64,000 nucleotides of DNA, from the NCBI RefSeq assembly GCF_000612545.2, contig NZ_CP097800.1, positions 4,007,001 to 4,071,000 on the forward strand. Direction: 5' to 3'. Both the position numbers and the translations under genes were made by a program. Below, one piece after another: positions 1 to 64,000 of this stretch. The number at the start of each line of letters is the position of its first letter. Positions within the stretch are counted from its first letter, which is position 1. The DNA is from Streptomyces sp. PCS3-D2. Lineage in GTDB: Bacteria; Actinomycetota; Actinomycetes; Streptomycetales; Streptomycetaceae. The notes below the pieces were generated by a model, which was given only the letters and a program-made list of their open reading frames with translations, was not told where the DNA came from and searched no databases.

Positions 1-178
1 TACGGCTCCGCAGCAGCCGGCGCACCGCCGAGGGCGGGGCGGGCTCCGGGGCGGGGATCCGGTCCGGGCCTCCGACGAAGGCCGCCACCGCCGACGGCGC
101 CGCTGTCGGCGTCGCCGTTCCCTCGTCGCCGGCCGCGGTGTTCTCGTCCGATCCGAGTCCGTTCACGTTCGCGCTCAC
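1..178 (-). CDS. Hypothetical protein, N-terminal fragment cut by window edge
   Basis: A GTG start at 178 opens a reading frame that runs leftward off the window. It encodes about 59 residues rich in Ala, Pro, Gly and Glu, ending in an Arg-rich stretch (AVRRLLRSR) at the edge. The GTG overlaps the TGA stop of the upstream gene (175-177) as GTGA, so the two genes are probably translationally coupled and co-transcribed. The Arg-rich end could be the cytoplasmic side of a membrane segment lying outside the window; this is a guess. No family is recognisable from the visible part. Confidence 0.6.
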   Translation of the reverse strand, partial: MSANVNGLGSDENTAAGDEGTATPTAAPSAVAAFVGGPDRIPAPEPAPPSAVRRLLRSR

Positions 179-1254
179 GCGTTCTCTCCTGCCGTGCATC
201 CGATGCGCCCGCTGACGGACTTGACGAAGTTCGCGAACACCTGCTCGCCGCCGGGGACGGCCCGGCCGGCCAGCGCGGGGCCGATGTTCCCGTAGAACAC
301 CGTCGGCCGTCCGTCACAGGTGGCCCGTACGAGGCCGTGGCCGGCGCCCTCCGGAAGCCCGTCGAAGAGGGTCGCCATCCGCGGCTCGGACGCCATCACG
401 AACTGGGCGGCCGGCTCTTCGGGTACGCCGCGCACGCGCGACACCACCGAGCACGTGTGGAGGTGTGCGGCGACCACACCGATCCGCTGGCGGTAGGTGG
501 ACTCCTTCCCGAATTCGAAGGTCACCCCGGGAATCCGGCACAGAGGAGTCGAGGCCCCGTCCTCCTCCTCGGCGGTGACCGCCATGGGCGACGTCGAGCG
601 CAGCGGTTTGTCGGGCTTGCACCCCGCCTTCGCCATGGTGGTGTCGGCCGCGTCCAGCAGCATCCGTGCCACATCCATGCGGCTGCCGATGGCGAAGGGC
701 ATGGCCTTCTTGCCGAGATGGCCGTCGCCCCAGCCCTCGCTGCGCAGCGTGACCACGGACGGCCTGCCGGACACGTCGCAGGCTTCGGGAAGCACGAGCA
801 TGGCCCGGTCGCCGGCGACCAGCCCGCTCAGACCGTCCGGCAGCGGCGAGGCGGAACCGTCGAAGAAGTGGGCCAGCCACGCCCGGCGTTCCTCGGCCGC
901 GGCAGGGAGGGGCCCGTATGCCAGGGTGACGCGCTCGTCGAAGTTCAGCGGGTCGTCCGAGTCGTCGTCGGCGACGGACGAGGAGATGGTGACCGTGCAG
1001 GTGGCGTTCGGTGCGGTGGCCGAGGGCGGAGCCGACTCCTCTGCCCGCCGCTCGGATTCGGACTTCCCCAGCGCCTTCTCGCCGAGGAAGTCCGGACCGC
1101 TGTCCTCCTGCCATGCTCCCCAGCAGTAGCTCGCCCGGAAGGGCCAACTGCCGGTTGCACTGGCACCGTAGAGGCAGGCACCCGCGACGAGCACCGCCGC
1201 GCCTGCCGCGATGCCGGCGGCCCTTCGCCGTCCGATACCGATACCGATACCCAT
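175..1254 (-). CDS. Secreted or membrane-anchored hypothetical protein
   Basis: This is a 359-residue protein of unknown function. The ATG at 1254 is preceded by a good ribosome binding site (GGGGGA, 5 nt away). Residues 1-11 are a Gly/Ile repeat followed by RRR, then about 20 hydrophobic residues, which fits an uncleaved signal anchor or signal peptide; the rest is soluble and probably outside the membrane. A Ser/Asp-rich linker sits near residues 75-105 and several Cys are spread through the C-terminal half, which could form disulfides. It overlaps the next gene by GTGA, so both are likely made from one mRNA. I do not recognise the family. Confidence 0.7.
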   Translation of the reverse strand: MGIGIGIGRRRAAGIAAGAAVLVAGACLYGASATGSWPFRASYCWGAWQEDSGPDFLGEKALGKSESERRAEESAPPSATAPNATCTVTISSSVADDDSDDPLNFDERVTLAYGPLPAAAEERRAWLAHFFDGSASPLPDGLSGLVAGDRAMLVLPEACDVSGRPSVVTLRSEGWGDGHLGKKAMPFAIGSRMDVARMLLDAADTTMAKAGCKPDKPLRSTSPMAVTAEEEDGASTPLCRIPGVTFEFGKESTYRQRIGVVAAHLHTCSVVSRVRGVPEEPAAQFVMASEPRMATLFDGLPEGAGHGLVRATCDGRPTVFYGNIGPALAGRAVPGGEQVFANFVKSVSGRIGCTAGENA

Positions 1255-1421
1255 GTCATTCCCCCGTGTGAACCCGCGTGGATCAGAACAAACGCACTGA
1301 TGGTAATTTCCGGCGCGGCAGAGCAGTTGAGGGCCCCCGGCCGGCAGCGGTTCGGCGGCGGAGCGCAGGGTGTGGGCTGCCGACCTGCCCGCGGGCCGGC
1401 CGGCTCCGTGGGCGAAGAGGC

Positions 1422-2282
1422 TCAGTGGTCGAAGAGGCTCTTGCGGGCCAACTGCTCCGCCTCCATGGCCGCGATGGCGTCACGGCAGGCGTTGGCGAAC
1501 TTCCAGAAGTCCGCGTTGGCGGTGGCCGCACGGTTGCTCGCACCGGAGAAGGTGCCGAAGAGGCTCCGGCGGAGCTCCGTGGTCATCTCCAGCTGGCCGC
1601 CGCCCTCGCCCGTCAGGGTGCGGTTGCAGATGTTCGCCGGGAGGTCGCCGTTGAGGTCCTCCGGGTCGTTGCCGAGCACCTGGAAGCCGGCGTTGCCCAG
1701 CTTCGCGGACAGCAGTTGGCGGAAGCGGGTGTTGAGCCCGCCGACCACGACCGCCTCGGGCCGGATGGTGGGAGCGCCGGCTTGCGCTGCGGTGCAGCCG
1801 TGCAGGCTGAGGACGTTGGCGCTGCCGGCGGCCATGGAACGGGCGACCGGGTCGTCGCAGTGCGAGGCGGTGACGTGCAGCTCGCCGTTGTTGGAGGGGC
1901 GCATGCCTTCGAGCATCCAGTAGTCGTACACCGGGGCGCCCGCCGTCACGGGGGCGAGCGTGTCGGGCCGGTAGCCCGCTATGCCCAGGCAGAGTTCGGA
2001 CGTGCCCATCTCGATTCCGCCGCCGTGGATGGCCAGCACGGTGGTCAGACGGGGGCGGGGCGTGGTGGCCCTGTCGTGGTCGGAGACCTCGTGCCGCTTG
2101 AAGCGGCGGGCGAAGTCCTCGCCCTCGACCGTCTTCGCGTACAGGTCCGAGTTCGAGTTGTACGTGTCGCCTCCGGCGGCGGCGGCCGGAGTCGCGGTGA
2201 GTCCGGTCAGCAGCGGGCCGCCCGCGGCTGCCGCCACGAGGGAGGTGAGGACGGTCCTGCGACTGGTGTGGGACTGGGACAT
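1422..2282 (-). CDS. Poly-gamma-glutamate hydrolase family protein, Tat-exported
   Basis: A 286-residue protein starting at ATG 2282 (MSQSHTSRRTVLTSL). The start was chosen because it gives a twin-arginine signal, a hydrophobic Ala-rich core and an Ala cleavage region, and upstream codons are unconvincing. The mature part has AIHGGGIEMGTSEL and a later SHCDDP element. These resemble the zinc-binding, carboxypeptidase-like fold of phage PghP/YmaC-type enzymes (DUF867), which cut poly-gamma-glutamate. Tat export implies folding in the cytoplasm, possibly with metal bound. Substrate in this organism is inferred from family only. It stands alone, 217 bp from the next gene. Confidence 0.75.
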   Translation of the reverse strand: MSQSHTSRRTVLTSLVAAAAGGPLLTGLTATPAAAAGGDTYNSNSDLYAKTVEGEDFARRFKRHEVSDHDRATTPRPRLTTVLAIHGGGIEMGTSELCLGIAGYRPDTLAPVTAGAPVYDYWMLEGMRPSNNGELHVTASHCDDPVARSMAAGSANVLSLHGCTAAQAGAPTIRPEAVVVGGLNTRFRQLLSAKLGNAGFQVLGNDPEDLNGDLPANICNRTLTGEGGGQLEMTTELRRSLFGTFSGASNRAATANADFWKFANACRDAIAAMEAEQLARKSLFDH

Positions 2283-2500
2283 CGTTGTTCCTTCGGTCTG
2301 TGCGGGCCGGTCCACGGACGGGCACCACGCCGGATCGTTGGCACGGAACCGGGAAGGACCGCATGCCACACGATGGCGTGACCGAACAGTCGGATCCCCC
2401 CATCCGATGGCCCGAACCTTAGCGGGTGTCGGACGGGACGGGCATGCGGGCTATCCGTCCACCAGCTCTCACGCCGCTGGTCGGAGGTGCCTGCGTCCAC

Positions 2501-3508
2501 TCAGGCGGGCGGCCCGGACCGGGAGTTCGCCGGCAGTGTCCTCGTCATCTCCCGGGAGTTGCGCCAGGCATCGGACGGACCCGGTTCGGCGCGTACCGCG
2601 CGGGAACCGCTTCGTGGGGGGTCTGCGTCCGGGCGCGGGGTGCCGTGGAAGACCTGGCTGGTGTGCCAGGAGCGGTGGTGCGCCGCCACGGGGCGGACGC
2701 CCGGCTGCGGGCCGATGAGTGGACGGCCCGCGAGTGCTATGACGTGCGCGCGGGCGGCGGGGCTGTGTCCGATGAAGCGCTGCGAGACGAGGATGCGGTG
2801 GCCGTCGCCGACCCCGAGGACGCCCTTGTCGAAGAGCTTGTGGTGCAGCGCGCACAGGCACAGGCCGTTGTCGACCTCGTCGGGGCCGTCGAACGCCCAC
2901 CAGCGCACGTGCGCGGCCTCCAGCCCGACCGGAACCGTCCCGATCCGCCCGTCGTAGCCGCAGAAGGCGCACTGGTACTCGTAGGCCGTCAGCACCAGCT
3001 CCCGCATCCGCCGGTCCCTTTGCCGCCGCGCCGGAGACAGCACTCCGGTCTCCGCCGGCTCCGGCTCCAGGCCGATCGCTTCGCACAGTTCGCCGTGCAG
3101 GGAGGGCGGGAAGTGCAGGTCGAGCAGTACGCGCGCCATCCGGCCCAGCAGTGACGGCTCCCGCCGCAGTGCCGCCCGCAGTTCCGGCGCCAGCCGCCCG
3201 ACCGCCCCGGCCGCCCGCAGCTCCCGCACCGCTGGTCCGGGGCTGCCGGGCCCGCGGTCGGTGCGGACCTCCCACACGCCGTCGCCGGCCAGGTGGTGGA
3301 AGGGGTAGGCGGGCGTCGTCCTGTGGGGCGGGCCGTACTCGGCCAGCAGCCGCTTCAGGTCCTCCTCCACCGCGCTGTAGAGCAGTCCGCCGTCGGCATC
3401 CTGCTGGAACCTGCCGAGGGCGTAGAGGAGGAGCAGCGGTTTGTGGGGAGCGCGCGCCCCGCCTCTGGTCCACTGCCTCAGCGTCGCGGTCCGCTCCAGC
3501 CAGTCCAT
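2501..3508 (-). CDS. Phosphorothioate-DNA-dependent HNH restriction endonuclease (ScoMcrA/SprMcrA type)
   Basis: A 335-residue two-domain protein. Residues 1-150 look like the sulfur-binding domain of type IV restriction enzymes that recognise DnD-phosphorothioated DNA: an RAPHKPLLLLYAL segment at about 18-31 and a YPFHHL...DGVWEV segment at about 68-81. Residues 175-245 form an HNH nuclease: CxxC at 180-183, EAAH (H200), DNG (N214) and LHH (H222/H223). The last ~45 residues are a basic, disordered-looking tail. The expected role is cutting incoming modified DNA. No dnd genes are in the window, consistent with a restriction-only host. The family call is from remembered motif patterns; nuclease assignment is firmer than the sulfur-binding assignment. 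Confidence 0.75.
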   Translation of the reverse strand: MDWLERTATLRQWTRGGARAPHKPLLLLYALGRFQQDADGGLLYSAVEEDLKRLLAEYGPPHRTTPAYPFHHLAGDGVWEVRTDRGPGSPGPAVRELRAAGAVGRLAPELRAALRREPSLLGRMARVLLDLHFPPSLHGELCEAIGLEPEPAETGVLSPARRQRDRRMRELVLTAYEYQCAFCGYDGRIGTVPVGLEAAHVRWWAFDGPDEVDNGLCLCALHHKLFDKGVLGVGDGHRILVSQRFIGHSPAARAHVIALAGRPLIGPQPGVRPVAAHHRSWHTSQVFHGTPRPDADPPRSGSRAVRAEPGPSDAWRNSREMTRTLPANSRSGPPA

Positions 3509-3693
3509 GACCGGCGATCGTAGTGGCGCCGCGGCGAGAAGCCCGAAGCGAGCGGGATCGGAGAAGAGCCCGTCACGAGGCCGCGGCGGTGGGGTGGTTG
3601 CCGATCGCGGCGTGCACCCGTTGGCCCCGACGCTCGCCGCTCCCCAAGGAGCCTGGTGCGCCGCGAGAAATGTCGTGAATGTGGCAAGTGAAT

Positions 3694-3948
3694 GAGGCCG
3701 AAACTGAGATCAGGACATGCAGAAGACCCCGGCCGCTAGAGCGGTCCGGGGTCTTCGTTTCGCCTGTTCAGGCAACTGCGGAGGATACGAGATGCGAACT
3801 CGTGAGGGGTTGCCCCCCCCACACGCTTTCCCACTGTGCGTACGGGTGTCCGGCTGGAGTCGTACTCGTCCTGACCTGCGGCGAAGCGGTGTGATGGCCT
3901 CGGTCCGGATGGCCCTGGACGAAGGCGAATGCAACCAGAACCGCAACC
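3694..3948. repeat. Attachment-site scar C (tRNA-Ser 3' end plus terminator and arm-type repeats)
   Basis: This 255-bp block is organised like the genuine tRNA-Ser locus at 7055-7221. It has a GAGGCC-6 nt-GAGATC repeat (3694-3711), a strong hairpin (3720-3756, GAAGACCCCGG stem), then a copy of the tRNA-Ser(GGA) 3' part from the discriminator to the anticodon loop (3779-3831). Similarity to the tRNA stops there. A further segment shared with scar B leads to a GCAACC-AGAACC-GCAACC repeat (3931-3948). The tRNA copy has a T-loop change and extra Cs, so it is dead. It is read as an att site left by an element that integrated into the tRNA. Confidence 0.8.
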
Positions 3949-3957
3949 ACTGCCCGA

Positions 3958-4380
3958 CTACTTGCGGCTCTCCGGGCCGTACCACTGGAGGGGTTGGCCG
4001 GTGACCGCGGCGATGCACTCGAAGTCGTGGTCACGGTGCAGGAGGGTGAGGCCCTGCAACTCGGCGGTTGCGGCGACGACGAGATCGACTGCACCAGCGC
4101 TGCGGTGCTTGCCCTGTTTCGTGAGGGCCTCCTGTACCTGCCAGGCCCGGTCATAGGCCCGGTCGTCGACCGGGACCCAGCCGAAGATCAGCCGGACGTC
4201 CTCGATGCCCCGCGCTCTGTCGGCGGCCGATCGGGCGCTGTAGAAGAACTCCAGCTCCGTGATGGGGCATGTGGCGATCAGGCCGGCTGCTGCTGCCTGG
4301 TCCCAGCCGTACTGCTCCGCGTCGCCCCGCAGGAAGCGGGCGAGGGCGCTGGTGTCCATCAGGTAGAGAGCAGCGTTCAC
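3958..4380 (-). CDS. vapC: PIN-domain toxin, VapC family
   Basis: A 140-residue PIN ribonuclease, the likely toxin of a type II toxin-antitoxin pair. The acidic residues expected for Mg2+ binding are present: D9 in LMDTSALAR, E42/E44 in ITELE, D99 in AGAVDLVVAAT and D117/D119 in HRDHDFE. Length is normal for VapC. The GTG start (4380) overlaps the antitoxin stop as GTGA, so translation is coupled. In the family these enzymes cut tRNA or rRNA; the target here is unknown. The pair sits between two att scars, so it is cargo of a former integrated element. Confidence 0.88.
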   Translation of the reverse strand: MNAALYLMDTSALARFLRGDAEQYGWDQAAAAGLIATCPITELEFFYSARSAADRARGIEDVRLIFGWVPVDDRAYDRAWQVQEALTKQGKHRSAGAVDLVVAATAELQGLTLLHRDHDFECIAAVTGQPLQWYGPESRK

Positions 4381-4592
4381 CGTCGGTAGTTCCTCTTTTC
4401 CTCGAACAGCGTCAGGTCGAACGCGCCTTCGTCGGCCGCGGCGCGCAGGCGGGTCAAGGCCAGCGCGCGCCGCCTGTTCTCCAGTACCTCGCGCAGGGCC
4501 GTGTTGACCGTCTCCTTCTTGGTACTGGTCCCCAGAGCCTTGGCCACGTCCGCGACCAGCTCGTCATCGAGGTCGATCACCGTGCGACTCAT
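4377..4592 (-). CDS. vapB: VapB-like antitoxin
   Basis: A 71-residue protein read from ATG 4592 (MSRTVIDLDDELV). A longer reading from 4613 is possible, but this start matches VapB-family N termini. Residues 1-40 fit a ribbon-helix-helix DNA-binding unit (TVIDLDDELVADVAKALGT, then TVNTALREVLE). The C-terminal tail is charged and should wrap the toxin. It precedes and overlaps the PIN toxin gene. The A+T-rich stretch just upstream (4604-4640), with GTAT...ATAC half-sites, is a plausible autoregulatory operator, as is usual for such pairs. Confidence 0.85.
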   Translation of the reverse strand: MSRTVIDLDDELVADVAKALGTSTKKETVNTALREVLENRRRALALTRLRAAADEGAFDLTLFEEKRNYRR

Positions 4593-4865
4593 GGTACACC
4601 TCCTTGATATCAAGTATGGAGAAAACTATACCTCTCATAGGTCATCGCTGCGCCGTGTTCTCTTCCTCGTGGCTGCCGGGTGTCCACGGCAGGCTCGGGT
4701 GGAGGTTCCGGAGGGGTGAACGGGCCGCACTCCGTCAGGGTGGGGGTGGTGTCGGAATCTGCTCGGTGCGGGAGGGGCATCCGGATGCTCGTTGGCCGGG
4801 CATGAGGTGAAGCGCTCTCGACTCGGTGTGAGGCTATCGACATGCACCTTATGTCGGATATAAAC

Positions 4866-5118
4866 GCAACCAGAACTGCAACCAGAGCATGCCGAAGATC
4901 CGGACCGCATTCGGCGGTCCGGATCTTCGTTTCGCCTGTTCAGGCGACTGCGGAGGATGCGAGATGCGAACTCGTGAGGGGTTGCCCCCCACACGCTTTC
5001 CAAATGTTCGCACGGGGGTCCGGCGGGGGCCGTGGGCGTCCTGACCTGCGGCGGAACGTTCGGTCCAGACCCGTCCGAACACTCTCGGACGGAGGCGAAT
5101 GAGACCAGGACTGAGACC
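4866..5118. repeat. Attachment-site scar B (tRNA-Ser 3' end plus terminator and arm-type repeats)
   Basis: A 253-bp block almost colinear with scar C. It holds GCAACC-AGAACT-GCAACC (4866-4883), a perfect hairpin (4892-4928) and the tRNA-Ser 3' part from discriminator to anticodon loop (4951-5003). A segment homologous to scar C follows, ending in GAGACC-AGGACT-GAGACC (5101-5118). The hairpin stem differs in sequence from those of scar C and the real tRNA but still pairs fully. This suggests each copy once served as a working tRNA terminator. The tRNA copy carries a T-loop change and lacks the 5' half, so it is not a functional tRNA. Confidence 0.8.
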
Positions 5119-5164
5119 AGCCTGCCCCGGCTGCCGGTGATCACTGAGAGACGGACGAAGCCGG

Positions 5165-6238
5165 TCAGGTGGGTGAGGAATCCCGGCCTTGGAGCGCGTG
5201 CCCCGCGATTGCGGCGATCTGTTTGACCTGCTCTCGCAGCTGGACGAGTTCTGCGGTCTGTTGCCGTCCTGCCACGGTCTCGGACAGGGCGGCGATGACG
5301 GTTTCCTCGTGGTCGCCGGTGCCGAGCACCTGGGCGGAACGGCGGAGCAGGGCGGCGTTCACGCTGACCGAGTGGTTCGACTCCGGTGCCGACGGGGTGG
5401 TGGGCTCAGGGACCTGCCTGGCCTTGCGGAAGGATGCGGATGCTGCCGGAACAGGCGTGGGTTCGGCCGTCGGCGGGGGTTCGAACGCAACAGTGTCGGG
5501 GCTGCCGAGCACCGTGACCGCTGGCTTTCGGTAGCAGACGCCTCTCCCCGCCTTGGTCGTGTAGACGACGAGCTCCAGGGTGAGGTCACAGACGGCCGGG
5601 CCGTTGACCCGTTCCAGCGCGTCCGTCAGGTCGGAGAGCTGCGCGGCCATCTGCCACGAGTGCGTCATGAAGTGGAATGCGCCGAGCCCGGGTGCCGCTG
5701 CGATCCGGAAGGTGATGTCGACGCAGGGCATCGGGCCGCGCCCGTGCCGGGCTGCCAGCTTCCTGTCCTCAAGCAGTGGAGGGCAGCCGCAGGGCTGGCC
5801 CTTCTTCTCTTCCGGTGACAGGAGCTCCACGCCGTTGCAATCGTGGATGATGCCCGTACGGCCCCGGAGGACCATGTGTGCCGCCACCGCCTCGGGCCCG
5901 TTCATGAGAACGCGTACGCTCTCGCGGCTCGTCAGCACTTCGTAGGCAAGACCAGCCCCTCCTGTCCCTTCGTTCGGTTGAGGTTCGCCACCCAGGAGGT
6001 GGGCGACACGGGCGGCCACATCAGCATCGTCGGTGGTGACACGCCAGGCATCCAGAGCCTGGGGCAGCCCATCGGATATCCGCCCCGTGTGGAAGCGTCC
6101 GGCTCGGGCGGCTGAGCCAAACGGGCATCGCTGTCGCCGGCAGGCAGCGGCTGCCGCATCGCTGGCGCTGACTCGGCGGATGAGTCCCGTCGAAGCTCGG
6201 ATTCGGGTCGTTTCCGACCCTCTCCAGGGCCGTCCGGC
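5165..6238 (-). pseudogene. 5'-truncated phiC31 gp3-like recombination directionality factor family gene
   Basis: The first usable start is GTG 6019, giving 284 residues. The frame stays open to a stop at 6239-6241, and the upstream part still encodes family-like sequence: GRFHTGRISDG, then LDAWRVTTDDADVAARVAHLLGG. No ATG, GTG or TTG lies there, so the start of the gene has been lost. Further conserved-looking parts are GRTGIIHDCNGVELLSPEE, the Cys-containing GQPCGCPPLL, and LELVVYTTKAGR. I place it in the Gp3-like/recombination directionality family found on phages and integrative elements, where such proteins switch a serine integrase to excision. The C-terminal third is a Pro-rich linker plus a short coiled coil. 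Family assignment is from memory. Confidence 0.6.
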
Positions 6239-6291
6239 CTAGGGTGGTCTTCAGGCATGGGCCCGTGGAACACAGCGTGGAGGAGCCGATC

Positions 6292-6579
6292 ATGAGCACT
6301 GCCCCGAATCTGCCACTCCCGCCGCGCAGACCCGAGGAGTCCCATCCTCAGTCCCATCCGCTACGGACGATCCGGGAGATCCGGGAGTCTCTGCCCGAGC
6401 ACCAGCTCGGGCACTTCGATGCCGAGCTGGCCGACACGGACATCGATGCCTTGCCCGACATGCTTCACCGCTGGGCGACGCTGGGTAGCGACGGATTCCT
6501 TGAGCGGCTTACGGCGGCACCCTTCGAGGGTCTGGAGTTCGGCCGGCGGTCCTACGACGATGCGGCGGACGGCGAGTGA
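6292..6579 (+). CDS. Small acidic protein, probable antitoxin of the downstream PIN gene
   Basis: A 95-residue protein from ATG 6292, preceded by a GGAGG-type site at about 6279. It is acidic, with a Pro-rich N terminus and helical segments (IREIRESLPEHQL, FDAELADTDIDALPDML). I recognise no ribbon-helix-helix or AbrB fold. Its stop overlaps the GTG start of the PIN toxin gene (GTGA at 6576-6579), the usual arrangement for an antitoxin gene. The role is inferred from position and size only; the motif pattern could be a less common antitoxin class. Confidence 0.6.
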   Translation: MSTAPNLPLPPRRPEESHPQSHPLRTIREIRESLPEHQLGHFDAELADTDIDALPDMLHRWATLGSDGFLERLTAAPFEGLEFGRRSYDDAADGE

Positions 6580-7005
6580 TCTTTCTGCTCGACATCAATG
6601 TGGTCGCGGAGATCACCACCCGGCCGAAGCCCGCCCCGGCCGTCGTCGCCTGGGCTCGCTCGGTTCCGTCTCCTGCCCTCTACCTGAGCGTCATCACGGT
6701 CGCGGAGATCGAAGCAGGCATTGAGGGAACACCTGATCCGGTGCGGGGTACGGCTTTCGAGCGGGCGCTCACAGACATCCGAGATTCAGTACCGCGACCG
6801 GATCGCCGCCGTCGGCGAGCGGGAGGCACTCGCCTACCTCGCTCTTCACCGGAGGCTCAAGAGTGCCGGAACCAGCATCGATCCCCCTGATGCGCTGATC
6901 GCCGCCACCGCCCTGGCGAACGGCTGGACGCTGGTGAGCCGCAACATCAAGCATCTGGCGCGATCAGGCGCACTCCTGCTGAACCCTTGGGAGTACGAGG
7001 GGTAG
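6576..7005 (+). pseudogene. PIN-domain (VapC/FitB-like) toxin gene broken by a frameshift
   Basis: The first half is read from GTG 6576: MIFLLDINVVAEIT, then WARSVP, then LYLSVITVAEIEAGIE. This is a typical PIN start with the first Asp and the Glu. The second half continues in the +1 frame up to 7005 (LAYLALHRRLKSAG, then DPPDALIAATALANGWTLVSRN), which carries the later acidic residues. The shift falls between about 6750 and 6800. In the first frame the protein would end at 6890 with an unrelated Arg-rich tail. Either the toxin is inactivated or the assembly has a one-base error. The usual LLDTNVV motif also reads LLDINVV. Confidence 0.75.
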
Positions 7006-7054
7006 ATCATCCAGCCTGGAATGTGGCGAACTATCCGCTTTACGTCAAATAAAT

Positions 7055-7072
7055 GAGACCAGAACTGAGACC
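7055..7072. repeat. Arm-type direct repeat near tRNA-Ser
   Basis: GAGACC-AGAACT-GAGACC, a direct repeat with 12-bp period, 65 bp from the tRNA 3' end. The same motif occurs at matching distance in both scars (3694-3711 and 4866-4883) and on their far sides (3931-3948, 5101-5118). It is a candidate integrase arm-binding site. Confidence 0.5.
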
Positions 7073-7078
7073 GCGGAA

Positions 7079-7118
7079 CGACGAAGGACCCGGCCGCTGA
7101 GCGGTCGGGTCCTTCGTT
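7079..7118 (-). terminator. Terminator of tRNA-Ser
   Basis: A CGAAGGACCCG stem pairs with CGGGTCCTTCG around a GC-rich inner loop, just downstream of the tRNA on the minus strand. A T run on the + strand side (CTTCGTTTG) also allows action in the other direction. Confidence 0.7.
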
Positions 7119-7136
7119 TGCCCTGGTGGGCGAGTG

Positions 7137-7221
7137 CGGAGGATACGAGATTCGAACTCGTGAGGGGTTGCCCCCAACACGCTTTCCAAGCGTGCGCCCT
7201 AGGCCTCTAGGCGAATCCTCC
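7137..7221 (-). tRNA. tRNA-Ser (GGA)
   Basis: An 85-nt class II tRNA: acceptor GGAGGAT/ATCCTCC, anticodon stem CACGC/GCGTG with loop TTGGAAA (anticodon GGA at 7185-7187 on the complement), a long variable arm and GTTCGAATC T-loop. CCA is not encoded. It is the target of repeated site-specific integration, as shown by the two partial copies at 3779-3831 and 4951-5003. Confidence 0.95.
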
Positions 7222-7344
7222 GCCGCAAACAATACAAGACGTGGAGGGGTGCTCGCGAACGTGATCGTTCGGAGGGGATCCGGCGGGGTCGGCTCGGGGG
7301 GTGGGGGCGCGGGCGGGGTCGATACCGGGGGCGTGGATCCGCTA

Positions 7345-7440
7345 GGGTGGGGCCCAGCCCCTCACGTGGCGCTATCTCACCCAACTCCCCCAGGGCCGGA
7401 AGGCAGCAAGGGTAAGTGGGCTCTGGCGGGTGCGTGGGGG
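7345..7440 (+). ncRNA. ffs: Signal recognition particle RNA (small bacterial type)
   Basis: The segment CAGGGCCGGAAGGCAGCAAGG (two overlapping conserved parts at about 7392-7411) carries the GGAA tetraloop and asymmetric internal loop that bind Ffh. Flanking GC-rich arms (CCCAGCCCCTCACG and GCGGGTGCGTGGGG) form the long helix. The RNA is the scaffold of co-translational membrane targeting. Its place directly upstream of dnaX is conserved in actinobacteria. The ends are approximate. Confidence 0.88.
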
Positions 7441-7514
7441 GCGCTTTGCGTTCCGGAGGCCTGCGCGGCGCCGGCGGGCCGCCGCTGTCGGTGGGCCCGG
7501 ATAACCTCGTAGAC

Positions 7515-9722
7515 GTGTCGTCCCTTGCGCTGTACCGCCGCTACCGCCCGGAATCGTTCGCCGAGGTCATCGGTCAGGAGCATGTCACCGCGCCCCTGAT
7601 GCAGGCCCTGCGGAACAACCGGGTCAATCACGCGTACCTGTTCAGCGGGCCGCGCGGGTGTGGAAAGACCACCAGCGCGCGCATCCTCGCCCGGTGCCTG
7701 AACTGTGAGCAGGGCCCCACCCCTACCCCCTGCGGGGAGTGCCAGTCCTGCCGCGACCTCGCCAGGAACGGCCCGGGGTCCATCGACGTCATCGAGATCG
7801 ACGCCGCCTCGCACGGTGGTGTGGACGACGCCCGCGACCTGCGTGAGAAGGCCTTCTTCGGGCCCGCGTCCAGTCGCTACAAGATCTACATCATCGACGA
7901 GGCCCACATGGTGACCTCGGCGGGCTTCAACGCCCTGCTGAAGGTGGTCGAGGAGCCGCCGGAGCACCTCAAGTTCATCTTCGCCACCACCGAGCCGGAG
8001 AAGGTGATCGGGACCATCCGGTCCAGGACCCACCACTACCCGTTCCGTCTCGTGCCGCCCGGCACCCTCCGGGAGTACCTGGGTGAGGTCTGCGGCCGTG
8101 AGGGCGCTCGGGTCGAGGACGGCGTGCTGCCGCTCGTCGTGCGCGCCGGCGCCGGGTCCGTGCGTGACTCGATGTCCGTCATGGACCAGCTCCTCGCCGG
8201 CGCGGGCGAGGAGGGTGTGACATACGCCATGGCCACCTCGCTTCTCGGTTACACCGAGGGCTCGCTCCTCGACTCCGTCGTCGACGCCTTCGCGTCCGGG
8301 GACGGCGCGGCCGCGTTCGAGGTCGTCGACCGGGTCGTCGAGGGCGGGAACGACCCGCGCCGCTTCGTCGCCGACCTGCTGGAGCGGTTGCGTGACCTGG
8401 TCATCCTCGCCGCCGTGCCCGACGCCGGGGAGAAGGGGCTGATCGACGCCCCCGCCGATGTCGTGGAGCGGATGCAGGCCCAGGCGTCCGTGTTCGGTGC
8501 CGCCGAGCTCTCGCGCGCCGCGGACCTGGTCAACGCGGGCCTCACCGAGATGCGGGGCGCGACCTCGCCGCGGCTGCAGTTGGAGCTGATCTGCGCCCGG
8601 GTGCTGCTTCCCGCCGCCTTCGACGACGAGCGGTCCTTCCAGGCCCGCCTGGACCGCCTGGAGCGCGGCGGGGCCGCCGCCTTCGCCGCCGGGCCGCCCG
8701 CCATGGGCTACGTACCCGGGCCCGAGGCGCATGCCATGGCCCCGGCCGGTCCGGGCGGGGGTCCCGCGGCCGCCCGGGCCGCCGCCCGGACCCCGGCCGC
8801 GGCTCCGGCTCAGGCCCCTGCCCCGGCTCCGGCCCAGGCGCCCGCCCCCGTTCCGGCTCCCGCCCCGGTGCACCAGGAGGCCGCGCCGCCCACCCCGTCC
8901 GCCGCTCCCGCGCAGCCCGCCCCCGGGGCGTGGCCCGGAGCCGCGCAGCCCGGGAGCGGAGCCCCGGCCGCCCGGCCCGCCGCCGCGGCTCCCGCCCCCG
9001 GCGCCTGGCCGAGCGCGGCCGCGGCCGGCCAGGGCGCGCCCGCACCTGGTCACGTTCCGGCCGCCCCGGCGCCCGCACCCGCCGCCGCGGCGCCCGCCGC
9101 GCCCGTCCCCTCCCCCGGCATGGCCGCCGGTGCCGGACAGGTCCAGGCGATGTGGCCCGCCGTCCTGGACGCCGTAAAGAACCGCCGTCGCTTCACGTGG
9201 ATCCTGCTCAGCCAGAACGCCCAGGTCACCGGCTTCGACGGGACCACACTCCAGCTGGGATTCCCCAATGCCGGAGCCCGCGACAACTTCGCCAGCAGCG
9301 GCAGCGAGGACGTGCTCAAGGCGGTCCTGGCCGAGCAGTTCCAGGTCAACTGGAAGATCGACGCCGTCGTGGGCGGCGGCGGCCCGGCCCCGGTGTCCGC
9401 CCCCGGCCAGTCGTACGGCGGGCCGCCCGCGCCCGCCCCGGCGTACAGCCCGCCCCCGCCCCCGCCGCAGCAGGTCCCCGCTCCTCAGGCCCCGGCCGCG
9501 CAGCCGCAGCAGCCGTCCCAGCAGCCTCACCAGCCGCAGCAGCCTCAGCAGTCCGCCGCCCCGTCGCCGTCCCCGGCCGCGCAGCCGCCCGCGCCGGTCG
9601 CTCCCGAGGACGACTTCGCCGAGGATGACGACCCCGACCTCGTCGAGAGCGCGCTGACCGGACACGACCTGATCGTGCGGGAGCTCGGAGCCACGGTTGT
9701 GGAGGAATACACAAACGAATAG
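7515..9722 (+). CDS. dnaX: DNA polymerase III subunits gamma and tau
   Basis: This encodes the clamp-loader ATPase of the replisome, 735 residues from GTG 7515 (MSSLALYRRYRPESF). The start follows the family; a longer frame to 7416 overlaps SRP RNA and is not credible. Walker A is GPRGCGKT, the zinc-binding Cys cluster is CLNC...CGECQSC, Walker B is IYIIDEAHM and the sensor region TTEPEKVIGTIRSR. After the clamp-loader core comes a long Ala/Pro linker (about residues 400-540), a folded segment (MWPAVLDAVKNRRRFTWILL) and a Pro/Gln-rich region. An acidic C-terminal peptide ends the protein. No -1 slippery site was evident, so only the long form is predicted. Confidence 0.95.
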   Translation: MSSLALYRRYRPESFAEVIGQEHVTAPLMQALRNNRVNHAYLFSGPRGCGKTTSARILARCLNCEQGPTPTPCGECQSCRDLARNGPGSIDVIEIDAASHGGVDDARDLREKAFFGPASSRYKIYIIDEAHMVTSAGFNALLKVVEEPPEHLKFIFATTEPEKVIGTIRSRTHHYPFRLVPPGTLREYLGEVCGREGARVEDGVLPLVVRAGAGSVRDSMSVMDQLLAGAGEEGVTYAMATSLLGYTEGSLLDSVVDAFASGDGAAAFEVVDRVVEGGNDPRRFVADLLERLRDLVILAAVPDAGEKGLIDAPADVVERMQAQASVFGAAELSRAADLVNAGLTEMRGATSPRLQLELICARVLLPAAFDDERSFQARLDRLERGGAAAFAAGPPAMGYVPGPEAHAMAPAGPGGGPAAARAAARTPAAAPAQAPAPAPAQAPAPVPAPAPVHQEAAPPTPSAAPAQPAPGAWPGAAQPGSGAPAARPAAAAPAPGAWPSAAAAGQGAPAPGHVPAAPAPAPAAAAPAAPVPSPGMAAGAGQVQAMWPAVLDAVKNRRRFTWILLSQNAQVTGFDGTTLQLGFPNAGARDNFASSGSEDVLKAVLAEQFQVNWKIDAVVGGGGPAPVSAPGQSYGGPPAPAPAYSPPPPPPQQVPAPQAPAAQPQQPSQQPHQPQQPQQSAAPSPSPAAQPPAPVAPEDDFAEDDDPDLVESALTGHDLIVRELGATVVEEYTNE

Positions 9723-9782
9723 GACGTCTCGGTTGGGTGGCCGCACGAAGGCGTCGACGCCGTCCGGGCTAGGCTGAGCGGC

Positions 9783-11036
9783 GTGAAGGTCCTCGTCATC
9801 GGCGGCGGCGCCCGCGAACACGCCCTGTGCCGCTCTCTGTCCCTCGACCCCGACGTCTCCGCGCTGTACTGCGCTCCCGGCAACGCCGGCATCGCCGAGG
9901 TGGCCGAGCTCCGCCCGGTCGACGCCCTCGACGGCGAAGCCGTCGCCGCTCTCGCGACCGAACTCGGCGCCGACCTGGTCGTCGTCGGCCCGGAGGCCCC
10001 GTTGGTCGCCGGGGTCGCCGACGCCGTGCGCGCCGTCGGCATCCCCGTCTTCGGCCCGTCCGCCGAGGCGGCGCAGCTCGAAGGCTCCAAGGCCTTCGCC
10101 AAGGACGTGATGGCGGCGGCCGGGGTCCCGACCGCACGCAGCTACGTCTGCACCACCCCGGAGGAGGTGGACGCGGCCCTCGACGCCTTCGGCGCCCCCT
10201 ACGTGGTCAAGGACGACGGTCTGGCGGCCGGCAAGGGCGTGGTGGTCACCGAGGACCGGCACGCGGCCCGCGCGCACGCCCTCGCCTGCGACCGGGTGGT
10301 CATCGAGGAGTACCTCGACGGCCCCGAGGTCTCCCTCTTCGCCATCACCGACGGCGTTACCGTCGTCCCGCTCCAGCCCGCCCAGGACTTCAAGCGCGCC
10401 CTGGACGGCGACCAGGGCCCCAACACCGGCGGCATGGGTGCCTACTCGCCGCTGCCCTGGGCCGACCCGAAGCTGGTCGACGAGGTCATGGAGCTCGTGC
10501 TCCAGCCGACCGTCGACGAACTGCGTCGCCGCGGCACCCCCTTCTCGGGACTGCTCTACGCCGGCCTCGCGATCACCGGCCGCGGCACCCGGGTCATCGA
10601 GTTCAACGCCCGTTTCGGCGACCCCGAGACCCAGGTGGTGCTGGCCCGGCTGCGCACCCCGCTCGCAAGCGTGCTCCTGAACGCCGCCAGCGGCACGCTG
10701 GCCGACGAGCCGCCGCTCGTGTGGCGCGAGGACGCCGCCGTCACGGTCGTCATCGCCTCCCACAACTACCCCGGCACCCCCCGCACCGGGGACCCGATCG
10801 AGGGCCTGGCCGAGGTGGCGGCCGAGGACGCGCCCGACGCTTACGTGCTGCACGCCGGAACCCGCAGCGAGGGCGACGCCGTCGTCAGCGCGGGGGGTCG
10901 CGTGCTCTCGGTGACGGCGACCGGTTTCGATCTGGCGCAGGCGCGCGAGAAGGCGTATAAGGCGGTCGCGCGCATCCGCCTGGACGGCTCGCAGCACCGT
11001 ACCGACATCGCCGCCAAGGCGGCCGGGCTCGGCTGA
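9783..11036 (+). CDS. purD: Phosphoribosylamine-glycine ligase (GARS)
   Basis: Second step of de novo purine synthesis: joins glycine to phosphoribosylamine with ATP to give GAR. It has 417 residues, normal for the family, starting at GTG 9783 ([15 protein letters not shown]). Family features are visible: the N-terminal dinucleotide-like GGGAREHA, an ATP-grasp region ([15 protein letters not shown]), [12 protein letters not shown] and the metal-binding [14 protein letters not shown]. It lies 60 bp after dnaX. A GC-rich hairpin follows the stop, so the next gene is probably transcribed separately. Confidence 0.97.
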
Positions 11037-11052
11037 CCAGCGGCTCCGCAGA

Positions 11053-11094
11053 CCCGCGGGCCCGGTGCGCATCTCACGCGCCCGGGCCCGCGGG
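11053..11094 (+). terminator. Terminator after purD
   Basis: CCCGCGGGCCCGG (11053-11065) pairs with CCCGGGCCCGCGGG (11081-11094) around a 15-nt loop, shortly after the purD stop. There is no T tract, as is common in Streptomyces. Confidence 0.6.
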
Positions 11095-11322
11095 CGTGTT
11101 CGCGTGCGACTGCATCCGGCCTCGTTCGAACGCACCCACCTTTACCCAAAGCCATTCCATCGGGTGATCGTCACCTCGTCTGCCTGACGGCCGGGCGCGC
11201 CCCAACTAGGGTGCGGCGCAGGCATTCCGGCACTTGGCCCACCGACCTTGCGATGTCAGTGGCGGGTGTCACAGTGGGGGAGTGAGCAACGCAGCCGCAG
11301 GGCAGAGGGGGTGAGACCGGCC

Positions 11323-13155
11323 GTGTCCGGAATCGGTTCGATCATGGAAGCGGGCGTTCCGTCCGCGCGGTCCCGCGCTCTGGCCGTGCTGCGCGTGCGC
11401 AGCCGGGCCCTGGCCGTGGCGCTGCTGCCCGCCGCCCTCGCGGTGGTGCTGGTGGCCGCCCGGGCGACGGGCCGGCTGGGCGGCGAGCCCTGGGCCGCCG
11501 TGACGCTCGTGGTGTGCGTGGTTGCGGCGGTGGTGCTGCTCCTTGCCGGGATCTTCGCCGCGGTGGTGTTGCGGGCGAGCCCGGCGGTGACGCCGACGGT
11601 GTCGCTGTCCGAGGCCGCGGCCCCCGACCTCTACCGGCTGGTGCGGGACCTGGCCGACCGGATGGACGTACCGCCGCCCTCCGCGATAGCCCTGACGCCG
11701 GACTGCGACAGCTGGCTGGAGGACCGCGCCCATCCGGCCCACCGCCGCAGCGGCGCGGCCGGCGGTTCCCCGTCCGCGCCCGGCGCGGCTCCCGTACTGG
11801 TGATCGGCTCGCCGTTCCTGTGGTGGATGCGGGTCGCAGAGCTGCGGGCCGTGCTTGCGCCGGTCGTCGCCGGTACGGGTCCTTCCGCGCACCCGGACAT
11901 AGCCGACGCGCGAGGCTTCGTACGGGGCCTGGACGCCGCCGTGGACGTGGGCAGTCGCCGCGGTCTCGGCTGGATCGCCGGTCCGGCCCGGCTACTGCTG
12001 AGGCTGTGCAGGACGGACGCCGCCGAGATGGAGCGCGGGGTGGCTGCCGCCGCCTCGGACCGTGCACAGGGTGTGGACTACGGGCTGCGCATCGTCGCCC
12101 AGGAGCAGGTCGGCCTCGCCTACGCGGGCTGGGACCGGCTGCTGACCCGGGTGGCCCTGCCCGCCTGGCGGATGGGCCGCTGGCCCGCGCACCTGGACGC
12201 CGGGGTGGTCTCGGCGCTGACCGAGCTGTCCCGGCGGGACCGGCTGGCCGAGGGCTTCACTTCGCGCCTCGGCGAGCGGCCCGCCTGTGACCTGCTGGAG
12301 CAGCCCGGCGTGATCGACGAAGCGACCTCGCTGCTGGCCGCGCGGCTCTTCCACGGGGGCCCGGCCGAGGCCGGGCCGGACTGGTCCCCGGTGGACTGGG
12401 CGGCCTATCCCGAAGAGGTCGTGGACCGCACGTGGCGGGCGGAGGCGGCCCGCCTGCACGCGGCGCTGGACGCGCTCGCCGCCCCTGCGGGACCGCCCGC
12501 GGGACCGGCCGGGGCAGTCGGCGGCTCCGTGTCCGCTGGTGACCCGGGACCGGCCGGTGCCGGTTCCACCGCTCCGGTCGCCCCCGTCACCGCCGTCGCC
12601 CCGGTGGCTCCCGCCGCTGCCGGAGCCGCCGGCTCGCCGGCTCCGTCCGGCGCTTCGGGTACAGCGGGATCCGCCACGATCGAGGCCGCCGCCGCGGCGC
12701 CCCGCGGTGTGGACGGCTTCGCCGGGCCCACGCTGGAGCGGGTGCTGGGCTGCCTCACGGGCGCCGCCGGTGAGGGAGCGCTCGGCGAGGCCCTGGCCGG
12801 GCGGCTCAGCGCCGACCTGGCCCGTGCCGAGCGGGCCGCTGGCGCGGCCGGTGCGGCCGCGAAGGCGCGCGGCGCGGACGCCGTACCGCTCTTCCCGCTC
12901 CAGCCGCCGCGCAGCGGCCGGGATCTGCTGGCCGACCACGTGACGGCGATGGTGTGCTGCGCTGCCGTGGACTCGGCTGGGGCCGCCCCCGGAATGGACT
13001 GGCTCGACGGACCGGTCCTGCTCGTCGGCGGCGACCGCCGGACGGATCTCGCACCCCGCGTGCTCCGCCTGGTCGAGGACGGCGACCCGGGGCCGCTGCG
13101 GGACTGGCTTTCGGCCCTCGGGGTCCGCACGGAGAAGCCCGTCCGGCTGGTCTGA
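11323..13155 (+). CDS. Membrane protein resembling a degenerate M48 peptidase
   Basis: This is a 610-residue protein. GTG 11323 was chosen because GGGGGTGAG lies about 10 nt upstream; ATG 11344 is an alternative. Two hydrophobic segments near the N terminus (ALAVALLPAALAVVLVAA and VTLVVCVVAAVVLLLAGIFAAVV) place the rest in the cytoplasm. The next region (LYRLVRDLADRMDVPPPSAIAL, then VLVIGSPFLWWMRVAELRAVLAPVV) is laid out like an M48 protease, but where HExxH should stand it has APVVAGTG. It would therefore be catalytically dead. An Ala/Pro/Val-rich linker (about 12480-12690) joins a second helical domain. Function is unknown; the M48 comparison is inference. Confidence 0.6.
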   Translation: MSGIGSIMEAGVPSARSRALAVLRVRSRALAVALLPAALAVVLVAARATGRLGGEPWAAVTLVVCVVAAVVLLLAGIFAAVVLRASPAVTPTVSLSEAAAPDLYRLVRDLADRMDVPPPSAIALTPDCDSWLEDRAHPAHRRSGAAGGSPSAPGAAPVLVIGSPFLWWMRVAELRAVLAPVVAGTGPSAHPDIADARGFVRGLDAAVDVGSRRGLGWIAGPARLLLRLCRTDAAEMERGVAAAASDRAQGVDYGLRIVAQEQVGLAYAGWDRLLTRVALPAWRMGRWPAHLDAGVVSALTELSRRDRLAEGFTSRLGERPACDLLEQPGVIDEATSLLAARLFHGGPAEAGPDWSPVDWAAYPEEVVDRTWRAEAARLHAALDALAAPAGPPAGPAGAVGGSVSAGDPGPAGAGSTAPVAPVTAVAPVAPAAAGAAGSPAPSGASGTAGSATIEAAAAAPRGVDGFAGPTLERVLGCLTGAAGEGALGEALAGRLSADLARAERAAGAAGAAAKARGADAVPLFPLQPPRSGRDLLADHVTAMVCCAAVDSAGAAPGMDWLDGPVLLVGGDRRTDLAPRVLRLVEDGDPGPLRDWLSALGVRTEKPVRLV

Positions 13156-13393
13156 GACACCCCCGACACCGCCCCGGAGCGGCGACGCATCGCACGGATA
13201 TGCGGATGCCATTGTTCCGTTCTCGTCAATTCGCGACGAACGGTGACGGACTGCGTGCGTTATGTGATGTGCTGGGACCGGTCGCGGCTGGACGATCCCG
13301 AAGCGGATCTCCGCGCACTGCCGTACCGGCGCCACGAGCGCCACGCACCGAGGCGACGCATGCCGACCGGGGGAGCGAGGGAGGGGAACGGTC

Positions 13394-14881
13394 ATGGGTA
13401 CCGACCAGATCCGGCGTTGGGAGTCGGGTGCGCTCGCGCACGCGGTGAACGACCCCTTCGGGCAGGGCCCCCTGCCCTGGTTCCGGGGCAGTGAGCTCTA
13501 CTTCGACGACACGGGCCAGGTCGTCCCCTGGTACGTGGACCCGGCCGCCGCGGTCGCCGGCACCGGCCAGATCCCCCGGGCCCGCGGCAACGGAGGCCCC
13601 CGCACCGCCGACGACGTGCACCGTCAGATCAAGGGTTTCGCCTCCACCGGCGCGGTGGCCCCGGGCGAGGCCATCGACTTCCACATCACCGTCGACCCGC
13701 CCCAGCAGTTCTCCGTCGACGTCTACCGGATCGGCCACTACGGCGGCGACGGCGCCTCGAAAATCACCACGAGCCCCCGCCTCTCCGGCATCGTCCAGCC
13801 CGCCCCCCTCGCCGCGGACCGTACCGTCTCCTGCCACCACTGGTGGCTCTCCTGGCGCCTGCAGGTCCCGTCCTACTGGAGCGTCGGCGCGTACGTCGCC
13901 GTCCTGACCACCGCCGACGGCTACCGCTCCCACATCCCCTTCACGGTCCGCGACGACCACCCCGCCGACCTGCTGCTCCTGCTCCCCGACATCACGTGGC
14001 AGGCCTACAACCTCTACCCGGAGGACGGCCGGACGGGCGCCAGCCTCTACCACGCATGGGACGAGGCGGGCCGCCTCCTCGGCGAGCGGGACGCGGCCGT
14101 CACCGTCTCCTTCGACCGGCCCTACGCGGGCGCCGGCCTGCCCCTCCACGTCGGCCACGCCTACGACTTCATCCGCTGGGCCGAGCGCTACGGCTACGAC
14201 ATCGCCTACGCCGACACCCGCGACCTGCACGCCGGCCGCATCGACCCCACCCGCTACCGCGGCCTGGTCTTCCCCGGCCACGACGAGTACTGGTCGGCCC
14301 CGATGCGCCGCACCGTCGAGCGGGCGCGCCACCACGGAACCTCCCTCGTGTTCCTCTCCGCGAACACCATGTACTGGCAGGTCGAGCTCGGCCCGTCGCC
14401 CTCCGGCGTCCCCGACCGGCTGCTCACCTGCCGAAAACGCCGCGGACCGGGCCGCCCCGCCCTCTGGCGCGAGGTCGACCGCCCGGAGCAGCAGCTGCTC
14501 GGCATCCAGTACGCGGGCCGGGTCCCGGAACCCGCCCCGATGATCGTGCGCAACGCCACGCACTGGCTGTGGGACTCCACCGGCGCCGGCGAGAACGACG
14601 AACTGCCCGGCCTGGTCGCAGGCGAGGCCGACCGGTACTTCCCGCGCACCCAGCTCCCCGAGCACCAGGACCGGATCCTGCTCGCGCACTCCCCGTACCT
14701 CGACAGCGAGGGTCAGCGCCGTCACCAGGAGACCTCCCTCTACCGGGCCCCCAGCGGGGCGCTGGTCTTCGCCTCCGGCACGTTCGCCTGGTCCCCGGCC
14801 CTCGACCGTCCCGGCCACGTCGACGAGCGCGTGCAGCGGGCCACGGCCAACCTCCTCGACCGGATCTGCAAGCACGACTGA
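13394..14881 (+). CDS. N,N-dimethylformamidase beta-subunit-like protein
   Basis: A 495-residue protein from ATG 13394, with a strong purine-rich ribosome site upstream. The domain order matches proteins annotated as N,N-dimethylformamidase beta subunit-like: a beta-rich N-terminal part, then a flavodoxin/class I amidotransferase-like C-terminal part (LLLLPDITWQAYNLY, VGHAYDFIRWAERYGYDIAY, GLVFPGHDEYWS, LVFLSANTMYW). In DMFase that C-terminal part carries an iron site made of two Tyr and a Glu. GHDEYWS could supply similar ligands, but this is not proven. It lies between purD and purC. The substrate is unknown; a true DMFase would need a small alpha subunit, which is not seen here. Confidence 0.7.
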   Translation: MGTDQIRRWESGALAHAVNDPFGQGPLPWFRGSELYFDDTGQVVPWYVDPAAAVAGTGQIPRARGNGGPRTADDVHRQIKGFASTGAVAPGEAIDFHITVDPPQQFSVDVYRIGHYGGDGASKITTSPRLSGIVQPAPLAADRTVSCHHWWLSWRLQVPSYWSVGAYVAVLTTADGYRSHIPFTVRDDHPADLLLLLPDITWQAYNLYPEDGRTGASLYHAWDEAGRLLGERDAAVTVSFDRPYAGAGLPLHVGHAYDFIRWAERYGYDIAYADTRDLHAGRIDPTRYRGLVFPGHDEYWSAPMRRTVERARHHGTSLVFLSANTMYWQVELGPSPSGVPDRLLTCRKRRGPGRPALWREVDRPEQQLLGIQYAGRVPEPAPMIVRNATHWLWDSTGAGENDELPGLVAGEADRYFPRTQLPEHQDRILLAHSPYLDSEGQRRHQETSLYRAPSGALVFASGTFAWSPALDRPGHVDERVQRATANLLDRICKHD

Positions 14882-14978
14882 CCCGACCGGGCTCGGCCGA
14901 CACACCCCCTGTCCGGGGGTGGGCGGCCGGGTGCGCGAGAATCGGGGTGCGCTTCATACAGAACCACAGGGAGACCCC

Positions 14979-15884
14979 GTGTCCGGATTCGTCGAAAAGC
15001 CCGAGCCGGTTCAGGTTCCGGGCCTCGTCCACCTCCACACCGGCAAGGTGCGCGACCTCTACCAGGACGAGGACGGCCGCCTCGTCCTGGTCGCCAGCGA
15101 CCGCATCTCCGCCTTCGACTGGGTGCTGCCCACCGAGATCCCGGACAAGGGCCGCGTCCTGACCCAGCTCTCCCTGTGGTGGTTCGACCAGCTCGCGGAC
15201 CTCGTCCCGAACCACGTCATCTCCACCGAGCTGCCCGCCGGTGCCCCCGCCGACTGGGCCGGCCGCACGCTGGTCTGCAAGAACCTCGACATGGTCCCGG
15301 TCGAGTGCGTGGCCCGCGGCTATCTCACCGGCTCGGGCCTCGCCGAGTACAACAAGACCCGCACCGTCTGCGGCCTCGGTCTTCCCGAAGGCCTCGTGGA
15401 CGGCTCCGAGCTGCCCGGCCCGATCTTCACCCCGGCTGCCAAGGCCGAGGTGGGCGAGCACGACGAGAACGTCTCCTACGAGGAGGTCGCGCGCACCACC
15501 GGAGCCGAGACGGCCGCGCTGCTGCGCCAGACCACCCTCGCCGTGTACAGCCGCGCCCGGGACATCGCCCGTGAGCGCGGGATCATCCTGGCCGACACCA
15601 AGTTCGAGTTCGGCTTCGACCCGAAGGACCACGCGCTGGTCGCCGCGGACGAGGTGCTGACCCCGGACTCCTCCCGCTTCTGGCCCGCCGACCAGTGGGA
15701 GCCGGGGCGTTCCCAGCCCTCCTTCGACAAGCAGTACGTCCGTGACTGGCTGGCCTCCGCGGCCTCCGGCTGGGACCCGAAGGGCGAACTGCCGCCGCCG
15801 GCCCTCCCGACGCAGGTCGTCGCGCAGACCCGCGCGAAGTACATCGAGGCGTACGAGCGTCTGACCGGCCTGGACTGGTCGTAG
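14979..15884 (+). CDS. purC: Phosphoribosylaminoimidazole-succinocarboxamide synthase (SAICAR synthetase)
   Basis: Joins aspartate to CAIR with ATP in IMP synthesis. It has 301 residues from GTG 14979 (MSGFVEKPEPVQVPGLVHL) with CAGGGAGA upstream; a longer frame to 14919 adds unconserved sequence. Family motifs are clear: HTGKVRDLYQ, VASDRISAFDW, IPDKGRVLTQLS, VARGYLTGSG, ILADTKFEFG and EVLTPDSSRFW. A bidirectional hairpin directly follows. The gene is separated from purD by two non-purine genes. Confidence 0.97.
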   Translation: MSGFVEKPEPVQVPGLVHLHTGKVRDLYQDEDGRLVLVASDRISAFDWVLPTEIPDKGRVLTQLSLWWFDQLADLVPNHVISTELPAGAPADWAGRTLVCKNLDMVPVECVARGYLTGSGLAEYNKTRTVCGLGLPEGLVDGSELPGPIFTPAAKAEVGEHDENVSYEEVARTTGAETAALLRQTTLAVYSRARDIARERGIILADTKFEFGFDPKDHALVAADEVLTPDSSRFWPADQWEPGRSQPSFDKQYVRDWLASAASGWDPKGELPPPALPTQVVAQTRAKYIEAYERLTGLDWS

Positions 15885-15890
15885 GGAACG

Positions 15891-15922
15891 AAGAAGCCCC
15901 GGTCCGAGGACCGGGGCTTCTT
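15891..15922. terminator. Bidirectional terminator between purC and tRNA-Gly
   Basis: A 15-bp perfect stem (AAGAAGCCCCGGTCC / GGACCGGGGCTTCTT) lies 6 bp past the purC stop and 9 bp from the 3' end of the opposing tRNA-Gly. It can serve both. Confidence 0.8.
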
Positions 15923-15930
15923 CCTTACAG

Positions 15931-16003
<73 letters not shown>

Positions 16004-16025
16004 AGGCGCCGTAAGGCGAGACCTA

Positions 16026-16637
16026 CTATACCCAACCTCGCTCCCTCGCGAGACGTACTGCCGCATGACGGTTCTCGGCGCCCAGCTTCGTGGCCGCCGA
16101 GGACAGGTAGTTGCGGACCGTCCCCTGCGACAGCGAGGCCCGCTCCGCGATCTCCGCGATCGGCGCCCCGTCTCCCGCCAGCTCCAGCACCTCGGCCTCC
16201 CGCGCGGTCAGCGGGGAGTCCCCGGCGCTGATCGCGTCGGCCGCCAACTCGGGGTCCACGTAACGGCCTCCGGCGTGCACGGTCCGGATCAGCTCGGCCA
16301 GCCGCTGCGCCGAGACCGTCTTCGGGGCGAAGGCACGCACCCCCGCCGCCAGCGCCCGCTTCAGATGTCCCGGACGCCCGTGGCTGGTCACGATCATCGT
16401 CTTGCAGTCGGGGAGTTCGGCCCGCAGGGATGTGGCGACACTCACACCGTCCGCCCCCGGCATCTGCAGGTCCAGCACCGCCACGTCCGGGCGGTGCGCC
16501 CGTGCCATCGCCAGCGCCTCGGGGCCGGACGCCGCCTCCGCGACGACCAGCAGGTCGTCCTCCAGAGCGAGGAGCGCCGCCAGCGCCCCGCGGATCAAGT
16601 GCTCGTCGTCGGCGAGCAGTACGCGTACCGGGCTCAC
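16026..16637 (-). CDS. NarL/FixJ-family response regulator
   Basis: A 203-residue two-component regulator. The receiver domain (1-120) has the acidic pair D10/D11 and phospho-acceptor D56 in VAVLDLQMPG. The C-terminal LuxR-type helix-turn-helix is at about 140-200 (LTAREAEVLELAGDG, then LSQGTVRNYLSSAATKLG). Its GTG start overlaps the kinase stop (GTGA), so the pair is coupled. Being last in an ABC transporter/kinase operon, it probably controls that transporter or a stress response. Streptomyces has many such DesR-like systems, some linked to membrane or antibiotic stress. Confidence 0.93.
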   Translation of the reverse strand: MSPVRVLLADDEHLIRGALAALLALEDDLLVVAEAASGPEALAMARAHRPDVAVLDLQMPGADGVSVATSLRAELPDCKTMIVTSHGRPGHLKRALAAGVRAFAPKTVSAQRLAELIRTVHAGGRYVDPELAADAISAGDSPLTAREAEVLELAGDGAPIAEIAERASLSQGTVRNYLSSAATKLGAENRHAAVRLARERGWV

Positions 16638-17872
16638 GCCCGCACCTCCAGTCCGTCGAGCCGTGGGCCCGGTATCTCCGCACGCAGCCGGAACCGGCCG
16701 TCACCGACCAGCCCCGCCTCCAGGGTTCCTTCCAGCGCGGCGAGCCGCTCCCGCAGCCCGGCCAGTCCCGAGCCGGGCGGCCCGGCAGGAGCCTCCGGCG
16801 CGCCGTCGTTCTCCACCACGAGCGTCACGGGGCCGCTCGCCGGAGCCGCCAGCCGGATTCGGCAGCGCTGCGCGTCCCCGTGCCGCAGCACGTTCGTCGT
16901 GGCTTCGCGGACCACCCAGCCGAGTGCCGACTGGACCTCCGAGGGGAGCTCCCGGTCCGGCCGGAAGTCGACCCGGCACTCCATCCCGGCCGCGCTCAGC
17001 ACCCCGCGCGCTCCCTCCAGCTCCACCGCGAGGTCCGCCTCCCGGTAGCCGCGCACCACGTCCCGGACCTCCCGCTGGGACTCCCGGGCGATCCGCTGGA
17101 CCGCGATCATCTGCTCCACCGCCTCGGGGCGTTCGCGCCGGGCCAGCTGGACGGCCAGCTCGCTCTTGAGGGCGATCACTGCCAGGTTGCGGCCCATCAC
17201 GTCGTGCAGGTCGCGGCCGAAGCGCAGCCGTTCCTCGGCCACCGCCAGCCGTGCCTGGACCTCGCGGGAGCGGTCCAGCTCGTAGACGGTCCTCAGCAGC
17301 CAGCCGGAGAACCCGCTGGTGGCTCCGAAGAACAGGCCTCCCAGCAGCACGCCGACGGCGTACCCGAGCGCCTTCCCCACCGGCATGCCGAGGCTCAGGG
17401 CGGCCAGCCCGGTGGCGACGGCCGCCGCCGCGGCGACGTACCACATCCGCCGTACCGACTTCAGGCACAGGACGAGCGATCCGGAGGTGAACCAGGCCAG
17501 TCCGGCCACCATGGTCGGTGCCACGGTCGCTTGGGACTCCCCGGTGGTCCGCACGGTGAGGACGGCCAGGACGCATCCCGCCGTCACCAGGGCGGTGGCC
17601 ACTGCCAGTCGGGTGGGGCGCTCACGCCGCCCCACCACCCAGTGCAGTGCCCGGGAGGTGAGCACCCCGCACAGGACCGCGTGCGCGCACATCATCAGGA
17701 AGAGCGAGAGGGGCACCACGAAGGAGGTCCCGTCGGCGGCCGCGGCGGCCAGCGGGGTCAGCGCGAAGGACAGGATCTCCAAGAGCACGAAGACGTAGAA
17801 CGACCCCCGGGTGTAGAGCTCGACCTTCCCCGCGGTGCTGCGGTTCTTCCACCACCCGGTCAGCTTCGACAC
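16634..17872 (-). CDS. Sensor histidine kinase (HisKA_3 type)
   Basis: This encodes 412 residues from GTG 17872 (MSKLTGWWKNRSTAG); the longer frame to 17935 runs into the upstream gene. About six hydrophobic segments fill the N-terminal ~190 residues. The HisKA_3 dimerisation/phosphorylation helix follows (FGRDLHDVMGRNLAVIALK, H about 223), and the ATPase domain ends in GSGLAGLRERLAALEG. It is expected to sense a membrane signal and phosphorylate the adjacent regulator. It is 22 bp downstream of the ABC permease gene and overlaps the regulator gene by 4 bp. Confidence 0.92.
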   Translation of the reverse strand: MSKLTGWWKNRSTAGKVELYTRGSFYVFVLLEILSFALTPLAAAAADGTSFVVPLSLFLMMCAHAVLCGVLTSRALHWVVGRRERPTRLAVATALVTAGCVLAVLTVRTTGESQATVAPTMVAGLAWFTSGSLVLCLKSVRRMWYVAAAAAVATGLAALSLGMPVGKALGYAVGVLLGGLFFGATSGFSGWLLRTVYELDRSREVQARLAVAEERLRFGRDLHDVMGRNLAVIALKSELAVQLARRERPEAVEQMIAVQRIARESQREVRDVVRGYREADLAVELEGARGVLSAAGMECRVDFRPDRELPSEVQSALGWVVREATTNVLRHGDAQRCRIRLAAPASGPVTLVVENDGAPEAPAGPPGSGLAGLRERLAALEGTLEAGLVGDGRFRLRAEIPGPRLDGLEVRA

Positions 17873-17894
17873 GGTTCCCGTCCCCCGACTCGTC

Positions 17895-18659
17895 CTAGCG
17901 ACGCGGTTCCCAGCGGAACCACCGCTGGACAGCAAACACGCTGATCACGATCCAGGCCAGCACGTTCAGTCCGGCGCCCAGCAGGTCCCCGCCCTCCGCT
18001 CCGCCGCTCCAGCCGGCCCGTACGAGGACCATCACGCCGCTCAGCGGCAACAGTTCGCACAGCGAGGCCGCCAGGTCGGGCAGCGAGTCCGTCGGGGCGA
18101 ACAGTCCCGAGCCGAGCACGGTCGCCAGGAACAGGGGCAGCGTGGTGAGGCCGGCGGTCTCCACGGTGCGGGTGAAGGAGCTGGTCACCGCGGACAGCGC
18201 GGCCAGCAGCAGGAGGCCGGCGAAGACGGCCGCCACGAGCAGCAGCGGGTTCTGCGGCATGCGCACGTCCAGGGCGAGCGCCCCGGCGACCGCGAGGACG
18301 GCGATCTGGCCGAGCGCCAGGCAGGCGGCGGGCAGCGCCGTCCCGGCCAGGATCTCCAGGTCCCGGGCCTCGCCGGTGCGCAGCCGCTTCAGGACGAGCT
18401 CCTCGCGCCGGGCGACGTAGGCGGAGACCAGGTTCATGTAGACGACGAGGAGCAGCACCATGCCGATCCCGCCGGTCAGGGTGGCCTCGCCGACGGCCGC
18501 GGCGCCCTCGACGCCGGTGAGGGAGGAGCGCAGGACGAACACCATCAGCAGGGGCATCAGGAGGGCCACGCCGAGTGCGGCCCGGTTGCGCACCAGCAGG
18601 GTGAGCTCGGAGCGGCCGAGCGCGGTGATCCGGCCGGCGTTCAGGGTGAGCGTGCTCAT
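17895..18659 (-). CDS. ABC-2 type transporter permease
   Basis: A 254-residue membrane protein from ATG 18659 (MSTLTLNAGRITALGRSEL). It has the ABC-2 layout: an N-terminal soluble helix, then six hydrophobic segments, with a soluble elbow (ARREELVLKRLRTGEARDLEILAG) between TM2 and TM3. The start overlaps the stop of the ATPase gene as ATGA. With that ATPase it should form an exporter. The substrate is unknown; linkage to a DesK/DesR-like pair suggests lipid, peptide or antibiotic efflux. Confidence 0.9.
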   Translation of the reverse strand: MSTLTLNAGRITALGRSELTLLVRNRAALGVALLMPLLMVFVLRSSLTGVEGAAAVGEATLTGGIGMVLLLVVYMNLVSAYVARREELVLKRLRTGEARDLEILAGTALPAACLALGQIAVLAVAGALALDVRMPQNPLLLVAAVFAGLLLLAALSAVTSSFTRTVETAGLTTLPLFLATVLGSGLFAPTDSLPDLAASLCELLPLSGVMVLVRAGWSGGAEGGDLLGAGLNVLAWIVISVFAVQRWFRWEPRR

Positions 18660-19633
18660 CGGGTCCCCGCCATGGTGTCGTCGTGACTGTCGTGACTGCC
18701 GTGGCCGGTGCGACCGGTGCGGTCGCCGGTGTTGCGGCGGTTCCGGGCGATCTCCAGGAAGGCCTCCTCCAGGGAGGCGGACCGGGCGTCGAGCCCGCCC
18801 AGTTCCACGCCGTTCTCCCGGGCCCAGCCGAGCAGTTCGGCCAGGGTCTCCTGGAGCGCCTCGGTACGGATCTCCACGCGCTGCCCGAAGGCGGCCGCCC
18901 GCAACGACAGCGGCAGCCGGGCGGCGGGCGTCCCGGCGGGCAGGGCGAAGCGGATCCGGGCCGGCCGGGTGGCGGTCACCTCGGCCGGGGTCCCGGACAG
19001 GACCAGCTCGCCCTCGTGGAGGATCGCGAGGCGGTCCGCGAGCTCCTCGGCCTCCTCCAGGTAGTGCGTGGTCAGCAGCACCGTGGTGCCCTGCTCCCGC
19101 AGTGCGCGCACCAGGGCCCAGGTCTCCCGGCGCCCTTCGGGGTCCATGCCGGTGGTGGGCTCGTCCAGGAAGAGCACCTCGGGTCGGCCGAGCAGGGCCA
19201 GCGCCAGGTCCAGGCGCCGCCGTTCCCCGCCGGACAACTGCTTCACGCGTACGCCGGAGCGCGCGGTCAGGCCGACCAGCTCCAGCACCTCGGCCGCCGG
19301 GCGGGCGCCGGTGGTGACCCCGCCCCACATCCGCACGGTCTCGACGACCGATAGGTCCGAGGGGAAGCCGCCCTCCTGGAGCATGACCCCGGTGCGCGGC
19401 CGGACCTCGGCCCGCCGGGTGAGGGGATCGAGGCCGAAGACGCGGACCTGCCCGCCGCTCGGCGCGGCGAGTCCCTCCAGCAGTTCGACGGTGGAGGTCT
19501 TGCCCGCGCCGTTGGTGCCGAGCAGGGCGAAGACCTCACCCCGCGCCACGGAGAAGGAGACGCCTCGTACGGCCTCGAATCCTCCGGCGTAGCCCCGGCG
19601 CAGGTCCCGGGCTTGGATCACGGTGTCAGTCAT
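18656..19633 (-). CDS. ABC transporter ATP-binding protein
   Basis: A 325-residue ATPase: Walker A GTNGAGKT (39-46), Q-loop GVMLQEGG, signature LSGGERRR, Walker B VLFLDEPTTGMDP and switch His in TTHYLEE. The C-terminal ~100 residues are the extra domain common in DrrA-type drug exporters, ending in an unusual Gly/His/Asp-rich tail (DRTGRTGHGSHDSHDD). That tail could bind metal or be a simple disordered end. It is the first gene of the four-gene operon. Confidence 0.92.
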   Translation of the reverse strand: MTDTVIQARDLRRGYAGGFEAVRGVSFSVARGEVFALLGTNGAGKTSTVELLEGLAAPSGGQVRVFGLDPLTRRAEVRPRTGVMLQEGGFPSDLSVVETVRMWGGVTTGARPAAEVLELVGLTARSGVRVKQLSGGERRRLDLALALLGRPEVLFLDEPTTGMDPEGRRETWALVRALREQGTTVLLTTHYLEEAEELADRLAILHEGELVLSGTPAEVTATRPARIRFALPAGTPAARLPLSLRAAAFGQRVEIRTEALQETLAELLGWARENGVELGGLDARSASLEEAFLEIARNRRNTGDRTGRTGHGSHDSHDDTMAGTR

Positions 19634-19745
19634 GGATCAAGCGTCGCGGCGTCCGGAGCGGCCCGGCAGTGCGCGTTGTCACGACCGGCGATGACATTTG
19701 TCAGGGTGTTCCGCGGCCGTCGGCGGCGAAAGGGGAAATACGAAG

Positions 19746-19774
19746 AAGGCCCCGATCGGAATGATCGGGGCCTT
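19746..19774 (-). terminator. Terminator of tRNA-Gly (second copy)
   Basis: AAGGCCCCGATC / GATCGGGGCCTT, 12-bp stem with a 5-nt loop, just past the tRNA 3' end on the minus strand. Confidence 0.75.
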
Positions 19775-19783
19775 CCTTCACAG

Positions 19784-19856
<73 letters not shown>

Positions 19857-19928
19857 AAGCAGTGCACTGCCGGGGCAGTACGTGCATCACTCTACCCGAT
19901 CCACCTGAGTGGTCGGAAAGTCATGCAG

Positions 19929-20000
19929 AGCGGGTGACAGGAATCGCACACTGCGCCTTCCCTCTGGAAGAGGGATGTTCTGCTACTGAACTACACCCGC
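19929..20000 (-). tRNA. tRNA-Gly (UCC)
   Basis: 72 nt; acceptor GCGGGTG/CACCCGC, anticodon stem TCCCT/AGGGA with loop CTTCCAG (anticodon TCC), T-loop GATTCCT region. It reads GGA/GGG codons. With the adjacent tRNA-Gly(GCC) it forms a small glycine tRNA cluster on the minus strand. Confidence 0.9.
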
Positions 20001-20089
20001 ACGACCTCGGAGGGTCTGACCTGCGGTCCGGCCCCTTCGGCGTGATCCACACACTAGCGGACGGGTGGGGGGCCTTGGCAAATCGGCCC

Positions 20090-20407
20090 TCAGTGGGCCG
20101 CGTTGTAGGCCTCGTAGATCTTCTTCGGGATGCGGCCCCGCGGCGGCACGTCGTGCTGGTTGGACCGGGCCCAGGCGCGGACGACCGCCGGGTCGGGCGC
20201 GACCGAGGTGTGCTTGAAGGTCTTCCCCGAGCGCGACCGGCGGCGTCCGGCGGCCACGAAGGGCGCGAGGCTCTTCCGCAGTTTCTTTGCGTTGGCCGCA
20301 TTCAGGTCGATCTCGTACGACTTACCGTCCAAGGCGAACATGACCGTTTCCGCCGCTTCTCCGCCGTCGATGTCGTCGGAGAGCGTCACTACTACGCGCT
20401 GCGCCAC
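20090..20407 (-). CDS. Lsr2-like nucleoid-associated protein (LsrL position)
   Basis: A 105-residue H-NS-like silencer from GTG 20407 (MAQRVVVTLSDDIDGGEA); longer upstream reading is not conserved. Residues 1-60 are the oligomerisation domain (TVMFALDGKSYEIDLNAANAKKLRKSLAPF). The C-terminal DNA-binding domain has the PRGRIP hook (residues ~92-97), equivalent to the RGR loop that enters the minor groove of A+T-rich DNA. In S. coelicolor the gene beside purSQL is the second Lsr2 paralogue (LsrL), so this is probably that one rather than the main Lsr2. It is divergent from purS. Confidence 0.9.
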   Translation of the reverse strand: MAQRVVVTLSDDIDGGEAAETVMFALDGKSYEIDLNAANAKKLRKSLAPFVAAGRRRSRSGKTFKHTSVAPDPAVVRAWARSNQHDVPPRGRIPKKIYEAYNAAH

Positions 20408-20733
20408 GGATATCGGTCCCTTCGTGCGACACCGCCACCTGCTGACGTGCGGCGATGTCGCCTGTTCGGATGTTCTGGGGCAATGCAACTTTCGACCGGA
20501 ATCCCGGTTGATTCCTTTGTACCTCGATTCCCATTGCATTGTGAAGCTCAGTTAATTCTCTCCGCGTGTCCCGTCGCAATGCCGGGTACGTGGTTTTCCT
20601 GGGGATTTTGCGAAGCGTTGGTGAAGCCGAAACGGCGCGGTGATCAAGCCGCTTCCATATCTACCCGCGTAGAAATTTCGGCCGGGTACGCTGATGGAAC
20701 CGCCTTGCACCAACCACCTCATCGGGAGTGCCA
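20408..20733. promoter_or_regulatory. lsr2-like / purS divergent intergenic region
   Basis: A 326-bp gap between divergent genes. It is markedly richer in A+T than its surroundings (for example GTTAATTCTC near 20550, CTTTGTACC, GGGGATTTTG), as expected for a site that Lsr2-type proteins can bind. I can point to no clear PurR-type box. Both promoters must lie here. Confidence 0.5.
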
Positions 20734-20979
20734 GTGGCACGCGTCGTAGTCGACGTCATGCTCAAGCCGGAGATCCTCGACCCCCAGGGCCAGGCGGTGC
20801 AGCGTGCACTGCCGCGCCTGGGCTTCGAGGGCATCGCCGACGTCCGTCAGGGGAAGCGCTTCGAACTGGAAGTGGAGGGACCGGTCGACCAGGCCGCCCT
20901 CGACCGCATCCACACGATGGCCGAAACGTTCCTCGCCAACACCGTCATCGAAGACTTCACCGTGAAGGTCGAGGCCTGA
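20734..20979 (+). CDS. purS: FGAM synthase subunit PurS
   Basis: A small 81-residue subunit of formylglycinamidine ribonucleotide synthase. GTG 20734 ([19 protein letters not shown]) is preferred over GTG 20728, because the GGGAG site then has proper spacing. It bridges PurQ and PurL in the complex and helps channel ammonia. The stop is 2 bp before purQ, so purS-purQ-purL form one coupled operon. Confidence 0.95.
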
Positions 20980-20981
20980 CG

Positions 20982-21662
20982 GTGACCACTCGCATCGGAG
21001 TCGTCACGTTCCCCGGAACGCTCGACGACCGTGACTCGCTGCGCGCCGTCCGCCTCGCGGGGGCCGAGCCGGTCTCGCTCTGGCACCGCGACAAGGACCT
21101 GCACCAGGTCGACGCGGTCGTCCTCGCGGGCGGCTTCTCCTACGGGGACTACCTGCGCGCCGGGGCCATCTCCCGCTTCTCGCCGGTGATGGAGACCATC
21201 ATCGAGCAGGCCAGGGCCGGCATGCCGGTCCTCGGCATCTGCAACGGCTTCCAGGTCCTCACCGAGGCCCACCTGCTGCCGGGGGCGATGCTCCGCAACA
21301 ACCACCTGCACTTCATCTGCCGCGACCAGAAGCTGCGGGTGGAGAACGCGGAGACCGCGTGGACCGGCGACTACAGCGCCGGCCAGGAGATCTCCGTACC
21401 GCTCAAGAACATGGACGGCCGGTACGTCGCCGACGAGCGCACGCTCGACGAACTGGAGGCCGAAGGCCGAGTGGCCTTCCGGTACCTGGACGTGAACCCG
21501 AACGGGTCGCTCCGCGACATCGCCGGCATCACCAACGCCGAGGGCAACGTCGTCGGCCTGATGCCGCACCCCGAGCACGCGGTCGAACCGCTGATCGGGA
21601 CCGGCCGCACCGACGGCCTCCCGTTCTTCACGTCGGTCCTGAAGAAGCTGGTCAGCGCATGA
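20982..21662 (+). CDS. purQ: FGAM synthase glutaminase subunit PurQ
   Basis: This encodes 226 residues from GTG 20982 ([16 protein letters not shown]). It is a class I glutamine amidotransferase that supplies ammonia to PurL. The nucleophile is C87 in GICNGFQ and the His/Glu pair lies in [11 protein letters not shown] near the C terminus. The stop overlaps the purL start as ATGA. Confidence 0.97.
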
Positions 21663-23908
21663 GCCTCGACACCGTCAAGAACGCCACCGAAACCCCGGAC
21701 GCCTCCCAGCCGTGGAAGGAGCTCGGCCTCAAGGAGGACGAGTACGCCCGGATCCGGGAGATCCTCGGCCGCCGCCCGACCGGCGCCGAGCTCGCCATGT
21801 ACTCGGTCATGTGGTCCGAGCACTGCTCGTACAAGAGCAGCAAGGTCCACCTGAAGCAGTTCGGCGAGAAGGTCCCCCAGAACGACGCGATGCTCGTCGG
21901 CATCGGCGAGAACGCCGGCGTCGTCGACGTCGGCCAGGGCTACGCGGTCACCTTCAAGGTCGAGTCGCACAACCACCCGAGCTACATCGAGCCCTACCAG
22001 GGCGCGGCCACGGGCATCGGCGGCATCGTCCGCGACATCCTCGCCATGGGCGCCCGCCCGGTCGCCGTCGTCGACCCGCTGCGCTTCGGCGCGGCCGACC
22101 ACCCCGACACCAAGCGCGTCCTGCCGGGCGTCGTCGCGGGCATCGGCGGCTACGGCAACTGCCTGGGCCTGCCCAACATCGGCGGCGAGGTCGTCTTCGA
22201 CGCCTGCTACCAGGGCAACCCGCTCGTCAACGCCGGCTGCATCGGCGTCATGAAGCACGAGGACATCCACCTCGCCCAGGCCTCCGGCCCCGGCAACAAG
22301 GTCATCCTCTACGGCGCCCGCACCGGCGGCGACGGCATCGGCGGCGTCTCGGTCCTCGCGTCCGAGACCTTCGACGACACCAAGCCCACCAAGCGCCCCG
22401 CCGTCCAGGTCGGCGACCCGTTCCAGGAGAAGCTCCTCATCGAGTGCACCCTGGAGATCTTCAAGGAGAAGCTGGTCGCGGGCATCCAGGACCTCGGCGG
22501 CGCCGGCCTGTCCTGCGCCACCTCCGAGCTGGCCTCCGCCGGCTCCGGCGGCATGCGCGTCGAGCTCGACACCGTCCCGCTGCGCGACGCGACGCTCTCG
22601 CCCGAGGAGATCCTCATGAGCGAGTCGCAGGAGCGCATGTGCGCGATCGTCGAGCCGCGGCACGTCGACCGCTTCCTGGAGATCTGCGAGAAGTGGGACG
22701 TCATCGCCACCGTCATCGGTGAGGTCACCGACGGCGAGCGCCTGGAGATCTTCTGGCACGGCGAGCAGATCGTGGACGTGCCCCCGGGCACCGTCGCCCA
22801 CGAGGGCCCGGTCTACCACCGCCCCTACGCCCGCCCCGAGTGGCAGGACGCGCTCCAGGCGGACGACGCGGGCAGCCTCCCCCGCCCGCAGACCTCCGAA
22901 GAACTGCGCGCGCAGGTCCTGGCCCTGGTCGCGTCCCCGAACCAGGCCTCGAAGTCCTGGGTCACCGACCAGTACGACCGCTTCGTGCAGGGCAACACCG
23001 TGCTGGCGCAGCCCGAGGACGCGGGCATGGTCCGCATCGACGAGGAGTCCAACCTCGGCGTGGCCATGGCCACCGACGGCAACGGCCGCTACGCCAAGCT
23101 CGACCCGTACACGGGCGCGCAGCTGGCCCTGGCCGAGGCGTACCGCAACGTCGCCGCGACCGGAGCCAAGCCGCTGGCGATCTCCGACTGCCTGAACTTC
23201 GGCTCCCCCGAGGACCCGGGCGTCATGTGGCAGTTCGCCGAGGCCACCCGCGGTCTCGCGGACGGTTGCCTGGAGCTGGGCACCCCGGTGACCGGCGGCA
23301 ACGTCTCCCTCTACAACCAGACCGGCGACGTCGCGATCCACCCGACCCCGGTCGTGGCCGTCCTCGGCGTGATCGACGACGTCAACCGCCGTACGCCGAT
23401 GGCGTTCGCGGAGGCGGGCCAGCTGCTCTACCTGCTCGGCGACACCGCCGCCGAGTTCGGTGGCTCGGCCTGGTCCCAGGTCGTCCACGACCACCTCGGA
23501 GGCCTGCCGCCGAAGGTGGACCTGGGCCGCGAGAAGCTGCTCGCCGAGATCCTCATCTCCGCCTCGCGCGACGGCATGATCGACGCCGCGCACGACCTGT
23601 CCGACGGGGGCGTCATCCAGGCGCTCGCCGAGTCCTGCCTCAAGGGCGGCAACGGCGCGCGCGTCGTGGTCCCCGAGGGCCTGGACGCCTTCACGTTCCT
23701 CTTCTCCGAGTCCGCGGGCCGCGCCATCGTGGCCGTCCCGCGTAGCGAGGAGCTCCGCTTCACCGACATGTGCGGTGCGCGCGGCCTGCCGGTCACCCGC
23801 ATCGGCGTGGTGGACGGCGACGAGATCGAGGTCCAGGGCGAGTTCAGCCTGCCCCTGGCCGAGCTTCGCGAGGCCCACGAGGCGACGATCCCCGCCCTGC
23901 TGGCCTGA
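21659..23908 (+). CDS. purL: FGAM synthase subunit PurL
   Basis: The 749-residue small-type PurL, which works with separate PurS and PurQ. It uses ATP and ammonia to convert FGAR to FGAM. ATG 21659 overlaps the purQ stop. Motifs: [36 protein letters not shown] and [13 protein letters not shown]. Its duplicated AIRS-like architecture is complete to the C terminus. A strong hairpin follows. Confidence 0.97.
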
Positions 23909-23928
23909 TCACCGGCGGGAACACGGCC

Positions 23929-23960
23929 GGGGCCCCGCACGGAGGACCGTGCGGGCCCCC
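23929..23960 (+). terminator. Terminator of purSQL operon
   Basis: GGGGCCCCGCACGG (23929-23942) pairs with CCGTGCGGGCCCC (23947-23959) around a 4-nt loop, about 20 bp after the purL stop. Confidence 0.75.
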
Positions 23961-24043
23961 GACCCGTCACCACCGCGCGACTGTTGCGCTTCCGTGGCCC
24001 GGCGGCCCTTCTGGCACGCCGGGCCGCTCCGCATACTGACCGC

Positions 24044-25330
24044 GTGAGCATCGTCAAACACCTGCCGGACGCCGCGATACCCACGGGCGGCGCCCCGGCC
24101 TGGCGGGTGGCGGACGCCCAGCGCTGGTTCGAAGCGCGCGTACCCGCCGCCTTCGCCCCGATCGCCGTCGGCCGGATCCTCGCGCCGCTGGTGCTCCTCT
24201 CGGTCCTCCTCGTCGCCTGGAACCCCTCCGCCGTCCCGGAACCCGGCACCACCTGGGCCGGGTACGTGCCGGCGGTCCTCCTGCTGTGCCTGCCCGCCTG
24301 GTACCGGTTCCTGCCGGCCGCCACCCTCGTGTCCACCCCACTGATCGCCGCGGACACGCTGTGGAACGACCGCGTCCTCGATCCCGCCGACGCCGCGGCC
24401 CGGGCCGGCGGGGTGCTGGCGCTCGTCCTGTGCCTCTGGGCCTTCGTCGGGTCCGCGCTCAGGCTGCGCGCGCGGCGGCGTCAGCGGGAGCTCTTCCTCG
24501 CCGCCGTCGGGGACAGCCGGGTGCCGATCCCCGAGAACCTGCCGGAGGGCCACCGCGGACGCGGCCGACGGCTGCTCGCCGCCGGGGCCGCGCTGTGCCT
24601 GGCCGCCGCCGCGCTGCTGGTGTGGGGTCTCGCGCAGGACCGCGGAGCCGGCCCGGAGCACCCGTACGACGCGACGGTCCAGCAGGTCCTGGCCGTGCTG
24701 CTGCTCGCCCCGGGCGTCCCGCTGCTCGGCCGCGGCCTCACGGCGCGGCGCGCCGCCCGGCGGCTGCACGACGGGCCCCAGCCGGTGGTGCGCGTGGGCG
24801 TCCGGGAGCAGCCCGGCCGGCTCTCCTGGCTGGTCGCGGATGCCGACACCACGACCGCTCGGCCGCTGATCGCCTTCCGGGACCGCTTCGCGGACGGATG
24901 CAGCAGCCACCTGCCGGAGACCCTCCTCGGAGCCGCGGAGAGCCGGCTGCGGGTCGAACACCACGACATCGACAGCTACGCCGAGCCCTACGAGGCGCTC
25001 CTGTACGGGGTGCCCTGCGAGGGGGCCGAGGTGATCCTGAGGTACGCCGTCTACCGCGGGGACGGCCGGATCACCGACGCCGTCAGGGCGGTGCCGCTGC
25101 TGCCCTTCCGCCGGCACCCCCTGCTCTCGCCCTGGCAGCCGGCGGGCACCTCGTACGCCCTCGGGCTGCGGGCGGAGGCGGAGAAGCGCAAGCAGCGCGC
25201 GGCGGACCGGTCGAGCGGCTCGGGGAGCTCCTGCGGTTCCTCCGGCGGCTGTGGCTCCAGCAGTTGCTCCAGCAGTTGCTCCAGCAGTTGCTCCAGCAGT
25301 TGCGGTGGCGGCTGCGGAGGCGGCGACTGA
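24044..25330 (+). CDS. Membrane protein with Ser/Cys/Gly repeat tail
   Basis: A 428-residue protein from GTG 24044 (MSIVKHLPDAAIPTGGAPAW). Hydrophobic segments lie near residues 40-60, 70-110, 120-145, 180-200 and 215-235. A long soluble domain follows, then a tail of about 35 residues made almost only of Ser, Cys and Gly, with four tandem SSCS units and a final CGGGCGGGD. Such tails occur in several actinobacterial membrane proteins of unknown role; metal or redox binding is possible but unproven. The tail is encoded by a 12-bp tandem repeat. It is expressed separately from purL (terminator between) and is 17 bp from the next gene. Confidence 0.7.
   Translation: MSIVKHLPDAAIPTGGAPAWRVADAQRWFEARVPAAFAPIAVGRILAPLVLLSVLLVAWNPSAVPEPGTTWAGYVPAVLLLCLPAWYRFLPAATLVSTPLIAADTLWNDRVLDPADAAARAGGVLALVLCLWAFVGSALRLRARRRQRELFLAAVGDSRVPIPENLPEGHRGRGRRLLAAGAALCLAAAALLVWGLAQDRGAGPEHPYDATVQQVLAVLLLAPGVPLLGRGLTARRAARRLHDGPQPVVRVGVREQPGRLSWLVADADTTTARPLIAFRDRFADGCSSHLPETLLGAAESRLRVEHHDIDSYAEPYEALLYGVPCEGAEVILRYAVYRGDGRITDAVRAVPLLPFRRHPLLSPWQPAGTSYALGLRAEAEKRKQRAADRSSGSGSSCGSSGGCGSSSCSSSCSSSCSSSCGGGCGGGD
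25257..25306 (+). repeat. 12-bp tandem repeat in coding sequence
   Basis: Four near-perfect copies of AGCAGTTGCTCC encode the Ser-Ser-Cys-Ser repeats at the end of the membrane protein gene. Unit length keeps the frame, so copy number can change without breaking the protein. Confidence 0.85.
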
Positions 25331-25347
25331 TCGGGCAGACTCCCGGC

Positions 25348-26130
25348 ATGGCACCCAGGACCCGCAGGTACGACTCCGTGAAGATCCGTGCGGCCGTGAC
25401 CGCACAGTTCGCCCATGTCGCAAGAGCCGTGGGGGAGTTGGGCCCCGATCAGCTGGAGCGGCCCAGCGGGCTCGGGGACTGGAGCGTCGCCGAACTCGCC
25501 GCCCACGTCGCGTGGATCGCGGACTCGCTGGCCGCCGGCCTCGCACGGCCGCCCGCAGCCGTCCCCGAACTGACCGCGACCGAATGGCCCTTCGCCACCG
25601 CGTCCCTCGCCGGGAAGATCTCCGAGGCGGCCCGGGAGACGCTCACCGGCGCCCCCCTGCCCGAGCTGTTCGAGCGGGCGGCCGCAGCCATGGCGGAGGC
25701 GCTCGCGGCGAACCCCGGCGGGCGGGTGCTCCAGCTGTGGATCGGCGACATGACCCTGGCGGACTTCCTGGTCACCCGGACCGTGGAGCTGGTGGTCCAC
25801 ACCGACGACCTGAACCGGGCCGCGGGACTGGACATCCCGATCGAGCGGCAGGCGCTGGCCGCCTGCACGCGGCTCCTCGCCGACTCCCTCGCGCTGAAGG
25901 CGCCGGGCGGTTCGGTCGAGGTACGGATCCCGCCCTTCGCGGTGGTCCAGTGCGTCGAGGGCCCCCGCCACACCCGGGGCACCCCGCCGAACGTGGTGGA
26001 GACCGATCCGCTGACCTGGATCCGGCTCGCGACCGGCCGTACCGCATGGGCCGAGGCGATCGGTACGGCTCAGGTGCGGGCCGGCGGCGAGCGGGCCGAC
26101 CTGTCGGCGCTGCTGCCGCTGATGGGCTGA
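25348..26130 (+). CDS. Maleylpyruvate isomerase / sterol-carrier family protein
   Basis: A 260-residue protein from ATG 25348. The N-terminal half has the DinB/MDMPI four-helix pattern (RAVGELGPDQLERPSGLGDWSVAELAAHVAWIADSLAAGL), and VVHTDDLNRAAG follows. The second half resembles the small C-terminal domain found in these proteins. Mycothiol-dependent enzymes of this fold bind metal by three His; here H in AAHVAW and H in VVHTDDL are candidates. The reaction is not known. It is 17 bp downstream of the Cys-tail membrane protein, suggesting one transcript. Confidence 0.75.
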   Translation: MAPRTRRYDSVKIRAAVTAQFAHVARAVGELGPDQLERPSGLGDWSVAELAAHVAWIADSLAAGLARPPAAVPELTATEWPFATASLAGKISEAARETLTGAPLPELFERAAAAMAEALAANPGGRVLQLWIGDMTLADFLVTRTVELVVHTDDLNRAAGLDIPIERQALAACTRLLADSLALKAPGGSVEVRIPPFAVVQCVEGPRHTRGTPPNVVETDPLTWIRLATGRTAWAEAIGTAQVRAGGERADLSALLPLMG

Positions 26131-26183
26131 GCGGGGGCGCGGCCGTGGTGGAACCTCCCGGAGACCGCGTTCGTCCCAAGGGC

Positions 26184-26993
26184 ATGCGTACCTTCCGGCA
26201 CGTCCCCATCCCCGCGGGGCTGGCCCTCGTACTCGCGCTCGCCGCGGCCGGCTGCGGCCGGGCCGAGGACCATGGCGCGGGCACGGTGCTCCCCGATCCC
26301 GTGGGCCGCTGGGCCGTCGAGTCCCTGACCACGGGCGGCCGCACCCTGCACGCACCCGAATCGGCCCGCCTCGACTTCGGCGCGGACCAGGTCAAGGGCA
26401 ACTACGGCTGCAACGGCTTCACGGCCGCCGTCTCCTTCTCGGGCACCTCCGCGGTGACCGTGACCCCCGGCGCCACGACCACCATGGCCTGCGAGGACAT
26501 GGAGTTCGAGACGGCCTTCGCCACGCTGTTCACCGGGCGCCTGACCATCGACCGGGGGCCCGACCGGCTCACCCTGAAGACCCCCGACGGGAGCACCATC
26601 GCCATGACCTCGGCGCCCGCGGACCCGGACGCACCGCTCACCGCGGTCGAATGGACCGTTCAGTCCCTGATCAGCGGCACATCGGTGTCCTCGCTGCCCG
26701 CCGGGGCGGCCGGTACGGCGCGGTTCACGATCGCCGCCGACCTGTCCGTGAGCGGGACCCTGGGCTGCAACCGGTTCAGCGCACGGGTCACCCGCGACGG
26801 CGACCGGCTCACCTTCGGGCCGCTCACCACCACGCGGATGGCGTGCGACGGCCCGGCGGGCGAGGTCGAGGCGCAGCTGACCGACCTGTTCGCGAGCGGT
26901 CCCCTCGCCACCCGGATCGAGGGCCGACGGCTGACCCTCACCGCCGCCGACGGCACGGGCCTGATCGCCGAGGCGCCCTCCGACGCCGAGTAG
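26184..26993 (+). CDS. META-domain lipoprotein (two META domains)
   Basis: A 269-residue protein from ATG 26184 with a lipoprotein signal (LALVLALAAAGC, lipobox AAGC), so attached to the outer face of the membrane. Two repeats follow, each with the META signature: NYGCNGFTA...TTTMACEDMEFE and GTLGCNRFSA...TTTRMACDGPAGEVE. The paired Cys in each repeat probably form disulfides. HslJ-like META proteins are linked to stress and drug tolerance in other bacteria; the role here is unknown. Confidence 0.85.
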   Translation: MRTFRHVPIPAGLALVLALAAAGCGRAEDHGAGTVLPDPVGRWAVESLTTGGRTLHAPESARLDFGADQVKGNYGCNGFTAAVSFSGTSAVTVTPGATTTMACEDMEFETAFATLFTGRLTIDRGPDRLTLKTPDGSTIAMTSAPADPDAPLTAVEWTVQSLISGTSVSSLPAGAAGTARFTIAADLSVSGTLGCNRFSARVTRDGDRLTFGPLTTTRMACDGPAGEVEAQLTDLFASGPLATRIEGRRLTLTAADGTGLIAEAPSDAE

Positions 26994-27437
26994 TCCGCCG
27001 GCCGCCGCGGTGGCGCCAGGGGCGGCCGGTTCTCGTACGAAGACACAGGCTGCCCGGGTTCGGTCCGCCGGGCGGCTCCGCCCCGCTCCGGCCGGGCTGC
27101 CGGGCGGCGCGCGGTACGGCGGGGCGCGGCGGGGCAGGGCCGGGCGGGGGCGGAATCGGGCAACGTCGCGGCGGAGTTGCGGCGGAGTTGCGGCGCCGCG
27201 GAATGGCGGCGGGCGCCGCTCGCGCCGCGGACCGGGGTCCGGTCGCGGGCCCCGGCCGGGGGTGACGGCGCTTTCACCGAGGGGCGGCGCGGTCGAGCAT
27301 CCGTGCGCATGTCTTCGTAGGTGTCGACAAGGTGATCCGAATACCGGGACGGAGGCGTCCGGTCACCCTCTGTGCTGTGACATTTCCCGGCCATCCCCAA
27401 TTCGGACCAGTGGTCGATCTCGCCTACACTCGGGAGC
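26994..27437. other. Non-coding region upstream of purF
   Basis: This 444-bp stretch is very G+C rich, with short GGCGGAGTTGC repeats near 27172-27195, and has no credible ORF. The last ~120 bp, less G+C rich, should hold the purF promoter. I see no clear regulatory box. Confidence 0.5.
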
Positions 27438-28955
27438 GTGCCTCGTGGTGATGGACGACTCAACCACGACCTGCTCCCCGGCGAAAAGGGCCCCCAGGAC
27501 GCTTGCGGCGTCTTCGGTGTCTGGGCTCCGGGTGAAGAGGTCGCCAAGCTCACCTACTTCGGACTGTATGCGCTGCAGCACCGTGGACAAGAGTCCGCGG
27601 GAATCGCTGTGAGCAACGGTTCCCAGATCCTCGTCTTCAAGGACATGGGCCTCGTTTCCCAGGTCTTCGACGAAACCTCCCTCGGTTCGCTCCAAGGTCA
27701 TATCGCGGTCGGTCACGCCCGCTATTCGACCACCGGCGCGTCCGTGTGGGAGAACGCGCAGCCCACTTTCCGCGCGACCGCCCACGGCTCCCTGGCCCTG
27801 GGACACAACGGCAACCTGGTGAACACCGCCGAGCTCGCCGAGCTGGTCGCCGATCTCCCCCGTCAGGACGGCCGTGCCACCCAGGTGGCCGCCACCAACG
27901 ACACCGACCTGGTCACGGCCCTGCTGGCCGGCCAGGTGGACGCGGACGGCAAGCCGCTGACCATCGAGGAGTCCGCCCGTGCGGTGCTCCCGAAGGTCAA
28001 GGGTGCCTTCTCGCTGGTGTTCATGGACGAGGGGACCCTCTACACCGCCCGTGACCCGCAGGGCATCCGCCCGCTGGTCCTCGGCCGCCTGGAGCGCGGC
28101 TGGGTGGTCGCGAGCGAGACCGCCGCCCTCGACATCGTGGGCGCCAGCTTCGTCCGCGAGGTCGAGCCGGGCGAACTCGTCGCCATCGACGAGAACGGTC
28201 TGCGCACCTCCCGATTCGCAGAAGCGAAGCCCAAGGGCTGTGTCTTCGAGTACGTCTACCTGGCGCGCCCGGACACCGACATCGCCGGCCGGAACGTCTA
28301 CCTCTCGCGTGTCGAGATGGGCCGGCGCCTGGCCAAGGAAGCCCCGGTCGACGCCGACCTGGTGATAGCGACGCCGGAATCCGGCACGCCCGCCGCGGTC
28401 GGATACGCGGAGGCCAGCGGGATCCCCTACGGCTCGGGCCTGGTCAAGAACGCCTACGTGGGCCGGACCTTCATCCAGCCCTCGCAGACGATCCGCCAGC
28501 TCGGCATCCGCCTGAAGCTCAACCCCCTCAAGGAAGTCATCCGGGGCAAGCGCCTGGTGGTCGTGGACGACTCGATCGTCCGCGGCAACACCCAGCGCGC
28601 CCTGGTCAAGATGCTCCGCGAGGCCGGCGCGGCCGAGGTCCACATCCGGATCTCCTCGCCGCCGGTGAAGTGGCCGTGCTTCTTCGGCATCGACTTCGCC
28701 ACCCGGGCCGAGCTCATCGCCAACGGCATGACGGTCGACGAGATCGCCACGTCGCTGGGCGCGGACTCCCTCTCGTACATCTCGATCGACTCGATGATCG
28801 AGGCGACGACGATCCAGAAGCCCAACCTCTGCCGTGCCTGCTTCGACGGCGAGTACCCGATGGAGCTCCCGGACCCGCAGCTCCTCGGCAAGCAGCTCCT
28901 GGAGACCGAGCTGGCCGGCGGCGCGGACGCCGCCGACGCGCTCCGTCGCCCGTAA
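27438..28955 (+). CDS. purF: Amidophosphoribosyltransferase
   Basis: First committed step of purine synthesis: PRPP plus glutamine to phosphoribosylamine. It has 505 residues from GTG 27438. The 22-residue propeptide precedes the nucleophile C23 (DACGVFG), then LQHRGQESAGIAV follows. The PRPP loop is LVVVDDSIVRGNT. Cys residues in KWPCFFGIDF and CRACFDGEYP match the 4Fe-4S, oxygen-sensitive B. subtilis-type enzyme. purM follows after 93 bp that hold a strong hairpin. Confidence 0.97.
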   Translation: MPRGDGRLNHDLLPGEKGPQDACGVFGVWAPGEEVAKLTYFGLYALQHRGQESAGIAVSNGSQILVFKDMGLVSQVFDETSLGSLQGHIAVGHARYSTTGASVWENAQPTFRATAHGSLALGHNGNLVNTAELAELVADLPRQDGRATQVAATNDTDLVTALLAGQVDADGKPLTIEESARAVLPKVKGAFSLVFMDEGTLYTARDPQGIRPLVLGRLERGWVVASETAALDIVGASFVREVEPGELVAIDENGLRTSRFAEAKPKGCVFEYVYLARPDTDIAGRNVYLSRVEMGRRLAKEAPVDADLVIATPESGTPAAVGYAEASGIPYGSGLVKNAYVGRTFIQPSQTIRQLGIRLKLNPLKEVIRGKRLVVVDDSIVRGNTQRALVKMLREAGAAEVHIRISSPPVKWPCFFGIDFATRAELIANGMTVDEIATSLGADSLSYISIDSMIEATTIQKPNLCRACFDGEYPMELPDPQLLGKQLLETELAGGADAADALRRP

Positions 28956-28973
28956 GTCCCCGGCTCCACCTGC

Positions 28974-29011
28974 GCGGGGCCCCGTCTTTCAGGCTTTTCC
29001 CGGGGCCCCGC
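28974..29011 (+). promoter_or_regulatory. Intercistronic hairpin between purF and purM
   Basis: Perfect 10-bp arms GCGGGGCCCC / GGGGCCCCGC enclose an 18-nt pyrimidine-rich loop, 37 bp before purM. It could be a partial terminator or an mRNA processing/stability element that lowers purM relative to purF. Confidence 0.6.
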
Positions 29012-29048
29012 ACCAACCGCAGTAACGACACGAAAGCTCTCTCCTGTC

Positions 29049-30119
29049 ATGACAGAGAAGACCACCGGTGCCAGCTACGCAGCCGCGGGCGTCGACATCG
29101 AAGCGGGGGACCGCGCCGTCGAGCTGATGAAGGAGTGGGTGAAGAAGACGCAGCGCCCCGAGGTCCTCGGCGGCCTCGGCGGTTTCGCCGGCCTCTTCGA
29201 CGCCTCCGCCCTCAAGCGGTACGAACGCCCCCTGCTCGCCTCGGCCACCGACGGGGTCGGCACCAAGGTGGACATCGCCCGCCAGATGGGCGTGTACGAC
29301 ACCATCGGCCACGACCTGGTCGCGATGGTCATGGACGACATCGTCGTCTGCGGTGCCGAGCCGCTCTTCATGACCGACTACATCTGCGTCGGCAAGGTGC
29401 ACCCCGAGCGTGTCGCCGCCATCGTCAAGGGCATCGCCGAGGGCTGCGTCCTCGCCGGCTGCGCCCTGGTGGGCGGCGAGACCGCCGAGCACCCCGGCCT
29501 GCTGGGCCCGGACGACTTCGACGTGGCGGGCGCCGGCACCGGCGTCGTCGAGTACGACCGCCTCCTCGGTGCGGATCGCATCCGTACGGGGGACGCCGTC
29601 ATCGCGATGGCTTCGTCCGGCCTTCACTCGAACGGGTACTCGCTGGTCCGGCACGTCCTCTTCGACCGCGCCGGGATGTCCCTCGACAGCCATGTGGAGG
29701 AGCTCGGCCGGACCCTCGGCGAGGAGCTGCTCGAACCCACCAAGATCTACTCGCTGGACTGCCTGGCGCTCACCCGGACCGCCGAGGTGCACGCGTATGC
29801 GCACATCACCGGCGGTGGCCTCGCGGCCAACCTGGCCCGGGTGATCCCGGACCACCTGCACGCCACGGTCGACCGTTCGACCTGGACCCCCGGCGCGGTC
29901 TTCGACCTGGTCGGCAAGGCCGGTCAGGTGGAGCAGCTGGAGCTGGAGAAGACCCTGAACATGGGCGTCGGCATGATGGCCGTGGTGCCCGCCGAGTCGG
30001 TGGACGTGGCGCTGACCGCGCTGGCCGACCGGGGCGTCGACGCCTGGGTGGCGGGCGAGATCCTGGACCGCGGCGACCACGCCGAGGGTGCCACCCTCAC
30101 CGGTTCCTACGCGAGCTGA
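29049..30119 (+). CDS. purM: Phosphoribosylformylglycinamidine cyclo-ligase (AIR synthetase)
   Basis: Closes the imidazole ring: FGAM plus ATP gives AIR. It has 356 residues from ATG 29049. Motifs: YAAAGVDIEAGDRAVELMK, LLASATDGVGTKVDIA, HDLVAMVMDDIVVCGAEPLF, LVGGETAEHPG and SSGLHSNGYSLVR. The order purF-purM with a DUF3073 gene opposite is standard for Streptomyces. A terminator with a T run follows. Confidence 0.97.
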   Translation: MTEKTTGASYAAAGVDIEAGDRAVELMKEWVKKTQRPEVLGGLGGFAGLFDASALKRYERPLLASATDGVGTKVDIARQMGVYDTIGHDLVAMVMDDIVVCGAEPLFMTDYICVGKVHPERVAAIVKGIAEGCVLAGCALVGGETAEHPGLLGPDDFDVAGAGTGVVEYDRLLGADRIRTGDAVIAMASSGLHSNGYSLVRHVLFDRAGMSLDSHVEELGRTLGEELLEPTKIYSLDCLALTRTAEVHAYAHITGGGLAANLARVIPDHLHATVDRSTWTPGAVFDLVGKAGQVEQLELEKTLNMGVGMMAVVPAESVDVALTALADRGVDAWVAGEILDRGDHAEGATLTGSYAS

Positions 30120-30128
30120 GCAGCACTG

Positions 30129-30170
30129 AAACCCGGCCCGGGGCTATGCCCTGGACCGGGTTTCGGTTTT
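30129..30170 (+). terminator. Terminator of purM
   Basis: AAACCCGGcCCGGG pairs with CCCtGGACCGGGTTT, followed by TTTCGGTTTTT. It lies between convergent purM and the DUF3073 gene. Confidence 0.8.
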
Positions 30171-30198
30171 TGTCGTGTCGTGCAGACGCCTCGGGGCG

Positions 30199-30462
30199 TC
30201 AAGCGCCGCGACGCTGTGCCGACGGACCGGACTCGTCGTCCTCGTCGTCGTCATCGCTGTTGTAGAGGTCCGCGTACCGAGCGTACGGGTCGTCCTCGTC
30301 CAGCTCGTCGTCGTCTACCTCGACCGGCTCGCTGACAGACAGCGGTTCCGCGGTCGATGCGCCCAGCTCGTTGGCCAGACGCGACAAGTCAGTCCCGCCG
30401 CTGCTGTACTTCAGCTGGCGGGCGACCTTGGTCTGCTTGGCCTTTGCCCGGCCGCGCCCCAT
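30199..30462 (-). CDS. DUF3073 family protein
   Basis: An 87-residue protein from ATG 30462 (MGRGRAKAKQTKVARQLKY). It has a very basic N-terminal ~30 residues, then an acidic Asp/Glu-rich second half (DDDELDEDDPYARYADLYNSDDDDEDDE). The charge split suggests nucleic-acid or protein binding. The family is conserved next to purM in actinobacteria; function unknown. The start was chosen for the conserved GRGRAKAKQ N terminus. Confidence 0.9.
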   Translation of the reverse strand: MGRGRAKAKQTKVARQLKYSSGGTDLSRLANELGASTAEPLSVSEPVEVDDDELDEDDPYARYADLYNSDDDDEDDESGPSAQRRGA

Positions 30463-30742
30463 GGCTCGACCCCCTCGGTGACGGGGCTCGACGGCCCCAG
30501 AGTCTGACACGCGTTCATGGTTCGGAGCGGGCTCTCCGTGGAGAGACCGTCCGTAGGGGTTTAACGGTACCTGCTTCCGCGGCCATACGGTACGCCGCCC
30601 GCATGACGCGCCCCGGTGCAGAACCAACGAGGCGCCCCGTCCTCGCTGGTCAGCTGCGATTTTAACCCTTTCCCGACGAGCGACCCGCCGAAGTGCAGTG
30701 AGTTCCGTCTCCCCGCACCCCGGCGAGCCCCGCGACGGGCCC

Positions 30743-31861
30743 CTAGGAGGCCGTCACCGGCAGGGTCCGGCGGCCGTCCGCCATGCGCTGCTCGGCGATC
30801 CGGTCGGCCGCGGCGGCCGGCGGGATGCCGTCCGACTTCGCACGAGCGAAGATCTCCAGCGTGGTGTCGAAGATCTTCGTGGCCTGCACCTTGCACCGGT
30901 CGAAGTCGAAGCCGTGCAGCTCGTCCGCGACCTGGATGACACCGCCCGCGTTGACCACGTAGTCCGGGGCGTAGAGGATGCCGCGGTCCGCGAGGTCCTT
31001 CTCGATGCCCGGGTGGGCCAGCTGGTTGTTGGCTGCGCCGCACACGATCGCGGCGTTGAGGGCCGGGACCGTCTCGTCGTTCAGTGCGCCGCCGAGCGCG
31101 CACGGGGCGTAGATGTCGAGGCCCTCGACACGGATCAGCGCGTCCGTGTCGGCGACCGCGGTGACCTTGCCCGGGTGCTTGTCGAGGATGCGCTGCACCG
31201 ACTCCTGGCGGACGTCGGTGATCACGACCTCGGCGCCGTCCTCGATCAGGTGCTCCACCAGGTAGTGGCCGACCTTGCCGACACCCGCGACGCCGACCTT
31301 GCGGCCGCGCAGGGTCGGGTCGCCCCACAGGTGCTGGGCGGAGGCGCGCATGCCCTGGAAGACGCCGTAGGCGGTGAGCACCGAGGAGTCGCCGGCGCCG
31401 CCGTTCTCGGGGGAGCGGCCGGTGGCCCAGCGGGTCTCACGGGCGACGACGTCCATGTCGGCGACGAACGTGCCGACGTCGCAGGCGGTGACGTAGCGGC
31501 CGCCGAGGGACTCCACGAATCGGCCGTAGGCCTCCAGGAGTTCCTCGGTCTTGATGACGTCGGGGTCACCGATGATCACGGCCTTGCCGCCGCCGAGGCC
31601 GAGACCGGCCATGGCGTTCTTGTAGGACATACCGCGCGAGAGGTTGAGGGCGTCGCGCACGGCCTCCTCGTCGGAGGCATAGGCGTGGAAACGCGTGCCA
31701 CCCAGGGCGGGGCCCAGGGCGGTGGAGTGGATCGCGATGACGGCTTTCAGGCCGGTGGCTCGGTCCTGGCACAGCACGACTTGCTCGTGGCCGCCCTGCT
31801 CCGTGCGGAACAGGGTGTGCAGGACGCCGTCGGTCATTTCGGTCACGGTGGTGACTCCCAT
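30743..31861 (-). CDS. vdh: Valine (branched-chain amino acid) dehydrogenase
   Basis: A 372-residue NAD-dependent enzyme of the Glu/Leu/Phe/Val dehydrogenase family. It deaminates valine to 2-oxoisovalerate, feeding branched fatty acids and polyketide precursors. Substrate and catalytic parts: [20 protein letters not shown] (the GGGKA Lys) and [14 protein letters not shown]. The Rossmann motif is [17 protein letters not shown] and the cofactor region [13 protein letters not shown]. The context (purM, DUF3073 gene, then a conserved unknown and bldC) matches the vdh locus of S. coelicolor. Confidence 0.93.
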
Positions 31862-32052
31862 GGAAGAGATGCGGCGGGAAGACGCCCCCCTGCGGGTGGG
31901 GGAGGGCGTGCTGTGAGCAGAGTAAGACCTGTGGGCCGGATGGGGGTCTGCTGTCCGGGGATCGAAACACTCTCGGAGTACGGGAGCCGGTCCGGGCCCG
32001 GTGGGGGCGGGCCGGAGGTGAACCGGACCGCGGAAGCGGGGAGGACGAGAGG

Positions 32053-32907
32053 GTGACCGAATCGACCGATCCCCTGCTGCCCTCGGCGCGCTCGGCGCCG
32101 GCCGTCCCGTACGCCTCCTACCTGCGCGTCTACGAACCCCTGGCCGCCTTCGCGGAGCCGGAACGCACCCACTGGACGCGGTACGCCCGGCGTGCGACGG
32201 CTCCGACCGCCCAGGACGAACTGCGCGGCTCGCTGGCGGACTTGGTGCGGGTGCCCCTGGTGGGGGTGCCGGCGCACGAGAGCGCCGACGCCTTCACCGC
32301 GGAGGTCGACGGAGTGCTCCTGGTCTGCCCGTGGCGGACCCGGCTGCGCGGCTGGCTGGCACTGGAGGAACTGGTCGACCAGTTCCCGCGCCCGGTGCTG
32401 GACGCGGCGCTCCCGCCCGCGGTCCGCCGCCGGGCCGCCGAGGAGTACGAGCGCTGGCGCGAGCGGAACCCGGACGCCCGCCCGTGGATCCGTACCGGGG
32501 TGTGGCAGATCCCACTGCGCTGGTTCGTGCTGGTCGCGGACGAGGAGCGGGAGTACGTGCCGGGAGAGCGGCTGCGCTACCGGACTCCGATGGTGCAGGC
32601 GCGCCGGCGCCTCGCGCGGGCCCTGCGGACGCTGCGCGCCGCGGAGGGGTACGGGATGCTCGCCGAGGGGCTGGTCGAGGTGGGGAGCTGGCTGGAGGAG
32701 TTCCATCCCCGCTCGATGGTCGAGCTGGACTACGGAGGGCTGGTGCACGCCCTTCCGGCGGACCGGCTCGCCGCCGACCGCTCGGCGGGGGACCTCGCGG
32801 CGGGTATCGCCGCCCTGCGGGCGGGGGACGCCGAGGCCGCGGCGGAGAGGTACGGGGAGCTTGCGCAGCGTTGGCGGGCCGTCCGGGAGCGGCTTTTCGC
32901 GAATTAG
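32053..32907 (+). CDS. Conserved actinobacterial protein of unknown function
   Basis: A soluble 284-residue protein from GTG 32053, preceded by an AGAGGG site. It is rich in Arg and Trp ([20 protein letters not shown], then [21 protein letters not shown]) and ends in helical repeats. There is no signal peptide or membrane segment. It is divergent from vdh and lies directly before bldC, a conserved Streptomyces arrangement. I recognise no functional domain. Confidence 0.8.
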
Positions 32908-33475
32908 GCCGAAAGTCGACGGTGTGGCTGGTTTCACCTTTCGGAGGTCCGTACGTACCGGAGCGTATCGGTCGTTCAGTTGAAACTGGCTGATCAGAGC
33001 CCCGATCGTGGCATTTGGGACGTAGTGCCAGGACCTACGTCCCGATACGGGCCATTGGCCCAAGCGTGACGGACCGCACTAACCACACCCTTGCGCCCTT
33101 CCCCTACCCTCGTGCCAAAATAGGACAAGGAGTCCGGGGAGGGTTCCTTCCGCCCAACTAAGGGCGGAATGCTCGGCATTGCACTCTACGGGGGGTCTGA
33201 CGACTCCTGATCGCTCTGTGACTGATCGTCACAGTGGGGTGACTGTCCGTTATAGGGCGGTCCATCGGGCTTCCGCCGCTGATGAACACCTCGGAGGGCA
33301 ATTCCGTCGGTTTGGCCGTCGAGGCTGGACGGATGGTGTAGTTGTAGTGCCGAGGACAAGCCGTTCGTCCTATAACCGACTCGGCCCGCGTATGTCCATT
33401 TCGGGCAACGCGGGCCAAGGTGCAGAATTTAGAGGAAAGAACCGAGATGGTTCGGTTCTCCCGAGGAGGCCGCTC
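32908..33475. promoter_or_regulatory. Long upstream region of bldC
   Basis: 568 bp without a gene. It holds a perfect palindrome, CTGTGAC-TGATC-GTCACAG (33216-33234), and two inverted TTATAGG/CCTATAA elements (about 33250 and 33370). Just before the ribosome site is a hairpin (33438-33459). The length and structure fit a developmentally controlled promoter with a long leader. No credible ORF is present. Confidence 0.55.
33438..33459 (+). promoter_or_regulatory. Leader hairpin before bldC ribosome site
   Basis: AGAACCGA (33438-33445) pairs perfectly with TCGGTTCT (33452-33459), loop 6 nt, ending a few bases before the GAGGAGG ribosome binding site (33463-33469). It could modulate translation, or be an operator in DNA form. 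Confidence 0.5.
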
Positions 33476-33682
33476 ATGACCGCTCGCACCCCTGATGCCG
33501 AGCCGCTGCTGACCCCGGCTGAGGTTGCCACGATGTTCCGCGTGGACCCTAAGACGGTCACCCGCTGGGCCAAGGCTGGCAAGCTCACGTCCATCCGCAC
33601 CCTGGGTGGGCACCGCCGGTACCGCGAGGCCGAGGTCCGCGCACTGCTGGCGGGAATTCCGCAGCAGCGCAGCGAGGCCTGA
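33476..33682 (+). CDS. bldC: Developmental regulator BldC
   Basis: A 68-residue MerR-like DNA-binding protein from ATG 33476 (MTARTPDAEPLLTPAEVATMF). It has a winged helix-turn-helix only (LLTPAEVATMFRVDPKTVTRWAKAGKLTSIRTLGGHRRY) with no effector or dimerisation arm. BldC binds head-to-tail on direct repeats and delays entry into development. The length of exactly 68 residues and neighbours (vdh upstream, hrpA downstream) match the S. coelicolor gene. Confidence 0.97.
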   Translation: MTARTPDAEPLLTPAEVATMFRVDPKTVTRWAKAGKLTSIRTLGGHRRYREAEVRALLAGIPQQRSEA

Positions 33683-33792
33683 GGTCGCGTAAACACCCCG
33701 CTTTGAACGGGTCGCCATCGGGTCCCCCAATCCGATGAAACCCATATTGCTTCATACGACCCGGCCTGCCCCAACAGGTTCTCGGGTCGTTC

Positions 33793-33831
33793 GATCGCGC
33801 TGGACTCCGCCGGGTCCAGCGCGATCTTTTT
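33793..33831 (+). terminator. Terminator of bldC
   Basis: GATCGCGCTGGAC / GTCCAGCGCGATC, 13-bp perfect stem, followed by TTTTT. A textbook intrinsic terminator. Confidence 0.92.
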
Positions 33832-34329
33832 ATGCCCAGGTCAGGGGAGTGTCGGAAGCTCGCCGGGGCGCCTGACAGGTAGGTGCCATTGCACATATTA
33901 AATCGAGCAGGCGTATGGATGCGATAAAAGTGTGAGTCCCAAAAACTCATGCGGTGACACCCGTCACAGATGATCACTCTTGTATATCCGGCAATGCACC
34001 CCGTAATGGGGAGGGCTCTCGCGGTGACCATCATGCGAACGGGGGATTCTCGCCCGGAGGGGCAATGCGGGAGGCGCGAGCGCCTGGCGGGGTTCACGGG
34101 CCGTCGTCACGGGCCGCGGTCCAGGGGCAGGAGTCCGGGAGGTCCGAAGGGGCCGAAGGGGCGGCGCCGAGCCCGCTACGGGAGCCGGGAGAGGCAGTGT
34201 CGGGCCGCGGAGGGCCCGGTCCGTGGCGGGTGAACCGGGGGCATCGCTGCGGGAGGCCCCGCGGCTGCCGAGCGGCTGCCGAGCGGCCGCCCCCCAACCC
34301 GGCCCGGATGGAGGCGTCCGTCAACGCGT
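33832..34329. other. Non-coding region between bldC and tRNA-Asp
   Basis: About 500 bp. The first ~170 bp are A+T-rich for this genome (CACATATTAAATCG near 33892); the rest is G+C rich. Open frames exist but their composition is low-complexity Gly/Arg/Pro, so I do not call a gene. Confidence 0.4.
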
Positions 34330-34363
34330 CAGGGCCCGCATCCCCGAAGGGATGCGGGCCCTG
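34330..34363 (-). terminator. Terminator of tRNA-Asp
   Basis: CAGGGCCCGCATCC / GGATGCGGGCCCTG, 14-bp stem, 6-nt loop, 10 bp past the tRNA 3' end on the minus strand. Confidence 0.8.
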
Positions 34364-34372
34364 ACTTCACTG

Positions 34373-34446
34373 CGATCCTGACGGGACTTGAACCCGCGAC
34401 CTCCACCTTGACAGGGTGGCGAGCTAACCAACTGCTCCACAGGACC
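34373..34446 (-). tRNA. tRNA-Asp (GUC)
   Basis: 74 nt; acceptor GGTCCTG/CAGGATC, anticodon stem CCACC/GGTGG with loop CTGTCAA (GTC). Identical to the tRNA-Asp at 40739-40812. Confidence 0.95.
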
Positions 34447-34514
34447 TGGAATTGCAGCCGCTCGGCGGCTGCGAATCAGACTGTACAGCAGCTCAGGGGG
34501 TGCGGTCGAACCGA

Positions 34515-37500
34515 TCAGGGGGCGGCCGCGTCCACCGCCTTCACGATCCGCTTGTCGGAGATCGGGTACGCCGTGCCGAGCGCGTGCGCGAAGTAGCTGA
34601 CACGCAGCTCCTCGATCATCCAGCGGATGTCCGTCACGGCGGCGGGGACCGGCCGTCCCTTCGGCAGCTGCTCCAACAGCCAGGCGTACTCGTCCTGCAT
34701 CTCGTGGACCTTCTCCATGCGCGTGGTGTCGCGCTGGACGCCCGTGGGCATCTGCTGGAGCCGCCGGTCCGCCGCCACCAGGTAGCGCATCAGGTCCGGC
34801 AGCCTGCGCAGCCCGGTGAGCGTCACGAAGCCGGCCGGCACCAGGGCCGCCAGCTGCGTCCTGACGTCCTGGATGTTCGCGACCAGCGCGAGGCTGGAGG
34901 TGGCCTTCAGGCGCCGCTCACAGGCCTGCCAGGCGGCCAGGACCTGTTGCACCTGGTTCACCGCCCGCACGGTCGTGTCCACCAGGTCCGCGCGGACGGC
35001 CTCGTAGAGCTTGCGGAAGCCCGCCTCGTCCCAGGCCGGGCCGCCGTGGTCGGCGATGAGCCGGTCGGTCGCCGCCGTGGCGCAGTCGTCGAACAGCGCC
35101 TGGACGGAGCCGTGCGGGTTCCTGGAGAGGGCCAGCTTCTGCTGGTTGCCGAGGTGGTCCGAGGCGAACTTCGCCGGGTTCACCGGGATGTTCAGCAGGA
35201 TGAGCCGGCGGGTGCCCAGCCACATCGCCTGCTGCTGCTCGGCCTCGGTGTCGAAGAGCCGTACGGAGACGCTCGTGCCCTCGTCCACCAGCGCCGGGTA
35301 GGCCTTCACCGGTTGGCCCGCCCGCCGGGTTTCGAAGACCTTGCTCAGGGTGCCGATGGTCCAGTCGGTCAGGCCGGTGCGTTCCACCGACTCCCCGCCC
35401 GCCCGTTCGGCGGTGGCCGCGGCGGCCTTGGAGAGGGCCTGGCGGGCCTTCGGCTTCAGCTTGAGCCGCAGCGCCTCCAGGTCCTTGTCCTCGGCGATCT
35501 TGCGACGCCGCTCGTCGACGATCCGGAAGGTGATCTTCAGGTGGTCGGGGATCCGCGTCAGGTCGAAGTCCTCGGCCGTGACCGGCACCCCGACCATCCG
35601 CTGGAGCTCGCGGGCGAGGGTCACCGGCAGCGGCTCCCGCAGCGGCACGGCCGTGTCCAGGAAACGGCCCGCGTAGTTCGGTGCGGGCACGTAGTGCCGG
35701 CGGATCGGCTTGGGCAGCGAGCGGATCAGTTCGGTGACGACCTCCTCGCGCAGGCCCGGGATCTGCCAGTCGAAGCCCTCGCCGGTGACCTGGTTCAGCA
35801 CCTGGAGCGGGATGTGGACGGTCACGCCGTCCGCGTCCGCGCCCGGCTCGAACTGGTAGGTCACCCGGAACTTCAACCGACCCTGCTGCCAGGAGTCCGG
35901 ATAGTCGGCCTTGGTGACCCCGGCCGCCTTCTCCGTGAGCAGCATCTCCCGCTCGAAGTCGAGCAGTTCCGGCTCGTCGCGCTTCTTGTGCTTCCACCAC
36001 GAGTCGAAGTGCGCCCCCGACACCACGTGCTCGGGGATCCGCTGGTCGTAGAAGTCGAAGAGGGTCTCGTCGTCCACCACGATGTCGCGGCGCCGGGCCC
36101 GGTTCTCCAGCTCCTCCACCTCGGTGAGGAGCTTGCGGTTGTCGGCGTAGAACTTGTGGTGGGTCCGCCAGTCGCCCTCCACCAGCGCGTTGCGGATGAA
36201 CAGCTCCCGCGAGACCTCGGGGTCGATCCGGCCGTAGTTGATCTTCCGTTGGGCGACGATCGGCACGCCGTAGAGCGTCACCTTCTCGTAGGCCATCACG
36301 GCCGCCTGGTCCTTCTCCCAGTGCGGCTCGCTGTAGGTGCGCTTGACGAGGTGCTGCGCCAGCGGCTCCACCCACTCGGGCTCGACCTTGGCGTTCACCC
36401 GGGCCCACAGCCGCGAGGTCTCCACCAGCTCGGCCGACATCACGAACTTCGGCTGCTTCTTGAACAGCGACGAGCCCGGGAAGATCGCGAACTTCGCGCT
36501 GCGGGCACCGAGGTACTCGTTCTTGTCGGTGTCCTTGAGCCCGATGTGGGAGAGCAGACCGGCCAGCAGCGAGACGTGCACGACCTGCTCGGGGGCGTCC
36601 GCCTCGTTGACGTGGATGCCCATGCTCTTGGCGACCGTGCGCAGCTGCGAGTAGATGTCCTGCCACTCGCGGATCCGCAGGAAGTTCAGGTACTCCTGCT
36701 TGCACATCCGGCGGAAGGAGGAGGAGCCGCGCTCCTTCTGCTGCTCCCGGACGTAGCGCCACATGTTCAGGAACGAGAGGAAGTCGCTGGTCTCGTCCTT
36801 GAAACGGGCGTGGTTCTGGTCGGCCTGGGTCTGCTTGTCCGAGGGCCGCTCGCGCGGGTCCTGGATGGACAGGGCCGCCGCGATGACCATGACCTCGCGG
36901 ACGCAGTTGTTCTTGTCCGCCTCGATGACCATGCGGGCCAGCCGAGGGTCGACGGGCAGCTGGGACAGCTTGCGGCCCAGCTGCGTCAGACGCTGCCCCT
37001 TCTTCCCCTCCGGGGAGGACTTCTCGCCCGTCTCCAGGGCCCCGAGCTCCTGCAGGAGCTGCACGCCGTCGCGGATGTTGCGGTGGTCCGGCGGGTCGAT
37101 GAAGGGGAACTTCTCGATCTCTCCGAGGCCGGCGGCGGTCATCTGGAGGATGACGGAGGCCAGGTTCGTCCGCAGGATCTCGGCATCGGTGAACTCGGGC
37201 CGGGCGCTGAAGTCGTCCTCGGAGTACAGCCGGATGCAGATGCCGTCGCTGGTACGGCCGCAGCGGCCCTTGCGCTGGTTGGCGCTGGCCTGCGAGATCC
37301 GCTCGATCGGCAGGCGCTGCACCTTGGTGCGGTGGCTGTAGCGGGAGATCCGGGCGTTGCCCGGGTCGATCACGTACTTGATGCCGGGGACGGTGAGCGA
37401 AGTCTCGGCGACGTTCGTGGCCAGGACGATCCGGCGGCCCGTGTGCTGCTGGAAGACACGGTGCTGCTCGGCGTGCGAGAGGCGGGCGTAGAGGGGGAGC

Positions 37501-38453
37501 ACTTCCGTGAAGCGCAGCTTCTTCTTGATGAGGGCGTCCGCCGTGTCACGGATCTCGCGCTCGCCGGAGAGGAAGACCAGGATGTCGCCCGGCCCCTCGG
37601 CCTGGAGCTCGTCGACGGCGTCGCAGATCGCGGTGATCTGGTCACGGTCGCTCTCCTCGCCGTCCTCCTCCAGGAGCGGGCGGTAGCGCACCTCCACCGG
37701 GAACGTCCGGCCGCTGACCTCGACGATCGGGGCGTCCCCGAAGTGCCGGGAGAAGCGCTCCGGGTCGATGGTCGCCGAGGTGATCACGACCTTGAGGTCG
37801 GGGCGCTTCGGCAGCAGCTGGGACAGGTAGCCCAGCAGGAAGTCGATGTTCAGGGACCGCTCGTGCGCCTCGTCGATGATGATCGTGTCGTAGGCGCGCA
37901 GCTCGCGGTCGGTCTGGATCTCGGCGAGCAGGATGCCGTCCGTCATCAGCTTCACGAAGGTCGCGTCCTGGTCCACCTGGTCGGTGAACCGGACCTTCCA
38001 GCCGACGGTCTGCCCGATCTCGGACTTCAGCTCCTCGGCGATGCGTTCCGCGACGGTGCGGGCGGCGATCCGGCGGGGCTGGGTGTGCCCGATCATCCCC
38101 CGGACGCCGCGGCCGAGCTCCATGCAGATCTTGGGGATCTGCGTGGTCTTGCCGGAACCGGTCTCGCCCGCGACGATCACGACCTGGTGGTCGCGTATCG
38201 CCTCGGCGATCTCGTCCTTCTTCTGGCTGACGGGCAGGTTCTCGGGATACGTGACCTCCGGCATCCGCGAGGCACGGCCGGCCAGTCGCTCGGCGGCCTT
38301 CGCGGCCTCCGCGGCGATCTCGTCGAGCACGGCCTGCTTGGCCTCGGGCTTGCGGATGCGGCGGGCGCCTTCGAGGCGGCGGCCGAGGCGGTGCGCGTCA
38401 CGGAGGGAGATCTCACCGAGAAGCGTCTGCAGGGCGGCGAAGGAAGTAGACAT
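34515..38453 (-). CDS. hrpA: ATP-dependent RNA helicase HrpA
   Basis: A full-length DEAH-box helicase of 1312 residues from ATG 38453. Motif I is GETGSGKT, II is DEAH (IIIDEAHERS), III SATID, and motif VI QRKGRCGR (in ASANQRKGRCGRTSDG). After the helicase core come the winged-helix/ratchet and OB-fold parts (YLGARSAKFAIFPGSSLFKK) and the long C-terminal DUF3418 region. HrpA rescues stalled ribosomes by acting on mRNA in other bacteria. It is convergent with nothing nearby; tRNA-Asp lies downstream on the same strand. Confidence 0.97.
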   Translation of the reverse strand: MSTSFAALQTLLGEISLRDAHRLGRRLEGARRIRKPEAKQAVLDEIAAEAAKAAERLAGRASRMPEVTYPENLPVSQKKDEIAEAIRDHQVVIVAGETGSGKTTQIPKICMELGRGVRGMIGHTQPRRIAARTVAERIAEELKSEIGQTVGWKVRFTDQVDQDATFVKLMTDGILLAEIQTDRELRAYDTIIIDEAHERSLNIDFLLGYLSQLLPKRPDLKVVITSATIDPERFSRHFGDAPIVEVSGRTFPVEVRYRPLLEEDGEESDRDQITAICDAVDELQAEGPGDILVFLSGEREIRDTADALIKKKLRFTEVLPLYARLSHAEQHRVFQQHTGRRIVLATNVAETSLTVPGIKYVIDPGNARISRYSHRTKVQRLPIERISQASANQRKGRCGRTSDGICIRLYSEDDFSARPEFTDAEILRTNLASVILQMTAAGLGEIEKFPFIDPPDHRNIRDGVQLLQELGALETGEKSSPEGKKGQRLTQLGRKLSQLPVDPRLARMVIEADKNNCVREVMVIAAALSIQDPRERPSDKQTQADQNHARFKDETSDFLSFLNMWRYVREQQKERGSSSFRRMCKQEYLNFLRIREWQDIYSQLRTVAKSMGIHVNEADAPEQVVHVSLLAGLLSHIGLKDTDKNEYLGARSAKFAIFPGSSLFKKQPKFVMSAELVETSRLWARVNAKVEPEWVEPLAQHLVKRTYSEPHWEKDQAAVMAYEKVTLYGVPIVAQRKINYGRIDPEVSRELFIRNALVEGDWRTHHKFYADNRKLLTEVEELENRARRRDIVVDDETLFDFYDQRIPEHVVSGAHFDSWWKHKKRDEPELLDFEREMLLTEKAAGVTKADYPDSWQQGRLKFRVTYQFEPGADADGVTVHIPLQVLNQVTGEGFDWQIPGLREEVVTELIRSLPKPIRRHYVPAPNYAGRFLDTAVPLREPLPVTLARELQRMVGVPVTAEDFDLTRIPDHLKITFRIVDERRRKIAEDKDLEALRLKLKPKARQALSKAAAATAERAGGESVERTGLTDWTIGTLSKVFETRRAGQPVKAYPALVDEGTSVSVRLFDTEAEQQQAMWLGTRRLILLNIPVNPAKFASDHLGNQQKLALSRNPHGSVQALFDDCATAATDRLIADHGGPAWDEAGFRKLYEAVRADLVDTTVRAVNQVQQVLAAWQACERRLKATSSLALVANIQDVRTQLAALVPAGFVTLTGLRRLPDLMRYLVAADRRLQQMPTGVQRDTTRMEKVHEMQDEYAWLLEQLPKGRPVPAAVTDIRWMIEELRVSYFAHALGTAYPISDKRIVKAVDAAAP

Positions 38454-38564
38454 ACCTGATCGAGGATCTCACCTGGGCCCTCCGGGTGGCGAACGCATTT
38501 GTCGGGCGGACCCGTACCATTTCGGGACGAGTCCCTCGGCCGTACGAGTGAGAGGCAGCCCACC

Positions 38565-38981
38565 TTGTCCCGCCCCCGCCTGTTCGGCTGCGCCGTGCTC
38601 GCGGTCCTGGCGGTGCTGCTGGGCGGGGCGGCCCACGCTGCCGCCGGACCGCTCCCGGCGGATTCCGCGCAGACCGGCCGCGCCGCGGCCCCGGCGGTGT
38701 CCGGCGACCCGCGTGCGGAACCGGCGCCCGGCTTCCCGGACCGGCCCCACGCGGAAGAGGCCCTGCCCGGCGGCGGCCCCTCCTGCGCCCCCGCGTTCCC
38801 CGGGCACGGCGGTACCCCCGTCGCCCCCGCGCGCGCCGGCGGCGACCACGCACAGGTCCCGCCCGCCCGGCCGGTGCCGGCGGAGCACCGGCCCCACGCC
38901 TCGCCACGCGCCCAGGTCCTCGTACGCGGTCCGGACCGGCCGGCGCCCGGCCCGCTGGAGCTCTCCGTGATGCGGCTCTAG
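38565..38981 (+). CDS. Small secreted hypothetical protein
   Basis: A 138-residue protein read from TTG 38565 (MSRPRLFGCAVLAVLAVLLGG), with GAGAGG upstream; TTG 38499 is an alternative. A clear signal peptide ends near AHAAAG. The mature part is Pro/Ala/Gly rich with one Cys and looks disordered. It lies 55 bp before the DsbA-like gene, possibly in the same operon. No family recognised. Confidence 0.55.
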   Translation: MSRPRLFGCAVLAVLAVLLGGAAHAAAGPLPADSAQTGRAAAPAVSGDPRAEPAPGFPDRPHAEEALPGGGPSCAPAFPGHGGTPVAPARAGGDHAQVPPARPVPAEHRPHASPRAQVLVRGPDRPAPGPLELSVMRL

Positions 38982-39036
38982 GCGGATCGGCCCCCACACC
39001 GGTCCGTCTCACCACCCGTATCACTGGAGCACCCGC

Positions 39037-39768
39037 ATGCCCTCTTCCACATCCGCCGTGAAGCCCCTGCTGATCTCCGCGGGGGTCGCCCTCGCCGCCG
39101 TCACCCTCGGCCTCGTCTCCTGGCAGGCCACCACCCCCGGGGACCGGGACCGGGACCCGGGCACCGCAGGCTCCGCGCCCGCCGCCACCGCGCCGCGCAC
39201 CGACACGTCCGCCGAGCTCCGGGCCCTGGCCCGCCGGGAGGACGGCGACAAGCTCGCCGTCGGCCGCGCGGACGCGCCCGTCGTGCTCATCGAGTACTCC
39301 GACTTCAAGTGCGGCTACTGCGGCAAGTTCGCCCGGGACACCGAGCCCGAGCTGGTGAAGAAGTACGTCGACAACGGCACGCTGCGCATCGAGTGGCGCA
39401 ACTTCCCGATCTTCGGCGCGGAATCGGAGGCCGCGGCCAGGGCAGCCTGGGCCGCTGGGCAGCAGGACCGGTTCGCCGCCTTCCACGCGGCCGCGTACGC
39501 CCACGGTTCCAAGGAGAAGGGCTTCGCCGAGCCGCGGCTGCTGGAGCTGGCCCGCGAGGCCGGGGTCCCCGACCTCGACCGCTTCGCGGCCGACATGGCC
39601 GGTGAGCAGGCCGCAGCGGCCCTGAAGGAGGACCAGGAGGAGGGCTACCGCATCGGCGTCACCTCCACCCCGTCCTTCCTGGTCAACGGTCAGCCGATCG
39701 CCGGAGCGCAGCCGCTCGGCGCCTTCGCCGCCGCCATCGCGCAGGCCGAGGCGGCGGCGAAGCAGTGA
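39037..39768 (+). CDS. DsbA-like thiol:disulfide oxidoreductase, membrane-anchored
   Basis: A 243-residue protein from ATG 39037. One N-terminal hydrophobic segment (residues 9-28) anchors it with the rest outside. The thioredoxin fold holds C92-G-Y-C95 (DFKCGYCGKFARDTEPELV) and a cis-Pro loop (VTSTPSFLVNGQPI). It probably forms or shuffles disulfides in exported proteins. Its stop overlaps the CcdA-like gene by GTGA, so that membrane partner likely sets its redox state. Confidence 0.92.
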   Translation: MPSSTSAVKPLLISAGVALAAVTLGLVSWQATTPGDRDRDPGTAGSAPAATAPRTDTSAELRALARREDGDKLAVGRADAPVVLIEYSDFKCGYCGKFARDTEPELVKKYVDNGTLRIEWRNFPIFGAESEAAARAAWAAGQQDRFAAFHAAAYAHGSKEKGFAEPRLLELAREAGVPDLDRFAADMAGEQAAAALKEDQEEGYRIGVTSTPSFLVNGQPIAGAQPLGAFAAAIAQAEAAAKQ

Positions 39769-40601
39769 CCGACATCGGATACCTGGCCGCCCTGCTGGGC
39801 GGCCTCCTCGCGCTGCTCAGTCCGTGCAGCGCGCTGCTCCTGCCCGCCTTCTTCGCGTACTCGATCGACTCCGCCTCACGCCTGCTGGCACGCACCGGCA
39901 TCTTCTACGCGGGCCTCGCGAGCACCCTCGTACCGCTGGGGGCGGCCGGCTCGTACGCCGGGAGGTTCTTCCACGGCCACCGCGACGAGCTGGTCCTGGC
40001 GGGCGGCTGGCTGATCATCGCGCTCGGGGCCGCGCAGATCCTGGGTCTCGGCTTCGCCCCGAAGCGGATCTCCGAGCTGTCCGGGCGGATCCGGCCGACC
40101 ACCGCCCTGTCCGTGTACGCGCTCGGCGCGGTCTACGGGCTGGCGGGCTTCTGCGCCGGCCCGATCCTGGGCAGTGTCCTGACGGTCGCGGCGGTCAGCG
40201 GCAGCCCGGTCTACGGCGGCCTGCTGCTGGCGGTCTACGCGCTGGGGATGGCCGTGCCGCTCTTCGTGATGGCCCTGCTGTGGGAGCGCTTCGACCTGGG
40301 CCGGCGGCGCTGGCTGCGGGGCCGTACCTTCCGCGCGGGCGGCCGGGAGCTGCACACCACCTCGCTGCTGTCCGGGCTGTTCTTCATCACCCTGGGCGTG
40401 CTGTTCCTCGCCTACGACGGGGCGAGCGCGCTCCCGGGGCTGCTGGACGTGGACGACTCGTTCGCGGTGGAGCAGTGGGTGCGGACGCTGGCGGACGCCG
40501 TACCGGACTGGGCTCTGCTCGGGCCGGTCGCCGTCGGCGCGGCGGTCTTCGGCGTGGTGCAGTGGCGCCGCCGGGCGCGGGCGGAGGAGGCGCGGGAGTG
40601 A
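39765..40601 (+). CDS. CcdA/DsbD-like membrane electron carrier
   Basis: A 278-residue protein from GTG 39765, overlapping the DsbA-like gene. It has six to seven membrane segments. The two key Cys are C21 (LLSPCSALLLP) in TM1 and C130 (GLAGFCAGPILG) in TM4, each next to Pro as in CcdA. In this family electrons pass from cytoplasmic thioredoxin to outside thiol enzymes. The adjacent DsbA-like protein is the obvious partner. Confidence 0.9.
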   Translation: MTDIGYLAALLGGLLALLSPCSALLLPAFFAYSIDSASRLLARTGIFYAGLASTLVPLGAAGSYAGRFFHGHRDELVLAGGWLIIALGAAQILGLGFAPKRISELSGRIRPTTALSVYALGAVYGLAGFCAGPILGSVLTVAAVSGSPVYGGLLLAVYALGMAVPLFVMALLWERFDLGRRRWLRGRTFRAGGRELHTTSLLSGLFFITLGVLFLAYDGASALPGLLDVDDSFAVEQWVRTLADAVPDWALLGPVAVGAAVFGVVQWRRRARAEEARE

Positions 40602-40606
40602 CCACA

Positions 40607-40638
40607 GAAGGCCCCGTCCGACGGACGGGGCCTTCTTG
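40607..40638. terminator. Bidirectional terminator, ccdA-like / tRNA-Phe
   Basis: AGAAGGCCCCGTCC / GGACGGGGCCTTCT, 14-bp stem with a 3-nt loop, between convergent genes. Confidence 0.8.
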
Positions 40639-40642
40639 GTGG

Positions 40643-40716
40643 TGGCTGGGGCCGGGGTCGAACCGGCGACCTATCGCTTTTCAGGCGATCGCTCGTACCA
40701 ACTGAGCTACCCAGCC
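40643..40716 (-). tRNA. tRNA-Phe (GAA)
   Basis: 74 nt; acceptor GGCTGGG/CCCAGCC, anticodon stem ATCGC/GCGAT with loop CTGAAAA (GAA). Last gene of a Glu-Asp-Phe tRNA run on the minus strand. Confidence 0.95.
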
Positions 40717-40738
40717 ACGAGACCGTTTCCGGCCTCAG

Positions 40739-40812
40739 CGATCCTGACGGGACTTGAACCCGCGACCTCCACCTTGACAGGGTGGCGAGCTAACCAACTG
40801 CTCCACAGGACC
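40739..40812 (-). tRNA. tRNA-Asp (GUC), second copy
   Basis: 74 nt, identical to the copy at 34373-34446. Middle gene of the Glu-Asp-Phe cluster. Confidence 0.95.
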
Positions 40813-40851
40813 TTGCGGTGTGCGAGACAAAGTCTTGCACACGGTAATGCG

Positions 40852-40924
40852 TACCCCCAACGGGATTCGAACCCGTGCTACCGCCTTGAAAGGGCGGCGT
40901 CCTGGGCCACTAGACGATGAGGGC
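40852..40924 (-). tRNA. tRNA-Glu (UUC)
   Basis: 73 nt; acceptor GCCCTCA/TGGGGGT, anticodon stem CCGCC/GGCGG with loop CTTTCAA (TTC). First gene of the cluster. Confidence 0.95.
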
Positions 40925-41028
40925 TTATGGCCCGCCTGGGCGCTTTCCAGCGCGTCGGGGACGTGAGAAGCATATGGGATCCGGGGAGCTATCGCCAAAA
41001 CGGTTTCCCCCGGAGGGACAATGGCCCG

Positions 41029-41379
41029 GTGCTGGAGATGACGCGCGAGGAGTTCGAGGAGCTCGTCGCAGAGGCCCTGGACCGGATCCCGCCGGAGCTG
41101 ACGCGGCTGATGGACAACGTGGCGGTCTTCGTCGAGGACGAGCCGCCGGCCGGCGATCCGGAGCTGCTGGGGCTCTACGAGGGGACGCCGCTGACGGATC
41201 GCGGCGAGTGGTACGCCGGGGTGCTCCCGGACCGGATCACGATCTACCGCAACCCCACGTTGCGGATGTGCGAGGACCGGGAGAGCGTGGTCGCGGAGAC
41301 GGAGGTCACCGTGGTGCACGAGATCGCCCACCACTTCGGGATCGACGACGAACGACTGCACGCGCTGGGGTACGGGTGA
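41029..41379 (+). CDS. Minimal zincin metallopeptidase family protein
   Basis: A 116-residue protein from GTG 41029 ([21 protein letters not shown]). The start is supported by GGAGGG at 41012-41017 and the conserved N terminus; ATG 41038 is possible. It carries [10 protein letters not shown] (H97, E98, H101, D106), an HExxHxxxxxD zinc site as in the small metallopeptidase family PF06262. No signal peptide, so cytoplasmic. Activity in the family is mostly unproven. Its stop overlaps crcB as GTGA. Confidence 0.88.
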
Positions 41380-41915
41380 GCCGAAGAGGACTCCGGCCCG
41401 CCCCCGTCCCCGCCCGCGGCGCCGAGGCGATCGACCCGGACGTCGACCTGCACGTGCCCGCGCAGCGGGCCGAGCCGCAGGGCCGGGTGCTCGCGGCGGT
41501 GGCCGCCGGCGCCGCGGTCGGGGCCTCGGCCCGGTACGGCATCTCGCTGCTCTGGCCCGCCGTGCCCGGAGCGTTCCCGTGGGCGACCCTGTGGATCAAC
41601 GCCTCCGGGTGCGGGCTGATCGGCGTACTCATGGTGCTGATCAGCGAAGGCGGGCGGTCGGCGCCGCATCCGCTGCTGCGGCCCTTCGCCGGGGTCGGCG
41701 TGCTCGGCGGCTTCACCACCTTCTCGACCTACGCGATGGACTTCTCGCGTCTGCTGGACGAGGGGGCGGCGCGCTCCGCGCTGGCCTATGCCGGGCTCAC
41801 GGTGGTCGCCGCGCTGGGCGCGGTCTGGGCCGGGGCCTCGGCGACCCGGCTCGCCGTCCGGGGCCGGGGCGCGGGCCGGGAGGCGGGTCCCGGGCCGGAC
41901 CGGGTGGTCCGGTGA
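41376..41915 (+). CDS. crcB: Fluoride channel CrcB/Fluc, first subunit
   Basis: A 179-residue protein from GTG 41376, with a ~40-residue soluble N-terminal extension before the four membrane segments. Family marks: GASARYGIS near the first helix, [12 protein letters not shown] (the pore Asn) and [12 protein letters not shown] (Phe-box/Thr-Ser track). CrcB proteins let toxic fluoride leave the cell as a dual-topology dimer. Overlaps by 4 bp with both neighbours, so the three genes are coupled. Confidence 0.93.
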
Positions 41916-42286
41916 ACTGGCTCTTCGTGGTGGCGGGCGCGGTCGTCGGGGCGCCGCTGCGTTATCTGACGGACCGTGCGGTGCAGCAGCGACACGATTC
42001 CGTCTTCCCGTGGGGGACCTTCGTCGTCAACGCGGCCGCCTGCCTGATGCTGGGGGTGCTGGCCGGTGCGGCGCTGGCCGGCGCGGCCTCCTCGGGGGTG
42101 GTGCTGCTGCTGGGGCCCGGGCTGTGCGGGGCGCTGAGCACGTACTCGACCTTCTCGTACGAGACGCTGCGGCTGGCCGAACGCGGGTGGGGCTTCCTGG
42201 CCGCGGCGAACGTCGCGATGTCGGTGCTGGTCGGGTTGGGCGCGGTGCACCTCGGCTCGCAGGTGGCGCGACAACTGTTCGCCTGA
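41912..42286 (+). CDS. crcB: Fluoride channel CrcB/Fluc, second subunit
   Basis: A 124-residue protein from GTG 41912. Four membrane segments with [21 protein letters not shown] (pore Asn) and [12 protein letters not shown]. Two adjacent crcB genes usually encode oppositely inserted subunits of one heterodimer. No fluoride riboswitch was recognised upstream of the operon. Confidence 0.93.
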
Positions 42287-42381
42287 GGGCGTGTCCCTCA
42301 TGGGGGAAAGGGAGTTGGGCACGTCGACCCGCTGCTGCGGGCCTCATGTCCCCAGGCTCCCCAGGCTCCGGAGGTCCCCCC

Positions 42382-42930
42382 GTGCGCCAGTTGTCCGCTT
42401 CCCTCAGGCTGGCCGTCACCGCTCTCGCGGTCGCGGCGACGGCCGGCTGCATGAGCGTCGGCGAGGACGTGGCCACTCCGGGGCCCTCCGCCGCGGCGGA
42501 CCGGCGTACCGGGTCGGAGGCGGATGTCGGGGCTGCCTCCGGCCGGGGCTCCGGGATCCGCGGCAACGGGCACGGTGCGAAGGACGGCCTGGAGGGCCAG
42601 GCCGGCGGGCAGCAGGAGGACGGCAAGGCCTCCGGTGCGACCGGCGCCTCCCCCAGCCCGGACGCGCCGAGTGCGACGCCGGGAGCGCCCGCTCCGTCGG
42701 CGGGACCGGGCGCCGGCGCGGGCGGGCAGAGCCCCCAGCAGCCGTCGACGGGCGGTTCCAGCGGTTCGGGTTCCGGTGGTCCGAGCAGGTCGGGCGGTCC
42801 GGGCGGAGGTCACCAGTCGGCGAGCCCGACGCCGGAGCCGCCGCTTCCGACGCCGCCTGTGACGGAACCCACTCCGCTGCCGTCGACCCCGCAGCCGGAG
42901 CCCAGCACCCAGCCCGGGCCCCAGGCCTAG
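42382..42930 (+). CDS. Low-complexity lipoprotein
   Basis: A 182-residue protein from GTG 42382 with GGAGGT upstream. The lipoprotein signal is LRLAVTALAVAATAGC (lipobox ATAGC). The mature part is almost entirely Gly, Ser, Pro, Ala and Thr, ending in Pro/Thr repeats (PTPPVTEPTPLPSTPQP). It is probably an extended linker in the cell wall. No domain recognised. Confidence 0.7.
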   Translation: MRQLSASLRLAVTALAVAATAGCMSVGEDVATPGPSAAADRRTGSEADVGAASGRGSGIRGNGHGAKDGLEGQAGGQQEDGKASGATGASPSPDAPSATPGAPAPSAGPGAGAGGQSPQQPSTGGSSGSGSGGPSRSGGPGGGHQSASPTPEPPLPTPPVTEPTPLPSTPQPEPSTQPGPQA

Positions 42931-43208
42931 GGCGGAGGCCGAACCCGTCTGGATGTCCGGAGGCGCGACCGAGCCCTTCCGATGGGGCGTCTGTGCAGGT
43001 CGGGGACGATTCTGCCGGAGCGACTTGCCAGACCCGGGGGAGGGTGCGTATGGTTATAGATCGTTTGATCCCATTGCCCGGCGCCGAATCCGAAGAGCGC
43101 CGCGTGGCGCGTACTCTCCCTAGCCGTGGCTGACCGCATTGAGGCGGTCGATTTGCGATTCACGGAGTTTGGGCGCGTGCCGAGACTCCGGAAGGTTTCG
43201 CATTTCGC

Positions 43209-45512
43209 ATGTCCATTTCCAGTTCTGACCGTTCCGTCATGCCCGAGAACGACTCCAACGAGCTCATCGACGCCGAGGCCCTCGTGGTCACCGAGGCGAT
43301 CGAGGCCGCTGAGGCCGAGGGAATCATCGAGGCTCTCGAGGCCGACGTGAGCGGCGGGTCCTTCGAGGACTCCACCGACGACTTCGCCGCCGATGCAGAC
43401 GCTGACGCCGAGCCCACGGTCACCTTCGGCGACCTGGGTCTGCCCGAGGGCATCGTGCGCAAGCTCGCCCAGAACGGTGTCACCACGCCCTTCCCGATCC
43501 AGGCCGCGACCATCCCGGACGCCCTGTCCGGCAAGGACATCCTCGGCCGCGGTCGCACCGGTTCCGGCAAGACCCTCTCCTTCGGTCTGCCGACCCTGGC
43601 CACCCTGGCCGGCGGCCACACCGAGAAGAAGAAGCCCCGCGCGATCATCCTGACGCCGACCCGTGAGCTCGCGATGCAGGTCGCGGACGCCCTCCAGCCC
43701 TACGGCGACGTCCTCGGCCTGAAGATGAAGGTCGTCTGCGGCGGTACCTCCATGAGCAACCAGATCTACGCCCTGGAGCGCGGTGTCGACATCCTCGTCG
43801 CCACCCCGGGCCGACTGCGCGACATCATCAACCGCGGCGCCTGCTCCCTGGAGAACGTCCAGGTCGCGGTCCTCGACGAGGCCGACCAGATGGCCGACCT
43901 GGGCTTCCTGCCCGAGGTCACCGAGCTGCTCGACCAGATCCCCGAGGGCGGCCAGCGCATGCTCTTCTCCGCCACCATGGAGAACGAGATCGGCACCCTG
44001 GTCAAGCGCTACCTGTCCAGCCCGGTCACGCACGAGGTCGACAGCGCCCAGGGCAACGTCACGACCATGACGCACCACGTGCTCGTCGTGAAGCCGAAGG
44101 ACAAGGCGCCGGTCACGGCCGCGATCGCCGCCCGCAAGGGCCGCACCATCATCTTCGTCCGCACCCAGCTGGGCGCCGACCGCATCGCCGAGCAGCTCGT
44201 CGAGGCCGGCGTCAAGGCCGACGCACTGCACGGCGGCATGACGCAGGGCGCCCGTACCCGTGTTCTCGCGGACTTCAAGGACGGCTACGTCAACGCGCTC
44301 GTCGCCACCGACGTCGCCGCCCGAGGCATCCACGTCGACGGCATCGACCTGGTCCTGAACGTGGACCCGGCCGGTGACCACAAGGACTACCTGCACCGTT
44401 CCGGCCGTACCGCCCGTGCCGGCAAGTCCGGCGTCGTCGTCTCCCTCGCGCTGCCGCACCAGCGCCGCCAGATCTTCCGCCTGATGGAGGACGCGGGCGT
44501 CGACGCCTCGCGCCACATCGTCCAGGGCGCCGGCGCCTTCGAGCCGGAGGTCGCCGAGATCACCGGTGCGCGATCGCTGACCGAGGTCCAGGCGGACTCC
44601 GCGAACAACGCCGCCAAGCAGGCCGAGCGCGAGGTCGCCGAGCTCACCAAGCAGCTTGAGCGCCTGACCCGCCGGGCCGCCGAGCTCCGCGAGGAGGCCG
44701 ACCGTCTGGTCGCCCGTTCCGCGCGTGAGCGGGGCGAGGACCCGGAGGCCGCCGTTGCCGAGGTGGCCGAGGCCGCCGAGGCCGAGGTCGCGGCTGCCGC
44801 CGCGGCCGCCGCGGCCGAGATCGCCGCGCAGGAGCGCCGCGAGGAGAACCGCGCCCAGCGTGACGACCGCGGCAACTTCGAGCGCCGTGACAACCGCGGT
44901 GGCGACCGTGGCGGCTACCGCCGCGACGACCGCCGTGACGACCGTGGTGACCGTGGTGGTTTCCGTCGTGATGACCGTCCGTCGGGTGGTTTCCGTCGTG
45001 ACGACCGTCCCTCTGGTGGCTTCAACCGTGATGACCGTGGTGACCGCGGTGGCGACCGTGGCGGTTTCCGCCGTGATGACCGTCCGTCGGGTGGTTTCCG
45101 TCGTGACGACCGCCGTGATGACCGTGGTGACCGTGGTGGTTTCCGTCGTGATGACCGTCCGTCGGGTGGTTTCCGTCGTGACGACCGTCCCTCTGGTGGC
45201 TTCAACCGTGATGACCGTGGTGACCGCGGTGGCGACCGTGGCGGTTTCCGCCGTGATGACCGTCCGTCGGGTGGTTTCCGTCGTGACGAACGCCGTGATG
45301 ACCGTGGTGACCGCGGTGGTGACCGTGGTGGTTTCCGTCGTGATGACCGTCCGTCGGGTGGTTTCCGTCGTGACGACCGTCCCTCTGGTGGCTTCAACCG
45401 TGATGACCGTGGTGACCGCGGTGGCGACCGTGGCGGTTTCCGCCGCGATGACCGCCCCTCCGGCGGCTTCGGCCGCCGCGACGACAAGCCGCGCTGGAAG
45501 CGCAACGGCTGA
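43209..45512 (+). CDS. DEAD-box RNA helicase with repeat-rich RGD/RGG tail
   Basis: A 767-residue protein from ATG 43209. An acidic N-terminal extension (~70 residues) precedes the helicase core: Q motif (FPIQAATIP), motif I GRTGSGKT, Ia PTRELA, II DEAD (VLDEADQMADLG), III SAT and VI HRSGRTARAG. After the core come a coiled coil (about residues 465-545) and a ~215-residue tail made of RRDDRPSGGF, NRDDRGDRGGDRGGF and similar repeats. Such Arg/Gly tails bind RNA and can drive condensates. The likely role is RNA remodelling or cold adaptation; the tail is encoded by long near-identical DNA repeats. Confidence 0.93.
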   Translation: MSISSSDRSVMPENDSNELIDAEALVVTEAIEAAEAEGIIEALEADVSGGSFEDSTDDFAADADADAEPTVTFGDLGLPEGIVRKLAQNGVTTPFPIQAATIPDALSGKDILGRGRTGSGKTLSFGLPTLATLAGGHTEKKKPRAIILTPTRELAMQVADALQPYGDVLGLKMKVVCGGTSMSNQIYALERGVDILVATPGRLRDIINRGACSLENVQVAVLDEADQMADLGFLPEVTELLDQIPEGGQRMLFSATMENEIGTLVKRYLSSPVTHEVDSAQGNVTTMTHHVLVVKPKDKAPVTAAIAARKGRTIIFVRTQLGADRIAEQLVEAGVKADALHGGMTQGARTRVLADFKDGYVNALVATDVAARGIHVDGIDLVLNVDPAGDHKDYLHRSGRTARAGKSGVVVSLALPHQRRQIFRLMEDAGVDASRHIVQGAGAFEPEVAEITGARSLTEVQADSANNAAKQAEREVAELTKQLERLTRRAAELREEADRLVARSARERGEDPEAAVAEVAEAAEAEVAAAAAAAAAEIAAQERREENRAQRDDRGNFERRDNRGGDRGGYRRDDRRDDRGDRGGFRRDDRPSGGFRRDDRPSGGFNRDDRGDRGGDRGGFRRDDRPSGGFRRDDRRDDRGDRGGFRRDDRPSGGFRRDDRPSGGFNRDDRGDRGGDRGGFRRDDRPSGGFRRDERRDDRGDRGGDRGGFRRDDRPSGGFRRDDRPSGGFNRDDRGDRGGDRGGFRRDDRPSGGFGRRDDKPRWKRNG
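44935..45470 (+). repeat. Tandem coding repeats in the helicase tail
   Basis: Units of about 30-60 bp encoding RRDDRPSGGF and RDDRGDRGG(DRGG) recur in larger blocks. Blocks starting at about 44949, 45129 and 45321 are almost identical over more than 100 bp. The frame is kept throughout. Prone to slippage and assembly collapse. Confidence 0.9.
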
Positions 45513-45540
45513 CCTCGGCCGCTGAGCTGACCTCCTGACA

Positions 45541-45572
45541 GGGCCCCCACGACTCCGGTCGGCGGGGGCCCC
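45541..45572 (+). terminator. Terminator of the DEAD-box helicase gene
   Basis: GGGCCCCC (45541-45548) pairs with GGGGGCCC (45564-45571), about 28 bp after the stop. Confidence 0.65.
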
Positions 45573-45720
45573 GTCGCGTGGTGGGGCGCGGCCAGGAGCC
45601 ATCGCGGCCGCCCGGGCGCCTTCCGTCGGCGCGCCGTGAACTGACGCCGACAGGCCGGTCGGTCGATACCCGATCGGCTGACCGGCGCTGTCCGGCTATG
45701 CTCTGGGGTGAGCACCCGGA

Positions 45721-45793
45721 GGGCCATTAGCTCAATTGGCAGAGCAGCGGACTTTTAATCCGTTGGTTGTCGGTTCGAGTCCGACATGGCCTA
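45721..45793 (+). tRNA. tRNA-Lys (UUU)
   Basis: 73 nt; acceptor GGGCCAT/ATGGCCT, anticodon loop CTTTTAA (TTT), T arm GTCGGTTCGAGTCCGAC. CCA is not encoded. An integrase relic lies ~150-450 bp downstream. Confidence 0.95.
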
Positions 45794-45835
45794 CTGCTCG
45801 CGAGGCGGAGGAACCTTCCTCTGACCTGCGCCTTG

Positions 45836-45866
45836 GCGCCCCACCCGATCACTTCGGGTGGGGCGC
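45836..45866 (+). terminator. Terminator of tRNA-Lys
   Basis: GCGCCCCACCCGA / TCGGGTGGGGCGC, 13-bp stem, 5-nt loop, about 40 bp after the tRNA. Confidence 0.85.
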
Positions 45867-45939
45867 TTCGCCGTACCCGGGGCGTCCGCCGGCCTGATGT
45901 GAGCCCGAGGTGAGCCCGGCGGTACGAACGGCCCGCCGC

Positions 45940-46149
45940 GGGACCAGCCCTACGGCGTCCTCGGCAGCCGGCCGCCGCAACTGCGCGGTGACCCCTGCCT
46001 GGTGGGTGGAGCCACCTGCCGTTTTCCTGCGTGCACACGCAGCCGGTGTCGACGTACGCCTCACCCCACGCGAGGCGCTCCCGCATCTGCCGCTTGCGGT
46101 GCCTCACACGCACCTTCACCGTCTCGGAGTCGAGGGCGACGACGTCGAC
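45940..46149 (-). pseudogene. Tyrosine integrase fragment (frameshifted remnant)
   Basis: On the minus strand 46000-46149 encodes VDVVALDSETVKVRVRHRKR followed by QMRERLAWGEAYVDTGCVCTQ and ENGRWLHP. This matches the middle of actinobacterial element integrases, just before the R-H-R-Y catalytic core. The next part continues in another frame (HQAGVTAQLRRPAAEDAVGL, about 45940-46010), so a frameshift is present. The LHDLRHG region and the catalytic Tyr are missing. It reads toward tRNA-Lys, as an integrase beside its attachment site would. It is a relic of an element once integrated there. Confidence 0.7.
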
Positions 46150-46337
46150 CCCGCCCGGCGCGGCAGCAACGGCGTCGTGGCGTTCAGCGGCCGCCCGTAC
46201 TGCTGCCCCGATGCCGCGACCGCCGAGCGGTGCATCGAGCATGTGCGCGCCGGCGACGAGCGGATGGGGAGTGAGGCGCGTGGCCCTGGGAAAATCGTTG
46301 GCCCCGCGGTGGGGCGGGATGCCTATGATCGCCGCAA

Positions 46338-46412
46338 GCGGGGTCGTAGCACAGAGGTAGTGCGCCTACACAGCATGGAGGAGGACGCCGGTTCGAATCC
46401 GGCCGCCCCGCC
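46338..46412 (+). tRNA. Unusual tRNA-like element
   Basis: 75 nt that fold as a cloverleaf: acceptor GCGGGGT/GCCCCGC, D stem GCAC/GTGC with a GG-containing loop, and a perfect T arm GCCGG-TTCGAAT-CCGGC. The anticodon arm is odd: stem CCTAC/GGAGG has an A-G mismatch and the loop ACAGCAT lacks the universal U33, giving a nominal AGC anticodon. One extra base sits before the 3' acceptor strand. A TATGAT -10-like box lies 7 bp upstream (46325-46330). It may be a decayed tRNA from the integrated element or a tRNA-like RNA. I would not assign an amino acid. Confidence 0.5.
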
Positions 46413-46749
46413 CTTCAGCCTTGAGGACCACGGTTCGTCGGCCGGCCGTCGAGAGGGCCGGCAGAGCCGCAGCCAATCGCCGCAGCTGCCGGAGACGCAT
46501 GCCGCTCGTGGTGAAGCGTCCACCGGCCGAGGCAGCACGAGCATCGCGGCCGTGCCGCCGGCCCGAATGATCGTGCGGTCGATCGACATCAGGCGCAGCC
46601 AGGCGGTCGCCGCTCCCTGTGCCCACGGACTGCAGTACACGGTCAGCGGGCCGCGCAGCGCCATGGCCGTAGCGGCACGGACTCGCACACCCGCACGATA
46701 GGCTGCGCTGAATTGCCTGGTCAGCAGGTGCGTGGGTGCGGGAGTGGCT
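46413..46749. other. Non-coding region after the tRNA-like element
   Basis: 337 bp with no convincing gene. A hairpin GCCGGCC / GGCCGGC (46441-46462), 29 bp past the tRNA-like end, could act as its terminator. Short frames on both strands look like decayed sequence. Confidence 0.4.
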
Positions 46750-47232
46750 GTGTCTGAACACGATTCGGAGATGCTTGCGGCGCGGTGGTGGAAGTGGGCG
46801 ATGTCGGCCCCGTCCGGACGCAGCCCTGTGGAGGACACCACGGGTGAGCACGCGCATTGGCGCCAACCGGCCGACGTCTGGTTCCTCGCAGGCACCTACG
46901 GCGGGAGGGTGGTGCGTCGCTGCACGGTCCCGGTCGACCGGCCGCTGTTCCTTCCCGTCTTCAACACGCGGCGCCTGGCCCTCGGCTTCTCTGCCGATCC
47001 CTGGCGCATGCCGGCATCGCGCGCCGAGGCAGACCTGAACGGCATCCCGCTGCCCCTCCACGAGGCGGCCTCGAAGCGATTCTTCGCCTCTGGCCTGCCC
47101 TGGGTTGCCTGGGGTCTTTGGAGCGCGATCGACCCCCTCGCACCGGGGGAGTACGTGTTGTCCATCAAGGCTCAGTCGGGCGATTTCTGGGTGGACACGA
47201 CCTATCACCTGGAAGCCGTACCGTGCGGCTAG
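46750..47232 (+). CDS. Hypothetical protein
   Basis: A 160-residue protein from GTG 46750, with GGGAG 6 nt upstream (MSEHDSEMLAARWWKWAMSAP). It is soluble, Trp-rich and beta-rich (DVWFLAGTYGGRVVRRCTVP, then RPLFLPVFNTRR). Similar unnamed proteins occur in actinobacteria, as I remember them. No catalytic motif seen. It lies at the right edge of the degraded region after tRNA-Lys, so it could be element cargo. Confidence 0.6.
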   Translation: MSEHDSEMLAARWWKWAMSAPSGRSPVEDTTGEHAHWRQPADVWFLAGTYGGRVVRRCTVPVDRPLFLPVFNTRRLALGFSADPWRMPASRAEADLNGIPLPLHEAASKRFFASGLPWVAWGLWSAIDPLAPGEYVLSIKAQSGDFWVDTTYHLEAVPCG

Positions 47233-47277
47233 AACGGACGGACGCGCAGGTCAGGCCATAGGGGAAGGGAGCCCGCT

Positions 47278-47493
47278 GTGAGCTCGGACGCCTCGTACGA
47301 CGTTGCGTACGGCGGTTCCCGGGGTCGCGGGCGGTGCGGGGATGCTGCGGTGGTGCTGGTGCAACGGATCGCTGAGGTGGCGGACAAGCCCCTGGTGCTG
47401 GAGCCGGATGACCGTCGGGTGGAGCGGGAGACCAACACCTGGTGGCCCAAGGTGGTGACGTTCTCCGTGTGGCATGACGCGCAGGCCGGTTAA
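47278..47493 (+). CDS. Possible small hypothetical protein
   Basis: A 71-residue frame from GTG 47278 with a strong purine-rich site (GGGAAGGGAG) upstream. The middle part (VLVQRIAEVADKPLVLEPDD) looks protein-like, but the N terminus is Gly/Arg-rich and no homologue comes to mind. Weakly supported. Confidence 0.3.
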   Translation: MSSDASYDVAYGGSRGRGRCGDAAVVLVQRIAEVADKPLVLEPDDRRVERETNTWWPKVVTFSVWHDAQAG

Positions 47494-47533
47494 CGGGGTG
47501 AACGTCCTGGGTGGCGGCGGTAGCGTCGCCACC

Positions 47534-48049
47534 GTGACTCCGGTTCTCCGTACCGAACGCCTGCTGCTCGACCCGTACACCCCCGAGGACGAGGAGGCCT
47601 TCGTGGCCCTCTTCCAGGACACCCGGGTCTCCCGGTGGATGGGGGACGGCCCCGCCGCCGAATCCGAGGACCGTGCCCTGTTCGGGCGGGTCTTCACGAA
47701 GGTCTATGCCGAGGGCCTCTTCGACGTCTGGGCCGTGCGCAGGGACGGGCGGTTGGTCGGGCACGCCGAGATCAAGCGGACCGACGAGGTCGACGGCCAC
47801 GAGATCATCTACGCCCTGGCCCCCGAGGCATGGGGATCCGGTCTCGGCACCGAGATCGCGGAGGCGGTCGTCGCGTACGCGTTCGCCCGGCTCGGGCTGA
47901 CCGAGGTGCATGCCACGGTGGCCGCGCCCAACACCGCCTCCCTGGCCCTGCTGACCCGCATCGGCTTCGAGCACGTCCGCGACGTACGCGAGGACGACGG
48001 CTCCACCACCCGTGTCCTGACCCGCAGGCGCGAACGGGCCACCGCCTGA
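47534..48049 (+). CDS. GNAT-family N-acetyltransferase (RimJ/RimL-like)
   Basis: 171 residues from GTG 47534 (MTPVLRTERLLLDPYTPEDEE); a longer frame from 47474 adds unconserved sequence. Fold marks: strand LRTERLLLDP, acetyl-CoA loop YALAPEAWGSGLGTEIAEAVVAYAF (about 100-120) and the C-terminal NTASLALLTRIGFEHV. It acetylates an amine on a protein N terminus or small molecule; the substrate is unknown. Faces the surface-protein gene across a shared terminator. Confidence 0.88.
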   Translation: MTPVLRTERLLLDPYTPEDEEAFVALFQDTRVSRWMGDGPAAESEDRALFGRVFTKVYAEGLFDVWAVRRDGRLVGHAEIKRTDEVDGHEIIYALAPEAWGSGLGTEIAEAVVAYAFARLGLTEVHATVAAPNTASLALLTRIGFEHVRDVREDDGSTTRVLTRRRERATA

Positions 48050-48069
48050 CGGCACGCGCGCCCAACGTG

Positions 48070-48103
48070 AAGCGCCCCGCCCGAGGGATCGGGCGGGGCG
48101 CTT
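48070..48103. terminator. Bidirectional terminator, GNAT / surface protein
   Basis: AAGCGCCCCGCCCGA / TCGGGCGGGGCGCTT, 15-bp stem with a 4-nt loop, between convergent genes. Confidence 0.85.
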
Positions 48104-48123
48104 CGGGGTGTGGGGAAGTGCGA

Positions 48124-49383
48124 TCAGACGTTGGTGCGGCGGCGACGGCCGAGCCAGACGGTGGCCGCGCCGAGCGCGACCAGGGCCGCGGCGAGGCCGG
48201 CGTACAGGCCGGTGGACGAGCCGGCGCCGGTGGCGGCCAGGGAGCCCGTGGAGGAGCCCGTGGCGGCCAGGTTGGAGTTGCCTGTGGTGGTGGCGACGGC
48301 CTGCCGGACGTCGGTGGTGGAGGACGGGTTGGGGGTCGGGGACGGGGTGGTGGTCGGGTTGGCGGTCGGGTTGGCGGTCGGCTCGGTCGGCGCCGGCTCC
48401 GTGATCGGGGTCAGCGGGAACTGCACCGGGACGGTCACGAGCGGCCAGGTGTTGCCCTCGGCCTGGCGGACCTCGGCCTCCATCGTGATCGTGGTGCGCC
48501 CGGTCAGCTTGGTGTGCTTGCCCAGGCTGAGGCGCAGCGGCTGGGTGTGGACGCCGGAGGCGGCGCCGAAGCCCTTGGCGATGAGCGGGAGCTCGTAGCG
48601 GCTGTCCTTGGGGCTCAGGTCCTGCCAGCGGCCGCCGATCAGGGCCTGGAGCCGGAAGTCGGCGTCCTGCTGGCCCGGGTGCGACAGGGTCAGGCTGGTG
48701 GCGAGGGCGGTGCCGAAGGTGCCGTCACCGGTGGCCTGGTAGTTCAGGTCCAGGTAGGCGCGCTGCTCCTGGCCGTCCTTGCCCGAACTGACCTGCTTGA
48801 ACCACGTCTTCAGCTCGCCCGTCTTGATCCGGGGGTCGACCGTGAAGAGGTGGGAGTCGGCGCCGCCGGGAGCGACCGAGTTGTTGGAACTGGTGGCGGT
48901 GAGTCCGAAGTCGCCGTTGTTGGTGGGGTAGTCCGCGCCGAGGCCGATGGTGACCTTCCAGGTCATCGCGCCGTTCGCGGGGATGTCGAAGCCCGCGCCG
49001 GGCCGGCCGGCGGACGGGGAGAACTCACCCTGCCACTCGCCGTCCTGCTGGCCGACGTGGGACGTGGTCGCCGGGGCGTCCACCGCCTCGACCTTGAAGA
49101 CGATGTCGTTCTCGGCGAGCCTGCTCGGCCCCTTCGGGTCCAGCAGCAGCCACGGCTTGTACTCGACGGCCTTGCCGGTCGGGTTCTTCACCGTGAGGTC
49201 GAAGGTCTCGGCGGCGCCGCCGCGGGTCAGCGGGCCGCTGGGGACGGGAGCGCCCATCTCCGTGCGCAGCACGGCATGGCCGTCGGTGGCGGGTGCGGCG
49301 GACGCGGCAGTGGCCGAGAGCGGCAGCAGAGTGGTGACGACGCCGGCGACGACTGCGATGGCTGCTGTGGTGCGAACGGACAT
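48124..49383 (-). CDS. Sortase-anchored cell-wall surface protein (LAxTG)
   Basis: 419 residues from ATG 49383. The signal peptide (MSVRTTAAIAVVAGVVTTLLPLSATA) is followed by a large beta-rich exterior region (TFDLTVKNPTGKAVEYKPWLLLD). A Thr/Pro repeat wall linker (PTANPTANPTTTPSPTPNPS) comes next. The sorting signal has LAATG twice (NLAATGSS, SLAATGAG), then a membrane segment and RRRR. LAxTG is the class E sortase motif of streptomycetes. Expected to be covalently attached to peptidoglycan; ligand unknown. Confidence 0.88.
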   Translation of the reverse strand: MSVRTTAAIAVVAGVVTTLLPLSATAASAAPATDGHAVLRTEMGAPVPSGPLTRGGAAETFDLTVKNPTGKAVEYKPWLLLDPKGPSRLAENDIVFKVEAVDAPATTSHVGQQDGEWQGEFSPSAGRPGAGFDIPANGAMTWKVTIGLGADYPTNNGDFGLTATSSNNSVAPGGADSHLFTVDPRIKTGELKTWFKQVSSGKDGQEQRAYLDLNYQATGDGTFGTALATSLTLSHPGQQDADFRLQALIGGRWQDLSPKDSRYELPLIAKGFGAASGVHTQPLRLSLGKHTKLTGRTTITMEAEVRQAEGNTWPLVTVPVQFPLTPITEPAPTEPTANPTANPTTTPSPTPNPSSTTDVRQAVATTTGNSNLAATGSSTGSLAATGAGSSTGLYAGLAAALVALGAATVWLGRRRRTNV

Positions 49384-49684
49384 GGTGGACTCCCCCCAGG
49401 AATCGCGAGAGCATCGGCGGAGCGCCGAGGCGGTTGGTGTGGTCTGTGTCGTCCGGCCGGTTCGTGATCCCCCTGGCCGCGGCGACAGATGAATCTTCAC
49501 CCGGATCCGATCGCGGAATCATCCCCGCAGTGTCACCGCCGTGCAACAGAGATGATCTTGGTTCTCGGGTGCCGGCTTCAGGTCGGTTTTAGGTCTTTGA
49601 GCTGCGGCGATGTCGGCTTCGAGGCGGTCCGGCGAAGAATTGGCGAAGAGGTGCTCAGGGATGGCGTAGAGTTGTGTTCACCGA

Positions 49685-49758
49685 CGCGGGGTGGAGCAGC
49701 TCGGTAGCTCGCTGGGCTCATAACCCAGAGGTCGCAGGTTCAAATCCTGTCCCCGCTA
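49685..49758 (+). tRNA. Initiator tRNA-fMet (CAU)
   Basis: 74 nt; CGCGGGG start with an unpaired position 1-72, anticodon stem with the three G-C pairs (CTGGG/CCCAG) and loop CTCATAA. These are initiator features. CCA is not encoded. Confidence 0.95.
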
Positions 49759-49764
49759 CTCATA

Positions 49765-49802
49765 GCCGAAGGCCCGGCCCCCTTGGGGGTCGGGCCTTCG
49801 GC
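49765..49802 (+). terminator. Terminator of initiator tRNA
   Basis: GCCGAAGGCCCGgCCCCC pairs with GGGGGTCGGGCCTTCGGC, 7 bp after the tRNA. Confidence 0.8.
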
Positions 49803-50218
49803 GCGTTCCCGGCCGCCGAAGGCTCGGCCCCTCCGCGTGTCCCACCGTCCTGACGGCCGCCGTAGGGCCGCCGCCATGCCCCGCTGCCGGGGTCGTGGCG
49901 GGCGGGCGGAGCAAAGATCCAATGTGACAGCGGGTAATGGAATCGCCGCTCTGTGCGAGCTGATTGACGGCCCATCATGGCGCTTTGGTGGCCGACGAGA
50001 TGGCGTACTCGGCTGATTTTTGCCCGACTTAGCCGCTTTTTGAGTGAAAAGAGGTGGCCAAAGCAAGCCAGGGCGTGGTCGATTGCCAGGAACGATCAAG
50101 CGCAACGGCTTGGAATCACTCCCCCACTTCTATTACCTTTCGATAACGCAGCGCGGTCGTCCCGGCCGTCGCAAGAGACGGCACCGTGCGCGTGCGTGTC
50201 CATGAGGAGTGTGCCCCG
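49803..50218. promoter_or_regulatory. Leader/promoter region of the M23 peptidase gene
   Basis: 416 bp, the last 300 of which are A+T-rich for this genome (CTGATTTTTGCCCG, GCTTTTTGAGTG, TATTACCTTTCGATAACG). It probably holds a long 5' leader. M23 genes in Streptomyces may carry a c-di-AMP riboswitch, but I could not match its conserved core here. Confidence 0.45.
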
Positions 50219-51238
50219 GTGGCCTCCAACTCGCCCGCTCCTGAAGGCATCGAGATCCAGGATCCGCCCACCGCGGGTGCCTGGGGCGAGTGGAACCCCA
50301 CCGAGGACTCGGTCCGTCCGGTGAAGGGCAAGCACCGCGTCGCCAAGCAGCGCGGGGGACTCGCCCGCAGCTCCACCGTGCTCGGTGTCGGTGTCATCGC
50401 GGCCGTCGGTGCCAGCGGCATCGCCACCGCTCAGGACCGGCCTCAGGTCGCCATATCCGTGCCCTCCCTCCCCGACCTGCTGACCGGCGACGACGAGCGC
50501 CAGAGCGGCGGAGATTCCGGCGAGGACACCGCACGCGGTGGGACGGCGGGGGTCACCACCCAGCAGGCCGACCGCGGCGCGGACGCCGGCGAGGTACTGC
50601 GCAACCGCATCCTCCAGCAGGCCGAGTCGCAGTACGAGGCCGCCGAGGCCGAGGCGCGCGCGGAAGCCGAGCGCGTCGCCCGGGAAGCGGCGGCCCAGGA
50701 GGCCAAGGACAAGCTGGAGGCGGCCCGTCAGGCGGCCGAGGAGGCCAGGGCCGAGGCCGAGGCGAAGGCCGCGGAGGAGGCCGAGTCCGCGAGGAAGGCC
50801 GCCGAGGCGAAGGCCGCGCAGGAGCGCCGCGAGGCCTCGGCCGGGAGCTGGTCCCTGCCCACCTCCGCCTACACCCTCACCTCGCACTACGGAGTCTCCG
50901 GCTCCATGTGGTCCTCCGGCCACCACACCGGCCTCGACTTCGCGGCTCCCACCGGTACGCCCGTCAAGGCGGTCGGTGCCGGGAAGATCACCTCGGCCGG
51001 CTGGTCCGGGGCGTACGGATACCGGATCGTGCTGGAGCTCGAAGACGGTACGGAGGTCTGGTACTGCCATCTCTCCTCGATGTCGGTGACCTCGGGCCCG
51101 GTCGGCGCCGGAGACACCATCGGCCGGGTCGGGGCCACCGGAAACGTCACCGGACCCCATCTCCACCTGGAAGTACGCAAGGGCGGATCGACGACGGACC
51201 CGCTGGCCTGGCTGGAGTCCAAGGGCCTGAACGTCTGA
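50219..51238 (+). CDS. M23 (LytM-like) peptidoglycan endopeptidase
   Basis: 339 residues from GTG 50219. A hydrophilic N terminus of ~50 residues precedes a hydrophobic segment (STVLGVGVIAAVGASGIATA), so it is exported or anchored. A long Ala/Glu/Arg coiled coil follows (about residues 125-215). The C-terminal M23 domain has HHTGLDFAAPTGTPV (zinc His and Asp) and GPHLHLEVRKG (HxH). It should cut peptide cross-bridges during growth or division. Its last 92 bp overlap the opposing PrsW-like gene. Confidence 0.92.
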   Translation: MASNSPAPEGIEIQDPPTAGAWGEWNPTEDSVRPVKGKHRVAKQRGGLARSSTVLGVGVIAAVGASGIATAQDRPQVAISVPSLPDLLTGDDERQSGGDSGEDTARGGTAGVTTQQADRGADAGEVLRNRILQQAESQYEAAEAEARAEAERVAREAAAQEAKDKLEAARQAAEEARAEAEAKAAEEAESARKAAEAKAAQERREASAGSWSLPTSAYTLTSHYGVSGSMWSSGHHTGLDFAAPTGTPVKAVGAGKITSAGWSGAYGYRIVLELEDGTEVWYCHLSSMSVTSGPVGAGDTIGRVGATGNVTGPHLHLEVRKGGSTTDPLAWLESKGLNV

Positions 51239-52484
51239 CGGACGGCTCCGCGCGCCGCGGCCCGGGCAACTGCTGCGGCCCGCACGGGCCGGAGCGCGGC
51301 GGAAGCAGCTCCTCCATCGCCGCCGCCCGTGCCAGCGCGGGTCCCGCGGTCGCGCGGCTCCGCCACAGCCGCCGAAGCAGCTCTCCTTCCCGGCCCGCGA
51401 AGTCCGCCTCGCGCAGCGGCCCCCCGCGGCGCGCCCGGTGCCGCAGCAGCGCCAGGGCGAGAGCGTCCGCCTCGTACCGGGCCACCGCACGTCCGGCAGC
51501 CCGGCCCCCGCCGCGCCGTGCCAGCTCGCGGGCGAGCGACCGGGCCGGCACCGAGGCCAGGGCGGGTACTTCGGCGGGAGCCAGCCAGCCCGCGGCCGCG
51601 TACAGCGCGAGCTCCCCGGCCACGGCCCGCAGCCGGCTGCGCCGCATCCGCACGGCCAGCCACACCAGTAGCCCGAACAGCGGGACCATCACACAGCCGT
51701 AGACGACGTAGAAGCCGTGGTCGCCGAACTGCGAGGAGCCGTTCCACAGGGCGTGCGTCCCCATGGCGAGCGCCAGCCCGATCAGCGGCAGGCAGATCCT
51801 GCGCCAACGCTGCGCGCTGACCGCGGCCACGCCGAAACCCAGCCCGGTGAGCACCGTGAACAGCGGGTGTGCGAACGGCGACAGCAGGATCCGTACGAAG
51901 AAGGTCGCCGCGGTCACCGAGTCCAGGACGCTCGTCCCGTCGGCGAGGTCCTGCACGTAGGCGTTGCCGAGGTAGAGGATGTTCTCGGTGAAGGCGAAGC
52001 CGATGGCGGCGAAGCCGGCCACCACGAAACCATCGGCAGGGCCGGTGAAATGGCGTCTGCAGAACACGAACACCAGCACCACGGCAGCCGCCTTGGCGCT
52101 CTCCTCCACCACCGGGGCGATGGCGACCGAGCCGAGCCGGTCCGCTCCCGAGGGGTCGGCGGTCGCGGCGGCTATCCACCGGGTGGCGAAGTTGTTCGCC
52201 AGTATGGCGATCAGGGCGGCGGTGCAGGCGCCCCAGCCGAAGCAGAACAGCAGCTGGGACCAGGGCGCCGGCGCGGCCCGGCCCAGCCACCGGAAGGCCG
52301 CCATGAGCGCCGGCACCGGCAGCAGGGCCAGACCGAGGCCGACGAAGAAGCCCGGCGTGCCGGTCTGCTCCCGCACGAGTTCGAGGATGGCGATGCCGGT
52401 GGCGGCGAGCAGGACGAGGAGCACGCACGTGCGGAACGTGCCGGACGGACGACGCGCGAGAACGGGGCGGAGCGCTCGGAACAC
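51147..52484 (-). CDS. PrsW-family intramembrane metalloprotease
   Basis: 445 residues from GTG 52484. Eight or so membrane segments; the protease motifs are APVVEESAKAAAV (EExxK), GFAFTENILYLG (ExxxY type), SPFAHPLFTVLTG and GTHALWN (His). PrsW proteases cut anti-sigma factors or membrane proteins. A soluble Arg/Ala-rich C-terminal region of ~150 residues follows, the last 30 residues being encoded opposite the M23 active-site region. The target is unknown. Confidence 0.9.
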   Translation of the reverse strand: MFRALRPVLARRPSGTFRTCVLLVLLAATGIAILELVREQTGTPGFFVGLGLALLPVPALMAAFRWLGRAAPAPWSQLLFCFGWGACTAALIAILANNFATRWIAAATADPSGADRLGSVAIAPVVEESAKAAAVVLVFVFCRRHFTGPADGFVVAGFAAIGFAFTENILYLGNAYVQDLADGTSVLDSVTAATFFVRILLSPFAHPLFTVLTGLGFGVAAVSAQRWRRICLPLIGLALAMGTHALWNGSSQFGDHGFYVVYGCVMVPLFGLLVWLAVRMRRSRLRAVAGELALYAAAGWLAPAEVPALASVPARSLARELARRGGGRAAGRAVARYEADALALALLRHRARRGGPLREADFAGREGELLRRLWRSRATAGPALARAAAMEELLPPRSGPCGPQQLPGPRRAEPSVRRSGPWTPARPAGPSSIRPCVLPGGDGVR

Positions 52485-52527
52485 ATCATGACCCTAGCGA
52501 TCCGCTCGGACACGTGCGGTGACGTTG

Positions 52528-53367
52528 TCAGTTCTCCGTGCGACGGAAGAGCAAGTCGTGTACGACGTGCCCCTTGTCGAGGCCCTGCCCCTCGAAGCGG
52601 GTGAGCGGTCGGAAGTCGGGCCGCGGCGCGTAGCCGCCGTCGGGCTGGGTGTTCTCGAAGTCGGGGTGGGCCGTGAGGACTTCGAGCATCTGCTCGGCGT
52701 AGGGCTCCCAGTCGGTCGCGCAGTGCAGGACGCCCCCGGGTGCCAGGCGGGTGGCGGCCAGCGTGAGGAACTCGGGCTGGATCAGCCGCCGCTTGTGGTG
52801 GCGGGCCTTGGGCCACGGGTCCGGGAAGTACACGCGGATCCCGGCGAGCGCGTCGGGCGCCAGCATCTCGCGGAGCAGGATGATCGCGTCCCCGTTGGCG
52901 ACGCGGACGTTGTCGAGGCCGCCCCGCTCGGCGAGGGCGAGGAGGTTGCCCTGGCCGGGGGTGTGCACGTCGGCGGCGAGGATGCCGGTGGCGGGGTCGG
53001 CCGCGGCCATCTGCGCCGTGGCCTCACCCATGCCGAAGCCGATCTCCAGGACGACCGGAAGGTCGCCGAAGAGCGTCGTGAGGTCGATGACCGAGTGGCC
53101 GTCGATGTCCAGGCCCCAGGTGCCCCAGAGCCGCTTGAGCGCCTCGCCCTGTCCGGTGGTGACCCGGCTGCGGCGGGGCTGGAAGCTCCGGATGCGCCGC
53201 TCGTGGTGCGAGCCGGCCGGGTCCGGCGCGGGGCCGTCGGGGAAGCGGGGCTCGGTGCGCCACTTCGGGGGCACGTACGAGTTCGCCTCCGGCGCGGCGT
53301 CGGCGGAGTAGTCGGCGACGGGGGCGTCCGGGACGGCGGGCGGCGTGGGGTTCAGGGACTCAGACAC
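52528..53367 (-). CDS. trmB: tRNA (guanine-N7-)-methyltransferase
   Basis: 279 residues from GTG 53367. It forms m7G46 in tRNA using SAM. Core motifs: VVLEIGFGMGEATAQMA (SAM loop), VRVANGDAIILL, and the signature VYFPDPWPKARHHKRRLIQPEFL. A ~60-residue disordered N-terminal extension precedes RRIRSFQPRRSR, usual in Streptomyces. Confidence 0.95.
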   Translation of the reverse strand: MSESLNPTPPAVPDAPVADYSADAAPEANSYVPPKWRTEPRFPDGPAPDPAGSHHERRIRSFQPRRSRVTTGQGEALKRLWGTWGLDIDGHSVIDLTTLFGDLPVVLEIGFGMGEATAQMAAADPATGILAADVHTPGQGNLLALAERGGLDNVRVANGDAIILLREMLAPDALAGIRVYFPDPWPKARHHKRRLIQPEFLTLAATRLAPGGVLHCATDWEPYAEQMLEVLTAHPDFENTQPDGGYAPRPDFRPLTRFEGQGLDKGHVVHDLLFRRTEN

Positions 53368-53469
53368 AATGCGCTGATTCTACGACGGGGGGTCGTGCCG
53401 GCGCCGCGCGAGCGGCGGGTGGGTCGGCTCCGGTGGCGGGGTGCTCCCCGGCGGCGGGGTGCGCTCCGA

Positions 53470-54672
53470 TCAGGCCGCTGAGAGGGTGCGGAGGGCTCGG
53501 GTGGCGATTTCGCGGCCGATCGGGAGGGAGGCCGTTGCGGCGGGTGAGGGGGCGTTGAGAACGTGGATCGTGCGCGGGGCGTCGCGGATCAGGAAGTCGT
53601 CCACCAGGGTGCCGTCCCGCAGGACGGCCTGTGCACGGACGCCGGCCGCGGCCGGGTGCAGATCCGCCGCGGTGACGGCCGGCAGGAGGCGCCGTACCGC
53701 CCGGGTGAAGGCCTGCTTCGACAGTGAGCGGTGGATCTCGCCCGTCCCGTACCGCCAGTGCCGGGAGGCCATCCGCCAGGCGCCCGGCCAGGCCAGCTCG
53801 TCGGCGACGTCCCGCGGGCGCACCGTCGACCAGTCGTAGCCCTCCCGGGCCAGCGCGGGGACCGCGTTGGGGCCGACATGGACGCCTCCGCCGATGCCGC
53901 GGGTGAGGTGCACCCCGAGGAAGGGGAACGCCGGGTCGGGCACCGGGTAGACCAGGCCCCGGACCAGGCCGGGGCGGGCCAGGTCGTAGTACTCGCCCCG
54001 GAAGGGGATGATCCGCATGCCCGGGTCGTCGCCGGCCAGGCGGGCGATCCGGTCGCAGTGCAGGCCCGCGCAGTTCACCAGCATCCGGGCCCGGAAGACC
54101 AACCCGGACCTGGTGCGCACGGCGACCGCCGACGCGCGGCGCGAAACGAGGTCCACTTCGGCGCCGTAGACGATCTCCGCGCCGGAGGACTCCGCCAGCT
54201 GGGCGCTCACCCGGCCGTAGTCCACGATGCCGGTGCTGCCGACGTGGATCGCGGCCAGTCCCTGCACCTGCGGCTCGTACTCGGTGATCTGGGCCGGGCC
54301 CAGCTCGCGCACCGGAATGCCGTTCTCCCGGCCGCGCTGGACCAGGGCGTGCAGCCGGGGCAGTTCCTCGCGCTCGGTGGCGACGATCAGCTTGCCCGTC
54401 ACCTCGTGCGGGATCCCGTGCTCCGCGCAGAACTTCACCATCTCGGCGGCGCCGCTCACCGCGAAGCGCGCCTTCAGCGAGCCCGGACGGTAGTAGATCC
54501 CGCTGTGGATCACACCGCTGTTGCGTCCCGTCTGGTGCCGGGCCGGGCCCGGCTCCTTCTCCAGGACGACCACCCTCGTCCCCGGAGCCAGGCGCGACAA
54601 GGCATGCGCCGTCGACAGGCCGACGATTCCGCCGCCGATCACCAGCACATCGCAGTCCACGCCACCACCCAT
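53470..54672 (-). CDS. lhgO: L-2-hydroxyglutarate oxidase
   Basis: 400 residues from ATG 54672, with a perfect GGAGGT upstream; a 10-residue longer frame lacks this. FAD-dependent DAO-type fold: VDCDVLVIGGGIVGLSTAHAL at the N terminus, VVVLEKEPGPARHQTGRNSGVIHSG, and AAAGVRAQAV...HVLNAPSPAATASLPIG at the end. It oxidises L-2-hydroxyglutarate, a side product of central metabolism, to 2-oxoglutarate. Lies between trmB and the sporulation-type regulator. Confidence 0.92.
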   Translation of the reverse strand: MGGGVDCDVLVIGGGIVGLSTAHALSRLAPGTRVVVLEKEPGPARHQTGRNSGVIHSGIYYRPGSLKARFAVSGAAEMVKFCAEHGIPHEVTGKLIVATEREELPRLHALVQRGRENGIPVRELGPAQITEYEPQVQGLAAIHVGSTGIVDYGRVSAQLAESSGAEIVYGAEVDLVSRRASAVAVRTRSGLVFRARMLVNCAGLHCDRIARLAGDDPGMRIIPFRGEYYDLARPGLVRGLVYPVPDPAFPFLGVHLTRGIGGGVHVGPNAVPALAREGYDWSTVRPRDVADELAWPGAWRMASRHWRYGTGEIHRSLSKQAFTRAVRRLLPAVTAADLHPAAAGVRAQAVLRDGTLVDDFLIRDAPRTIHVLNAPSPAATASLPIGREIATRALRTLSAA

Positions 54673-54731
54673 GCCGACACCTCCCACCCCTGCATACTGC
54701 ACCCCCGCACCGACAGCGGGGCCACGCGGGT

Positions 54732-56432
54732 CTACGCCGGAGCCACCAGGAGGGGCCGGGCCCGCTCGCGCAGCTCCGCGACGCGCGGCTCGTCACCGTA
54801 GGGTTCCAGGCGGTGCAGCAGGTCCCGCACGTATTCGGTCGTGCGTGCCGAGGAGATCCGGCCCGCCACCTCCACCGCCTGGGTGCCCGCCGCGCACGCC
54901 GCGTCCAGATTGCCCGATTCCAGCTCCGCGACCGCGCTGACGACCAGCCGCAGTCCGTGGGATCGCACGTACTCCTCCGTGGGCCGGGACAGCGCCTGCT
55001 CGGTGAAGCGCCGGACCTGCCGGGGGAGTTTGAGGTCCCGATAGCATTCCGCCGCATCCGCGGCGAACCGGTCGTATGAGTAGAAGCCGAGCCAGATCGG
55101 ATCGGGGTCGCCCTCGCGGGCCCGCTCCAGCCAGCCCTCCGCGGCCCGCAGCGCCGCTCCGGCGGCCGTCGAATCGCCCGCCTTCGCGTGCGCCCGGGCC
55201 TCGACCAGCCGGAAGAAGCTCATCGTGCGCGCCGTGGCCAGGCCGCGGTTGCGCTCGACGGCGGCCTGCGCGAGGTCCACGCCCTCGTCCGGGAAGTCGC
55301 GGTAGGTCGCCTGGAGGGACATCGAGGCCAGTACGTATCCGCCGAGCGGTACGTCCGCGGCCGCGCGGGCCAGGCGCAGCGCCTGGATGTAGTACCGCTG
55401 GGCCGCTTCCTGCTGGCCGGTGTCGAAGGCCATCCACCCGGCCAGCCGGGTCAGTTCGGCGGTCGCGCCGAAGAGGGCGCGACCCACCTCGTCGGTGTAC
55501 GAGCCCAGCAGCAGCGGGGTCGCGTCCACCCGTAGGCACTCGGGGACCATCGACGAACGCCAGTCGCCGCCGCCGTACTTGGAGTCCCAGCGGCGGGCGT
55601 CCTCGGCGGCCTCGCGCAGCTTGGCCACATCGCTGTGACCCACGCGCTGCACGTGGTCGCGCGGCGTTTCGGGGCCGGACTGCGCGGGCACAACGGTGGA
55701 CGGCGGGCCTGCCGTCCGGCCTGCGGGAGCTGCCATCCGGCCCGTCGCCGGACCGGTCGTACGGCCTTCCGGGGAGGGTCGGGGGGCTGGCGCCGGTGCG
55801 TCCTGGGCCGGAGCGTCGTGAGTCGAGGAGGTCGCAGCCGCGGACGGGTGGCGTACCGGACCCGCCGATCCGGCCGGACCCGCCGATCCGGCCTGGGGCG
55901 CCGGAGGTACCGGGGTCGCCGGGCCTGTCGAGCCGGCCGGACCGGTCGAGGCCGCCGGCTCCCTCGCCACCGAGCTGTCGGCGGGAGATATCAGCCACCG
56001 CGACGCGGGCGTCGCATAGGCCGCCACGGAGAACGAGCCCGCGAGTGACTGCCAGATCCCGCCCCCGCCGCGCCGCCCTGCGAGGTCGAGCCGGTAGAGG
56101 TCGGTGGCCGAGCGCACGGCCGCTCCGACGTCGCGGGGGAAGGCCAGCCCCACTTCGGGCGCGGGGTCCGCGTCCGCCAGGCCGATCTCGTGCAGCGGCA
56201 CCGGCCGCCCCAGTTTCGCGCCGATGGCGGCGGCGATCAGGTGCGGGGCCGCGCCCTGCGGCACCATGCCCTTCGACACCCACCGGGCCACCGAGGTCTT
56301 GTCGTACCGAAGCGTCAGGCCGCGCTGCGCGCCGAGGTCGTTGACACGCCGGGCCAGCCCGGCGTTGCTGATGCCCGCGAGGGCGAGGACGGCGCCGAGC
56401 TTCTCATTGGGCTCGCGGAGCTCCCTGGACAT
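54732..56432 (-). CDS. NsdA/sporulation-associated TPR regulator
   Basis: 566 residues from ATG 56432 ([20 protein letters not shown]), preceded by GAGGGG. The N terminus looks like a helix-turn-helix found in streptomycete regulators ([37 protein letters not shown]). A Pro/Gly/Ala-rich disordered region (about 190-300) follows, then TPR-like helices to the end. NsdA and the related sporulation-associated protein near this position in S. coelicolor share this plan and influence aerial growth and antibiotic production. The assignment rests on remembered similarity. Confidence 0.75.
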
Positions 56433-57072
56433 GCGCCACCCCTCGTCACACGCGGAACGCACACAACGCATACGCCGCCGGGGCATAGGCGCCCGGCATT
56501 TCGTAAACCCAGCGTAGTTCCCCGCCTCCCAAGCGTTAAGGCCCTTACTTCCGTATGGCGGGATTGTTGTCCGTTTGCGCGGTCCGGCCCGGGGCAGGCG
56601 GCAGGGGCGCACGTTTCCCCGCGTGCTCCGCCTGTGTGGCCGTGCGCCCGCCCGTGCGCTCTGGCCGGTCCGCGGGCCCGGCGATTCGATGTGCGGTGCG
56701 TGGGTCGGTCCGCCGGGTGAACCGGGGTGGGCCGGGGGACGCCGCTACCTCAATCCCCGCGGGTGGCGGAACGGTCCGGGGGGCGGATCACGTCTCCCGG
56801 GCCGCGCCCGGGTGCCGGGCGCCGACCGCGCGCAACGACTCTCCGGGCGGCCCAAGAATGGCCGAAAGTGACCTATAGGGCGGTGGGAACGGAACGTCAA
56901 ATACCGTGTGGCCGGGGCGTATTCGTTTGCTTGTGCGCCCCCTATAACCCCTCTCGCACGCCTGTCCCGTGGCAGCATGGACCCGAGCCACCGGGGTCCC
57001 GCAGGCTGCGCCCTCAGCGCTGTCCGTGCTGCCCGTGCCCCGGTCATGTGCCCACAGGCTGGGGAGGCGGCG
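56433..57072. promoter_or_regulatory. Divergent region between TPR regulator and asparagine-synthetase-like gene
   Basis: 640 bp. The first ~90 bp hold A+T-richer sequence suited to the regulator promoter. Near 56873 and 56942 lie the facing elements CTATAGGGCG and CGCCCCCTATA, an imperfect inverted pair 60 bp apart, bracketing GGGAACGGAACGTCAAATACC-like promoter sequence. No small precursor-peptide gene was found. Confidence 0.45.
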
Positions 57073-59262
57073 GTGCGCTGGTTGGTGGGGTGGAGCAGTA
57101 TCGCCGCGAGCTTCGGCACGGCCGGCCGCGTCTCCGGCCAGGTTCCCGGCCACGGACCGGGCGGACACGGCGGCGCGCCCCTGGACGGCGGCATCGCCGA
57201 CGCCGCCCACGCGGCCGACCCCGGTGCGGACGCGGAGCGCACCGTCCAGCCCGTCGGTGCCCAGCTGCTCTGGGGCGACCCCGACCCGCTCTGGGCCGTC
57301 GGCGACTGGCGCCCCGACGAGATCCGCATGGTCACCGCGGACCCCTCGGACCCCTTCACCCGGCTCGCCGTGCTCGGCTGCTGCGGCGCGACCGACGCCG
57401 AGCTGCGCAGGGCCCTCTACGCGGCCCGCGGCGGTGCGCTGCGCCACCTCACCCAGTGGTCCGGCAGCTACACCGCCGTGGTCCAGGCCGGCCGCCGGAT
57501 CACCGTCGTCGGCGACCTCGCGGGCGCCCGGCCCGTCTTCTACACGCCCTGGGCGAGCGGGACGGCCTACGCCACCGCCGCGCTCCCGCTCGCCGACCTC
57601 ATCGAGGCCCAGCTCGACATCGGCCATCTCGCCGCCCTGCTGGCCTGTCCGGACAGCCCGGAGGCACTGGGCGACGGCACCCCGTACGCGGGCGTCCGCC
57701 GCATCCCGCCCGGGCACGCCCTCATCCTGCGCGAGGGCTCCCGCGAGATCACCGGCTACGAGCAGGTGGCCTCGCTCGCCGTGGCCGCGCCCGAGGCCGA
57801 CGCCGACCGGGCGGTGGAGGGCGTACGGGAAGCGTTGGTGGATGCGGTGCGCGCCCGGCTCACGGCTCCGCGGCATGCTCCCGACACCCGGCCACCGTAC
57901 GATCCCGGCCCCGTGCCCGGCATGGGACCGGCCGACCGGCGTGCTGCCCGCGGCGCCCCGGCCCCCGGGGTGGGCGCCGACCTGTCCGGCGGCAGCGCCT
58001 CCGCGACGCTCGCTCTCCTGGCGGCCGGTCTGCCGGGTGCCCCCGGCAGTCTCACCAGCCCTGCCGGGGCCCGGCTGCTCGCGGTCACCTTCAACGACCT
58101 GGCCACCCCGCAGGGGCGCGAGGACGAACTGGAACGCGCCAGGGCCGTGGCGGCAGACCCGCGGCTGCACCACGTCGTGGTCGCCGCCGCGGCCGAGGCC
58201 CTGCCGTACACCGACCTGGACGGCCCGCTCACCGACGAACCCGGCCCCTCGCTGGTCTTCGCCGCCCGCGAGCGGCGCAGACTCGCCGCGGGAGCGGCCG
58301 ACCACTTCACCGGCCACGGCGCCCGGCAGGTCCTCGACGCCCATCCGGCCCGTATGGCCGACCTCCTGATGGACCGCCGTCGGCGCCACCTGCTGCGCCC
58401 GGTGGCGGCGCTGGCCCGCTCCGCCTCGGCCGCCGGAGCGGCCGGGGAGTCCCTGCTGGTGCCGCTCACCGTGTACTCGGCGGCCCGCAGACTGGCCCGT
58501 ACGACGTACCGCGCGGGCATGGAGGCCGCCGCGGCCAGGCTCCGCGAAGGCGGGGTCACCGAACGAGCCTCCGGCCCGGTGGACGCTTCCCTCGCGGCCC
58601 TGACCTGGTCTCGGCCGGGTCCGGCGGCGGGCTGGCTCACCGGGGAGGCGCTGGCGGAAGTATCGATCCGGCTGTCGGCCGCGGCCGGGCGGCCGCCGCT
58701 GTCGCTGCGGCCGGGAGAGGCGCGGGCGCGTTCCGCACTGGCCCGCCAGGCCGCCGACCACCGGGTCTTCGAGCAGGCCGTGGAGGTGCGCAGCCAGCGC
58801 CTGCACGCCCCCTTCCTCGACAACCAGGTCGTACGGGCTGCGCGTGCCCTGCCCGAATCCCTGCGCGTGCAGCCCGGCGCCCGAGCGGAGATCCTGCGCA
58901 GCGTCCTGTACTCGGCCGGCGTGCGCGAACTCCCGCCGGGCTGGGGCGCCACCGCGCACGCGCCGAACGAGACGGCAACCAGGCTGGGGCTGCGCGCCGC
59001 CCTGGGTGACCTGCTGGACCTCTTCGCCGCCCCGCTGCTCGCGGACGCCGGGCTGATCGAGGCCCGGGTCGTGCGCCAGGCCCTGCTCGACGCGGCCGAC
59101 GGACGGCCGGTCCCGCTGGACGGGCTCGCGGAACTCGTCTCGATGGAGCTGTGGCTGCACCGGCTGCTGGCCCGGCGCGGCACCTGCTGGACGGGTACCT
59201 CGGCGGCCCGACGGAGGGCCGTGCCCGAGGGGGTTCCGGTGCACCGCCCGGCGCTCTCCTGA
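57073..59262 (+). CDS. Asparagine-synthetase-like protein (orphan, no N-terminal Cys)
   Basis: 729 residues from GTG 57073 (MRWLVGWSSIAASFG) with GGGGAGG upstream. The N-terminal part resembles a class II glutaminase domain (GDPDPLWAVGDWRPDEIR, then SGSYTAVVQAGRRITVVGDLAGARPVFY), but no Cys follows the start, so it cannot hydrolyse glutamine in the normal way. The C-terminal part matches the adenylating synthetase domain, with LSGGSASATLALL as a variant pyrophosphate loop (usual SGGxDS) and HAPFLDNQVV. This pattern is shared with beta-lactam synthetase and lasso/macrolactam cyclases. No partner peptide or protease genes are adjacent. Function unknown. Confidence 0.75.
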   Translation: MRWLVGWSSIAASFGTAGRVSGQVPGHGPGGHGGAPLDGGIADAAHAADPGADAERTVQPVGAQLLWGDPDPLWAVGDWRPDEIRMVTADPSDPFTRLAVLGCCGATDAELRRALYAARGGALRHLTQWSGSYTAVVQAGRRITVVGDLAGARPVFYTPWASGTAYATAALPLADLIEAQLDIGHLAALLACPDSPEALGDGTPYAGVRRIPPGHALILREGSREITGYEQVASLAVAAPEADADRAVEGVREALVDAVRARLTAPRHAPDTRPPYDPGPVPGMGPADRRAARGAPAPGVGADLSGGSASATLALLAAGLPGAPGSLTSPAGARLLAVTFNDLATPQGREDELERARAVAADPRLHHVVVAAAAEALPYTDLDGPLTDEPGPSLVFAARERRRLAAGAADHFTGHGARQVLDAHPARMADLLMDRRRRHLLRPVAALARSASAAGAAGESLLVPLTVYSAARRLARTTYRAGMEAAAARLREGGVTERASGPVDASLAALTWSRPGPAAGWLTGEALAEVSIRLSAAAGRPPLSLRPGEARARSALARQAADHRVFEQAVEVRSQRLHAPFLDNQVVRAARALPESLRVQPGARAEILRSVLYSAGVRELPPGWGATAHAPNETATRLGLRAALGDLLDLFAAPLLADAGLIEARVVRQALLDAADGRPVPLDGLAELVSMELWLHRLLARRGTCWTGTSAARRRAVPEGVPVHRPALS

Positions 59263-59287
59263 CCGGGCCCTACCGGCTGACCGGGCC

Positions 59288-60556
59288 CTACCGGCCCAGG
59301 ACCAGGGCGGTCGCGATCGCCGGGCCGAAGGCGCCGCCCAGCTGGTAGCAGAGGGTGAACAGGCCGATGGCCGTGGGGCGCTGGGCGTCGGGGGCGCTCG
59401 ACGCGGCCTGCACCGACAGCACGGCACTGGCGCCGGCCGCGCCGAACACGCCGCCGAGGGTGGCCGCCAGGAGCAGCGGGCCCGAGCTCCCGAACACCGC
59501 GAGCACCACGGCCAGCGTGCCGACCGAGACCAGTACGGCGCGTACGGCCGTCCGGCCCATGCGCGCCGAGCCCGCCGCCAGCAGCCAGGAGAGCGCGGAT
59601 CCGGTGAGCAGCGTCACGAGCTGACCGGTGCCGGCCGCGGTGACGTCCCAGCCCGCGCGGTCGGTGAGCAGCCGGGGCACGGCGAACAGCAGGGTGAAGT
59701 ACGAGGTCGACAGCGCGCACGCGAGCAGAGCCGAGCCGAGGAAGAGGCGGCTGCGGACCAGGGCGGCCGGGACGAATCCGTCGGGCCGGCGCCGCATGTG
59801 GAGCGTAAGGAGCCCGGCGGCGATGGCCGCGGAGCCCAGGGCGGCGGCCGGCGCGTGGGGGAGCAGGACGAGGGCGGTGGCCAGCACGGCCAGCAGTGCG
59901 GCGCCGCGCGTGTCGAACCGACCCTGCGGGGCGGCGGCCGGGGCCTGCGCGTACCGGCTCACCGCGGGCACCGCCAGGAGCGAGACCAGGGACACCGAGA
60001 GCGAGAGCCGCCACGACACGGTGTGGGAGAGCTGCGCGCCGAGCAGCGGGCCGGACGCGCCCAGCATGCCGAAGCCGGCGCTGATGACGCCCATGCGGCG
60101 GGCCGAGCCGGCCAGGCTCATCGCGGCCGCCACCAGGCCGGCGCCGCCCACGGCCTGGGCGGCTCGGCCGAGGAGGACCGCCGCCAGCCAGGGGGATGCG
60201 GCGACGAGGAGTGTGCCGCCGAGGAGGAGGGCGGTGGACAACCGGAGGACCGGGGTGAGGCCCCGGCGGCGCAGCAGCCCGGCCAGCAGCGGGACGGAGA
60301 CGGCCATGGCCCAGGCGAAGGCGGCGACGAGCCGGGCCGCGGTCGAGGTGTCCACCCCGAGGGAGGCGGCCATGTCCGGAAGGATCAGCACGGGGGCGTT
60401 GGCCGTGGCGGCCACGGGGGTGGCGAGCAGGGCGAGCCACAGCACGGGGACCGGGGCGGTGCCGGGGGCGGGCTTCGTGGCGGTGGCGGTGGTCGTGGCC
60501 GTAGTGGCGGTCGCGGCTGTGGTGGCCGTGGTGGCGTTGACGGGTTTGGGGGTCAT
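59288..60556 (-). CDS. MFS transporter (probable drug efflux)
   Basis: 422 residues from ATG 60556 (MTPKPVNATTATT). After a Thr/Ala-rich N terminus come about 12 membrane segments (PVPVLWLALLATPVAATANAPVLILPDMAASLG first). ARLVAAFAWAMAVSVPLLAGLLRRRG resembles MFS motif A, and a large cytoplasmic gap follows TM6. It is divergent from a MarR regulator across a region with three operator-like palindromes, the classic efflux pump plus repressor layout. Substrate unknown. Confidence 0.9.
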   Translation of the reverse strand: MTPKPVNATTATTAATATTATTTATATKPAPGTAPVPVLWLALLATPVAATANAPVLILPDMAASLGVDTSTAARLVAAFAWAMAVSVPLLAGLLRRRGLTPVLRLSTALLLGGTLLVAASPWLAAVLLGRAAQAVGGAGLVAAAMSLAGSARRMGVISAGFGMLGASGPLLGAQLSHTVSWRLSLSVSLVSLLAVPAVSRYAQAPAAAPQGRFDTRGAALLAVLATALVLLPHAPAAALGSAAIAAGLLTLHMRRRPDGFVPAALVRSRLFLGSALLACALSTSYFTLLFAVPRLLTDRAGWDVTAAGTGQLVTLLTGSALSWLLAAGSARMGRTAVRAVLVSVGTLAVVLAVFGSSGPLLLAATLGGVFGAAGASAVLSVQAASSAPDAQRPTAIGLFTLCYQLGGAFGPAIATALVLGR

Positions 60557-60591
60557 GTGGCGCCGGCTCCGATCCGTCTCAAGGTTCAGAA

Positions 60592-60651
60592 TCTCAACGT
60601 TGAGATAAAAGCAGGGCCATCCTCTCAACGTCAAGTGTCTCAACGTTGAGA
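60592..60651. promoter_or_regulatory. Three MarR-type operator palindromes
   Basis: TCTCAACGTTGAGA occurs perfectly at 60592-60605 and 60638-60651, and a degenerate copy (TCTCAACGTCAAG) starts at 60622. They lie 36-95 bp upstream of the MFS start and before the MarR gene, so the regulator can repress both promoters. Confidence 0.85.
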
Positions 60652-60663
60652 TATTCTGGAGGG

Positions 60664-60711
60664 CGACAGACACGTCGACAGACACGTCGACAGACACGTC
60701 GACAGACACGT
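60664..60711. repeat. Four exact 12-bp tandem repeats in the marR leader
   Basis: CGACAGACACGT x4 without a mismatch, followed by a related CGACGGGCGCACGT. It lies between the operators and the MarR ribosome site, in the promoter/leader of that gene. Confidence 0.95.
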
Positions 60712-60744
60712 CGACGGGCGCACGTCGACGGAAGAGGAGGCGGC

Positions 60745-61251
60745 ATGAGCGACGCGGTGGACGCGATCATCGGACAGTGGGCGCGGGAGCGTCCCGAGCT
60801 GGTACCGGGCCTGTGGCCGGTCGAGGTCCTGGCCCGGATCCAGCGGATGAACCGGATCCTCGACAAGCACCTCAAGGCCTTCGCGGCAGAACACGACCTG
60901 GAGGCGGGTGAGCTCGACATCCTCTTCACCCTCCGCCGCAGCGGCCCTCCGTACGCGCTCACCGCCGGAGCCCTCATCCCGGCCGCCATGGTGACCTCCG
61001 GGGCGATCACCAACCGCATCGACCGCATGGAGGCCAAGGGGCTGGTGGAACGGGTGCGGGACGGCCAGGACCGCCGTACCGTCCGGATCCGGCTGACCGA
61101 GCACAGCGTCGGCCTCACCGAGTCGCTGCTCGAAGACCACCTGCGCCGGTACGCCGAACTGCTCGCCCCCCTCGACGCCGCCACCTGCGCCACGGTCGCC
61201 GAGGCCCTGCGCACCCTCCTGGAGGCCGGCGGCGACACCTCGATCACCTGA
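60745..61251 (+). CDS. MarR-family transcriptional regulator
   Basis: 168 residues from ATG 60745 with AGGAGG upstream. Winged helix: LEAGELDILFTLRRSGPPYALTAGALIPAAMVTSGAITNRIDRMEAKGLVERVRDGQDRRTVRIRL shows the recognition helix and the D-x-R wing. Long terminal helices form the dimer. It should bind the palindromes at 60592-60651 and be released by a small ligand, controlling the MFS gene and itself. Confidence 0.93.
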   Translation: MSDAVDAIIGQWARERPELVPGLWPVEVLARIQRMNRILDKHLKAFAAEHDLEAGELDILFTLRRSGPPYALTAGALIPAAMVTSGAITNRIDRMEAKGLVERVRDGQDRRTVRIRLTEHSVGLTESLLEDHLRRYAELLAPLDAATCATVAEALRTLLEAGGDTSIT

Positions 61252-61358
61252 GGCCGGGCCGCGCCGACGGTCACCACGCTCCCGGCGGCGCGACCGCCGG
61301 CACGGGCCCGTCCCCGAATGGCGCCGCCACCCACCGCCCGGCCGGGCAGAATTGGCGG

Positions 61359-64000
61359 GTGCGGTACCTCATCCTCGGCGTCACCGAGGCACACGACGAG
61401 ACCGGTGCCCCCCTTCCGATCGGCGGCGCCCGGCTGCGCGCACTCCTCGCCGCGCTCGCCCTACGCGCCGGCCGGACGGCCGCCGTCTCCGCACTCGTCG
61501 ACGACGTCTGGGGCGAGGCCCCGCCCCTGGACGCCCCCGCCGCCCTCCAAGCGCTCGTCGCCCGCCTGCGCCGGGCCCTCGGCGGCCGGGACGCCGTCCA
61601 CGCCGCCCCCACCGGCGGATACCGCCTCGCCGCCGCCCCCGACGACGTCGACCTCCACCGTTTCACCCGCCTCGCCGCCGAGGGCGACCGGGAGCTGGCC
61701 GCCGACCCGGAGGCCGCCGCCCGCACCCTGCGCACCTTCTCCCTCTGGCGCGGCCCGGCCCTCGCAGACCTGGCCGAGCCCGCCCGTACCGCACACGCAG
61801 CCGCCCCCGAAGCCCGCCGCTCGGCCGCCCTGCGCCGCCGCATCGAGGCGGACCTGCGCAGCGGCGCCACCGCCCCGGAGCTGCTCCTGCCGGAGATCGA
61901 GGCGCTGGTCCACGAGAGCCCGTACGACGAACCGCTGCGCGCCCAGCAGCTGCGCGCCCTGCGAGCCGCCGGCCGCAACGCCGACGCCCTCGCCGCGTAC
62001 GAACGCACGCGCCGCGCCCTCGCCGACGGCCTCGGCACCGACCCCGGACCCGAACTCACCGCCCTGCACGCGGAACTGCTCCGGCCCCAGCCGCCGCAGA
62101 CGTCCCTGCCGTCACGGACTCCGCGACCGCCGGGGACCGCACCGGCACCGCTGAAAACCCAGAACTCCCAGAGCTCCCAGAACTCCCAGCACACCGAGAA
62201 CGTCCAGACCCCGCCCGGCCGGCCGCCGCAGCCCGGCGGCCCGCCGGCCCCGTCCACCCGCCCGGAGGCCCCGGGCCCGGCCTCGGTGCCGGCCTCGGTG
62301 CCGGCGCCGCGCGGCAATCTCCGTCCCCGTCTGAACTCCTTCGTCGGCCGCGAGCCCGAACTGGCCTCCCTCCGCGACGACCTGGCCCGGCTGCGCCTCA
62401 TCACCCTCACCGGCCCCGGTGGTTCGGGAAAGACCCGCCTCGCCGAACACGCCGCCGCGTCCCACCCCGAGCCCGGCTGGCTCGTCGAACTCGCCCGCCT
62501 CGAACACCCCGACGCCGTCCCCGGCGCCGTCCTGAGCGCCCTCGGTCTGCGCGAGAACTCCCTGGTCGCCCGCGAGACCCCGGCCCCGACGGCCGCCGCC
62601 GACCCCACGACCCGGCTCGTGGAGCACTGTGCGCACCGCCGTCTGCTGCTGGTGTTGGACAACTGTGAGCACGTTGTCGAAGCTGCTGCGGCGCTTGCTG
62701 AACGCCTCCTTACGCATTGTCCTGGTGTTCAGGTCTTGGCCACCAGCCGCGAACCCCTCGGTGTGCCTGGGGAGATGGTTCGTCCGGTGGAACCGCTGCC
62801 CGACCCGATTGCGCTGCGGTTGCTGGGCGACCGTGGGGCGGCGGCCCGTGCCGGGTTTGCGGTGGAGGAGGATCCGGTCGCCGCTGCGGAGATCTGCCGT
62901 CGTCTCGATGGGCTGCCGTTGGCGATCGAGTTGGCGGCGGCGCGGCTGCGGCTGTTGACCCCGCGGCAGATCGCGGATCGGTTGGACGATCGGTTCCGGC
63001 TGTTGACCGGTGGTTCCCGTACGGTCCTGCCGCGTCAGCAGACCCTGCGTGCGGTCGTCGACTGGTCTTGGGACCTGCTTGACGAGGCCGAGCGCACGGT
63101 CCTGCGTCGGCTGTCGGTCTTCGCGGGCGGCTGTGACCTCGCTGCCGCCGAGGCCGTGTGCTCCGATCCGGCCGGGGACGGCGTCGCGGACGTCGCCGAC
63201 ACCCTCGGCTCCCTCGTCGACAAGTCCCTCGTGGTCGCCGCCCCCGCCCCCGACGGCACCGCCATGCGCTACCGCATGCTCGAAACCATCCACGAGTACG
63301 CCGCCGAACGCGCCGCCGCCCACCCGGCCGACGCCCGCGCCACCGCCCGCCGCCACGCCGCCCACTTCCTCGCGTTCGCCGAGCGGGCCGAACCCCTGAT
63401 CCGCACCGCCGCCCAGCTCCCGTGGATCCGGCTCGTGGAGACCGAACTCGACAACCTCCGTGCCGCCCTGCACACCACGACCGCCCACGAGGCCGACGCC
63501 GAAACCGCACAGCGGCTCGCCTGCGCCCTCGGCTGGTTCTGGTGGCTGCGCAACTACCGTGTCGAGGGAGCCGAGTGGACGACCCGGGTCCTCACCCTCA
63601 CCCCGGGCCGAGCGCCCGAGGGAACGCCCGCGTACTGGCGCCGCATGCACCTCCAGGTCCTCGGCATGTTCCTGCTCGCGGACAGCGACTCCGCCAGGAA
63701 GTTCCGCACGCCCGAATACCGGGAGCTCGCCGTCCGAATCAGGACGGCCTTCCGCCGGGACTCCCCCGAGACCGCGGTCTTCCCGGGGATCCTCTGGCCC
63801 GCCACGTCCTTCCTCGTCGGCGACGCCGTCGACATCGGGACCGACCTCGACCGGTCCGTGGAGAACTGCCGCCGGCATGCGAGCGAATGGGAACTCGGCA
63901 TCATCCTCATGCTGCGCGCCCGAACCGCCATCGACATCACCGGAGGGCTGTCCACCGTCGACGCCGACCTCGCCGAACTCCACGGCATCGCCCGGCGCGT
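61359..64000 (+). CDS. AfsR/SARP-type regulator (BTAD plus NTPase), cut by window end
   Basis: The frame from GTG 61359 (MRYLILGVTEAHDETG) stays open for 880 codons to the window edge. Residues ~1-90 are an OmpR-like winged helix (LRALLAALALRAGRTAAVSALVDDVWG, LVARLRRALGG). Residues 95-245 are the bacterial transcriptional activation domain (DVDLHRFTRLAAEGD ... LGTDPGPELTALHAEL). After a Pro-rich linker with QNSQ repeats comes an ATPase: Walker A GPGGSGKT (~353), Walker B LLLVLDNCEHV, then VLATSREPLGV and LDGLPLAIELAAARL. The C-terminal part looks like helical repeats. The BTAD-plus-NTPase layout typifies pathway activators of secondary metabolism. Confidence 0.9.
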   Translation, partial: MRYLILGVTEAHDETGAPLPIGGARLRALLAALALRAGRTAAVSALVDDVWGEAPPLDAPAALQALVARLRRALGGRDAVHAAPTGGYRLAAAPDDVDLHRFTRLAAEGDRELAADPEAAARTLRTFSLWRGPALADLAEPARTAHAAAPEARRSAALRRRIEADLRSGATAPELLLPEIEALVHESPYDEPLRAQQLRALRAAGRNADALAAYERTRRALADGLGTDPGPELTALHAELLRPQPPQTSLPSRTPRPPGTAPAPLKTQNSQSSQNSQHTENVQTPPGRPPQPGGPPAPSTRPEAPGPASVPASVPAPRGNLRPRLNSFVGREPELASLRDDLARLRLITLTGPGGSGKTRLAEHAAASHPEPGWLVELARLEHPDAVPGAVLSALGLRENSLVARETPAPTAAADPTTRLVEHCAHRRLLLVLDNCEHVVEAAAALAERLLTHCPGVQVLATSREPLGVPGEMVRPVEPLPDPIALRLLGDRGAAARAGFAVEEDPVAAAEICRRLDGLPLAIELAAARLRLLTPRQIADRLDDRFRLLTGGSRTVLPRQQTLRAVVDWSWDLLDEAERTVLRRLSVFAGGCDLAAAEAVCSDPAGDGVADVADTLGSLVDKSLVVAAPAPDGTAMRYRMLETIHEYAAERAAAHPADARATARRHAAHFLAFAERAEPLIRTAAQLPWIRLVETELDNLRAALHTTTAHEADAETAQRLACALGWFWWLRNYRVEGAEWTTRVLTLTPGRAPEGTPAYWRRMHLQVLGMFLLADSDSARKFRTPEYRELAVRIRTAFRRDSPETAVFPGILWPATSFLVGDAVDIGTDLDRSVENCRRHASEWELGIILMLRARTAIDITGGLSTVDADLAELHGIARR

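Follow-up and report, generated by a model that had tools for sequence, protein, structure and literature searches.

Probable tandem accretion of integrase-free, CIME-like elements at a Streptomyces tRNA-Ser(GGA) gene, and covariation of their arm alleles with integrase N-termini

Introduction

Integron gene cassettes form arrays of small, integrase-free cassettes, often encoding toxin-antitoxin pairs, that are inserted by a recombinase encoded elsewhere. The inserts described here are likewise small integrase-free units in arrays, but their att site has arms on both sides of a tRNA-derived core, the tRNA gene is restored, the newest unit lies at the tRNA, and the presumed helpers have an integrase of the phage/ICE type.

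Among mobile elements, AICEs identified by their traB, replication and integrase genes have accreted at tRNA-Arg in Streptomyces (PMC9513070). There too, within the same genus, direct repeats separate several elements and an old remnant that share a single tRNA gene, but the present inserts have no integrase and, among the ORFs examined, no transfer gene, and the part of that account drawn on here mentions neither arm sites nor arm alleles. CIMEs and tandem accretion are described for the ICESt1-related elements of Streptococcus thermophilus (PMC5704250); set against those tandems, most of our sampled elements are integrase-free, defined defence or toxin-antitoxin cassettes recur in many species, and arm alleles pair the element ends. 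In integrases of Cluster K1 mycobacteriophages, arm consensus base 7 (T or G) changes along with two N-terminal residues (PMC3203893), a covariation given for four phages and as candidate residues only, whereas the comparison here extends to 96 integrases and two base positions, with several switches on a tree and predictions that were checked. Accretion itself is known, and the arm code and the cassette class extend it; in the open-licence literature we recognised no description of an arm-recognition code on this scale, or of cassette arrays at this tRNA.

Results and discussion

The window analysed is a 64-kb stretch (64,000 nucleotides) of the Streptomyces sp. PCS3-D2 genome, with tRNA-Ser(GGA) as the only tRNA that ARAGORN finds within its first 15 kb (Table 1). 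Positions 7040-7240, around this gene, are matched in 294 of 296 genomes of the genus, its own included. A search of the whole 7.63-Mb genome gave just two significant extra copies of the tRNA-Ser 3' part, both oriented like the gene, the next match being at E 0.12. In both displaced copies the identity spans the anticodon loop (TTTCCAA on the plus strand; 7183-7189 in the gene) and ends at the 5' half of the anticodon stem, which already differs, and one T-loop change is common to the two. The initial annotation, which saw the tRNA 3' part in triplicate in one orientation with similarity stopping at the anticodon loop, was right on both points, and its block limits (3694-3948 and 4866-5118) are correct to within one base because they coincide with arm repeats that it did not describe. 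It also gave each copy its own, fully paired hairpin. Each copy does have one, but the stem is fully paired in block 2 only, with a mismatch in the current gene and a bulge in block 1. No real T run follows any of the three hairpins in the tRNA direction, so that the label of putative terminator rests on position and stem strength.

Table 1. Features of the tRNA-Ser(GGA) locus in window coordinates
Feature	Position	Strand	Basis or remark
tRNA-Ser(GGA), functional target gene; 3' half probably supplied by E2	7136..7221	-	ARAGORN
Displaced tRNA 3' half, block 1	3778..3833	-	E 4e-17 (genome search)
Displaced tRNA 3' half, block 2	4950..5003	-	E 4e-20 (genome search)
Terminator-like hairpin of current tRNA gene, probably brought by E2	7083..7115	-	fold z -5.96
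Terminator-like hairpin, block 2	4894..4928	-	fold z -7.43
Terminator-like hairpin, block 1	3722..3756	-	fold z -4.89
A arm of E2, TGAGACCAGAACTGAGACC	7054..7072	+	TGAGACC type
B arm of E2, TGAGACCAGGACTGAGACC	5100..5118	+	TGAGACC type
A arm of E1, CGCAACCAGAACTGCAACC	4865..4883	+	TGCAACC type
B arm of E1, TGCAACCAGAACCGCAACC	3930..3948	+	TGCAACC type
A arm of E0, the putative oldest element	3693..3711	+	degenerate TGAGACC type, 2 mismatches
Displaced block 1: E0 A arm, E0 hairpin, tRNA 3' half, P' region, E1 B arm	3693..3949	+	
Displaced block 2: E1 A arm, E1 hairpin, tRNA 3' half, P' region, E2 B arm	4865..5118	+	
Element E1, crossover to crossover, approximate	3834..5003	+	arm pairing
Element E2, crossover to crossover, approximate, newest	5004..7189	+	arm pairing
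E1 cargo: vapB antitoxin	4377..4592	-	PF09957, E 3.7e-12
E1 cargo: vapC toxin, intact frame, directly inside B arm	3958..4380	-	PF01850, E 6.5e-14
E2 cargo: Gp3-like / recombination-directionality-factor-like protein	5165..6019	-	PF18897, E 1e-7
E2 cargo: small protein directly before PIN gene; recurring cluster C8	6244..6579	+	
E2 cargo: PIN-domain (VapC-like) toxin gene, two frames (6576-6890, 6721-7005)	6576..7005	+	
Phosphorothioated-DNA restriction endonuclease (HNH)	2501..3508	-	NF045808, E 5e-100

Paired arm repeats surround each core. Allowing up to two mismatches, TGAGACC-type arms occur at 3693, 5100 and 7054 and nowhere else in the 64 kb (0.50 expected, sd 0.69; three reached in 1 of 100 shuffles), and TGCAACC-type arms at 3930 and 4865 alone (0.25 expected; at least two reached in 3 of 100 shuffles). 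The arms that face each other across an insert, B from one block and A from the block after it, are of one allele, TGCAACC/TGCAACC for E1 and TGAGACC/TGAGACC for E2, as is expected for the two ends of a single element. E1 and E2 retain core and matching arms at either end, i.e. the attL- and attR-type ends of a CIME, and the stretch of identity between the tRNA's 3' end and its anticodon loop, with arm repeats on either side, is the att arrangement of tRNA-targeting tyrosine integrases. Only the A side of E0 was found, with no left end; since a separate, degenerate A arm belongs to the leftmost block, the number of elements is three and not two as initially thought.

At this locus integrase-free, CIME-like elements have accreted in tandem, the newest beside tRNA-Ser, and the stack very probably arose by small elements entering the anticodon loop serially via integrases from other elements. 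The attP of each would run A arm, hairpin, tRNA 3' half, crossover, P' region, B arm, and be acted on by tyrosine integrases that other elements supply. On entry an element would replace the 3' half and the hairpin of the tRNA with its own and shift the old ones leftwards, which would make each displaced block a hybrid of the A side of an older element and the B side of a newer one. The probable order of arrival is then E0, E1 and lastly E2, adjoining the tRNA. Successive site-specific integrations at the tRNA 3' half, newest nearest the tRNA, had been proposed at the outset, and the pairing of arm alleles supports this with independent evidence.

The cargo is compact. E1 encodes a VapBC pair, with VapB just upstream of the PIN toxin and the two ORFs overlapping by 4 bp; the VapC match to NF047959 falls under that model's cut-off. 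In E2 the Gp3-like protein has no NCBIfam match, and the small protein ahead of the PIN gene, which has no Pfam match, is antitoxin-like by position only. The E2 toxin gene is broken in the window (PF01850 E 0.074 and 9e-7 for the two frames); among the E2 relatives L236, L221, L248 and L098 it is a single intact frame in the first three. The restriction endonuclease, at 334 bits against a model cut-off of 180, is probably E0 cargo, and the L096 cassette contains a homologue some 110 bp away from the A arm of that cassette. Pfam searches of seven ORFs of the locus returned PIN, VapB, Gp3-like and HNH_2 domains and no transfer gene. The genome has seven PF00589 places, the nearest about 170 kb from the tRNA-Ser gene, which bears out for the locus the early remark that no integrase remains; in having neither integration genes nor, among these seven ORFs, conjugation genes the stack is like a CIME, and in lacking an integrase of its own and, among the same ORFs, a transfer gene it differs from an AICE or ICE.

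At 1e-70, nothing in the genome matched the integrase family of this tRNA-Ser site. Autonomous relatives were sought more widely, and in viral contigs there were 0 exact matches to the displaced core (19-base pattern). Integrase relatives in viral contigs comprise one at 55% identity and six at 24-26%, the best in phages among the matches listed has 45%, and the best-covering in plasmids among the matches listed has 48% over 68% of the query (Saccharopolyspora endophytica), with one plasmid record carrying a 60-80% identity match outside the 12 listed. Among the matches listed, no autonomous phage or plasmid of the same close integrase family was identified.

Single occupancy, multiple occupancy and sites without recognisable arms are all found in the genus, in answer to the occupancy check suggested initially, and 136 of 165 distinct displaced blocks have an exact tRNA 37-mer match. 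We took as an element any stretch between two detected cores in the DNA fetched, a definition that under-represents large elements. Since most of this DNA was chosen from genomes in which a displaced core had been hit, the frequencies that follow are not prevalences. Both ends carry the same arm allele in 36 of 49 de-duplicated elements from other genomes against 19.5 expected, a value reached in 0 of 20,000 permutations (for two allele groups among the 45 elements of the first genome set, Fisher p 2.7e-6). The remaining 13 of 49 have different alleles at their two ends and count against our explanation; either ends are sometimes chimeric or a block was missed. No integrase trace, meaning no ORF of at least 60 aa matching a seven-sequence HMM at 1e-4, is present in 48 of the 50 elements with TGAGACC/TGCAACC arms at both ends; integrase fragments occur in 12 of 96 elements.

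Different species, and different positions in the stack, have cassettes that agree in content and are bounded by the arms. For 22 homologous pairs a likeness could be set beside that of the flank, which comprises coding, non-coding and ffs sequence and whose gene we take to be dnaX from its sequence likeness. The cassette is more alike than this flank in 16 pairs, by over 5 points in seven (cassette against flank, L190/L112 98.2% and 82.9%, L190/L082 93.1 and 81.8, L088/L135 94.9 and 84.2, L074/L193 97.8 and 88.1, L219/L135 91.8 and 83.0, window E2/L236 92.5 and 85.1, L088/L219 91.7 and 85.0). In the other six it is less alike, which counts against the explanation (L074/L085 76.1% and 83.6%, L193/L085 76.1 and 86.1, L093/L232 81.6 and 83.6, window E2/L096 82.1 and 85.7, L236/L096 82.8 and 84.1, L082/L102 93.2 and 94.1). 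Because 16 of the 22 exceed their flanks, some cassettes appear to have spread horizontally as units. E1 and E2 are members of a widespread class of att-flanked, integrase-free cassettes carrying toxin-antitoxin, phosphorothioate restriction or Helicase_C_3/WYL genes, and the recurrence of these cassettes without integrase trace argues for a lasting integrase-free class. 'Scars', as the inserts were first called, is too weak a term for many of them, some having clearly spread between species.

Another history would have E0, E1 and E2 enter as full ICEs, AICEs or prophages, each then independently losing its integrase and transfer genes while keeping both its att ends, as textbook CIMEs that were never mobile without an integrase of their own. 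CIME formation is the standard account of such tandems (PMC5704250), decay of AICEs is documented in Streptomyces (PMC9513070), and the broken toxin frame of E2, the missing left end of E0 and the integrase fragments noted above fit it. We nevertheless consider plain decay unlikely, as same-content cassettes bounded by arms recur across species and stack positions, a third or so of the comparable pairs clearly outdo their host flank, and nearly all elements with these arm alleles lack even integrase fragments. The position of the integrase also weighs against it: of the 22 integrase genes in the genus that go with TGAGACC, TGCAACC or TGCAACT arms, 20 stop 1.4-8.8 kb short of the tRNA core, so a single small deletion would not remove the integrase yet spare the arms; the gene end is 85 bp from the core in L333 and L334, and some integrase genes of the later set (below) are only 82-125 bp away. 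In the TGAGACG and TGAGACT classes the gene end is within 100 bp of the core in 24 of 28 integrases. Ordinary duplication, with the 250-bp tRNA 3' region copied twice and no integrase involved, would yield three direct-orientation copies and the T-loop change common to the displaced ones, but is scarcely credible: it would leave unexplained why similarity breaks off at the anticodon loop, why the tRNA copy has no P' region or B arm and why many other genomes show the same anatomy, and the pairing of two arm alleles across inserts contradicts it. For serial integration, the most likely route is mobilisation of the cassettes in trans by larger elements with the same arm allele.

The arm allele goes with the integrase N-terminal domain, WHG-R-V with TGAG.. 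and WHG-Y-V with TGCA... This residue, X2, agrees with arm bases 3-4 in 95 of the 96 integrases that have an arm beside the att core (R with AG in 63/64, Y with CA in 32/32), and when well-filled integrase columns were scanned with weighting (effective n 21.9) its nMI was 0.942, against 0.374 for the runner-up. A second residue, X1 (DG-X1-WHG; R, K or Y), and a third, X3 (RRHV-X3; S, E, K or M), track bases 7-8. The rules were fixed on 56 integrases, left from 89 once 20 with a WHAR..PMG motif and another repeat had been dropped, along with 13 for which the DNA fetched showed no arm that could be recognised; the A arm was here mostly sought among known alleles, an adjacent direct repeat being taken in a few. 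In the later set of 40, of which 33 come from sister genera and seven from the same genus, any 7-base direct repeat qualified if base 2 was G in each copy and mismatches did not exceed one, with the copy picked among those starting TG or CG, and bases 3-4 were predicted correctly in 40/40. Base 7 followed from X3 in 34 of 35 later integrases with a previously seen X3, and was missed in L424. A blind prediction of TGCAACT for genome G028 was made before its contig was fetched, and that arm was then found.

On a tree built without the N-terminus X2 changes at least seven times and arm bases 3-4 at least six times. Of four independent supported branch pairs that differ in X2, three follow in the arm, none opposes and one shows no difference; four being too few, this test alone is not significant. 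The exception for X2 is L302 in genome G057, where the integrase is of the R type but its neighbouring arm is TGCAACC; that genome has a TGAGACC B arm in a more distant displaced block (L111), and a nearer block is also present. Direct contact of X1, X2 and X3 with the arm is plausible from this covariation; the N-terminal integrase profile gave no meaningful sequence match in the PDB. The motif's residue 2 (Y or F in I[YF]) was rejected as part of the code, Y occurring with both arm types in the later set. With a residue-base code, the arm preferences of this integrase family would be predictable from sequence alone, an aid in designing orthogonal integration systems and in finding the helpers of orphan cassettes.

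We tentatively suggest, as a possibility and not a conclusion, that in Streptomyces and its sister genera tRNA-Ser(GGA) serves, much like an integron, as a capture site for integrase-free defence and toxin-antitoxin cassettes travelling between species, whose arm allele would be read by the N-terminal code of a helper integrase (X2 for bases 3-4, X1 and X3 for bases 7-8), the alleles acting as compatibility groups that decide the helper and the newcomers able to stack. If so, integrase-free scars would still reveal which integrase made them. At the present locus the arm alleles show which ends pair, how many elements came and the integrase type that probably moved each. That arm alleles make stacks form mainly between unlike elements is a somewhat more doubtful addition. 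The A arm of a resident would make the tRNA resemble attL to integrases of the same type while leaving it an attB to others, so that stacks would consist mainly of unlike elements; mobile elements that use the same tRNA would then be subject to a simple rule of exclusion. By permutation (P 0.02-0.13) exclusion between like neighbours is only suggestive. Like-on-like junctions occur, those from one region are not fully independent, and the deficit is weaker for two allele groups (15/40 against 19.5 expected, P 0.13), for TGAGACC/TGCAACC only (9/26 against 13.1, P 0.10) and for all loci (10/46 against 14.9, P 0.06). In its favour, same-allele neighbours number 9/40 against 14.0 expected (P 0.048), or 13/61 against 20.0 with up to two mismatches (P 0.022), and the junction in the window sets TGCAACC, the older, against TGAGACC, the newer.

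Results and discussion

Three copies of the tRNA-Ser(GGA) 3′ part are present in one orientation, as the initial annotation had it: in the gene and at 3778-3833 and 4950-5003, with no further significant copy in the 7.63-Mb genome. Beside the tRNA lie the small SRP RNA and a gene that we take to be dnaX from sequence likeness. Sequence identity between the displaced copies and the gene extends through the anticodon loop and is lost in the 5′ part of the anticodon stem, in agreement with the break proposed earlier at that loop. The terminator hairpin claimed for each copy holds in that strong hairpins occupy this position in all three (z -6.0 in the gene, -7.4 in block 2, 4865-5118, and -4.9 in block 1, 3693-3949), but the stem is fully paired in block 2 alone, and in the tRNA direction none of the three is followed by a real T run. 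Both displaced halves share a T-loop change, TTCGAA to TGCGAA (+ strand, at 3794 and 4966), found in four of 165 distinct displaced blocks (these two, L093 and L136), which the scars could share through gene conversion or because they derive from one attP variant.

Features at the tRNA-Ser(GGA) locus (window positions)
Feature	Position	Strand	Sequence or basis
Phosphorothioated-DNA restriction endonuclease, left of E0 arm	2501-3508		NF045808, 334 bits
Left (A) arm	3693		TGAGGCCGAAACTGAGATC
Right (B) arm	3930		TGCAACCAGAACCGCAACC
Left (A) arm	4865		CGCAACCAGAACTGCAACC
Right (B) arm	5100		TGAGACCAGGACTGAGACC
Left (A) arm	7054		TGAGACCAGAACTGAGACC
tRNA-Ser(GGA)	7136-7221	-	tRNA search
Small SRP RNA, beside tRNA-Ser(GGA)	7353-7451		

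Each displaced block is bounded by arm-type sites, direct repeats of 12-bp period absent from the initial annotation; no others of these types occur within the 64 kb, allowing up to two mismatches. An element entering the tRNA core would displace the old 3′ half to the left, and this half would gain the newcomer's B side, so that a single element would contribute the B arm of a block and the A arm of the block that follows. The arm alleles, named by 7-mer, agree with this pairing, 3930 with 4865 (TGCAACC, element E1) and 5100 with 7054 (TGAGACC, element E2), and the A arm at 3693 indicates a third, older element, E0. Arm mismatches fall from two in E0 to one at each end of E1 and none at either end of E2, in line with the inferred arrival order. 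E1 (~1.17 kb) carries an intact vapBC pair; in E2 (~2.19 kb) a PIN toxin gene is split over two frames and accompanied by a gene of Gp3-like, RDF-like type (PF18897, E 1e-7). The restriction endonuclease probably belongs to E0, because its relative at locus L096 sits ~110 bp from the A arm within a bounded cassette. Such endonuclease genes occur around tRNA-Ser at 26 loci (23 once evident duplicates are taken out), in or beside cassettes.

The tRNA region (7040-7240) is matched in 294 of 296 genus genomes, own included, and the displaced core in 104 of 296 at E ≤ 1e-3. Our first survey took 80 stretches, mostly chosen for a displaced-core match; with the window, 24 of 81 have no displaced core, 35 have one and 22 two or three (13 and 9), some stretches being halves of one locus. 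Of the occupancy states envisaged for related Streptomyces, single and multiple both occur in the genus, as do sites without recognisable arms. Distinct displaced blocks carrying a B arm number 165, and 136 of them keep the exact tRNA 37-mer. Both ends carry the same allele in 36 of 49 de-duplicated elements (19.5 expected; none of 20,000 permutations as high). Of the 13 discordant elements, six combine a TGAGACC-type B arm with a TGAGACG/TGAGACT A arm; chimeric ends or undetected blocks may account for others. In L022 and L146 (genome G202), the A arm near tRNA-Ser is a hybrid that combines a TGAGACC with a TGCAACC copy and may represent a transitional state between the two alleles.

The 96 elements between neighbouring cores are small (median 3.8 kb; 68 below 5 kb), and 79 show no integrase trace, 12 fragments and five a full gene; 48 of the 50 with TGAGACC/TGCAACC ends have no trace. 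Contents recur: vapBC with a Helicase_C_3 protein at five loci (arms TGAGACC in three, TGCAACC in two), toxin-antitoxin genes with phosphorothioate restriction and Helicase_C_3, and more. For 22 pairs of homologous cassettes, identity could be set against that of the dnaX-side flank of their hosts; the cassette was more alike in 16 pairs, by over 5 points in seven (98.2% vs 82.9%, 93.1 vs 81.8, 94.9 vs 84.2, 97.8 vs 88.1, 91.8 vs 83.0, 91.7 vs 85.0 and, for window E2 with L236, 92.5 vs 85.1), and less alike in six (76.1 vs 83.6, 76.1 vs 86.1, 81.6 vs 83.6, 82.1 vs 85.7, 82.8 vs 84.1, 93.2 vs 94.1). This argues that some cassettes, at least, spread horizontally as bounded units, and we infer movement in trans. 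Cassettes repeatedly encode a 780-850 aa protein (e.g. L112:11079-13412), in many cases together with a toxin-antitoxin pair; the scanned member has Helicase_C_3 and WYL domains. A cysteine-rich 420-440 aa protein ends directly before TGCAACC A arms (L079:16807-18066, L097:16558-17880, L108:13532-14824), its weak CoiA_nuc match passing the cut-off, of the two scanned (L079 and L108), in L108 only.

Larger elements at the site carry tyrosine integrases (PF00589). Those with TGAGACC and TGCAACC arms align as closely alike but differ in the N-terminal motif I[YF]xGxDG-X1-WHG-X2-V. Integrases of this kind bind arm sites with a beta-sheet of their N-terminal domain. The comparison covers 56 genus integrases and a later set of 40, of which 33 come from sister genera and seven from this genus: 63 of the 64 with X2=R have AG at arm bases 3-4, and all 32 with X2=Y have CA there. 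At bases 7-8, 37 of 38 integrases with X1=R have CA; of the 42 with X1=K, 31 have GG and nine CC; all 12 with X1=Y have T at base 7. Base 7 is also tracked by X3 (RRHV-X3), where E occurs with G, M with T and, in most cases, S with C. Its choice does not depend on inspection by eye alone, since in a weighted scan restricted to integrase columns that are well filled (effective n 21.9) X2 comes top for bases 3-4 (nMI 0.942, next 0.374), while X1 takes first and X3 second place both for base 7 alone and for the 7-8 pair. TGCAACT was predicted in advance for genome G028 and found when the contig was read. With the rule fixed before the later arms were read, the 7-mer was correct in at least one repeat copy for 36 of 37 predicted (the miss is L424), three X1=N integrases carrying no prediction. 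On a tree built without the N-terminus, X2 needs at minimum seven changes and bases 3-4 six; supported independent pairs differing in X2, by themselves too few for a test, follow the code in three cases, oppose it in none and show no difference in one, and the X1 pairs, few in number, include none opposed. The exception, an R integrase with a TGCAACC A arm at L302, may be a chimera, as a distant displaced block of that genome (L111), though not the nearest, has a TGAGACC B arm. By this code, E2 and E0 would have been moved by R-type integrases and E1 by a Y-type; the PCS3-D2 genome has no match to this integrase family at 1e-70.

CIMEs and accretion of integrative elements are established (PMC5704250, PMC9513070). 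PMC3203893 notes that in four K1 mycobacteriophages arm base 7 varies together with two residues of the integrase N-terminus, and it supports arm binding by the N-terminal domain. The window stack is therefore a structure of a known kind; as far as the literature searched shows, resolving a stack by arm-allele pairing, the recurring integrase-free cassette class at tRNA-Ser and the family-wide integrase-arm code are new.

We put forward the hypothesis that unlike arm types stack; a simple mechanism would be that a resident A arm makes the tRNA an attL solely for integrases reading that arm. Within blocks, the older A and newer B arm share an allele in nine of 40 (14.0 expected, P 0.048), and with laxer arm calls in 13 of 61 (20.0, P 0.022); other cuts are weaker, with 15 of 40 for two allele groups (19.5, P 0.13), nine of 26 for TGAGACC/TGCAACC only (13.1, P 0.10) and 10 of 46 over all loci (14.9, P 0.06).

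A further integrase class at tRNA-Ser, with a WHAR..PMG motif (20 of 89 integrases, e.g. L103, L340, L369), has its own repeat, GGACAAARACCAGGACAA, which overlaps the end of the integrase gene in 18 of the 20.
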